Below are positions 1 to 37,833 of a stretch of DNA of 37,833 bases, in pieces. Source of the stretch: a virus; the IMG/VR virus record IMGVR_UViG_3300020430_000040, positions 1 to 37,833 of that record. The stretch is one strand, 5' to 3'. The notes below the pieces were generated by a model. It made no database searches, was not told where the DNA came from, and saw only the letters and a program-made list of their open reading frames with translations. Every line of letters begins with the position of its first letter. Position 1 is the first letter of the stretch. The position numbers and the translations under genes were made by a program.

Positions 1-87
1 GGTGTTGTTATTTTAGGGTGCAGTATATCACACAATCTCCCTAATGTCAACCCCCCTCAGACACCCTCAGAACCTGCACAATGCCCC

Positions 88-116
88 TTTACAGATACAC
101 CCTGGTGCCCTATAGT
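88..116 (+). promoter_or_regulatory. Candidate sigma70-type promoter
   Basis: A -35 box TTTACA (88-93, 5/6 match to TTGACA) is followed after exactly 17 bases by a -10 box TATAGT (111-116, 5/6 match to TATAAT). It points toward the small ORF at 215. An imperfect inverted repeat, CACCCT (98-103) with AGGGTG (120-125), spans the -10 and the expected start site and could be an operator or a 5' hairpin. Seen by eye only; no transcription evidence. Confidence 0.35.
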
Positions 117-168
117 ATAAGGGTGAGGGATACAGATAACCATTAAATCTTAAGAGTCCTTGGTATGA

Positions 169-177
169 CTATAAACT
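169..177 (+). promoter_or_regulatory. Late-promoter-like element CTATAAACT
   Basis: CTATAAACT lies about 38 bases upstream of the ATG at 215 and resembles the T4-type late promoter (TATAAATA), with C in place of the seventh base. The wider context GACTATAAACTGC recurs as GACTATATAAACTGC at 924-938, at about the same distance from the ATG at 968. This shared context is the main support; it is a weak match on its own. Confidence 0.3.
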
Positions 178-214
178 GCCCACATTTCACACTAAGTATC
201 AAACTACTTTCATC

Positions 215-358
215 ATGACACGCACACTTGCACTTGGAATGCTGGCACAGGGTAACACTGGGTCAGAGATCTTACAGATCCTGGATGTTATTCAGGCAGA
301 CACAGATAATGGTGTGAATCTTGTGGAGAATGACTCCAGTATTACACTGGAATTCTGA
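215..358 (+). CDS. Small conserved-type phage protein, 47 aa, function unknown
   Basis: This 47-residue ORF starts MTRTLALGML and ends ITLEF before TGA. It has a short hydrophobic start, a G-N-T-G-S-E-I-L turn-helix stretch (residues 13-20), then an acidic C-terminal half. The pattern G-N-x-G-x-E-I-L-x-I-L-D is one I associate with small proteins of marine T4-like phages, but I cannot name a family. Promoter-like elements lie upstream at 88-116 and 169-177. No strong Shine-Dalgarno sequence is visible before the ATG. It stands alone: about 315 non-coding bases follow. I judge it probably real because the protein looks natural and the local reading frame is intact, but its size makes chance possible. 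Confidence 0.55.
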   Translation: MTRTLALGMLAQGNTGSEILQILDVIQADTDNGVNLVENDSSITLEF

Positions 359-377
359 TACCTACTGTGGGTCTTCT

Positions 378-446
378 ATGTGTTACACATGGGTTTTCTT
401 ATGTGTAACACATAGATTCTATGTGTAACGCATATGTGTAACACAC
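378..446 (+). repeat. Four near-palindromic 13-mers, ATGTGT-W-ACACAT
   Basis: Four copies of a dyad of consensus ATGTGTWACACAT lie at 378-390 (perfect arms, centre T), 401-413 (perfect, centre A), 421-433 (ACGCAT right arm) and 434-446 (ACACAC right arm). Start-to-start spacings are 23, 20 and 13 bases. With a single central base each copy is too tight for a good RNA hairpin by itself, so protein binding to DNA is more likely. Two further half-sites (ACACAT near 463-468, CACATG near 475-480) follow. The array ends just before the candidate promoter at 460-489, where an operator or activator site would be expected. Confidence 0.7.
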
Positions 447-459
447 AGGATCACAGTGG

Positions 460-489
460 TTGACACATAGGGGGCACATGTGGTAGACT
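460..489 (+). promoter_or_regulatory. Candidate promoter TTGACA-18-TAGACT
   Basis: A perfect -35 hexamer TTGACA (460-465) is followed after 18 bases by TAGACT (484-489, 4/6 match to the -10 consensus). The same pair TTGACA...TAGACT, with a 17-base gap, occurs upstream of the gp25 operon at 3036-3064, which makes a shared promoter class plausible. Transcription from here would start near 496 and meet the terminator at 611-635 with no good ORF between. Confidence 0.4.
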
Positions 490-495
490 GACAGT

Positions 496-635
496 GTTAT
501 CCAAAATGACAGTGTTTATGAGGGTTTGCGTTGGTGCCCTGGGGGGCGTAGTAAACCCTTAAGGTATTGGGGATTATGATGACCCCCCCCCTACGAAAAG
601 TATATTCCCCTAAGACTTATATGAGTCTTATTTTT
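496..635 (+). ncRNA. Candidate structured small RNA (about 140 nt)
   Basis: The stretch between the promoter candidate at 460-489 and the terminator at 611-635 has no credible ORF but folds well on paper. An 11-bp stem pairs 519-529 with 551-561 (two G-U pairs). Its loop holds a smaller hairpin, GCCC 536-539 with GGGC 544-547. GGGG at 569-572 can pair with the C-run at 583-591, and the terminator hairpin closes the unit. The GC-rich runs (six G at 541-546, nine C at 583-591) are unusual for this AT-rich window. The transcript limits are inferred; no known RNA family is recognised. It could instead be a long 5' leader or just intergenic DNA. Confidence 0.35.
611..635 (+). terminator. Intrinsic terminator before the 67-aa ORF
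   Basis: TAAGACT (611-617) pairs perfectly with AGTCTTA (624-630). A T-G pair can extend the stem to 8 bp and leave an ATAT loop. Five T follow at 631-635. The stem is AT-rich for a terminator, but arm symmetry and the T-run fit. It separates 1-610 from the ORF at 674. Confidence 0.55.
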
Positions 636-646
636 CTGCGTCCATA

Positions 647-652
647 TATAAT
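647..652 (+). promoter_or_regulatory. Possible -10 element TATAAT
   Basis: A perfect TATAAT sits 22 bases upstream of the ATG at 674 and just after the terminator at 611-635, where the next transcription unit needs a promoter. No convincing -35 hexamer is seen at the right distance, so this is weak in such AT-rich DNA. Confidence 0.25.
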
Positions 653-673
653 TCCATAACTGAAACCATTTTT

Positions 674-877
674 ATGAAAAAAATTCCCACAGAAAAATTT
701 TACCATATTTACCTGAGGGGAGAATGTGTTTATAATTGTTTGGATGAGAATAGGTTTACTGATACCTATAATACATTAAGGGAGATGGTGGAACTATTGG
801 ATACTAAGTATAATGTGGATGACATCACCTATGAGGTGGTGGAGACCCTAAGGACCAGGGAGGAGAGTTCCTACTGA
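674..877 (+). CDS. Small conserved cyanophage-type protein, 67 aa, function unknown
   Basis: The protein carries a short basic start (MKKIPTEKFYHIYLRGECV), a stretch that looks like beta strand plus helix (Y-H-I-Y-L-R-G-E-C-V, then an acidic helix with L-R-E-M-V-E-L-L-D) and an S-S-Y end. I associate the layout HIYLxGECV ... F ... L ... MVxLL ... DLxYE ... (S/P)SY with a family of about 70-aa proteins common in T4-like cyanophages; none has a function I know. There are no membrane segments. It begins right after an intrinsic terminator and ends 90 bases before the glycosyltransferase-like gene. No Shine-Dalgarno sequence is visible; the ATG is chosen because it is the first in frame and the leader is AT-rich. 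Confidence 0.7.
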   Translation: MKKIPTEKFYHIYLRGECVYNCLDENRFTDTYNTLREMVELLDTKYNVDDITYEVVETLRTREESSY

Positions 878-915
878 GGGAGGTTTACCTCACCAGTGAA
901 GACCAAAGGTCTGAG

Positions 916-944
916 TTGACAGGGACTATATAAACTGCTAAACT
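916..944 (+). promoter_or_regulatory. Candidate promoter upstream of the glycosyltransferase-like gene
   Basis: TTGACA (916-921) is followed after 17 bases by TAAACT (939-944, 4/6). Overlapping it is TATATAAAC (927-935), a late-promoter-like string in the context GACTATATAAACTGC, which closely repeats the context at 167-179. Either element could drive the gene at 968. Which one is used cannot be told from sequence. Confidence 0.35.
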
Positions 945-967
945 GACATTGTAGTGAATTATCAATC

Positions 968-1744
968 ATGGCAAAAGGATTTACTGTAAAGGCATCAGCA
1001 CCCAAGAGGAAGAAGGAACCAGAATGGGATTATGATGCCATCAAGGAAAGGATGAAGGGTAAGACTGTTGTATTCTGTTTGCCTGGGCGTGGGGTATCAT
1101 ATACATTCCTGAAGAACTTTGTACAATTGTGCTTTGATATGGTACAGAATGGTATGAGTATTCAGATCAGTCAGGACTACTCATCAATGGTTAACTTTGC
1201 CAGGTGTAAGTGTCTTGGCGCTAATGTATTGCGTGGACCTGATCAGATCCCATGGGATGGTAAGTTGAAATATGATTATCAGTTATGGATTGATAGTGAT
1301 ATTGTATTCAGCACTGAGAAGTTCTGGCAGTTGTGTGACCTGGCATTGAATGCTGAGGGTGAGGAGAAGGCAATTACTGCTGGTTGGTATAGCACTGAGG
1401 ATGGTAAGACCACATCAGTGGCACATTGGTTGGAGGAGAATGATTTCAGGAATAATGGTGGTGTCATGAATCATGAGATGGTTGATAGCATCCAGAATAG
1501 GAAGAAACCATTCACTGTTGATTATACTGGATTTGGATGGGTGATGATTCAGCATGGTGTATTTGAGGGTGAGGGGATGAAGTATCCATGGTTTGCGCCC
1601 AAGATGCAGGTATTTGAATCTGGTGCTGTGCAGGATATGTGTGGTGAGGATGTATCATTCTGCCTTGATGCCATTGAGGCTGGTTATGAGATCTGGTGTG
1701 ATCCAAGGATCAGGGTTGGTCATGAGAAGACGAGGGTGATCTGA
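968..1744 (+). CDS. GT-A-type glycosyltransferase-like protein
   Basis: This 258-aa soluble protein looks like a nucleotide-sugar glycosyltransferase of the GT-A fold. After a basic, disordered N-terminus (about residues 1-30), K-T-V-V-F-C-L-P-G-R-G (about 31-43) forms the first strand and glycine-rich loop. Y-Q-L-W-I-D-S-D-I-V carries a DSD motif at 109-111, the expected metal/nucleotide-binding DxD. G-E-D-V-S-F at 226-231 matches the ED general-base region of family-2-like enzymes, and a late histidine (V-G-H-E-K) may complete the metal site. In cyanophages such genes often sit near tail genes; decoration of virion proteins or of host surface glycans are both possible. The acceptor and sugar are unknown. 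Its stop overlaps the next start (ATGA). No Shine-Dalgarno sequence is seen before ATG 968. Confidence 0.75.
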   Translation: MAKGFTVKASAPKRKKEPEWDYDAIKERMKGKTVVFCLPGRGVSYTFLKNFVQLCFDMVQNGMSIQISQDYSSMVNFARCKCLGANVLRGPDQIPWDGKLKYDYQLWIDSDIVFSTEKFWQLCDLALNAEGEEKAITAGWYSTEDGKTTSVAHWLEENDFRNNGGVMNHEMVDSIQNRKKPFTVDYTGFGWVMIQHGVFEGEGMKYPWFAPKMQVFESGAVQDMCGEDVSFCLDAIEAGYEIWCDPRIRVGHEKTRVI

Positions 1745-1917
1745 TGGATAAACACATTGTTGAATGGGTGGATCATCATCTACATAATAAGGAGGATGAT
1801 GACCTATGGTATCTCTGTGGCGCAATACTTGATGAGTTGGGTAACAGGGATAATCACAGATATCAGGTTGGAATTGGTCTTAGTTTTATTGGAGGTAATA
1901 AATGCCATTCAGGGTAA
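1744..1917 (+). CDS. Small acidic/His-rich protein, 57 aa, function unknown
   Basis: The ATG overlaps the stop of the glycosyltransferase-like gene by one base (ATGA), a typical coupled start, and GAGGG at 1732-1736 could serve as a weak Shine-Dalgarno. The protein begins MDKHIVEWVDHHLHNKEDDD and ends with a G-G-N-K-C-H-S-G tail. It is acidic with several His and no recognised domain. It overlaps the next ORF by 16 bases. The tight packing supports a real gene; I cannot assign a function. Confidence 0.5.
   Translation: MDKHIVEWVDHHLHNKEDDDLWYLCGAILDELGNRDNHRYQVGIGLSFIGGNKCHSG
1891..1896 (+). promoter_or_regulatory. Strong Shine-Dalgarno GGAGGT for the 55-aa ORF
   Basis: GGAGGT lies 5 bases before ATG 1902, the best ribosome-binding site in the window. 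It is inside the preceding ORF and decides the start of the 55-aa ORF. Most other genes here have weak or no Shine-Dalgarno sequence. Confidence 0.7.
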
Positions 1918-2069
1918 GGAACACAAAGTTTGATCATATCATGGGAACATTTTCCACAGAGGCGGAGGCACAATCATGGATTGATGAGAAGTCTGCTGGT
2001 GGTGATCCTGTGACCACTGATACACCACATATTAATAATACTGATTGTGTCATAGAGGAGTATAGTTAA
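1902..2069 (+). CDS. Small protein, 55 aa, function unknown
   Basis: The start is set by the GGAGGT site just upstream. The protein begins MPFRVRNTKFDHIMGTFSTE, continues with E-A-E-A-Q-S-W-I-D-E-K, and ends with an acidic I-E-E-Y-S tail. The part F-x-x-I-M-G-x-F-x-T-E-A-E-A-x-x-W-I resembles the small 'x-G-T-F-x-T-E-A-E-A' helix-turn patterns seen in short phage ORFs, but I know no function. The stop is followed without a gap by the next ATG at 2070 (TAA then ATG), so translation is probably coupled. Confidence 0.6.
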   Translation: MPFRVRNTKFDHIMGTFSTEAEAQSWIDEKSAGGDPVTTDTPHINNTDCVIEEYS

Positions 2070-2216
2070 ATGGCAAAGGTTAAGAAGTCACTGTTAGGCA
2101 CAGTGTTCATTGAGGCAACACCCAAGAGGACCAGGCAGGGACAGGGGAAGCACACAAAATATTCTGCATCCAGCAGTAATAATGCCAAGAAGCGTTATAG
2201 GGGTCAGGGTAGGTAG
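2070..2216 (+). CDS. Small very basic conserved protein, 48 aa
   Basis: This 48-aa protein is rich in Lys and Arg. It begins MAKVKKSLLGTVFIEATPKR and ends K-K-R-Y-R-G-Q-G-R. The signature L-G-T-V-F-I-E-A-T-P-K-x-T-R-Q-G and the Y-R-G-Q-G-R end are a pattern I recall from many T4-like cyanophages, where it is a conserved hypothetical. The charge suggests nucleic acid or ribosome contact, which is inference only. GAGGAG at 2055-2060 is a good Shine-Dalgarno 9 bases before the ATG. The gene is the last of its unit and is followed 14 bases later by a strong terminator. Confidence 0.8.
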   Translation: MAKVKKSLLGTVFIEATPKRTRQGQGKHTKYSASSSNNAKKRYRGQGR

Positions 2217-2230
2217 GAATAGGGATCATG

Positions 2231-2257
2231 GGGGGATGGAAACATCCCCCTTTTTTT
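2231..2257 (+). terminator. Strong intrinsic terminator
   Basis: GGGGGATG (2231-2238) pairs perfectly over 8 bp with CATCCCCC (2243-2250) around a GAAA tetraloop of the stable GNRA class. Seven T follow (2251-2257). This is a textbook rho-independent terminator and ends the 674-2216 gene group. Confidence 0.93.
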
Positions 2258-2311
2258 ATGGGAATTTGCGTATAGATAGGTTGATAGCAGCGAAAAAATC
2301 TCTTTATACCT

Positions 2312-3031
2312 ATGGCATGCCTAATATGTAACCTACCCAATGTTGAGGTATGGGTAAGAAAGGAATATCTGACGGATCACACCTCTGGTTGGGGGGAGTT
2401 CGTCAGGGGTTGGTGGGTATCAGCAAAGAGCATACCTGGACGCGCATTCTATTTTGAGACCTACCTTCCAGAATATGCAGCAATGTATGATAAATTACCA
2501 ATCAGTGCATTCGTTTCTGAACCCAAGACCCCTGATCCTGATATGAACCTCTTCAACCTACAATTCTGGAACTGCATGGACTATGGGATAGTTGCCATTC
2601 AGAAGCAGTTCATTGGGTCAATGGATTATGAGGTGTACACGAGGGATCATGGCATCCAGAAGGGCACCTATGTGTGCACGATAGACAACTACCACCATGA
2701 CCCTGATATCATTGATTACAGCACCTCTGAGATACCATCTGAGCACAAATCACATAACCTCATAGAGTTGAGGAATGGTCAGTATTGCCTGTATCCCAAT
2801 AACAGGACCAGGATCTTTGATAACAGCCTGACTCCTGATAATCCCAAGATGCCTGACTTCAAGGTATCAACTGAGTATTATCAGGTTGAGAATGGTCATG
2901 ACAGGATGGGACTTGGTGATGAGGACTCATACTTCTGGAGGACAACAAAGGAGAGGAATGATGATTCCAGTGGGGAGGATCCCATTGATACGTATCATTC
3001 ACAGGATGGTAGGTATGAGGATGTCCAATAG
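2312..3031 (+). CDS. Conserved cyanophage-type protein, 239 aa, function unknown
   Basis: From about residue 10 (N-V-E-V-W-V-R-K-E-Y-L) the protein matches a family I recall from marine T4-like phages, with hallmarks P-G-R-A-F-Y-F-E-T-Y-L-P-E-Y, Y-D-K-L-P-I-S-A-F-V, D-N-Y-H-H-D-P and C-L-Y-P-N-N-R. It is acidic and aromatic, with no signal peptide or membrane segment and an acidic, Ser/Asp-rich tail. Function is not known to me; its place next to the baseplate cluster fits a virion or assembly role, but that is inference. The start is uncertain. The remembered family begins M-P-x-V-E-V-W, whereas here the equivalent codon is CTA (L9), and an out-of-frame ATG-CCT-AAT lies at 2317. ATG 2312 is the only in-frame ATG nearby. 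No Shine-Dalgarno sequence is visible. Confidence 0.8.
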   Translation: MACLICNLPNVEVWVRKEYLTDHTSGWGEFVRGWWVSAKSIPGRAFYFETYLPEYAAMYDKLPISAFVSEPKTPDPDMNLFNLQFWNCMDYGIVAIQKQFIGSMDYEVYTRDHGIQKGTYVCTIDNYHHDPDIIDYSTSEIPSEHKSHNLIELRNGQYCLYPNNRTRIFDNSLTPDNPKMPDFKVSTEYYQVENGHDRMGLGDEDSYFWRTTKERNDDSSGEDPIDTYHSQDGRYEDVQ

Positions 3032-3035
3032 GGTA

Positions 3036-3064
3036 TTGACAACATATTAATATTCCAGTAGACT
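3036..3064 (+). promoter_or_regulatory. Candidate sigma70-like promoter TTGACA-17-TAGACT
   Basis: A perfect TTGACA (3036-3041) and TAGACT (3059-3064) are separated by 17 bases, just after the 239-aa gene. The pair matches the one at 460-489. It could give basal expression of the gp25 operon in addition to the late promoter at 3115. Confidence 0.35.
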
Positions 3065-3114
3065 GGGTTTGTTGCCTTTAAAGGATCAGGCTTAGCCTAA
3101 TATCTGAATAACCC

Positions 3115-3123
3115 CTATAAATA
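3115..3123 (+). promoter_or_regulatory. T4-type late promoter CTATAAATA
   Basis: CTATAAATA contains the complete T4-family late consensus TATAAATA, read by the gp55-type late sigma in that group. It lies 26 bases before ATG 3150 in a 118-base intergenic gap, and is repeated exactly at 17686-17694. It should drive gp25, gp6 and the giant gene. Confidence 0.85.
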
Positions 3124-3149
3124 AAGACATATCTAGTGTCGTTATCTTA

Positions 3150-3551
3150 ATGCCTGTCCAAAGGGTAAATAAACCATTTAAAGACATCAGTGCGACGTTT
3201 CAGTCCAATCCCCTTAATGGGGATCTGATTGGTTTGAGGAATGAAAATGCTATCTCAAGGGCAATACGTAATCTAATATTAACAGTACCTGGTGACAGAC
3301 CATTTCAACCTGCCCTTGGTTCTGATGTTTATGAATCACTATTTGAAACATTAGACCAGATTACAGCATCCAATATCCAACAGCAGATTGAGACAACCAT
3401 TATTAAGTACGAACCTAGGGTGAGGTTAAATGATGTAAGGGTGAGTCCTAATATACCAAATAATTCATTTGATGTTAGGATCAACTATACCATAGTTGGT
3501 ATTGATGCAGCACCACAACAAATTTCATTCGCCTTAGAGCAGACCAGGTAA
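3150..3551 (+). CDS. 25: Baseplate wedge subunit gp25
   Basis: At 133 aa the protein is almost the length of T4 gp25 (132). It belongs to the gp25 / W-like wedge family that helps form the inner baseplate and contacts the sheath initiator region. Diagnostic parts are F-K-D-I-S-A-T-F near the start, N-P-L-N-G-D-L-I-G-L-R-N-E-N-A-I-S-R-A-I-R-N-L-I-L-T (split here by reading, about residues 20-45), the P-G-D-R-P-F-Q-P-A-L-G-S motif (about 47-58) and the I-x-x-Y-E-P-R-V block (about 85-92). The stop abuts the gp6 start with no gap. Adjacency 25-6 differs from T4 itself but matches the W-J order of P2-like phages and, as I recall, cyanophages. Confidence 0.95.
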   Translation: MPVQRVNKPFKDISATFQSNPLNGDLIGLRNENAISRAIRNLILTVPGDRPFQPALGSDVYESLFETLDQITASNIQQQIETTIIKYEPRVRLNDVRVSPNIPNNSFDVRINYTIVGIDAAPQQISFALEQTR

Positions 3552-5648
3552 ATGCCTTTAGTAAATTTCAGCAATCTAGATTTTAATCAGATCAAAACAT
3601 CCTTAAAGGATTACCTTCGTGCGAATTCAAACTTCACTGATTATGATTTTGAGGGTTCTAACCTTTCCACCATCATTGATCTGTTAGCATATAACACATA
3701 TATCAATTCTTACAATGCTAATATGGTGACCAATGAGGTCTTCATTGATAGTGCCACATTGAGGGAGAATGTGGTATCATTAGCAAAGAATATTGGATAT
3801 ACCCCAAGACCAAGGAGATCAGCAACTGCAAGGGTATCATTTGCTGTTGATGTCAGTGGTACAACAACTGTTGCAGTAACCCTGAAGAGGGGTATAGTTG
3901 CAGTATCAGCATCAACCTTTGGTTCACAATCATTGACCTTCTCAATACCAGAGGATATAACTGTTGGTGTTAATGATGATGGGTTGGCATTGTTTGATGG
4001 GATCACAGTATATGAGGGATCACACCTCACACAGAATTTTAATGTGAGTTCAAGGAATCCCAATCAGAGATATATCCTACCCAATAGTGGGATTGATACC
4101 AACCTGATCAGGGTTAGTGTGAGGGAATCATCTGGTTCCAGTATTCAGAGGGAATATAAGGAATCAAAGGGTTTATTTGAGATTGGTCCAGATTCACCAA
4201 TCTACTTCCTTCAGGAGGTGGAGAATGAGAGATATGAATTGATGTTTGGTGATGGAATCTTTGGTCTGCCAGTGCAGGAACCAAATGTGATTGAGGTTGG
4301 TTATATTGTATCAAATGGTCCTGATGGTAATAATATATCCAGATTGACCTATGCTGGTCAGTTGGTTAATAATAATGGTGGTGCATTGACCAACAATATC
4401 ACCACAATGTTTGTTGATCAACAGAGTTTTGGTGGTGCTGATATTGAGAATGTGGAGTCAATCAAGAAGTTCTCCACCCAGATCTATGCATCACAGAATC
4501 GTGCTGTTACAGCAGTTGATTATGAGACAATGATTCCTAAGATATATCCAGAGGCAGAATCAGTCTCTGCCTTTGGTGGTGAGGAATTGACACCACCCAA
4601 GTTTGGTAGGGTGATGATTGCTGTCAAACCAATCAATGGGGTATTCCTATCAACAGCAATAAAGGAGGATGTATCCAGACAGTTAAAGAAATATTCTGTT
4701 GCTGGTATCATACCAGAGATTGTTGACCTGAAATACCTGTTTATTGAGACAAAATCATTTGTCTATTATAATGAGAATAAGGCACCAGGAGCTGCTGCTG
4801 TAATTGGTCTTGTAAGGACTAATATTAATCAGTATTCTGGTTCAACAGAGTTGAATAAGTTTGGTGCTAGATTCAAATATAGTAAGTATCAGAATGTGAT
4901 TGATAATAGTCATCAATCAATCACATCAAACATCACCACAGTGGATATGCGCAGGGATCTTCAGTGTGTCCTTAATACATTTGCTGAGTATGAGATCTGC
5001 TTTGGTAATAGGTTCCATGTCAAGAATCATGGTCATGGGACACATGGTGGTGAGATTGGATTGAATATCAAGTCCTCTGGATTCAAGGTAGCAGGTATAT
5101 CTGATACCCTATATCTTGGTGACACCCCTGATGCAACATTGAAGAATGGTTCATTATTCCTCTTCAAGTTGAATTCTGATACTGAGTTTGTTATTGTGAG
5201 AAGAAATGTGGGATCAATTGATTATGTCAAGGGTGAACTAATGATCTCACCAATAAATATCATTTCTACTGTAGTAAATAGAGGTGAACCACTGATTGAG
5301 ATATCTGCCACCCCTTACTCAAATGATGTTATTGGAAAGCAGGATCTTTATCTTCAACTTGATCAAACCAGGGTAATAATTAATGCTGTAAGTGATGAGA
5401 TTGCCTCTGGTGATGATATATCTGGTAGCAACTATATTGTTTCCTCCTCCTACTCTAATGGGGTTCTTGTAAGGGGTAAACCAGTATTGGCAACACCAAC
5501 AACCCAAACATCAACTCAAACTGACACCCAGACACAGACACAGACACAGACTCAAACCACATCACAACCAGCGGTATCAACTCAACAAACAGTGACTGTT
5601 ACAACTGGTATGAATGGATCCACAAGCACAACAACATATTCTTACTAA
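3552..5648 (+). CDS. 6: Baseplate wedge subunit gp6
   Basis: This 698-aa protein (T4 gp6 is 660) is the J-like wedge protein that makes the dimeric scaffold of the inner baseplate. The N-terminus has the hallmark D-L-L-A-Y-N-T-Y-I-N-S-Y-N-A-N-M (about residues 44-59), then S-A-T-L-R-E-N-V-V-S-L-A-K-x-I-G-Y-x-P-R (about 68-87). The centre carries Y-E-L-M-F-G-D-G-I-F-G (about 228-238) and a block from V-D-Y-E-T-M-I-P-K-I-Y-P (about 319-330) typical of the gp6/J core. The last about 50 residues are Thr/Gln/Ser-rich and low in complexity (T-Q-T repeats), an apparent disordered tail not expected from T4. The stop is followed three bases later by the next ATG. Confidence 0.95.
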   Translation: MPLVNFSNLDFNQIKTSLKDYLRANSNFTDYDFEGSNLSTIIDLLAYNTYINSYNANMVTNEVFIDSATLRENVVSLAKNIGYTPRPRRSATARVSFAVDVSGTTTVAVTLKRGIVAVSASTFGSQSLTFSIPEDITVGVNDDGLALFDGITVYEGSHLTQNFNVSSRNPNQRYILPNSGIDTNLIRVSVRESSGSSIQREYKESKGLFEIGPDSPIYFLQEVENERYELMFGDGIFGLPVQEPNVIEVGYIVSNGPDGNNISRLTYAGQLVNNNGGALTNNITTMFVDQQSFGGADIENVESIKKFSTQIYASQNRAVTAVDYETMIPKIYPEAESVSAFGGEELTPPKFGRVMIAVKPINGVFLSTAIKEDVSRQLKKYSVAGIIPEIVDLKYLFIETKSFVYYNENKAPGAAAVIGLVRTNINQYSGSTELNKFGARFKYSKYQNVIDNSHQSITSNITTVDMRRDLQCVLNTFAEYEICFGNRFHVKNHGHGTHGGEIGLNIKSSGFKVAGISDTLYLGDTPDATLKNGSLFLFKLNSDTEFVIVRRNVGSIDYVKGELMISPINIISTVVNRGEPLIEISATPYSNDVIGKQDLYLQLDQTRVIINAVSDEIASGDDISGSNYIVSSSYSNGVLVRGKPVLATPTTQTSTQTDTQTQTQTQTQTTSQPAVSTQQTVTVTTGMNGSTSTTTYSY
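5529..5552 (+). repeat. Hexanucleotide tandem repeat CAGACA in gp6
   Basis: Three exact CAGACA units are followed by CAGACT, encoding alternating Thr-Gln in the gp6 C-terminal tail. The 6-base unit keeps the frame when copy number changes, so slippage would alter tail length without breaking the gene. Confidence 0.8.
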
Positions 5649-5651
5649 GAA

Positions 5652-8600
5652 ATGGCGGTAGATAGAGTACAGATACAGGATGTTCTAGCATCCCAAATTC
5701 CATCATACATTAGGGATGACTTTCCACTGCTGGTAAGTTTCTTAGAAGAATATTATGTCTCTCAGGAGGTGCAGGGTGGCACCCTTGATCTGATTGAGAA
5801 CCTTGATCAATATGTCAAGGTTGATGAACTTGCTGCCATTAAAACAGAGACTAAGTTGGGTGCTGACCTAGGAATTGTTGGTAATACAATTAAACTTAGT
5901 TCTGATACCAACTTTACATATAAATTCCCTGACTATAATGGTATCATTCAGATTGATGATGAGATCATTAAGTATGGAAATAAGACTGCGACCACATTTG
6001 AAAACTGTAGGAGGGGATTTAGTGGTATAACTGAATACACTAATACACTGATTCCTGATAAGCAGATATTCAAGACATCACTGGCAGCAGAACATAAGAA
6101 GGGTGCTATTGTAAAGAATTTAAGCGTCCTGTTCCTACAGGAATTCTTTAATAAGTTAAAGACACAGATTGCACCTGGTTTTGAGAGTAGAACCCTTGCC
6201 ACTGGTCTTGATCAGAGAAACTTTGTAAAGGCATCAGATAGTTTCTATAAGGCAAAAGGAACTGATGATTCATTCAAGATTCTTTTCAGGGCAATCTATG
6301 GTGTTGATGTTGAAATATTAAAACCAAACAATCAACTAATAAGATCCTCTGATGCAGATTACAAGGTCAGTGAGGATTATGTTATTGAGGCATATGTTGG
6401 TGATCCCCTAAAGGTTAAAAATCTTACCATCTATCAGGATTCAACTGGTGCCAGGGGAACATGTACAAAAGTTGAGAAGATACATGTAGAGGGTGATTTT
6501 TATCAGATATCAATTGATACTGGATATCAGAGGGATATTAATGCAAAGGGAACAATTGTTGGTAAGTTTGAACCTAACCCCAAAACAAAACTTCTAAATG
6601 CAGTGGGTGCTGGTGCCACCTTCTTTGATGTTGATTCAACCATTGATTTTCCATCATCTGGTAGGTTATCAGTTAAAGATTCATTTGGCAATGAGAATAT
6701 TCTTTCTTATTCTGACAAGAATCTTACGCAATTTCTTGGTGTCACCACAACCACCAGTAATTTTGATAAGGCTATTGATGTAAGAAAATTTGACTATACA
6801 TATGCTAACATTGGTGTTGGCACTGAGAGTCAGGTCAGATTCAGATTGCTTTCAGCTCTTAAGGGTGTTGAGTACATTGACAAGAACTTTGGTCTTAGTA
6901 AGGGTGATAGGATCAGTCTTAAAACCCTTGGCGTTGATGACTCCAAGAATGATTGGTTCTATAATATTAAATTTAAGTTAGGAGTAGCAGGAATAACACT
7001 TATTAATGGATCCAACAACATCTATCAGATTGATTGCAATGAAGATCATCATCTAAAAACTGGATATAAACTTGTCCTTACAAATATTGACATTTCCACC
7101 AATTTTGATTGTGAAGTAACATCCATTAATTCAAGTAAATCAATAAATGTTGAGTTAGACAATGTAATCCCAACAGCAACATTGTCACAAAAATTCTCCA
7201 TTGAGAATCAATTGTTAAGAGGCAATTCAACGAAACTTTCTGTTGGAAATTTCAATGCTAATGTTCAAAATGTATATCTCAAAGAGGATAAGTATCTTTT
7301 AGCATCTGAAAGTATTCCAAATTATGATGATGAGATAAGATGCGATGATAGAATAATTTCTTTTACAGGTGCAGCAAACTTTGATATTATTACACTATCA
7401 TCTAGTGGGGATCATGGATTCTTTAATGGTGATGCTATTTACTATAGCGGTAACACAATAACAACCATCATACCCTCTGGTGATGGTGGTTCTGATATTG
7501 TTGATATAACAACAAGTAAGTTCACTAATGTGGATGAGGGTGTATATTTTGTTCAAAGGATAGATGCCTTCAGTATCAGATTGGCCAAGAGTAAGGCAGA
7601 TTTGATGAATAAAAATTACATCACTCCTGCTGGATCTGTTACTAATAACAAATTCACATACTATCCATTTTATCAAAAGAATCTGGAAGGACAGAAAATT
7701 TTTAGGGAGATTGATGAACCAACAAGGGAGGCAGGGACTTTTACAACAAAACCTGGAAGAACTGGTGTTCTCATCAATGGTGTAGAGATTGATAATTATA
7801 AATCATCTGATGTTATCTTCTATGGTGAAATTGACTCATTTGAAGTAACAAGTGGTGGTAATGATTATGATATCATCAATCCACCTGTGCTTGAAATTAC
7901 AGATGAATTTGGAAGTGGAGCATCTGGCACCATAAGTGTTAATGGTTCCCTGTCAGAATTGAATATTATTAATACTGGATTTGATTACATTGACACCCCA
8001 ACTGTCAAAATCTCTGGTGGTAATCCAACAAGAGATGCTCAGGCATTTGTAAACACAATTAAGACTGATCATGTAATATCATTCCAAGCTGGTATTGAGC
8101 TTAATAATCTTGATGGTGGTGTTGATATTGCAAATGACATTATTGGATTTACAACATTCCACAATCTGAGAACCATTGAACAGGTAAAATATATCTCAAA
8201 GAGAAATCCTGTTGTTGGTTTGACCACTGATGCAGTATATTTTTCAAAGGTTGTTGATGGCACAAAAATTCAACTCTTTGGTAGTTTTGATGATGCTGAT
8301 GCTGGTATTAACACTATTAGTTTGACTGGTCTTGGCAATGGATTACAATCAATTGCTACAATTGAAAAGAAAAAGGTTGTCAGTTCCATAAATGTTGCAG
8401 ACCCTGGATCTGGATATAAAAATCAGGAGAGATCTATCACCTCTGCTGGCATAAGTACAGCATCAAATATTTTTACCATCAAAAACCATGGATACAATAC
8501 TAATGATATAATCTGCTATGAGGAGAAGACCACACCAATTGGTGGTCTTAGTATCAATACAGAATACTTTGTTGGTAAGATAGATGATGATAAATTCAAA

Positions 8601-11600
8601 CTCTATGAGGTGGGATCTGGATCCCTTGATAGAAGATATTACATTGATAATAACATTGTACTTAATATTACTGGTGAGGGTGATGGTTGCTTCAATTACA
8701 AACCAATTATTGTCACCATTGAGGGAAGGGTTGGTGTGGACACCAACTTTGGACAGAATATCAATGCCATTGTTCAACCAGTTTTCAGGGGTCAGATCAC
8801 CAGTGCTAATGTAAGTGAATCTGGTGTTGGTTATGGATCATCAGAGATTTTTAACTTTAATAGAAAACCAAATATAATACTTAAGAGTGGATCTGATGCT
8901 CAGTTGACACCAGTTGTTGAGAATGGAAGCATCAAACAAGTTATTGTAAACAGAGGAGGTAGTGGTTACAATTCACCTCCACATCTCTCTGTAACCATTG
9001 GTTCTTTTTGCAAACTTACGCCAATTATTGAAAATGGTGTTATTAAATCTGTAGTTGTAGTTGCAGGTGGAATAAATTACAGGTCTGATTCACAGATCAT
9101 TGTGTTACCATCAGGCACTGAGGGTAGTATTTCTGCCAATATAAATCAATGGACAATCAATAAGTTTGAGCAAAAGTTAAATAAACTGACTGATGATGAT
9201 TGTATTATTGCTGAGGGATCTCTTAGCAATAGTCTTCAACTTGCTCATCTTTATGCTCCAAGAAATCTTAGATCAGCGTTATATGGTAGAAAATCAAATG
9301 GTGAAATTCAATACCAACATCCTGATTTAAAATTATTAAATGGACAGGAGATAAAATCTAAGTATCATTCTCCAATTATTGGTTGGGCATATGATGGTTG
9401 TCCAATTTATGGACCATATGGATATGATAGGGCAGATGGTGGTAATGTAAGGAGGATGTTATCTGGTTATGTGGCATCTGCAAAATCCAATAGACCCCCT
9501 CTAAATCTCTATCCTCTTGGTTTCTTTGTGGAGGATTATGACTTCTTGGGAACTGGTGATCTAAACAGAAATAATGGTAGATTCTGTGTAACACCTGATT
9601 ATCCTAAAGGAACTTTTTGTTATTTTACCACCATCAATGATGCTTCAGAAGGTAGTGGTCCATTCAAGAATCTTAAAAAACCAGTCTTCCCATACCTGAT
9701 TGGTGATGGTTTTCAACATAAACCCAATACATTTAACTTCCAAAAAATATCCAATCATGTTGATTATAACCTGGTTGAAAATAATTGGAGAAGAATTACA
9801 ACTCCTTATAAGATTAACACACTCTTTGGTGGTTATGATTATATCTTTAATTCAAACAAAGAGAAGGAACAGGTAATTGAAGTAACAGGTGTATCACAAG
9901 GAAGTGTTGATAGTGTTGGTATCTTTACTGGTGGTGATAATTATAAAGTTAATGATAGGATTGAATTCAAGGGTGATACATTTGGTAAGGCAGCAAGGGG
10001 TGCTGTTGATGTCCTGAAAGGGAAACTGGTGAACAATGTTGATATTAAAACTACTTTATTCTCAAATATTGAGTTTATTAATGTTGGTAGGTCTGACAGA
10101 TTTGTGGGAATCATGACAATACCTCACAACATTGTTGATAATACTTTATTGAGAATTGGTGGTCTGTCAAAATACTTTGATGGTTTTGATGGTAGGTATA
10201 ATGTTGGTGTTAATAGTGGTTCATATGTCCTTCTTGAAAATATTGATACAGCAGTAAACACTGGTATTGTTACGTTCTTCACTGTTGGTGGTGCTTTTCA
10301 ATATCCCTTCATTAGACCAAATGATATTATTACTATTGAATCTGAGAGGGTAAAAGTTCTCAATAGTGATCCTCTTAACAATAGAATCAGGGTTTTAAGG
10401 GAACAGGATGGAACAACTGGAGCTGCTCATGTTGGTAATCTTCCTCTTTTACAGGATTCCAGGCAGATTAACATTAATGTTGGAACTTTAAAAACAACTC
10501 AACTATCAAGATCAAATACTGAATTTTACTTTGAACCAAGTGAGTCAGTTGGTATTGGTACTTCAACCACTGAGGGTATTGTGGGTGCTGGTCTCACACT
10601 TTTCTTTAAGAATCCTGGTGCAGGCATCACTAACATTTTTGCACCTGAACAGACCATTTATATTCCAGGTCACAATCTCAAAATAAATGATATCCTCACA
10701 TACAGACCAAATGGTGACACACTTAGGGTATGGAATGGAAAAGCAGGATCTCCTCATCTTGAAGCACTTGATTCATTCAGTGAATTGTTTGTTGCCCCTG
10801 TTTCTGATGACTTTATTGGATTAGCGACTAATAAGGTAGGGGTGGGATCAACTGCTGACATTTATCCATATATTGAGATCAATGATCCAACAGTTGGATT
10901 GTTGTTCTTCACAGATTTGGGAACTGGTGTTTTCCATGGATTGAAAACTAATTTTGATGATGTGATCTTTGGTCAAGCAAGAAGAACACAAGTGAATGTG
11001 GCTACTGCAACCACACATGGAATGTTTGTTAATGATAAGATCAAATTTAATTTGAATCCAAAAAATGAGGATATCATTACTGTTAAGTATAATAACTTCA
11101 ATAGAAGAATAGTATTTAATCCACAGGATTTCATAGCATCTGATGTTGATGTCACATCAAATTCTATTGGAATAGCAACTGGCACATTCAAAACTGGTGA
11201 CAGGGTTATTCACCAATCCATTACACCATCTGGTGGATTGGTGGATGAGAAAATGTATTATGTCTATCTTGATACAGAAACATCAATTAAACTTGTTGAT
11301 GAAAAGTTTGAATTGAGTAAAATCTCTCCAAACTTCATTGACATTACATCTGCTGGTATTGGAACATTATCTAAGATCAATCCAAGTGTAGATGCTGTAA
11401 CAAATCTTAAATTTGATCTATCTGATTCATCACTGGCATTTGTTTCAAACTCCATTCAATATCCAGCATTTAAGATGGAGATCTTCACAGACTCCCTGTT
11501 TGTGAATCAATATCTGACAACAGGTGAAGATCAAGATTTCAATGTTAAGACATCAGGTGTGGTTGGTGTTGATGGTGAATTAACACTTGATATCAAAGAT

Positions 11601-14600
11601 ATTCCTTTTGCTCTCTATTATAAGTTTTCTAGTCAAAATGAGTCATTTATTACTGAAGAAAAGAAACTTGTAACTGATGAAAACGTTTTCTCATATAACA
11701 CAATTTACAAATCATTGTCCATTCTTGATGGCACTTATAGTTTAGTAGGAGTTGGATCTACAACATTTGTATTTGATCTTGACAATTCATCTGCCATTGT
11801 TTCATATGATAGAACTACTGCTGATGCTGATTATACAACAACATCAGTAAATGCACAGGGACCTATTGAGCATATAAACCTTATTGATAATAATTATGGA
11901 TACACAAAAATTCCTGGTGTATCATCAATCAAAACTGCATTAGGTCAAGGAGCAATCCTTTATGCGGAATCAGAGTCCATTGGTGAAATTAGAAATCAGA
12001 AATTTGTATCTAACAATATTGGATGGAATTATCCTACTGATAAGACCCTGAAACCAACTGCTAATCTTCCTGAGATTGTTGAGATTAATTCCCTTGCCTC
12101 TTTTGAGAGAATTGGAATTTCATCATCTGGTGTTGATTATTTGGTTGCACCACAACTCATTGTGAGGGATGGTGTTACTGATGAAATTGTTGATTGTGTT
12201 ATCTCCTATGAGTTGGGTGATCCAGAGGTAACCATTACCAAGAATACCAGAGGAATGTTTCCCACCAGTCCTAGAATTATTGCTATTAATAATTCAAATG
12301 GTTTTGAGATTGGATCAATCAATGTTACTGGTAAGATTGTAAGGTTAAATCTTACAAATCAATTCAATAGTGATGATGAGTATCCATTTGCCATTGGTGG
12401 AACTGTTTATGTTGAGAATGTTAATATTGGTGTTGGCACAACTGGAAAGGGTTATAATTCAAGTCAATATAATAATAACCTATTTGGTGTTGTTGGTGTA
12501 AAAACTAATGCTGGTGGGTCTGGTGCTTATGTTGAATATACATTAAAAGATTTTCTGTCTTCTACTGAAATACCTGGTAATGTTATTTCACTTAATTCTG
12601 CAACAGTTGTTCCTGGTAATCACCTTCCAATATTTGAGACCACACTATCTTCTAATGACTTCTTAAATGATGAGATTGTTACTTGGGATGGCAAAACTGG
12701 AATTGTAGACAATTATGATAAGGATACTGGTATTTTAAAGGTCAAGTCTCAGTTTGATATGCCAATTGGCACAATCATTGAAGGCAATTCCTCAAAAACA
12801 AAGGGACAGGTGGTAAGAAGATGGGACTTTAGGGGTGATATTGCAATTGGTGCTGGTACAACCATTAATTATGGTTGGCAGAAGGAGACTGGTATGCTTA
12901 ATGATTCACTTCAAAGGTTACCTGATAATGATTATTACCAGAGATTCTCTTATTCACTGAAATCACCTATCCCACTTAGCACTTGGGACAATACTGTTGG
13001 TGCTTTGAATCACACAGCAGGATTTAAAAAATTCTCTGATTTGCAAGTAGAAAGCACTCCAAACACTAAATTGACACCAATAGTTGATGATACTGAGTTG
13101 TCATTACTTGTGAATTGTATTGGTGAGGGTAGTATTCATTGTTGGAATGATATTGATAAAGCAAGGGAGAACATTTTCAGTGTAAATGGTAAGAGTGCAT
13201 CAGATACAGTTTTCTTTGATAATATAATCCTCACAGATTACTTTGAATCACAGGGAAATAGGGTTCTGAAAGTTGACGATTTGAGTGGTGAATTTAATAG
13301 TAATGAAAGATCTGAGTCTTTTGCAAACATATCAACATTTGATCCAACAGTTAAATTTGTAAAGAGTCTTTTCCTTATTCAGGATACAACATTTACTGAT
13401 GAAAGAGGATTCCAGGTATCAACTGCCATTGTTGATGATAATATATCATACATGACCACTTATGCTAAGTTGCATACTGTTTCAGATCTTGGATTCTTTG
13501 AAATATTAGCAGCTTCAGATGAATTTGATTTTGAGTTCCATCCAGTCAAATTTACAAATAATAACTACTTTGTTTCATCATTTGCCTTTGCTATTGATCC
13601 TTCATTGGTAGGTGCTGCTGGATCATCATTTGGTGATGTTATTGAGTTTGAAACTCAAGAAGTCAATGTTGCTGCTGGAACCACCACTAACATAGTTTCT
13701 GTTGGGACCAGTTATAGATCAATGAAGGTTCTAAATCTCCTTATCACACCTGGTGATGAACATCATTTTGCTGAACTCAATATTGTTCATAATGACACTG
13801 ATTGTTCAATTGTTGAATATAACAATATTGATGAAACTTCCTCTTCAAATTACCTTGGTGGTATTGGAACCTACAGCGCTGAGATAAGTGGTGTCAATGT
13901 AGTTCTCAAATTCCATCCAAATTCAGGAATTGCAGTAACATCATATAGTCAGGTTGTCTCTGCTGTTAGGGGCACTTCAACCACTGGATTTACATCAATG
14001 TCCACTGCCAGGGTTGGTAGTGGATATGTATCAATTCCTTCCTCTGGAGCACCAACTGAACATGTTCTAAGCAGCTATGACACAGCATCTATTGATGAGA
14101 AGTATTCTGCTTCATATCAGGTTATAACCGTTGAGGATACTGTAAATAATCATCATGAAATATTTGAATTTGGTGTATTGAATACACTTGATATTCCAGG
14201 TCAACAATATGTTGAATTTGCTAATGTTGCCACAAATTCTGGTCTTGGGACTGTTGGTGTAACAGCAACTGGTAATTTAATAAATGTTGTTTATACACCA
14301 AATCCAAATATTACTGTTGAAGTCAAAAACTTCTTTGTTGATCTTAGAGAAATTTCACCAACAACCACCTTGTCACAAATTGATTACAATGATGGTATAT
14401 TTAAAACACAAACTGGTAACTATTTTGGTACAAAAATTGATGTAAGAACAAGTTTTAATTTACTCCACAAAGGTGATCCAATCTTTGCAAGACAATTTGA
14501 TGGTGTTACTGGTATCAATACTTTGGATGGTGTTGTTATATCACCAAATCACTTCTTCCAAACTGGTGAGGCAGTTAAGTATGATGTGCTAGGAGTTTCA

Positions 14601-17600
14601 CAAAGAATTCCTATCAAACCAACTGATTTTGGTGGTAGTGTTGGTATAGTAAATCAACTTCCAACTGATTTGTTTGCTATCAAAATAAATGATCAGGCTA
14701 TTGGTTTTGCCACTAGTCCTACTGCTGCATTGGCAATCAATCCTACACAAATTGAGTTTGATGATGTTGGTGTTGGAAATTCACATTTCATTACTGCCAC
14801 CAAACAAAATACTAAAATGCTTGTGAGTATTGATAATAATATTCAGGCACCTCTCTCAAGAACTGACATTACTGCAACTCTTACAGATGCTATAGTATTT
14901 GATACTACTTTTAAAACAAGTGGAATCACTACAATTTCTGCAAATGATATTATTAAGATTGATGATGAATTTATGAGGGTTACATCCTCTGTTGGAACTG
15001 GCATAACTATTTTTGTTGAGAGACCCATTCTTGGTTCTTCAATTGCACCACATTCACCAGGAGCAACTATTCAAAAGTTTGTTGGTAATTATAATATTAT
15101 TGGCAATGTAATTAATTTTGTAAGTGCTCCATCTGGTAATGTTCCATTATCAACATCCACATCAGCACCTGATGAAAGGGATTACACTGACATTTCTACT
15201 AGATCCACATTTAGTGGAAGAGTGTTTACTAAGAGGGGAATTTCTGGTGGAGAAGATGAGACATATAGTAGTAACTTTGTGTTTGATGACGTATCTAATC
15301 AGTTCACAGGTGTTACAAGTGAATTTGTTCTGAAGAATAATGGAGCAGATGTAACTGGTATTACATCAAATACAATCCTTCTTGTTAATAATATATTCCA
15401 ATCACAGCAAGGTGTTCAAGCTCTTGAGGAAGGAGAATATGAAAACTTTGAAAGTGTTGGTGTAACAACTGCTCAATTTACTGGAAGTAATATTGGCACT
15501 GCTACTGGTTATGATCAAAACCTTGGCAATCTTCCTGTTGGTGGATTAATTGTTTCAGTTGGTTCCTCAGGAGGACTTGGATATCAACCTCTTATTGGTG
15601 CTGGTGCAACTGCTGTTGTCTCTGTAACTGGATCTATTCAATCAATCAGCATTGGAAATAGTGGCTCTGGTTACAGGGTTGGTCTTGTCACTAATTACTT
15701 AGTGGGTGTTCAAACTTATGATGGTGTTGTACCTATTGACACTTTTATTGGTGAGGCAGTCATAGTTGATGGACATGTTGATAGTGTTAATATAACAAAT
15801 CCTGGATCTGATTTCTTGATTTCCAATCCGCCTGTTGTTATTATTGATGAACCACTGAGTTATAGTGGAATCCCTCTGGAATACTCCTCAAGTTCACCAA
15901 CAGGTGTTGGTGAAAGTGCCACCATTGATATCAAGGTTGGTCAGGGTTCAAGTGTGATTGAATTTGAAATTAATGACTTTGGTTTTGGATTTAATAAAAA
16001 TGAAATCCTGACTATTCCCACTGGTGGTACTCATGGTATTCCTCTTGATTCTACCATATCATTTACTGAATTCCAAATCACTATTCAAGATGTTTATAGT
16101 GATTCATTCAATGCTTTCTCACCAGGTGAGTTTCAGATTCTTGATAGAATTGATGATGGTTTTGATGGAATCAAAAGAGTATTCCCCCTCAGATTACAGG
16201 GTGAACCAGTTTCAATTGTAGCAGCAAGTGATTCTAATATTGAAGTAGATCAAACACTCTTGGTGTTCATCAATGATGTTCTCCAAGTTCCTAGTGAATC
16301 CTACACATTTGAGGGTGGAAGTCAGATTATATTTAATGAAGCACCCAAGGGTCCAGGATCAGGTGTTCCAGAGGGTGACTCATCAAGAATCATGTTTTAC
16401 AAAGGTGCTGGTCAAACTGATGTTGTTTTCAGAGATGTTCTTGAAACTATTAAGATTGGTGACTCTGTTCAATTATCTGCTGATGTTGAAAATGGTCAAA
16501 CATTATCTCTTAATCAGAATGAGAGGGTAGTCACTGGTATCACCACAGTTGATGCAGCTAAAACCAATTTCTATGATGGTCCTGGTTTAGCATTTGATAC
16601 AACAATTGAGAGACCAGTGAAATGGTGTAAACAGACCATTGATAGAAAAATTAATGGACAATTTGTTAGTAAGGATAGGGTCAAGTATGAACCAAATATC
16701 TTCCCAACCTCATTCATTACATCATCAGTAGGCATTGGTTCAACAGTTGTTTATGTTGATTCTGTTAGACCCCTGTTTGATGGTAATAATGAAACAAATG
16801 ATAGGGCATTCCAAAATAAAATTACTATTACTTCACAAAATATAGTTGAAGGTGCCACAGCAACTGCTACAGTAAGCACAGCAGGAACTATCAGTGCCCT
16901 TACCATAACAAATGCTGGTCAGGGTTATGCAACTGCTCCTGAGGTTTCAATTGCTGGAACCACCACAAGAGCAGTTGGCGCAGCAACAACCACTGATGGA
17001 GTTGTTACCGCATTGACAGTTACTGATGGTGGTGCAGGTTATACTGATGCTCCACTTGTATTAATTGAGGAACCAAAACTATCTCAGGAAATTATTAATG
17101 TGAATTCCTTCACTGGCGATAGTGGAGTGGTAGTTGGTCTTGGTAGCACTGGTACTGATGCTGACCCACAAATGTTCTTTGATGTCTATATTCCAATGAA
17201 TTCCATAATGAGAGATGCTTCTATTGTAGGAACTGCTATTACAATAAGCACCCTGAATCCTGGTGACTATGTTGTAATTCAAAATACTCATGTATCAATA
17301 GGTATCACATTTGCTGCTCGTGATCTTGATGATACCTCAACTGTTTCCGTGGCTACAACATTCTTGGATGCTGTTTATCAGGTTGCCACAGCAACAACAG
17401 AGAGAGTTGAGGTTGTTCATGAAACTGGGGACGTGTTCCCTTCAGGAGTTGGTATTATGACAGAGGTCAGAAGAATTAAATGTAAAGTTGATACATATGG
17501 TCCAGGTATTGCTCACACTACAAGTTTTGATGAAGGAAGTTCTAGTTGGGGTAAGATTTTATTTGCTAATAGAACAAATCCACAATCTTTTGACTTCTAT

Positions 17601-17681
17601 GGTGAGGATGGTGTAATTGGCATATCCACATCTGGCCTTGTTAATAGAACTGAATCACTGAAATTTAAAAACTATATTTAA
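5652..17681 (+). CDS. 7: Giant baseplate wedge protein in the gp7 position (4009 aa), with YHYH domain
   Basis: The gene lies between gp6 and gp8, where T4 has gene 7 (wedge initiator, 1032 aa), so I call it a gp7-position protein by synteny; sequence homology to T4 gp7 is not shown. Residues 1-235 form a compact N-terminal region (D-F-P-L-L-V-S-F-L-E-E-Y-Y; F-Y-K-A-K-G-T-D-D-S-F-K-I-L-F-R-A-I-Y-G-V-D-V). The rest is beta-rich and modular: at least a dozen G-x-G-Y...P repeats; at least seven H-G-x-x-x-G-D-x-V-x-Y modules (near residues 586, 836, 945, 1667, 1783, 1845, 2960); and three 'I-D-D-E ... R-G' modules. A YHYH-type domain covers about 1237-1355 (Y-D-G-C-P-I-Y-G-P-Y-G-Y). A Y-Y-Q-R-F-S-Y-S-L-K-S block near 2430 is typical of marine phage wedge proteins. 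No frame break is seen in 12 kb. CpG is extremely rare and Arg is almost always AGA/AGG. Confidence 0.85.
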   Translation: MAVDRVQIQDVLASQIPSYIRDDFPLLVSFLEEYYVSQEVQGGTLDLIENLDQYVKVDELAAIKTETKLGADLGIVGNTIKLSSDTNFTYKFPDYNGIIQIDDEIIKYGNKTATTFENCRRGFSGITEYTNTLIPDKQIFKTSLAAEHKKGAIVKNLSVLFLQEFFNKLKTQIAPGFESRTLATGLDQRNFVKASDSFYKAKGTDDSFKILFRAIYGVDVEILKPNNQLIRSSDADYKVSEDYVIEAYVGDPLKVKNLTIYQDSTGARGTCTKVEKIHVEGDFYQISIDTGYQRDINAKGTIVGKFEPNPKTKLLNAVGAGATFFDVDSTIDFPSSGRLSVKDSFGNENILSYSDKNLTQFLGVTTTTSNFDKAIDVRKFDYTYANIGVGTESQVRFRLLSALKGVEYIDKNFGLSKGDRISLKTLGVDDSKNDWFYNIKFKLGVAGITLINGSNNIYQIDCNEDHHLKTGYKLVLTNIDISTNFDCEVTSINSSKSINVELDNVIPTATLSQKFSIENQLLRGNSTKLSVGNFNANVQNVYLKEDKYLLASESIPNYDDEIRCDDRIISFTGAANFDIITLSSSGDHGFFNGDAIYYSGNTITTIIPSGDGGSDIVDITTSKFTNVDEGVYFVQRIDAFSIRLAKSKADLMNKNYITPAGSVTNNKFTYYPFYQKNLEGQKIFREIDEPTREAGTFTTKPGRTGVLINGVEIDNYKSSDVIFYGEIDSFEVTSGGNDYDIINPPVLEITDEFGSGASGTISVNGSLSELNIINTGFDYIDTPTVKISGGNPTRDAQAFVNTIKTDHVISFQAGIELNNLDGGVDIANDIIGFTTFHNLRTIEQVKYISKRNPVVGLTTDAVYFSKVVDGTKIQLFGSFDDADAGINTISLTGLGNGLQSIATIEKKKVVSSINVADPGSGYKNQERSITSAGISTASNIFTIKNHGYNTNDIICYEEKTTPIGGLSINTEYFVGKIDDDKFKLYEVGSGSLDRRYYIDNNIVLNITGEGDGCFNYKPIIVTIEGRVGVDTNFGQNINAIVQPVFRGQITSANVSESGVGYGSSEIFNFNRKPNIILKSGSDAQLTPVVENGSIKQVIVNRGGSGYNSPPHLSVTIGSFCKLTPIIENGVIKSVVVVAGGINYRSDSQIIVLPSGTEGSISANINQWTINKFEQKLNKLTDDDCIIAEGSLSNSLQLAHLYAPRNLRSALYGRKSNGEIQYQHPDLKLLNGQEIKSKYHSPIIGWAYDGCPIYGPYGYDRADGGNVRRMLSGYVASAKSNRPPLNLYPLGFFVEDYDFLGTGDLNRNNGRFCVTPDYPKGTFCYFTTINDASEGSGPFKNLKKPVFPYLIGDGFQHKPNTFNFQKISNHVDYNLVENNWRRITTPYKINTLFGGYDYIFNSNKEKEQVIEVTGVSQGSVDSVGIFTGGDNYKVNDRIEFKGDTFGKAARGAVDVLKGKLVNNVDIKTTLFSNIEFINVGRSDRFVGIMTIPHNIVDNTLLRIGGLSKYFDGFDGRYNVGVNSGSYVLLENIDTAVNTGIVTFFTVGGAFQYPFIRPNDIITIESERVKVLNSDPLNNRIRVLREQDGTTGAAHVGNLPLLQDSRQININVGTLKTTQLSRSNTEFYFEPSESVGIGTSTTEGIVGAGLTLFFKNPGAGITNIFAPEQTIYIPGHNLKINDILTYRPNGDTLRVWNGKAGSPHLEALDSFSELFVAPVSDDFIGLATNKVGVGSTADIYPYIEINDPTVGLLFFTDLGTGVFHGLKTNFDDVIFGQARRTQVNVATATTHGMFVNDKIKFNLNPKNEDIITVKYNNFNRRIVFNPQDFIASDVDVTSNSIGIATGTFKTGDRVIHQSITPSGGLVDEKMYYVYLDTETSIKLVDEKFELSKISPNFIDITSAGIGTLSKINPSVDAVTNLKFDLSDSSLAFVSNSIQYPAFKMEIFTDSLFVNQYLTTGEDQDFNVKTSGVVGVDGELTLDIKDIPFALYYKFSSQNESFITEEKKLVTDENVFSYNTIYKSLSILDGTYSLVGVGSTTFVFDLDNSSAIVSYDRTTADADYTTTSVNAQGPIEHINLIDNNYGYTKIPGVSSIKTALGQGAILYAESESIGEIRNQKFVSNNIGWNYPTDKTLKPTANLPEIVEINSLASFERIGISSSGVDYLVAPQLIVRDGVTDEIVDCVISYELGDPEVTITKNTRGMFPTSPRIIAINNSNGFEIGSINVTGKIVRLNLTNQFNSDDEYPFAIGGTVYVENVNIGVGTTGKGYNSSQYNNNLFGVVGVKTNAGGSGAYVEYTLKDFLSSTEIPGNVISLNSATVVPGNHLPIFETTLSSNDFLNDEIVTWDGKTGIVDNYDKDTGILKVKSQFDMPIGTIIEGNSSKTKGQVVRRWDFRGDIAIGAGTTINYGWQKETGMLNDSLQRLPDNDYYQRFSYSLKSPIPLSTWDNTVGALNHTAGFKKFSDLQVESTPNTKLTPIVDDTELSLLVNCIGEGSIHCWNDIDKARENIFSVNGKSASDTVFFDNIILTDYFESQGNRVLKVDDLSGEFNSNERSESFANISTFDPTVKFVKSLFLIQDTTFTDERGFQVSTAIVDDNISYMTTYAKLHTVSDLGFFEILAASDEFDFEFHPVKFTNNNYFVSSFAFAIDPSLVGAAGSSFGDVIEFETQEVNVAAGTTTNIVSVGTSYRSMKVLNLLITPGDEHHFAELNIVHNDTDCSIVEYNNIDETSSSNYLGGIGTYSAEISGVNVVLKFHPNSGIAVTSYSQVVSAVRGTSTTGFTSMSTARVGSGYVSIPSSGAPTEHVLSSYDTASIDEKYSASYQVITVEDTVNNHHEIFEFGVLNTLDIPGQQYVEFANVATNSGLGTVGVTATGNLINVVYTPNPNITVEVKNFFVDLREISPTTTLSQIDYNDGIFKTQTGNYFGTKIDVRTSFNLLHKGDPIFARQFDGVTGINTLDGVVISPNHFFQTGEAVKYDVLGVSQRIPIKPTDFGGSVGIVNQLPTDLFAIKINDQAIGFATSPTAALAINPTQIEFDDVGVGNSHFITATKQNTKMLVSIDNNIQAPLSRTDITATLTDAIVFDTTFKTSGITTISANDIIKIDDEFMRVTSSVGTGITIFVERPILGSSIAPHSPGATIQKFVGNYNIIGNVINFVSAPSGNVPLSTSTSAPDERDYTDISTRSTFSGRVFTKRGISGGEDETYSSNFVFDDVSNQFTGVTSEFVLKNNGADVTGITSNTILLVNNIFQSQQGVQALEEGEYENFESVGVTTAQFTGSNIGTATGYDQNLGNLPVGGLIVSVGSSGGLGYQPLIGAGATAVVSVTGSIQSISIGNSGSGYRVGLVTNYLVGVQTYDGVVPIDTFIGEAVIVDGHVDSVNITNPGSDFLISNPPVVIIDEPLSYSGIPLEYSSSSPTGVGESATIDIKVGQGSSVIEFEINDFGFGFNKNEILTIPTGGTHGIPLDSTISFTEFQITIQDVYSDSFNAFSPGEFQILDRIDDGFDGIKRVFPLRLQGEPVSIVAASDSNIEVDQTLLVFINDVLQVPSESYTFEGGSQIIFNEAPKGPGSGVPEGDSSRIMFYKGAGQTDVVFRDVLETIKIGDSVQLSADVENGQTLSLNQNERVVTGITTVDAAKTNFYDGPGLAFDTTIERPVKWCKQTIDRKINGQFVSKDRVKYEPNIFPTSFITSSVGIGSTVVYVDSVRPLFDGNNETNDRAFQNKITITSQNIVEGATATATVSTAGTISALTITNAGQGYATAPEVSIAGTTTRAVGAATTTDGVVTALTVTDGGAGYTDAPLVLIEEPKLSQEIINVNSFTGDSGVVVGLGSTGTDADPQMFFDVYIPMNSIMRDASIVGTAITISTLNPGDYVVIQNTHVSIGITFAARDLDDTSTVSVATTFLDAVYQVATATTERVEVVHETGDVFPSGVGIMTEVRRIKCKVDTYGPGIAHTTSFDEGSSSWGKILFANRTNPQSFDFYGEDGVIGISTSGLVNRTESLKFKNYI

Positions 17682-17685
17682 TTCC

Positions 17686-17694
17686 CTATAAATA
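17686..17694 (+). promoter_or_regulatory. T4-type late promoter CTATAAATA
   Basis: An exact second copy of the 3115-3123 element lies in the 33-base gap after the giant gene, 20 bases before ATG 17715 of gp8. It should start a second late transcript covering gp8 to gp14. Confidence 0.85.
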
Positions 17695-17714
17695 AACAAA
17701 AAAGTCCTAATAAA

Positions 17715-19271
17715 ATGGCTGCGATTATAACTGATCAGCTTCGTATTTTGAATGCTAAAAACTTTGTGGACGGAGTTCAATCGTCCTCAAATTCTTATTA
17801 TACATTCATTGGTCTACCAAATGCAAGTGATTATTCTACTACTTGGGAAATTTCTCCACCATCCCCAAAAGATAGCATAGATCAAAGCAATGACTATTGG
17901 GACACAATGATTGCTCTGAAAAAAGTAAATTCTGGTGATGTGGCACAGGTTGTTAATAAGAGCAATTGGTCATCTGGCAACATTTATGATATGTGGAGAA
18001 ATAATATAACAAGGGCAAACCCCTCACAACCATCTGGTGCATTTAGCATATATTCAGCAAATTACTATGTTATGAATAGTGATTTTAGAGTTTATATTTG
18101 TCTTTATAACAATGCCCTTCCAGAAAATAATTTCAAAGGAAGTCCCTCATTAGATGAACCAACATTTACTGATTTAGAACCCAGAGCAGCAGGATCTAGT
18201 GGTGATGGTTATATTTGGAAATATCTTTATACTATTAAACCAAGTGAAGCTATAAAATTTGATTCAACTAATTACATTCCAGTCCCAAATAATTGGGGTA
18301 ACACAACTGAAACAAGCACTATAAAAGCTAATGCTGCTACCAGTGGACAACTCAAAGTTGCCACTATCAGAAATAGAGGTGCTGGATTAGGCAATGCCAA
18401 TACCTACACTAATGTTTCAATACAAGGTGATGGAATTGGTGGTAAAGCAACTGTTGTCATTAATTCTGATAGTAAAGTTCAATCAGTGGTGGTTACTCAG
18501 GGTGGTTCAGGTTATACTTTTGGAACAATTGATCTCTCAGAGAAAGGTTTGACTGGAACAACAGCACCAGTTTTCAATGTAATTATTCCACCACCAGGTG
18601 GTCATGGACATGATATTTACACTGAGTTGGGAGCATTTAATGTTCTTGCCTATTCAAGATATGATAATGATATTGATAATCCAGATTTTATCACTGGTAA
18701 TCAGTTTGCTAGGGTTGGACTTGTGGAGAATCCACAGCAGTTTGGTTCATCAAGTCTTCTAACATCTGATAAAGCAGCAGCAACCTATGCTCTCAGGTTG
18801 ACAGGAACAGGTTATAGTTCTGTTGTGTTTAGTCCTGATTCTGAATTTCGCCAGACAGTTGGTCTTGGATCAACTGCCGTTGGTAGGGTTATTTCATATG
18901 ATCAAAACACAGGTGTATTGAAATATTGGCAGGATAGGACCAGAGTGGGTTTCAATTCTGATGGAACACAAAATGCAAGTCCAGAGTATGGTTTTACCAA
19001 TATACTATTTGATGGAGATGCTAAAAATAATCCAGGAGGAAGCACAGATATTATTGGTGGAACTACCACTTTACAGATCAGCACTTCATTCACAGGTATA
19101 ACCACTGTAATAAATAGTAGGACATATAATCTGGGTCAGGAATTTACAATGGGAGTTGCGAATCCTGAGTCCAAAAAATATTCTGGTAATATCATATATG
19201 TTGATAATAGACCACCAGTAACAAGGTCTACAACCCAGAAAGAAGACGTCAAAATCATTTTGCAATTCTAA
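17715..19271 (+). CDS. 8: Baseplate wedge subunit gp8
   Basis: The protein is 518 aa against 334 for T4 gp8. Support comes from the N-terminal half (Y-Y-T-F-I-G-L-P near residue 29; Y-I-C-L-Y-N-N near 132; G-S-S-G-D-G-Y-I-W-K-Y-L-Y-T-I-K-P near 160-176, compare the G-D-G-Y-V-W-E-Y-L-F-E-I-P of T4) and a C-terminal signature Y-V-D-N-R-P-P-V-T-R-S ... K-I-I-L-Q-F that parallels Y-M-E-N-R-P-P-I ... N-I-L-F-T-F in T4 gp8. gp8 forms dimers in the outer wedge between gp7 and gp10. The extra length falls mainly in the middle: residues about 213-280 contain one or two of the G-S-G-Y beta modules shared with the giant protein and gp14. The start context CTAATAAAATG has no Shine-Dalgarno sequence. Confidence 0.93.
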   Translation: MAAIITDQLRILNAKNFVDGVQSSSNSYYTFIGLPNASDYSTTWEISPPSPKDSIDQSNDYWDTMIALKKVNSGDVAQVVNKSNWSSGNIYDMWRNNITRANPSQPSGAFSIYSANYYVMNSDFRVYICLYNNALPENNFKGSPSLDEPTFTDLEPRAAGSSGDGYIWKYLYTIKPSEAIKFDSTNYIPVPNNWGNTTETSTIKANAATSGQLKVATIRNRGAGLGNANTYTNVSIQGDGIGGKATVVINSDSKVQSVVVTQGGSGYTFGTIDLSEKGLTGTTAPVFNVIIPPPGGHGHDIYTELGAFNVLAYSRYDNDIDNPDFITGNQFARVGLVENPQQFGSSSLLTSDKAAATYALRLTGTGYSSVVFSPDSEFRQTVGLGSTAVGRVISYDQNTGVLKYWQDRTRVGFNSDGTQNASPEYGFTNILFDGDAKNNPGGSTDIIGGTTTLQISTSFTGITTVINSRTYNLGQEFTMGVANPESKKYSGNIIYVDNRPPVTRSTTQKEDVKIILQF

Positions 19272-19277
19272 GAAATC

Positions 19278-22200
19278 ATGCCACAGGAAACTAATCTCAA
19301 TGTTGCTCCTTATTTTGATGATTTTGACGCAACTAAAAATTACAATAAGGTACTCTTTAAACCTGCCTTTCCAATACAGGCAAGAGAGTTAAACAATATT
19401 CAATCTATCCTACAAGGACAGATTGAGGCAATGGGGGACAACCTTTTTAAAGAGGGAAGTGTTGTTATTCCTGGAAATTCATCATATAAATCAAAGTTCC
19501 AAAGTATTCAGATTCAATCTGAGTTTTTGGGTGTTCCTGTAAATCTTTATCTTAGTGATCTTATTGGTAAAAAGATTACAGGGAGAACATCTGGTGTTTC
19601 AGCAAGAGTAGTAACATTTATTACTAATCAAGAATCTGTATTGAATAATTATACCATTTATCTGAACTATGAAGATTCTAGTGATGATGGAAATTCATCT
19701 GAAACTTTCTTTGATGATGAGATTCTTACATCAGAGACTGCATTAGCATTTGGAAATTCATTTATTGCTGCTGGTGAGGGTTTTGCAAATACCATTACAT
19801 CAGGTGCTTCCTCTACTGGAACTGCATTTATTCAAAGTCCAGGTATTTTCTATCTAAGAGGAAATTTTGTCACTGTTGATAGTCAAATTCTAATTCTTGA
19901 TCAATATTTGACTAATTCCAGTTATAGAATTGGTTTCCAAATTGAGGAAAAAATTGTTACAGCAGATGATGATAAGTCACTATATGATAACGCTAGTGGT
20001 TTCAATAATTTTACAGCACCAGGTGCTGATAGACTCAAAATAACTGCTACATTAGCAAAGAAACCAGTTGGTGACTTTGATACCCAGGGATTTGTTCAAA
20101 TTGCTGAGGTCTTCAATGGCAAATTAAAGAATGCTATCAATAATCAGACTAAGTACAATGCCCTTGGTAATGAATTAGCAAGAAGGACATTTGAAGAGTC
20201 TGGTCACTATTATATTTCTGAGTTGCAGACAAAACTCAAAGAGAGTTTGAACAACTTGGAAGGTAACAGGGGTGTTTATACGTCTGGTCAGACAACACAA
20301 AGTGGTAATGTCCCCTCTGATGATTTGATGATTGTTCAAGTATCTCCTGGTAGGGCATATGTAAGGGGTTATGAAGCTGAAATTAAATCACCCCAATTTA
20401 TTGATATTCCAAAACCAAGATCAACAAGATCAGTTGGTAATACTGGTGTAAGTTTTGATTTTGCACCCACATTAGCAGTCAACAATGTTACTGGTAGCGC
20501 TCCTGTTGGATTTAACACCACTAATACACTTTCTTTAAGGGATCAAAGGGTTGGTGAGGATGGATTCACTGCTGATGGAGAAGAAATTGGTAAAGCAAGG
20601 ATTTATGATTTTGCCCTAGAGCAGGGTGCTTATGATGTTGCTAATTCAGCATTAAACACCTGGGATCTTTCCTTATTTGATATTGAATTACAAGAAGAAA
20701 TAAGCCTGAACATTGATGCCACACTTGAAAAATCAACATTAGTTGAGGGTCAGGAGAGTGGTGCAACAGGTTTTACTAAGTTTACCACCACTGGTGCAGG
20801 TCACACTCTTATGAGTGTGCAAGGTGAATTTAGAAGGGGTGAGAAACTTTCTTTCAGTGGTCAACCTACAATTAGTAGAATACTTATTGATCATAGAAAA
20901 TATTCTCTTGCTGATGTAAAATCAGTGTTTGCTAATGTTGGTGTCTCAAAAACATTCTCTGCAGATGTTAAACAGCAGAGATCTTTTACTTTTGATAATG
21001 CAAAAATAACTGCTGATAGTGCTGGTGTTTCAACAGTTACCTCAGCAGCATTATCAGGCAATACATTTATAGGTGTTGTCACAACTGGTAATCTTATCAC
21101 ATATGAGAGACCTGGTAAACTTGATCCATCAATGGCAAGGATTGTATCTGTTGGTGCCACTAGTTTTGCCATCTCTGGTGTTACAACTGTCACTGGTATA
21201 GTTGATGGTCAACTACCAACAGCAAACTTTGATGCAAATGATCTAAGGGTTGTAACCACAAAACTTCAAACCACTTCAAATAGTGGAAACATTGCTGGAA
21301 ATGATACCCTCTATAGCGTCCTTCCACATAATAATATAAGAACTGTGGATACACTTGATTCAGTGTCCAGTTTTAGAATTAGAAAGGAAGTAACAATCAG
21401 CACTGATGGTGATATTGGATCTATTTCTGTAGATGATATATTGACTCAGACCTGGGCATCATTTGATCCAGAAAGATACTCACTCCAGAGTGATGATGGT
21501 GTGACACAGAACCTCACTGCTGATAAGTTTACATTCAACTCTGATAGAACAACAGTCAATATTCAAGGTTTGAGTCATAGTAATGATGGTAAGGCAATTC
21601 TGATTGGTGAAGTTATTCAGAATAAAATCACCTCTAAAATTAAGAGAAAGAATATTGTAAAGAGCATAATTGTTGACAAATCAATTGATCCAGCATCTGG
21701 TACTGATGCTGTTGGTTTAGCAGGTACAACATTAAATGATGGTCTTACATATGGAGCATTCCCATTTGGAACAAGGGTTCAGGATGAAGTTATCTCACTG
21801 AATGTTCCTGATGTTTATAGGGTTCACGCAGTATATGAATCAGTTGATGTAAATCAACCACTACCCCCAATGATGACCTGTAGTAATATGACAGGTCCAA
21901 ATGCCAACACAAATGATGTTGTGATTGGTGAAACTATTACTGGTAATCTATCACAAGCAAAAGCAATTATTCTTGAAAAACCAGGGACAACTCAGATTAA
22001 ATTTGCTTACCTTAATAATAAAGATTTTAGGGATAATGAAATCATTATCTTTGCCAAATCAGGAGTGCAGGCAAATGTATCTAATTTGACAGCTGGTTCT
22101 CCTAATATTACAAAGAATTATAGTTTTGATAATGGTCAAAGAAAGACAATATATGACCTATCAAGAATTGTTAGAAATAGTGGTGTAGCAACACCATCTA

Positions 22201-25200
22201 AGAAACTTCTTGTTTATTATGGAAATCTTGATTATGATCCAAATGATACTGGAGATTTTACAACAGCAGCCTCTTACATTAATTGTGACTATGGTAATGA
22301 TGTTCAATCTGTTAATGGATTTAGGAACACTGATCTTATTGATGTAAGACCAAGGGTAAGTGATTATTCAGTAAGTGAAGGTATTGCATCTCCATTTGAA
22401 TTTGATGGTAGAACTTTTGATAATGGAAATCATAGTTGCAAACACATCATTTCAAGTGATCAGAATACCATCCTCAAGTATGATTATTTTCTAGGAAGAG
22501 CAGACAGGGTTTATTTGACCAGGGATGGTGATATTCAGGTTAATCTTGGTGCTCCTGCTGATATTCCAGAATTGCCTGATGTTCTCCCAGGTTCTTTAAA
22601 TATTGCTAATATTTTTAGTCCACCATATCTGTTCTCTGTAAAAGACTCAAAGGTTAAGTTTATTCAACATAAGAGATATCAGATGACTGATATCGCAAAA
22701 CTTGATGCCAGAATCAAGAACCTTGAATATTATACATCGTTAAATTTACTTGAGCAGAATACTCTGAATACTTTTGTTTCTGATGTTAATGGTCTTAATA
22801 GATTTAAGTCTGGTATTTTTATTGACAACTTCTCATCATTCACACCTCAGGATGTTTCTATTGGTATTAGAAATAGTATTGATCCAAAGAACAAGGTTCT
22901 TAGACCTGCTCACTATTCAACAGCAGTCAATCTTCAAGTTGGTAATAGTAGCATTCCTGGCATAGGGGTTGATACAGATCCTAACACAGATTCTAGGTTT
23001 GCTGCCCTTTCAGGACAGGGTGTAAGGAGAACTGGTGATGTTATCAGTTTGGATTATGCTGAGGTTGCTGAAATTACTCAACCTTATGGAACTAGAGTTG
23101 AGAATGTAACTCCCTTCCTAATTGATTTTTATGAGGGTTCTATAAAACTTAATCCAACCACTGATGTTTGGGTAAGCACCAGGGAACCAGAAGTTAATGA
23201 GGGAGTTGGTGATGTGATAATAGAGGGTAATTTTGAAAGTATTGCTCAGGCTTTGGACATAGAAACTTTTGATGAGGGTGATGGACTAAGAGTTGGTGTA
23301 TCACCTGTTCTTTGGGACTCCTGGGAAACTACTGGAATCAATTTGGATCTAACTGGATCCACTCAGAATGAAACATTTGCTGCTGCAGCAGCTAGAACTG
23401 GTAGATCCACTGCTGATTTAGGTCTTAGTGGAAGAGATGCTAACCTCTCAACTTTAAATTCAACAACCATTGAAGGTTCAGTTACTATTGAGCAGAATAG
23501 GACTGGCACTATGCAAGTCATTAATGAGGTATTAACTGAGGCTGCCTCATTAGGATCCAGGGTTATTAGCAGAGCAATTGCTAATAAGATGAGGGAGAGA
23601 AATATTGAATTTACTGCCACAAGAATGAAACCAAATACCACAGTATTTGCTTTCTTTGATAATAGTCCTGTTACTTTGAGATGCACCCCTAAACTGGTTC
23701 AAATCACAATGAACACTGGTACTTTCACTGTTGGTGAGACTATCCAAGGCACACCAGTTGGTCAATCAGATGTAACATTTACAGCAAGGGTTGCTCAGGC
23801 AAATCATAAGTATGGTGCTTATAACAATCCCACTGATTTTTATGATAGTAATCCATATCTCAGAAGCACAAATGTTGCCTCCACATATGGAACTGAATCC
23901 TCCATATTAAATATTGACACTGCAAGTCTTGCCTCAGAAGAAAATCCTGAGTTTTCTGGAAATGTTGAGACTGGTATGGTCCTCAGGGGTCAATCTAGTG
24001 GTGCTGAGGCAATTGTACAGGGCATCAATTTGCAAACTGATAGGGTTGGTACTCTGATTGGTTCCTTTAATGTTCCTGGACCTGAAGAAGAAGATTTTGC
24101 TGAGTTTAATACTGGAAGAAATGTATTTAAACTAACAAGCAGTAGTATCAATAACTTGATTGAGGGTACAACCACCACCTCTGCTGAAGAAGTCTTCTAC
24201 TCACAGGGTGATATTGATACAACTGAAGAGGTCACCCTCTCACTTAGAAATGCTAGGGTACTCACAAATGATACGTTTTCTGAGCAGCAACAATTAGAAT
24301 CTGATGTCAACTTTGATATTATCAATAGTAGAACATTAAGACCAACTCCTCCCCCTCCTCCACCACCAAGAAGGGTGAGGAGATTTGACCCACTGGCACA
24401 AACTTTCAAGATTGACTCCAAGAAAGGAATCTATGTTACTAAGGTTGATCTATTCTTCCAGTCTAAAGATGATCAACTTCCAGTCACAATTGATATTAGA
24501 GAGACCACCCTTGGTACACCAAATCAAAAGATCTTGGCCTTCTCTGAGGTGACACTGGATCCTGATGATATAAATGTATCTACAGATGGAACTGCTGTTA
24601 CAACATTCAGATTTGAATCACCTGTATTTCTTGCTGCAGGTCGTGACTATGCTTTGGTTGTTCGTGCAGATACTACCACTTATAACCTATGGATCTCCAG
24701 GCTTGGTGAAGCAGATGTAACAACCCTTTCTACTGAGCAAGGCAGAGTTCTGGTTACTGAGCAACCACTTTTGGGTTCATTGTTCAAGTCACAGAATTCA
24801 ACTGTATGGACTCCAAGTCAGTATGAAGATATGAAGTTTGTTCTTTACAGGGCAGACTTTGTTGGATCTGGTAATGTTCAGTTCTATAATCCCAATCTTG
24901 ATAAGAAGAATGAGAGAATTCGTTCTGGTGGTGTTCAGGCACTCTCAAGAACTGCAAGTGTTGGTATTGGTACAACTGTCAATCAGATAAATGTAACCTA
25001 TCCATTGGTGCCTGGTAATAGGGTTACTCAACAAAATACTAGTGCCACTGGAATTCTTGAGCAATTTACAGGTATTGCCACTGGTGATCTTACAATCACT
25101 AATCCTGGTATTGGATTTACACCGCAATCTGGTGAACTAACATTTACTGGTGTTGCTCTAACTGCCTTGACAGGACGAGGGACAGATGTGACTGCGGATC

Positions 25201-26864
25201 TTCATATTAAGGATGGTATTGCCATTGGAGCAACCATTAATGATGGTGGAACCAATGTTGTATTGGGTGATGTCTTTGCTCCCCTTGCATTTGGATTGGA
25301 TGAACTTGGTGATGGAATGAAACTAACAGTTGGCATTATCACAGCAAATAATAGGTTGATTATTAGTAATGTTCAAGGTGAGTTTAGCAATAATGCTAAT
25401 GATTTCCTGGAATATGATTCAACTGGTGGAACAAGGGTTGCCCTTAATGCTGGTGTTGGTGGTGAAGTTATCCCTACTGATACCACTATTCTTGAGGATG
25501 GTTTACATCTCAAGATTTTCCAAAGAAATCATGGAATGTACTCCAGTACCAATAGGGTAAAACTATCTGGTCTAAAATCAGTGAAGGAACCAACCCTCCT
25601 CCTTACTGAATATCCAAAATCAAGCACAGGAGCAATCTCCATAGCTAATACTACTGGATTTGATACTTTTGAAAATGTGGGTGTTTCAAATACTAACCCT
25701 GGATATGTTCAGATTGGCACTGAGATTATTTCTTATGATGGGATTACATCAGGATCTGGCACATCTGGCACACTCACAGGAATTGCCAGGGCAGTAGAAG
25801 GTAATGCTGCCACTTATGGAGTTAATGAGATTGTTAGAAAGTATGAATTTGCTAATGTCTCCCTGAGAAGAATTAATACAGTTCATGATCTCTCCTTGGT
25901 AACCAAGGATGATCCAATTGGTATTGATCACTATCATATCAAACTTGACATGTCTCAAAATGGTAATGGAACCAATAGAACAAGTAGTGGAGAATTTCGT
26001 CCTGTTGAGAACTTTGTCCTTGAAAGTGCCTCAGCAAGAGGTGCTAGGGGAACATATAATATCCCCTATTCACTGATTGTTCCAAGTGTAACATCAACAT
26101 CACCAGAGGGTTCATTTATCCTTGCTTCTGCAAGAACAATTTCTGAAACTTCTGTAAGTGGTAGAGAGGTATCCTATGTTGATCAGGGATTTGAAGATAT
26201 CCAGTTCAACAAGAAGAATTACTTTGCCTCACAAAGGATGGTTGCCTCTGAGGTAAATCAAGAAAATTATCTCTCAACACTTCCTGGTGGTAAATCATTC
26301 ACTCTTAACCTTGATCTTCTTACATATGATAAGAGAATCTCTCCAATGATTGATATGAACCACTCCTCTGTTATTTTTGTATCTAACAGGGTTGATGGAC
26401 CTATCACTAACTTTGCCACTGATCCAAGGGTTGTTGGAATTCCAAATGATCCAAACAGCATGATCTATGTTACTAAGAATATTAGACTTGAAAATCCAGC
26501 AACATCATTGAAAGTGTTTATTGATGGTTATGTATCAACATCAAGTGATGTAAGAATTTTCTATGCCCTTGATCAGGATGTAAGTGCTGCTGAAACTAAA
26601 TTCATTCCATTCCCTGGTTCTAATAATATTGATGGTTTTGGAAATATCATTAATCCCAATAATTCTGATGGAACACCAGATGTTCCTAAGGAAAAGAATG
26701 ACAATCTAACTCAAACACCTGCTGTTAATGATTTTACTGAATATAAATTTACTATGGATAATCTGCCACCATTTAAGTCCTTCAGACTTAAATTAATTGG
26801 TACTTCAACCAACCAGGCAGTTGTTCCACAATTTAAAAACCTTAGGGCAATAGCACTGGCATGA
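19278..26864 (+). CDS. Large DUF4815-type baseplate/tail periphery protein (2528 aa)
   Basis: The N-terminal part (about residues 1-570) fits DUF4815 of phage tail proteins: an opening T-N-L-N-V-A-P-Y-F-D-D-F, then F-P-I-Q-A-R-E-L-N-N-I-Q-S-I-L-Q (about 30-45), K-E-G-S-V-V-I-P-G (about 58-66) and S-P-G-R-A-Y-V-R-G-Y-E-A-E-I (about 354-367). Residues 1691-1697 are seven Pro in a row, a hinge before a beta-rich part starting R-R-F-D-P-L-A-Q-T-F that looks like a receptor- or carbohydrate-binding jelly-roll. Further on lie shared 'E-I-I-S-Y ... R-A-V-E-G' and G-I-G-F modules. The last about 200 residues are again compact. It fills the place of T4 genes 9-12 after gp8, so a role at the baseplate rim, perhaps in fibre attachment, is inferred. 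Its stop overlaps the next start by four bases (ATGA). Confidence 0.85.
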   Translation: MPQETNLNVAPYFDDFDATKNYNKVLFKPAFPIQARELNNIQSILQGQIEAMGDNLFKEGSVVIPGNSSYKSKFQSIQIQSEFLGVPVNLYLSDLIGKKITGRTSGVSARVVTFITNQESVLNNYTIYLNYEDSSDDGNSSETFFDDEILTSETALAFGNSFIAAGEGFANTITSGASSTGTAFIQSPGIFYLRGNFVTVDSQILILDQYLTNSSYRIGFQIEEKIVTADDDKSLYDNASGFNNFTAPGADRLKITATLAKKPVGDFDTQGFVQIAEVFNGKLKNAINNQTKYNALGNELARRTFEESGHYYISELQTKLKESLNNLEGNRGVYTSGQTTQSGNVPSDDLMIVQVSPGRAYVRGYEAEIKSPQFIDIPKPRSTRSVGNTGVSFDFAPTLAVNNVTGSAPVGFNTTNTLSLRDQRVGEDGFTADGEEIGKARIYDFALEQGAYDVANSALNTWDLSLFDIELQEEISLNIDATLEKSTLVEGQESGATGFTKFTTTGAGHTLMSVQGEFRRGEKLSFSGQPTISRILIDHRKYSLADVKSVFANVGVSKTFSADVKQQRSFTFDNAKITADSAGVSTVTSAALSGNTFIGVVTTGNLITYERPGKLDPSMARIVSVGATSFAISGVTTVTGIVDGQLPTANFDANDLRVVTTKLQTTSNSGNIAGNDTLYSVLPHNNIRTVDTLDSVSSFRIRKEVTISTDGDIGSISVDDILTQTWASFDPERYSLQSDDGVTQNLTADKFTFNSDRTTVNIQGLSHSNDGKAILIGEVIQNKITSKIKRKNIVKSIIVDKSIDPASGTDAVGLAGTTLNDGLTYGAFPFGTRVQDEVISLNVPDVYRVHAVYESVDVNQPLPPMMTCSNMTGPNANTNDVVIGETITGNLSQAKAIILEKPGTTQIKFAYLNNKDFRDNEIIIFAKSGVQANVSNLTAGSPNITKNYSFDNGQRKTIYDLSRIVRNSGVATPSKKLLVYYGNLDYDPNDTGDFTTAASYINCDYGNDVQSVNGFRNTDLIDVRPRVSDYSVSEGIASPFEFDGRTFDNGNHSCKHIISSDQNTILKYDYFLGRADRVYLTRDGDIQVNLGAPADIPELPDVLPGSLNIANIFSPPYLFSVKDSKVKFIQHKRYQMTDIAKLDARIKNLEYYTSLNLLEQNTLNTFVSDVNGLNRFKSGIFIDNFSSFTPQDVSIGIRNSIDPKNKVLRPAHYSTAVNLQVGNSSIPGIGVDTDPNTDSRFAALSGQGVRRTGDVISLDYAEVAEITQPYGTRVENVTPFLIDFYEGSIKLNPTTDVWVSTREPEVNEGVGDVIIEGNFESIAQALDIETFDEGDGLRVGVSPVLWDSWETTGINLDLTGSTQNETFAAAAARTGRSTADLGLSGRDANLSTLNSTTIEGSVTIEQNRTGTMQVINEVLTEAASLGSRVISRAIANKMRERNIEFTATRMKPNTTVFAFFDNSPVTLRCTPKLVQITMNTGTFTVGETIQGTPVGQSDVTFTARVAQANHKYGAYNNPTDFYDSNPYLRSTNVASTYGTESSILNIDTASLASEENPEFSGNVETGMVLRGQSSGAEAIVQGINLQTDRVGTLIGSFNVPGPEEEDFAEFNTGRNVFKLTSSSINNLIEGTTTTSAEEVFYSQGDIDTTEEVTLSLRNARVLTNDTFSEQQQLESDVNFDIINSRTLRPTPPPPPPPRRVRRFDPLAQTFKIDSKKGIYVTKVDLFFQSKDDQLPVTIDIRETTLGTPNQKILAFSEVTLDPDDINVSTDGTAVTTFRFESPVFLAAGRDYALVVRADTTTYNLWISRLGEADVTTLSTEQGRVLVTEQPLLGSLFKSQNSTVWTPSQYEDMKFVLYRADFVGSGNVQFYNPNLDKKNERIRSGGVQALSRTASVGIGTTVNQINVTYPLVPGNRVTQQNTSATGILEQFTGIATGDLTITNPGIGFTPQSGELTFTGVALTALTGRGTDVTADLHIKDGIAIGATINDGGTNVVLGDVFAPLAFGLDELGDGMKLTVGIITANNRLIISNVQGEFSNNANDFLEYDSTGGTRVALNAGVGGEVIPTDTTILEDGLHLKIFQRNHGMYSSTNRVKLSGLKSVKEPTLLLTEYPKSSTGAISIANTTGFDTFENVGVSNTNPGYVQIGTEIISYDGITSGSGTSGTLTGIARAVEGNAATYGVNEIVRKYEFANVSLRRINTVHDLSLVTKDDPIGIDHYHIKLDMSQNGNGTNRTSSGEFRPVENFVLESASARGARGTYNIPYSLIVPSVTSTSPEGSFILASARTISETSVSGREVSYVDQGFEDIQFNKKNYFASQRMVASEVNQENYLSTLPGGKSFTLNLDLLTYDKRISPMIDMNHSSVIFVSNRVDGPITNFATDPRVVGIPNDPNSMIYVTKNIRLENPATSLKVFIDGYVSTSSDVRIFYALDQDVSAAETKFIPFPGSNNIDGFGNIINPNNSDGTPDVPKEKNDNLTQTPAVNDFTEYKFTMDNLPPFKSFRLKLIGTSTNQAVVPQFKNLRAIALA

Positions 26865-27082
26865 CATTTGTACCTGTTAATAAAAACAAAAATTTATTAA
26901 GGGATAAGAGCAATAATGCTATTATCAACACTGATAAAAATGAGTTTAATGCATACATAAAAAATAGGGAGATGCGCTTATCTGAAAAGGAAAGAGTTGA
27001 TTCCCTTGAACAAAAAGTGGATAATTTGAAGGGTGACTTAGATGAGATCAAATCAATGTTAAAAGCAGTAATCAATGGCTAA
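26861..27082 (+). CDS. Small coiled-coil protein, 73 aa
   Basis: The ATG overlaps the previous stop as ATGA, so translation is probably coupled. The N-terminal half is polar and basic (V-N-K-N-K-N-L-L-R-D-K). The C-terminal half (about residues 38-70, from L-S-E-K-E-R-V-D-S-L-E-Q-K-V-D-N-L) has heptad-like leucine/valine spacing typical of a short coiled coil. Such a peptide could trimerise a fibre or whisker component or act as a chaperone; this is inference. It overlaps the next gene by 8 bases. I know no named family. Confidence 0.75.
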   Translation: MTFVPVNKNKNLLRDKSNNAIINTDKNEFNAYIKNREMRLSEKERVDSLEQKVDNLKGDLDEIKSMLKAVING

Positions 27083-27458
27083 CAATACAATCACCTTTAA
27101 TCCAGACTCCAATGTAGCATTTGGTGTGAACCTTACAATATTGGAAGGTGCTGATTTTAAGTCTACTTTTAAAGTAAATAAAGAGAACAAATCAGCATTT
27201 GATTTAACTGGTTATTCAATTCATGGAAAGATGAAAAAAAGTGTCGCTATTGGATCATCTACTGGAGGAATACAAGGATTTAATTCTGGTATTACAAGTG
27301 CTGCTGGTGGTGAATTTAACATTTCACTTACAGATACTATAACAAAAAATTTAAAACCAGGAAGATATTATTATGACATAAATGTTGTGAGTTCAGCATC
27401 AACAGTTTATAAAATGGTCTCAGGAAACATAGTGGTAGAAGGGGGTCTCTCCATCTAA
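27075..27458 (+). CDS. Small Ig-like/BppU-N-terminus-like structural protein, 127 aa
   Basis: The layout is a beta sandwich: an F-N-P-D-S-N-V-A-F-G-V-N-L-T-I opening, G-A-D-F-K-S-T-F-K-V (about residues 26-35), D-L-T-G-Y-S-I-H-G-K-M-K-K-S (about 43-56), L-K-P-G-R-Y-Y-Y-D-I-N-V (about 92-103) and a V-S-G-N-I-V-V-E-G end. The pattern 'D-L-T-G-x-x-x-x-x-x-(I/M)-K ... L-x-P-G-x-Y-x-Y-D-(I/V)' is that of the Ig-like N-terminal modules of baseplate/receptor-binding proteins of the BppU type and of small cyanophage structural proteins. It sits where T4 has 12/wac, before gene 13. Function is not known; a virion part is likely. ATG 27075 overlaps the previous ORF. Confidence 0.75.
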   Translation: MANNTITFNPDSNVAFGVNLTILEGADFKSTFKVNKENKSAFDLTGYSIHGKMKKSVAIGSSTGGIQGFNSGITSAAGGEFNISLTDTITKNLKPGRYYYDINVVSSASTVYKMVSGNIVVEGGLSI

Positions 27459-27486
27459 CTAAATATAGAAAAGGATATAGTGTATA

Positions 27487-28350
27487 ATGGCACAACCTTC
27501 TTCAAGACAAGAACTCATAGATTATTGTTTAAGACAGTTAGGTGCCCCTGTCTTAGAAATTAATGTCGCTGAAGAACAACTCCAGGATTTGATGGATGAT
27601 GCTATTCAGCATTTTCAAGAAAGACATTATGATGGTGTTGAGAAGGCATTTCTCAAATATCAAATGACTGCTGAAGACATTGAAAGGGGTAAAGCAAGAC
27701 CTTCTGGAGCATCAAGTGCTACTACCCAAACAGGTATTACTTCAACCACAGTTAATACCACAATTGGTGGAAGTTCTACAGACTTTGCCTACTATGAGAA
27801 TAGCAACTATATTCAGATTCCACCACAGGTCATAGGTATTGAAAAGATTTTTAAATATGATGATGCTCAGGCAACAAGCAGCAGTAATATGTTTAGTTTT
27901 AAATATCAACTATTCTTGAATGATATTTATTACTTTGGAAGCACTGATTTGCTGTCATATTCAATGTCCATGAGTTATTTGGAAACCATGGATTTTCTAC
28001 TGAATACACATAAAAGGATAAGATTTAATATTAGACAAGATAGAATGTATCTTGATGTTGATTATGATAATATTAAAGAAGGAGAGTTTATTATTCTTGA
28101 GTGTTACAGATCACTGAATCCTGATGATTTTACAAGAGTTTATAATGACCCATTTCTCAAGAGATATTTAACTGCTTTAATCAAGAGGCAGTGGGGTCAA
28201 AACTTAATTAAATTTACTGGTGTGAAACTTCCTGGTGGTGTTGAGTTTAATGGAAGACAACTTTATGATGATGGACAAAGAGAAATTGATGAAATAAAAG
28301 TAGACATGCTTAGTAGATATGAGTTGCCTCCATTTGATATGATAGGTTGA
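27487..28350 (+). CDS. 13: Neck protein gp13
   Basis: At 287 aa (T4 gp13: 309) this is the head-completion/neck protein that, with gp14, closes the filled head so that tails can join. The N-terminus is characteristic: S-R-Q-E-L-I-D-Y-C-L-R-Q-L-G-A-P-V-L-E-I-N-V (about residues 6-27), then L-Q-D-L-M-D-D-A-I-Q-H-F-Q-E-R-H-Y-D-G (about 32-50). Further marks are F-I-I-L-E-C-Y-R-S-L-N-P-D (about 200-212) and L-K-R-Y-L-T-A-L-I-K-R-Q-W-G-Q-N-L (about 223-239). A Thr/Ser/Gly-rich loop (about 72-98) is an insertion. AAGGA at 27471-27475 may be the ribosome-binding site. gp14 follows after 4 bases. Confidence 0.93.
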   Translation: MAQPSSRQELIDYCLRQLGAPVLEINVAEEQLQDLMDDAIQHFQERHYDGVEKAFLKYQMTAEDIERGKARPSGASSATTQTGITSTTVNTTIGGSSTDFAYYENSNYIQIPPQVIGIEKIFKYDDAQATSSSNMFSFKYQLFLNDIYYFGSTDLLSYSMSMSYLETMDFLLNTHKRIRFNIRQDRMYLDVDYDNIKEGEFIILECYRSLNPDDFTRVYNDPFLKRYLTALIKRQWGQNLIKFTGVKLPGGVEFNGRQLYDDGQREIDEIKVDMLSRYELPPFDMIG

Positions 28351-28354
28351 TATC

Positions 28355-30865
28355 ATGCTCAATCCATTCTTTCTAAACAACTCTAAGCAAGAGCAAAATC
28401 TCATACAAAGTCTTGTCAATGAACAATTGAAGATGTATGGGATTGAGATTTTTTACATTCCTAGAAGGTATGTAAAAAAGAATACTGTTATTAGAGAAGT
28501 AATACAGTCAGAATTTGATAATGCATATCCAATAGAAGCGTATCTTGATAGTTATGATGGATATGGTGGACAAGGAACTTTACTATCAAAGTTTGGTATT
28601 CAAGAACAGGATGATTTGACACTTATTGTTTCAAGAGATAGATATGAAAATTATATTTCTCCACTTATTAAAAATATTCCAAATATTGAGTTAGCTACCA
28701 GACCAAAAGAAGGTGATTTAATTTACTTTCCATTAGGTGATAGATTATTTGAAATAAATTATGTTGAACATGAGCAACCATTTTATCAGCTACAAAAAAA
28801 CTATGTTTACACTCTGAAGTGTCAACTTTACAGATATGAAGATGAAGTTCTTGATACTGGTGTAGAAACAATTGATGATGAGATTGAACAGATTGGATAT
28901 ATTCAAAAATTAAATTTAATAGGTGTTGCAACAACTGCAACAGCATCTGTTATTGGTATTGGAACTGGTGTTATTTCCAGTATTAGAGTAACTAACATGG
29001 GTGGTGGTTATTCATCAATACCCACAGTTGCAATTTCTTCTGCACCATCTGGTGGAACAGATGCCAAAGCAGTAGCAGTTCTTACCAATGATTTTATTGG
29101 TTGTGATGGAACAAAAGGTGGAAGCATAACTGAGGTACGACTTACAAATCCTGGTTTAGGTTATACTGTAACACCAATCATAACAATAACAGGAGGAGGT
29201 GGTGATGGTGCCACTGCTGAGGTGGTAGGTATTGAAACTATTGGTGGTATCAACCCAATCACAATTACATCAGGTGGTGGTGGATATGTCAGTGCTCCCA
29301 CTGTTGGAATATCAACCCCAGTTCATGTTGGAGCAGCAGCAACTGCAACAATTGATGTTCCTCTCCATGTTGGTGCAGGTGCAAGTGTTATTGATGCCAC
29401 TATCAGTGTTGGTGTTGCAACATATCTTTTCCCTGGTGGCACTACAGGTGGTGTTTTCTACAAGTCTGCACCTACTGTTACATTCTCAGATCCAACAGGC
29501 ACAGGAGACAACGCAAATGCCACATCAACAATTCAAGATATTGCAATAAGTGGTGGTAGGGTTAATTCTTTATCAATTACTGATGAAGGGAGGTTCTATA
29601 CATCAGTTCCCACAGTAAGTATTGCTCATCCTGGATTCAGTATTGCTTCTGCTACTATAGGGATTGCTGGATCATCCATAGACCCAAGTTCTATAGCTTT
29701 CAGCACCACAGGTAGAGCATATACAAGTGCTCCAAACGTGGCGATTACTACATCTACTGGCCAGGATGCACCTACACAAATTGCAATTGGTATTGCTACT
29801 ATTCATCCTATTACAGGTATTGTAACAGCAGTTTCTTTTGACCCTGCTGATGCTTGGGCAGTTGGAACTTCAGCAACTATTGGGGCAGGATATACTGTTG
29901 CTCCCAATATTTCTTTTGGGACACCATCACCTGTTAGAGCAACTGCAACTGCAACAATTTCAATTGGTGGTTCAGTAACAAGTCTTTCTATTGGAAATAG
30001 TGGATTTGGATATATCTCAGCACCAATAGTCACAATATCAGCACCAGCAGGTGTGACAACACAATTTACTGCAACTGGTATTGCAACTATCAGATTTAAT
30101 TCAATTTCAACTACAGGAACACTTTCTACAACATCAACATCAATATCAGGTATTACAACAGAAGGTATATTGATTGGTGATAGAGTCAGATTGAGTGTTG
30201 GTAGCACAGAACTTTATAACTTTATCCCTGAAGGAACATTTGTAAGTGGTATTGGAGCAGGAACAATAACACTTAATCAAGCATCAACAAATGTTGGTAT
30301 AGCAACTTCAGTATTTGAATTTGGTATTGATAAATGTGGTATAGTTACTGATATTAATATTACATATGGTGGAGGTGGATATTTATCACCACCAACAGTC
30401 ACTATATCTAATGATCCTATATTTAAAAATTATGTTGATATAATATCTGGTGTAACCACAGCAGTTGGTGTGGCAAATATGAATGCTGCTGGTGTTGTCA
30501 CAAGTATATCAATAACAGATAGTGGTAGTCAATATGTGCTTACACCAACTATTCAAATTTCTGAACCTGTATCCACAAGCACTGGATCATTTATATTCAA
30601 TGAAGTTGTAACTGGTGCAAGTTCTGGGACCACTGCAAGAGTTAAGTCTTATGATGCTGAAAATAATATTCTTGAGGTATCCATTGTTGATGGAACATTT
30701 ACACCAGGTGAAACAATAGTTGGTAGTGAATCTGGTGCTAGACATTCAATGAAGTCTCAAGATAAGTTTGATACTATTGATCCATTTGCTGATAATGATA
30801 GTATTGAAATTAGAGCAGATGATATCATTGACTTTACCAAAACTAATCCCTTTGGTATGCCTTAA
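28355..30865 (+). CDS. 14: Neck protein gp14 with a large internal beta-repeat insertion
   Basis: Residues 1-195 are ordinary gp14: Y-G-I-E-I-F-Y-I-P-R-R-Y-V (about 28-40), S-K-F-G-I-Q-E-Q-D-D-L-T-L-I-V-S-R (about 78-94), G-D-L-I-Y-F-P-L-G-D-R-L-F-E-I-N-Y-V-E-H-E-Q-P-F-Y-Q (split reading, about 118-142) and a T-L-K-C-Q-L-Y-R-Y-E-D-E block. The last about 30 residues (D-P-F-A-D-N-D-S-I-E-I ... D-F-T-K-T-N-P-F-G-M-P) match the C-terminus I know from gp14. Between them (about 205-740) is an insertion of about ten G-x-G-Y-x-S-x-P-T-V-x-I repeats. The total is 836 aa against 256 in T4. gp14 forms the neck with gp13. What the insert does is unknown; surface display from the neck is a guess. Confidence 0.9.
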   Translation: MLNPFFLNNSKQEQNLIQSLVNEQLKMYGIEIFYIPRRYVKKNTVIREVIQSEFDNAYPIEAYLDSYDGYGGQGTLLSKFGIQEQDDLTLIVSRDRYENYISPLIKNIPNIELATRPKEGDLIYFPLGDRLFEINYVEHEQPFYQLQKNYVYTLKCQLYRYEDEVLDTGVETIDDEIEQIGYIQKLNLIGVATTATASVIGIGTGVISSIRVTNMGGGYSSIPTVAISSAPSGGTDAKAVAVLTNDFIGCDGTKGGSITEVRLTNPGLGYTVTPIITITGGGGDGATAEVVGIETIGGINPITITSGGGGYVSAPTVGISTPVHVGAAATATIDVPLHVGAGASVIDATISVGVATYLFPGGTTGGVFYKSAPTVTFSDPTGTGDNANATSTIQDIAISGGRVNSLSITDEGRFYTSVPTVSIAHPGFSIASATIGIAGSSIDPSSIAFSTTGRAYTSAPNVAITTSTGQDAPTQIAIGIATIHPITGIVTAVSFDPADAWAVGTSATIGAGYTVAPNISFGTPSPVRATATATISIGGSVTSLSIGNSGFGYISAPIVTISAPAGVTTQFTATGIATIRFNSISTTGTLSTTSTSISGITTEGILIGDRVRLSVGSTELYNFIPEGTFVSGIGAGTITLNQASTNVGIATSVFEFGIDKCGIVTDINITYGGGGYLSPPTVTISNDPIFKNYVDIISGVTTAVGVANMNAAGVVTSISITDSGSQYVLTPTIQISEPVSTSTGSFIFNEVVTGASSGTTARVKSYDAENNILEVSIVDGTFTPGETIVGSESGARHSMKSQDKFDTIDPFADNDSIEIRADDIIDFTKTNPFGMP
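28967..30560 (+). repeat. G-x-G-Y...P-T-V-x-I protein repeat array inside gp14
   Basis: About ten divergent copies of a beta-hairpin module follow each other. Starts fall near gp14 residues 212, 262, 305, 367, 407, 448, 510, 545, 669 and 720, each with (T/S)-x-x-G-x-G/x-Y-x-x-x-P-x-(V/I)-x-(I/F)-s. Spacing is 40-60 residues, with one larger gap that holds a different beta segment. The same module occurs in the giant gp7-position protein, gp8 and the DUF4815 protein. Confidence 0.8.
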
Positions 30866-30871
30866 TAAATA
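30863..30871 (+). promoter_or_regulatory. Late-promoter-like TAATAAATA before gp15
   Basis: AATAAATA matches the late octamer TATAAATA at 7 of 8 bases. It overlaps the end of gp14 and lies 19 bases before ATG 30891, the same geometry as at 17686. It probably drives gp15-gp16. Confidence 0.5.
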
Positions 30872-30890
30872 AAGAAAAAGTATCAATAAA

Positions 30891-31898
30891 ATGTTTGAGC
30901 ATTTTTACAATGAGATCTTCAGATCAGTAATCATAGCATTTGGATCTCTCTTCAATGGGATTGAGATTCATAAGAAGGATGCAAATAATGATACTTACAG
31001 TGTCATTAAGGTCCCTCTTGCCTATGGTCCTACCCAGAAGTTCCTTGCTAGATTGGAACAGCAAGCAGATTTAAATAAACCAGTTCAAATGACTCTACCA
31101 AGAATGTCATTTGAATTTACTGATCTTCAATATGACCCAAGTAGAAAGGCAACTCAAACACAAGCATTTCACCCTGTGGTTGATAATGGCACAAAGACTA
31201 AGAAGGTCTTTATGCCTGTACCATACAATATGGGATTTGAATTATCTGTCATGACCAAGTTAAATGATGACATGCTTCAGATTACAGAGCAGATCCTACC
31301 ATATTTCCAACCATCATATACCCTCCCCATTAAACTCCTTGGAGATTTAAGGGAGGTTGTTAATGTTCCTGTTCAGATTGAATCTATTTCAATGGAGGAT
31401 GATTATGAGGGAAACTTTGATACTAGAAGAGCATTAGTATATACTTTCAGATTTGTTGCTAAGACTAATCTATATGGACCCATTAGTGATGTATCCGCTG
31501 ATGTCATCAAGAAGGTACAAGTTGGATATGTATCTGGTCAGAGAACATCCTCTGGTCAATCATATCAAAGAGATGTCACATATAGTGTTGTTCCAAGGGC
31601 AACCAAAGATTATAATGGCAATGTTTTGACCCAACTTGCTGAGGATGTTGATACCACAGAAACTGTCATCACTGTTCATGATGGATCAGCAGTTACTGTA
31701 AAACAATATATCTATGTTGGTGAGGAGGAGATGTTTGTTGACAAAATTAATGGTAACAAACTTACAGTTAAGAGGGGTCAAGATAAAACCACTGCTGCCA
31801 ATCATGTTCTGGGAGCAGATGTTCTTGGTATTGAATCATCAGATGCTAACTTCATTGATATTGGAGATAACTTTGGTTTTGATGGGAGCACCTTCTGA
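30891..31898 (+). CDS. 15: Tail sheath stabiliser/completion protein gp15
   Basis: The protein is 335 aa (T4 gp15: 272). gp15 forms the hexameric ring that caps the sheath and tube and docks to the neck. Diagnostic parts are M-F-E-H-F-Y-N-E-I-F-R-S near the start (T4: M-F-G-Y-F-Y-N-S-S-F-R), L-P-R-M-S-F-E at about residue 69, and D-D-M-L-Q-I-T-E-Q-I-L-P-Y-F-Q-P (about 126-141), which is nearly the same in T4. The extra C-terminal part, about 245-310, contains a 'Y-I-Y-V-G-E-E-E-M-F-V ... L-T-V-K-R-G-Q' module (about 272-300) that recurs in other virion proteins here. The start context CAATAAAATG lacks a Shine-Dalgarno sequence. It overlaps gp16 by one base (TGATG). Confidence 0.95.
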   Translation: MFEHFYNEIFRSVIIAFGSLFNGIEIHKKDANNDTYSVIKVPLAYGPTQKFLARLEQQADLNKPVQMTLPRMSFEFTDLQYDPSRKATQTQAFHPVVDNGTKTKKVFMPVPYNMGFELSVMTKLNDDMLQITEQILPYFQPSYTLPIKLLGDLREVVNVPVQIESISMEDDYEGNFDTRRALVYTFRFVAKTNLYGPISDVSADVIKKVQVGYVSGQRTSSGQSYQRDVTYSVVPRATKDYNGNVLTQLAEDVDTTETVITVHDGSAVTVKQYIYVGEEEMFVDKINGNKLTVKRGQDKTTAANHVLGADVLGIESSDANFIDIGDNFGFDGSTF

Positions 31899-32272
31899 TG
31901 ACTGAAGATAATATTATAGATGTGACTCCTGGCAAAGAAAAACCTACTCACCTTACAAAGGATGATGTAGAAAAAGATTATGAATACACCAGGGGCAATC
32001 TATATTCAATCATTGAAAAGGGTCAGGAAGCAATTAATGGTATCTTAGAACTCGCACAGGAAAGTGAGATGCCAAGGGCATATGAGGTTGCTGGTCAATT
32101 AATTAAAAATGTGGCTGATGCAACTGATAAACTGATGACCCTACAACAAAAATTGAAGGATGTAGAGGAAGAAAAAGTAAGCAAGGGTCCAACTACAGTC
32201 AACAATGCATTATTTGTTGGTTCTACAGCAGAATTGCAGAAGTTATTGAAGAATAATAATCCTGATAAATAA
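31898..32272 (+). CDS. 16: Small terminase subunit gp16
   Basis: The 124-aa protein matches the T4 gp16 core: D-V-E-K-D-Y-E-Y-T-R-G-N-L-Y-S-I-I-E-K-G-Q-E-A (split reading, about residues 23-45), then E-L-A-Q-E-S-E-M-P-R-A-Y-E-V-A-G-Q-L-I-K-N-V (about 51-72) and a coiled-coil helix. TerS forms a ring that recognises DNA and stimulates gp17 during headful packaging. It is shorter than T4 gp16 (164 aa). A C-terminal V-G-S-T-A-E-L-Q-K-L-L-K patch may contact the large subunit. The start overlaps the gp15 stop. The large subunit gp17 does not follow in this window. The stop codon is inside the stem of a hairpin (32268-32304). Confidence 0.95.
   Translation: MTEDNIIDVTPGKEKPTHLTKDDVEKDYEYTRGNLYSIIEKGQEAINGILELAQESEMPRAYEVAGQLIKNVADATDKLMTLQQKLKDVEEEKVSKGPTTVNNALFVGSTAELQKLLKNNNPDK
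32264..32271 (+). promoter_or_regulatory. Late-promoter-like GATAAATA before the fibre gene
   Basis: GATAAATA (7 of 8 match to TATAAATA) overlaps the last codons of gp16 and lies 42 bases upstream of ATG 32314. The same TGATAAATA occurs at 36324-36332 upstream of the next gene. The distance is longer than at the other late promoters, so confidence is limited. Confidence 0.4.
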
Positions 32273-32304
32273 TACATCAGGGAGAGAAATCCCAAAGTAT
32301 TATT
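32268..32304 (+). other. Nested hairpin across the gp16 stop codon
   Basis: AATAATAC (32268-32275) pairs perfectly with GTATTATT (32297-32304). Inside, GGGA (32280-32283) pairs with TCCC (32290-32293). There is no T-run after it, so it is not a standard terminator. It could protect a 3' end, act as a processing site, or influence expression of the fibre gene that starts ten bases later. Confidence 0.55.
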
Positions 32305-32313
32305 ACTAATAAA

Positions 32314-35300
32314 ATGTCTAATAAAGAAGAATTGCTGTCAATAAATGATTATCTAGAGGAGAGCAATCTTCCCTCTTATAAGGACTTCATTGAAGAGAAA
32401 GAAGAATTACCATCAGTAGAAGATTATAAAACTCACCCTCTAGAAGAGGATCAAACCATTGAAGATGCAAATGGAAACACATTTGCAGAGGTTATTGATG
32501 TTGTAAAAGCACCAGAGTGGCAAGAACTTGTCAAATTAGTCAATGATGTAAGAAGAGAAATACCTGAAATACCTGAGATCAAATCATATGATGAAGAAAT
32601 TGGTCAGATAAGTGAAAAAATTGCTCAAATTCAAGAAAATTTTTCAATTTATGACCTCAAAAGTGATAAAATCTTTGATTTAAAATCAAAAAATGAAGAA
32701 TTTGAAGTAAAATTAACTGAAATTGAACAAAAAATCCCAGAAGTTCCTGAAGTTAGGTACTATGAAGGTGATATTGAACTCATTTATAGTAAAATTTCAA
32801 GAATTAAAGAAGAAATTGACTCTCTTCCTGAAGTAAAATACTATGAAAATGACCTTGACACCCTAAAATCAAGGATTGAAGAGGTAAATGAAAATATTCC
32901 AACCTTTCCAAAGTGGGTTAATGAGATAAATGAGGTCCCAGATTTCTCTTGGATTGGAAAAACCTTTGGAGTTATTGATGATGACTTCAAAAAGGTTCAA
33001 GGACACCTTGATTTAATCAGAGATACCATAGAATCAAGGGTTTCTGAGTTAAATGAGACTATTGAGACCAAAGATTTTGAACAAAGAGTAGATTCAAAGA
33101 CTCTTTCTGAGAATTTAGAGTCCACAAATACCAAATTAAGTGAAACTAAGGACAAAATCTACAAAGAACTGAGGGAAATGACCCTTAGGGTTTATGATCA
33201 TCATAAAGAATTTAAAGATGATGATAGAAAACTAAAAAAAGCAATATTGGGAGAGCAAAATAAACTCAAACAGGCTTTAAATGAACAAATTAAGTCTATT
33301 GAGAAGGAGAGTATTAAGACAGATGAGAAAATCATCTCTTTTTATGTTAATTTAAGAGAGGAAGTAGAGCAAAAGTTAAACTCTCTTCCAGAAGTCAAAT
33401 ATTATGACAATGACATAAAAAAACTGCAAGTTGATGTCAAAAATGTAAAGACCAATATCAAAGGTCTGATCACTGAACTCTATAAAATTGCAACTGTAAT
33501 TAAAAAGCAGCAAAAAAATCTTACTGAGGGTCTGCTTAATGAACCTCCTAATGAGAAAGAAACTGCTGGTGGACAAACTGATCCATTAACACCAATGGAT
33601 CAAAAATTTGCTACCCTTGAGGATTTATCAAACCACTACAGGTTGTTTATAAACAGGATTCAGACTCAACTTTCCACAATGGGTGGTGGTGGAGCAGGAT
33701 TTATCAAGGATCTTGATGATGTAACCTTTGATCAAACAACAGGGACAAATGAACTTCTAATTTATGATGGTGCCAAGTGGGTAGGTATTGCTAGCACAGC
33801 ATTATCATCATCATCATCTGAAACTCAGGGTTTAAATAATGTTCTTTCTATTGGTAACACATCCAGCACAGGGATGTCTGTTGGTGTTGTCACAGCAACA
33901 CAATTCTTTGGTGATGGTTCTGGTCTAACTGGGGTTGCAAACACCAACTTCATTGTTGGAACCTCAATCACGATGACCACTGGTAACTTTACTGGTAACG
34001 TGACTGTTGGTGGGACAATCACATATGAGGATGTAACCAATGTAGATTCAATTGGTATTATCACTGGTAGGGATAACATCAATATTGTAACTGATGGTAA
34101 GAAGTTACAGATTGGTGCTGGTTCTGATTTACAACTATACCATGATAGTAATCAATCATTCATTGACAACAATACAGGTCCACTCTTCATCAGGAACAAT
34201 GTAGATGATGATGATGGTGGCAACATCATCATTCAAGCAAAGTCTGGTAAGTCATCTGCTGTATTTCAGGATGATGAGGGTGTAAGGCTTTATTACAATG
34301 ATGTTGAAAAGTTTGAGACTCTGAGTGGTGGTGTCAATGTCACAGGTAACATTGAAACTGATACCCTCAATGTTACTGGTGTGGGCACAATAACTGATAA
34401 TCTTTCAATCAAGAGTCAGGATAGTTCACCTGGCAGGATTGACCTATATTGTGAGTCAAGTAATGCACATTATGCCAGGATTCAGGCACCAGCACATTCT
34501 GCCTTCTCTGGCAATATTACCCTCACCCTGCCATCAGATTCTGGCACTCTGCTTACTAATGTTGTGGAAGACACTACACCACAACTTGGTGGTAATTTGG
34601 ATATTAATGGTAAGTATATCACAGGCACTGGTGGTGCTGCTATTGTAGGTGTTGTAACTGCTACAACTTTTAATGGTAATTTAGCAACCACTAATTTAAC
34701 TGGAACCATTACTAATTCACAATTGGATGGTTCTATTGCTAATGATAAGTTAGCAAACTCCAGTGTTTCTTATGGTGGAGTAAGTTTAGCACTAGGTGCT
34801 TCAGATGCAACACCAGCATTTGATCTTTCTGATGCTACTAACTATCCCACCTCAAGTCTCTCTGGAACAATCACCAATGCACAGTTAGCAGGATCTATTG
34901 CTGATGGTAAGTTGGCAAGCACATTCCTCAAAAATGTAGTTGAAGATACCACTCCAGAACTTGGAGGTAATCTTGGCCTAAACAGCAAGGACATTACTGG
35001 TACAGGTGATATTAATATAACTGGTACTGTAACCTCAGACGGAGTTTTCCTAGGTGATGACGAGAAGATACATCTAGGTGACGGGGGCGATCTTAAGATC
35101 TGGCATAATGGGTTTAATAGCATCATCAACGACGAAGGATCTGGTGACCTATACTTAGGTGGCGATACTGGCGTTTTTATTACTAATGCGGCGCTTAGTG
35201 AGTTTAAGGGAAAGTTTATCACAAACGGAGCAGTAGAACTCTATTACGACAACGTACTGCGCCTCACAACAACTAACAGTGGTGTAAGCATCACTGATAA

Positions 35301-36294
35301 TCTGAATGTTGCTGGTGTTTCTACATTTCAAGGTCATATTCATATTGGAGATGATGATGAGCTAAGATTTGGTGCCAATAATGACTTTAAAATTGTTCAT
35401 GATCCAAATGATTGTCGTTTTGAGAATTCAAATGGTGACATTAAGTTTAAGAATACTGGTAGTTATTTCTTCTTTGATGAGGATGGTGGTGAAACTCTTG
35501 CATCCTTTATTAATGATGGTGCTATAAATCTCTTTCATAATGGATCCAAAAAATTTGAAACCACTTCAACTGGTATCAGTGTAGCAGGTGACATTAATAT
35601 AACAGATAAGATTATTCATACAGGTGACACTGATACTGCCATTAGATTCCCTGCTGCTAATACATTCACTGTAGAAACTGGCGGTAGTGAAAGATTCCGC
35701 ATAAAAGATGATGGACAATTACTTCATTATTTCTATGATAGATGGTTTGCAAGTGATGGTTCAACCTCTATAGGATTCATTGGTCCTGCAGATCAAAATG
35801 TTACTGGTGAAAGCAACTCTAACTTTGCTGTATCATCAGTAAATTCACTGGTATTCAGTACAGGTGGTGGGACTAAAGCACTCACACTTGATGCAAGTCA
35901 AAATGTCACATTTGCTGGTGATGCCTTATTTGCTGATAATGATCAGATTATCATGGGTGATGGTCCTGATCTAAAAATGTATCATGATGGTAGTAATAGT
36001 TTTGTAGAGGATACTGGAACAGGTGCTCTAATCATGAAGGGGAGCACCATTCGTTTCAGATCTACCACTAATGAAAATATGGTTCGTGCTGTTCAAAATG
36101 GAACAGTAGAACTCTATCATGATTCCACCAAGAAATTAGAGACAACAAGTGATGGTGCTGAGGTTTCAGGAAGTATTACTGCATCTGATGGTTTTACAAG
36201 TGGCACTGGGGGTGCTGTTAAAATAAGTGTATCAGGATCTACATTAACATTTACTGTTGATGGTGTTGGATCTGCATCACTCACACTTTCATGA
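32314..36294 (+). CDS. Large fibre-like structural protein with coiled-coil stalk and D-L-x-x-Y-H-D repeats (1326 aa)
   Basis: Residues 1-420 are acidic and mostly helical/coiled coil, punctuated by four copies of a P-E-V-K-Y-Y-x-x-D-I motif (near 85, 142, 171 and 358). A glycine run at about 456 leads to I-K-D-L-D-D-V-T-F-D. Then come fibre modules known to me from marine phage tail fibres: F-F-G-D-G-S-G-L-T-G (about 529-538), D-L-Q-L-Y-H-D-S-N-Q-S (about 605) with relatives near 924, 1023 and 1214, and two V-E-D-T-T-P-x-L-G-G-N-L blocks (about 751 and 875). The C-terminus is a short Ser/Thr/Gly beta segment with no recognised chaperone domain. A trimeric fibre or whisker is likely; the receptor is unknown. 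Its place between gp16 and the missing gp17 is unusual. Codon use changes abruptly at 35040-35261. No Shine-Dalgarno; start context CTAATAAAATG. Confidence 0.85.
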   Translation: MSNKEELLSINDYLEESNLPSYKDFIEEKEELPSVEDYKTHPLEEDQTIEDANGNTFAEVIDVVKAPEWQELVKLVNDVRREIPEIPEIKSYDEEIGQISEKIAQIQENFSIYDLKSDKIFDLKSKNEEFEVKLTEIEQKIPEVPEVRYYEGDIELIYSKISRIKEEIDSLPEVKYYENDLDTLKSRIEEVNENIPTFPKWVNEINEVPDFSWIGKTFGVIDDDFKKVQGHLDLIRDTIESRVSELNETIETKDFEQRVDSKTLSENLESTNTKLSETKDKIYKELREMTLRVYDHHKEFKDDDRKLKKAILGEQNKLKQALNEQIKSIEKESIKTDEKIISFYVNLREEVEQKLNSLPEVKYYDNDIKKLQVDVKNVKTNIKGLITELYKIATVIKKQQKNLTEGLLNEPPNEKETAGGQTDPLTPMDQKFATLEDLSNHYRLFINRIQTQLSTMGGGGAGFIKDLDDVTFDQTTGTNELLIYDGAKWVGIASTALSSSSSETQGLNNVLSIGNTSSTGMSVGVVTATQFFGDGSGLTGVANTNFIVGTSITMTTGNFTGNVTVGGTITYEDVTNVDSIGIITGRDNINIVTDGKKLQIGAGSDLQLYHDSNQSFIDNNTGPLFIRNNVDDDDGGNIIIQAKSGKSSAVFQDDEGVRLYYNDVEKFETLSGGVNVTGNIETDTLNVTGVGTITDNLSIKSQDSSPGRIDLYCESSNAHYARIQAPAHSAFSGNITLTLPSDSGTLLTNVVEDTTPQLGGNLDINGKYITGTGGAAIVGVVTATTFNGNLATTNLTGTITNSQLDGSIANDKLANSSVSYGGVSLALGASDATPAFDLSDATNYPTSSLSGTITNAQLAGSIADGKLASTFLKNVVEDTTPELGGNLGLNSKDITGTGDINITGTVTSDGVFLGDDEKIHLGDGGDLKIWHNGFNSIINDEGSGDLYLGGDTGVFITNAALSEFKGKFITNGAVELYYDNVLRLTTTNSGVSITDNLNVAGVSTFQGHIHIGDDDELRFGANNDFKIVHDPNDCRFENSNGDIKFKNTGSYFFFDEDGGETLASFINDGAINLFHNGSKKFETTSTGISVAGDINITDKIIHTGDTDTAIRFPAANTFTVETGGSERFRIKDDGQLLHYFYDRWFASDGSTSIGFIGPADQNVTGESNSNFAVSSVNSLVFSTGGGTKALTLDASQNVTFAGDALFADNDQIIMGDGPDLKMYHDGSNSFVEDTGTGALIMKGSTIRFRSTTNENMVRAVQNGTVELYHDSTKKLETTSDGAEVSGSITASDGFTSGTGGAVKISVSGSTLTFTVDGVGSASLTLS
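35040..35261 (+). other. CpG-rich, atypical-codon patch inside the fibre gene
   Basis: Counted by eye, this 222-base stretch holds 14 CpG, whereas the preceding 2.7 kb of the same gene appears to hold about two. Codons shift to GAC, AAC, GGC, GCG and CGC. The frame is intact and the protein reads as a normal fibre repeat (K-I-H-L-G-D-G-G-D-L-K-I-W-H-N-G). The edges are sharp. This is what a short recombination tract from a different phage lineage would look like. Confidence 0.75.
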
Positions 36295-36323
36295 TCAGTA
36301 TTCATTATGTAACACTTGATGGT

Positions 36324-36332
36324 TGATAAATA
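36324..36332 (+). promoter_or_regulatory. Late-promoter-like TGATAAATA
   Basis: GATAAATA matches 7 of 8 bases of the late octamer. It lies in the 60-base gap after the fibre gene, 22 bases before ATG 36355, the usual late geometry here. It is identical over nine bases to the element at 32263-32271. Confidence 0.5.
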
Positions 36333-36354
36333 CTAAGAGACCCGCTTTATATCA

Positions 36355-37833
36355 ATGAAAAAGAATGGTCGCTGCCCAGCAGGACAATATTATTGTTATA
36401 CTGATGAGAAATGTAAACCCATTCCAAGGGGGTTTAAAGTTGTAGGACGTGCTGGATTCCTTCGTAAGGAAAATGGGCACACTCAAGATGATGATAGTGC
36501 CACTAAAAAGAATGGTAAGAAAAATGGTAATGTATCTAATAGTAATGGTAATGGCAATGGTGGTAATGGGGGTATGGGTGGTAATGGTGGATCCAACGGG
36601 GCGGTAAGTGAAGACCTAAGAGCATGGTTTGGTAAAGGAGGTGGTGGTGGAGCAGGTGGTGGTGGATGGGATCGCTACAACACCAAGGGTGAAAGGGTTG
36701 GTAAATGTGCTCGTGAAGATAAAGATGGTGATGGAAAGGGTGATGGTCCCAAACCAAAATGCTTATCAAAAGATAAGGCAGCAAGTATGTCTAAAAAGGA
36801 AAGGGGTGCTGCTGTAAGACGTAAGAGAGCAAATGATCCTAATCCAGATAGAAAAGGCAGTGCAATCATGGTGAACACCAAGAAAAAAACCCAAAAAGAA
36901 GAGACCATCCTTGAAAAGGAAGGTAAGAAGGATGCTTGTTATCATAAGGTGAAGGCATCTGCCAGTGTGTGGCCCTCTGCTTATGCCTCTGGCAGATTAG
37001 TTCAGTGCCGTAAAGTGGGTGCTAAGAACTATGGAAAGTCTAAGAAGAATGAGGAGTTCCTGGCACTTCCTGAGTTCTCTCAAATTCAAATTGATGCTAT
37101 GAGAAAGGCAGGATTTGAGGTTGAGGTTGTAACAGAAAAGAATGCTAAACTATTAGGTCAGGTAGTAGAGGAAAAGAAAAAATCATGTGCCCATAACATG
37201 AAAGGGATGTACTGCCCTGTTCATGGTATGAAGGATTGTCCTGATGTTGCAAAGGAGATGAAGTGTGAGGCAGTGACTGAAGCAGTAAGAGTCCCTGCCA
37301 AAACAGGTAATGTCTATCTTGTTACTTTCACACTTAGGGGTAGATATATGATAATGAGGATCTTCTTCCCTGAGGTAGGAGCACCAAGTAGAGCAGAGGT
37401 TCAGGCAGCACTTGATAAGGTATATCCTGGATGTCATCTCAAGAAATATGATAAGACTGATTATCAACCTGGTGAACCTCTCATTCAGATGGGTGAAGAT
37501 AATGATCTTGAGGAAAAAAAGGAACATCCCATTCAAAACTATGTTCCTAAAAATGTGAAGGGCATTGCTAAGGAGCTAGATAAGGCAGTAGAAATGCACA
37601 AGAGTCAGGCAAAAAGACTCAGAAAATCAGGTGTTTCTGAGGAGGTTACTGACACAAAAAAGTATGAGGAGGCTGACATCAAGGAAGGTGCAGCCTGGAC
37701 CAAATCATCAGGTAAAAACCCAAAAGGAGGATTAAATGAAAAAGGTAGGAAGTCGTATGAGCGTGAAAACCCAGGAAGCGATCTTAAGAGACCTTCAAAA
37801 AAAGTTGGCAACAAGCGTAGAGCGTCTTTTTGT
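36355..37833 (+). CDS. Multidomain Cys/Gly-rich protein with DUF5872-like and DUF6321-like parts (partial, runs off the window)
   Basis: The frame is open for 493 codons to the window end. Order: a Cys cluster R-C-P-A-G-Q-Y-Y-C-Y-T-D-E-K-C-K-P (about residues 7-22); an Asn/Gly-rich linker (about 55-85); a DUF5872-like part (about 84-180: D-L-R-A-W-F-G, G-G-W-D-R-Y, K-P-K-C-L-S, S-M-S-K-K-E-R, V-R-R-K-R-A-N-D-P); D-A-C-Y-H-K-V-K ... W-P-S-A-Y-A-S-G ... C-R-K-V-G-A (about 193-228); a Cys/His cluster at 277-296 (C-A-H ... C-P-V-H-G-M-K-D-C-P), perhaps zinc-binding; an alpha/beta part with Y-M-I-M-R-I-F-F-P-E-V (about 330-345); and a DUF6321-like end (G-K-N-P-K-G-G-L-N-E-K-G-R-K-S-Y, from about 455). 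Names rest on recalled signatures. Function is unknown. Start chosen as first ATG after the late-promoter-like element; no Shine-Dalgarno. Confidence 0.75.
   Translation, partial: MKKNGRCPAGQYYCYTDEKCKPIPRGFKVVGRAGFLRKENGHTQDDDSATKKNGKKNGNVSNSNGNGNGGNGGMGGNGGSNGAVSEDLRAWFGKGGGGGAGGGGWDRYNTKGERVGKCAREDKDGDGKGDGPKPKCLSKDKAASMSKKERGAAVRRKRANDPNPDRKGSAIMVNTKKKTQKEETILEKEGKKDACYHKVKASASVWPSAYASGRLVQCRKVGAKNYGKSKKNEEFLALPEFSQIQIDAMRKAGFEVEVVTEKNAKLLGQVVEEKKKSCAHNMKGMYCPVHGMKDCPDVAKEMKCEAVTEAVRVPAKTGNVYLVTFTLRGRYMIMRIFFPEVGAPSRAEVQAALDKVYPGCHLKKYDKTDYQPGEPLIQMGEDNDLEEKKEHPIQNYVPKNVKGIAKELDKAVEMHKSQAKRLRKSGVSEEVTDTKKYEEADIKEGAAWTKSSGKNPKGGLNEKGRKSYERENPGSDLKRPSKKVGNKRRASFC

Follow-up and report, generated by a model that had tools for sequence, protein, structure and literature searches.

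A CpG-rich tract in the tail-fibre gene of a CpG-depleted marine T4-like phage is probably a module imported by recombination

A short CpG-rich tract within the tail-fibre gene of an otherwise strongly CpG-depleted marine virus raises the question of whether the tract is native to this lineage or was acquired from another phage. The window examined here is the whole 37,833-bp sequence of IMG/VR record IMGVR_UViG_3300020430_000040. It belongs to a T4-like marine myovirus (Kyanoviridae-like), in which gp25, gp6, gp7, gp8, gp13 and gp14 are found in conserved order, as in P-TIM68 and S-B05; gp6 reaches 62% to Synechococcus phages, and Gp8 has a Pfam match. The fibre gene is placed downstream of the gp13/gp14/gp15/terS-like genes, and its features are listed in Table 1. 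On the basis of current results, the tract appears to be one fibre module that was imported by recombination from a phage without CpG depletion (probability of about 0.85).

Table 1. Features of the tail-fibre gene and of the CpG-rich tract (window coordinates)
Feature	Position	Strand	Evidence
Tail-fibre gene, 1326 aa	32314..36294	+	ORF; PHROG tail-fibre/virion-structural matches; gene order as in P-TIM68
Fibre N-terminal part, lineage-inherited	32314..33801	+	nt identity 89.4% to CpG-poor sister G001/L254, 83% to G004, 75% to G006
Second part common to sister phage	33991..34635	+	85.3% to G001/L254
Upstream repeat module, 0 CpG, common to CpG-normal phages	34647..35033	+	L291 81.9%, L292 82.2%, L275 78.1%
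Left breakpoint interval	35034..35043	+	Upstream matches end at 35033, tract matches begin at 35044, first CpG at 35040, composition segment from 35034
CpG-rich tract, inferred import; encodes the larger part of a GDLKIWHNG fibre module	35040..35261	+	14 CpG; L003 and Syn30 matches
Right breakpoint interval	35254..35304	+	L003/Syn30 similarity ends at 35253, last CpG at 35260, downstream matches from 35295-35305
Downstream module, CpG-poor	35295..35593	+	L355 88.1%, L354 87.2%, L356 84.7%
Conserved linker NVAGVSTFQGH, candidate short recombination homology	35305..35337	+	Alignments of L354, L355 and L003

The window contains 130 CpG dinucleotides (o/e 0.10; TpG 1.39 and CpA 1.43). Fourteen of them fall within the 222 bases of the tract (35040, 35061, 35082, 35088, 35130, 35133, 35163, 35172, 35189, 35192, 35226, 35247, 35253 and 35260), compared with 116 across the remaining 37.6 kb and just two, at 33971 and 33999, in the 2.7 kb upstream of it; thus, the counts given in the preliminary description of this DNA (14 against about two) were exact. 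When 130 CpG were placed randomly in 5000 trials, the densest 222-bp window held no more than 8, and the next densest one actually present holds 6. The majority of the tract CpG (11 of 14) are located at silent codon 3-1 junctions, two are in GCG alanine codons and one is in the arginine codon CGC. Silent NNC codons followed by G thus number 11 per 75 codons in the tract, whereas the highest count elsewhere in the listed genes was 3 per 75-codon window.

This excess was specific to CpG. NNY codons before G ended in C at 11 of 21 sites in the tract versus 39 of 2666 elsewhere (1.5%; P = 9e-15), whereas before A, C or T the corresponding fractions were similar (11/27, or 41%, versus 33%; P = 0.42). 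Under the phage's own non-CpG C rate (0.334), 11 of 21 would be unremarkable (P = 0.057). CpG avoidance is therefore missing from the tract, whereas ordinary codon preference is unchanged. Since C-ending codons were unchanged outside the CpG context, the tract is not simply C-rich at codon ends; the general shift of codon endings to C or G that had been claimed did not hold, being restricted to NNY codons before G. The C-ending codon usage of highly expressed genes was also considered as a cause and could be ruled out, as C was not raised outside CpG. Further comparison of 20 candidates by codon tables that take the following base into account revealed that the window's own genome was the worst model for the tract (lnL -120.2), with -94.3 for Syn30 and -82 to -89 for CpG-unbiased phage contigs. 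The composition of the tract is thus foreign to the recipient genome. The top-scoring composition segment was 35034-35277 when both site types were used, and 35034-35253 for NNY codons before G alone.

The fibre gene of the window is a classical modular mosaic. Its N-terminal 390-840 residues are conserved among relatives within the clade, and the C-terminus is unrelated in G001, G004 and G006, which have longer fibre genes; homology to the G001 fibre stops near aa 774-843. The closest relatives change from the segment upstream of the tract to the tract itself, and again to the segment downstream, and the breakpoints coincide with the borders in composition. The best nucleotide relatives of the tract were L003 (75.7%, 35044-35253) and Synechococcus phage Syn30 (75.2%, 35089-35253), and the latter was also the closest among isolates (75% nt, 74% aa). 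Among isolates, the N-terminal part was closest to SynMITS9220M01 (48% aa), and 35530-36108 matched S-TIM5 piecewise. The linker NVAGVSTFQGH adjoins unrelated modules in other phages. The same best matches for flanks and tract, which had been named as evidence against an exchange, were looked for, and the best matches were found to differ. Together with the sharp junctions and the last rank of the own codon model, this bears out the recombination that was proposed at first.

Several upstream-module matches end exactly at 35033; because upstream matches stop there and tract matches begin at 35044, the left junction lies within ~10 bp. Repetitive modules are a known source of misassembly in metagenomes, and both the metagenomic source and the repeats of this gene would suit an assembly chimera of two phages joined within a repeated fibre module. 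Such a chimera is nevertheless unlikely. Both junctions recur in a 6930-bp contig under another metagenome number (IMGVR_UViG_3300030119_000345; perhaps not an independent sample), which spans 28735-35664 with one mismatch (at 32937). In addition, the linker shared at the right junction measures only ~30 bp, and the reading frame is kept across the tract, as had been stated before (translation DGVFLGDDEKIHLGDGGDLKIWHNGFNSIINDEG...AVELYYDNVLR).

The intact frame and the mostly silent nature of the CpG would also be compatible with a native tract, in which CpG was kept by local selection (for example, an overlapping signal, RNA structure or optimal C-ending codons). We consider this very unlikely, as C-ending codons do not rise outside the CpG context, related repeats of the same gene are CpG-poor and the best matches are unlike those of the flanks. 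Other fibre segments with the same PHROG repeat families (aa 589-691, 1012-1095 and 1194-1298) contained arginine CpG or none, and no silent CpG; therefore, neither fold nor expression appears to demand CpG. Even less probable is a single import of all modules around the tract from a mosaic donor, after which CpG loss happened to spare the tract alone. Everything past about aa 774-843 is indeed unlike the sister G001, but silent NNC codons before G occupy 0/61 and 1/100 sites in the flanks, which makes a chance survival of 11/21 implausible.

The flanking modules also bear on the relative age of the import. Where their nearest relatives have CpG (3-6 per segment), the window mostly has TG, CA or CT, and the tract shows the opposite; the downstream module, for example, has 1 CpG in the window versus 3-5 in its L355, L354 and L356 matches. 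The flanks were either imported earlier and lost their CpG, or drawn from a CpG-poor pool. The simplest reading, we infer, is that the tract is the most recent import among the fibre modules. The earlier word 'recent' thus applies in a relative sense only, in that the tract CpG is uneroded, whereas almost no CpG occurs in flanking modules whose relatives are CpG-normal; the import cannot be given an absolute date. Significant CpG islands of relatives were confined to discrete genes, which we also counted as support for an import of the tract.

The most probable course of events is as follows. The recipient is a marine T4-like (Kyanoviridae-like) phage of a strongly CpG-depleted lineage, with a tail fibre built of exchangeable modules of ~75-110 residues each. 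One module (35034-35304 at most, 35040-35261 at least) would have been acquired by recombination with a CpG-tolerant phage that infected the same cell or was within reach in some other way. Homology for the exchange was probably offered by short stretches that modules have in common (for example, the GVSTFQG linker), and the exchange may have proceeded via the phage's T4-type recombination system. As the frame was kept, the fibre should still work. The CpG of the tract has not yet been lost, in contrast to neighbouring modules.

The donor itself was not found among 497 relatives (IMG/VR, GTDB genomes and a phage collection), the best of which reached 81% aa and 76% nt; a protein search of the GTDB genomes gave just two distant matches and no donor. 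The module is homologous to the GDLxIYHDG-type repeats of marine phage fibres (Syn30 CPRG_00203, S-P4, S-E7, S-CAM9 and P-SCSP1u gp28), which differ in CpG: the homologous modules of Syn30 and L003 have 3 each versus 14 in the tract. The closer and CpG-richer source that had been expected was thus not observed, and the relatives with the highest aa identity are not the donor. The median over 197 distinct homologous modules was 4.2 CpG per 222 bp, and five (tract included) had ~14 or more. Since the nearest relatives are CpG-poor and so few modules are as dense, the import calls for an unusual donor, probably some phage that does not avoid CpG and is missing from the collections. Because these collections are incomplete, the missing donor limits the proof but does not exclude an import. 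No relative carrying the pre-exchange fibre is known.

The tract encodes most of a GDLKIWHNG fibre module, in line with the D-L-x-I-W-H-N-G pattern described before. The module is an internal repeat, one among several in the fibre, and belongs to a marine phage fibre repeat family (PHROG matches; 42-sequence alignment). With 343 residues between the tract and the C-terminus, its designation as a receptor-region module could not be supported. AlphaFold predicted a beta-rich repeat with high confidence (mean pLDDT 92) whose fold matches viral fibre models, and a PDB fold search with this model gave no significant match to a solved fold. By profile, the module matched P-SCSP1u gp28 (PDB 8i4m chain e, E=1.6e-28). 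The fibre N-terminus was reported as clearly resolved in the P-SCSP1u structure (PMC10575957), and therefore the matched part of gp28 was perhaps not modelled.

Fibre mosaicism as a kind of event is already well known. In T-even phages, adhesin swapping via conserved motifs of the distal fibres was reportedly described by Tetart et al. in 1998. Tail-fibre mosaicism of T4-related phages has been reviewed (PMC2993671). The gene studied here resembles these systems in module exchange within a fibre gene, in junctions at short conserved motifs and in a conserved N-terminus with a variable distal part; it differs in that a single internal module of ~75 residues is involved, which was revealed by CpG against a CpG-depleted genome. 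Exchange of fibres between phages is usually hard to date or delimit, whereas a CpG-depleted genome marks an imported piece at near base-pair resolution. Prochlorococcus phage P-TIM68 (Haifavirus) closely resembles the window in gene order and is likewise extremely depleted in CpG (chunks 0.06-0.14), but it lies in a separate clade on the gp6 tree, and its fibre-like gene at the same position has other modular content and no CpG cluster.

The CpG-depleted background is more striking than the fibre swap. Depletion was shared across the clade of the window (o/e about 0.03-0.25). Extreme depletion (mostly o/e 0.03-0.20), with TpG/CpA raised, was observed in two or more clades of marine T4-like phages that are separate on the gp6 tree (window, L254-L266 and L362-L364), including the isolate P-TIM68 and its relatives. 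In the window, YCGR did not occur in the 37.6 kb beyond 35038-35262 (0/982 NYY codons before GR), and its o/e was 0.01-0.02 in G001 and P-TIM68, compared with 0.1-0.2 for other CpG. RGCY was rare as well (0.15-0.25), likewise in the CpG-normal cyanophages Syn30 (0.14) and S-SM2 (0.18). The scarcity of YCGR and RGCY suggests a partial resemblance to restriction-site avoidance. The tract has no YCGR among its 14 CpG, which is a weak sign of a filter, as 13% of unconstrained recodings of the same protein also lack YCGR.

With regard to candidate causes, phage-encoded C5 methylation was rejected, as no PF00145 was detected in the complete P-TIM68 or in the partial G001, G002, G004 and G006. A MjaI-like restriction enzyme of the S-SM2 type was also rejected as a common cause, being not found in P-TIM68 or G001. 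Nothing relevant on CpG depletion in cyanophages was found in the open-licence literature. It is possible, but rather doubtful at present, that several marine T4-like lineages are under a CpG-excluding pressure on the phage genome, under which YCGR is essentially forbidden, so that imported modules arrive with their CpG and lose it afterwards, and the tract is a fresh import. If such a pressure exists, the CpG content of a segment would act as a natural clock, and as a barcode, for recent exchange of genes. If the purge is steady, CpG content could allow imports in many marine phages to be ranked by age, and the same mark could point to the force behind the depletion.

Some additional observations were made in related phages. 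A C5-cytosine methylase gene (PF00145) is present at 107313-108356 of S-B05 (W01), a cyanophage in which CpG depletion is not extreme (o/e 0.48). P-TIM68 has methylases of the N4/N6 type. Its region L362:46248-48278 contains one such methylase gene, followed by a gene with a weak PvuII-endonuclease-like match (E=0.002) and another with a weak EcoRI-methylase-like match (E=0.0014), both below the curated cut-offs; this region may possibly be a phage restriction-modification cassette. Significant CpG islands were detected in G001 (L259:3251-3616, 11 CpG in 222 bp) and P-TIM68 (L364:26231-26605, 9 in 222 bp). In each case a related gene holds or adjoins the island, and its copy in P-TIM68 matches PF24653, a cyanophage outer-membrane-like protein. 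The densest island of P-TIM68 (L364:46990-47211, 13 CpG in 222 bp) lies close to a small hypothetical gene that precedes thymidylate synthase.
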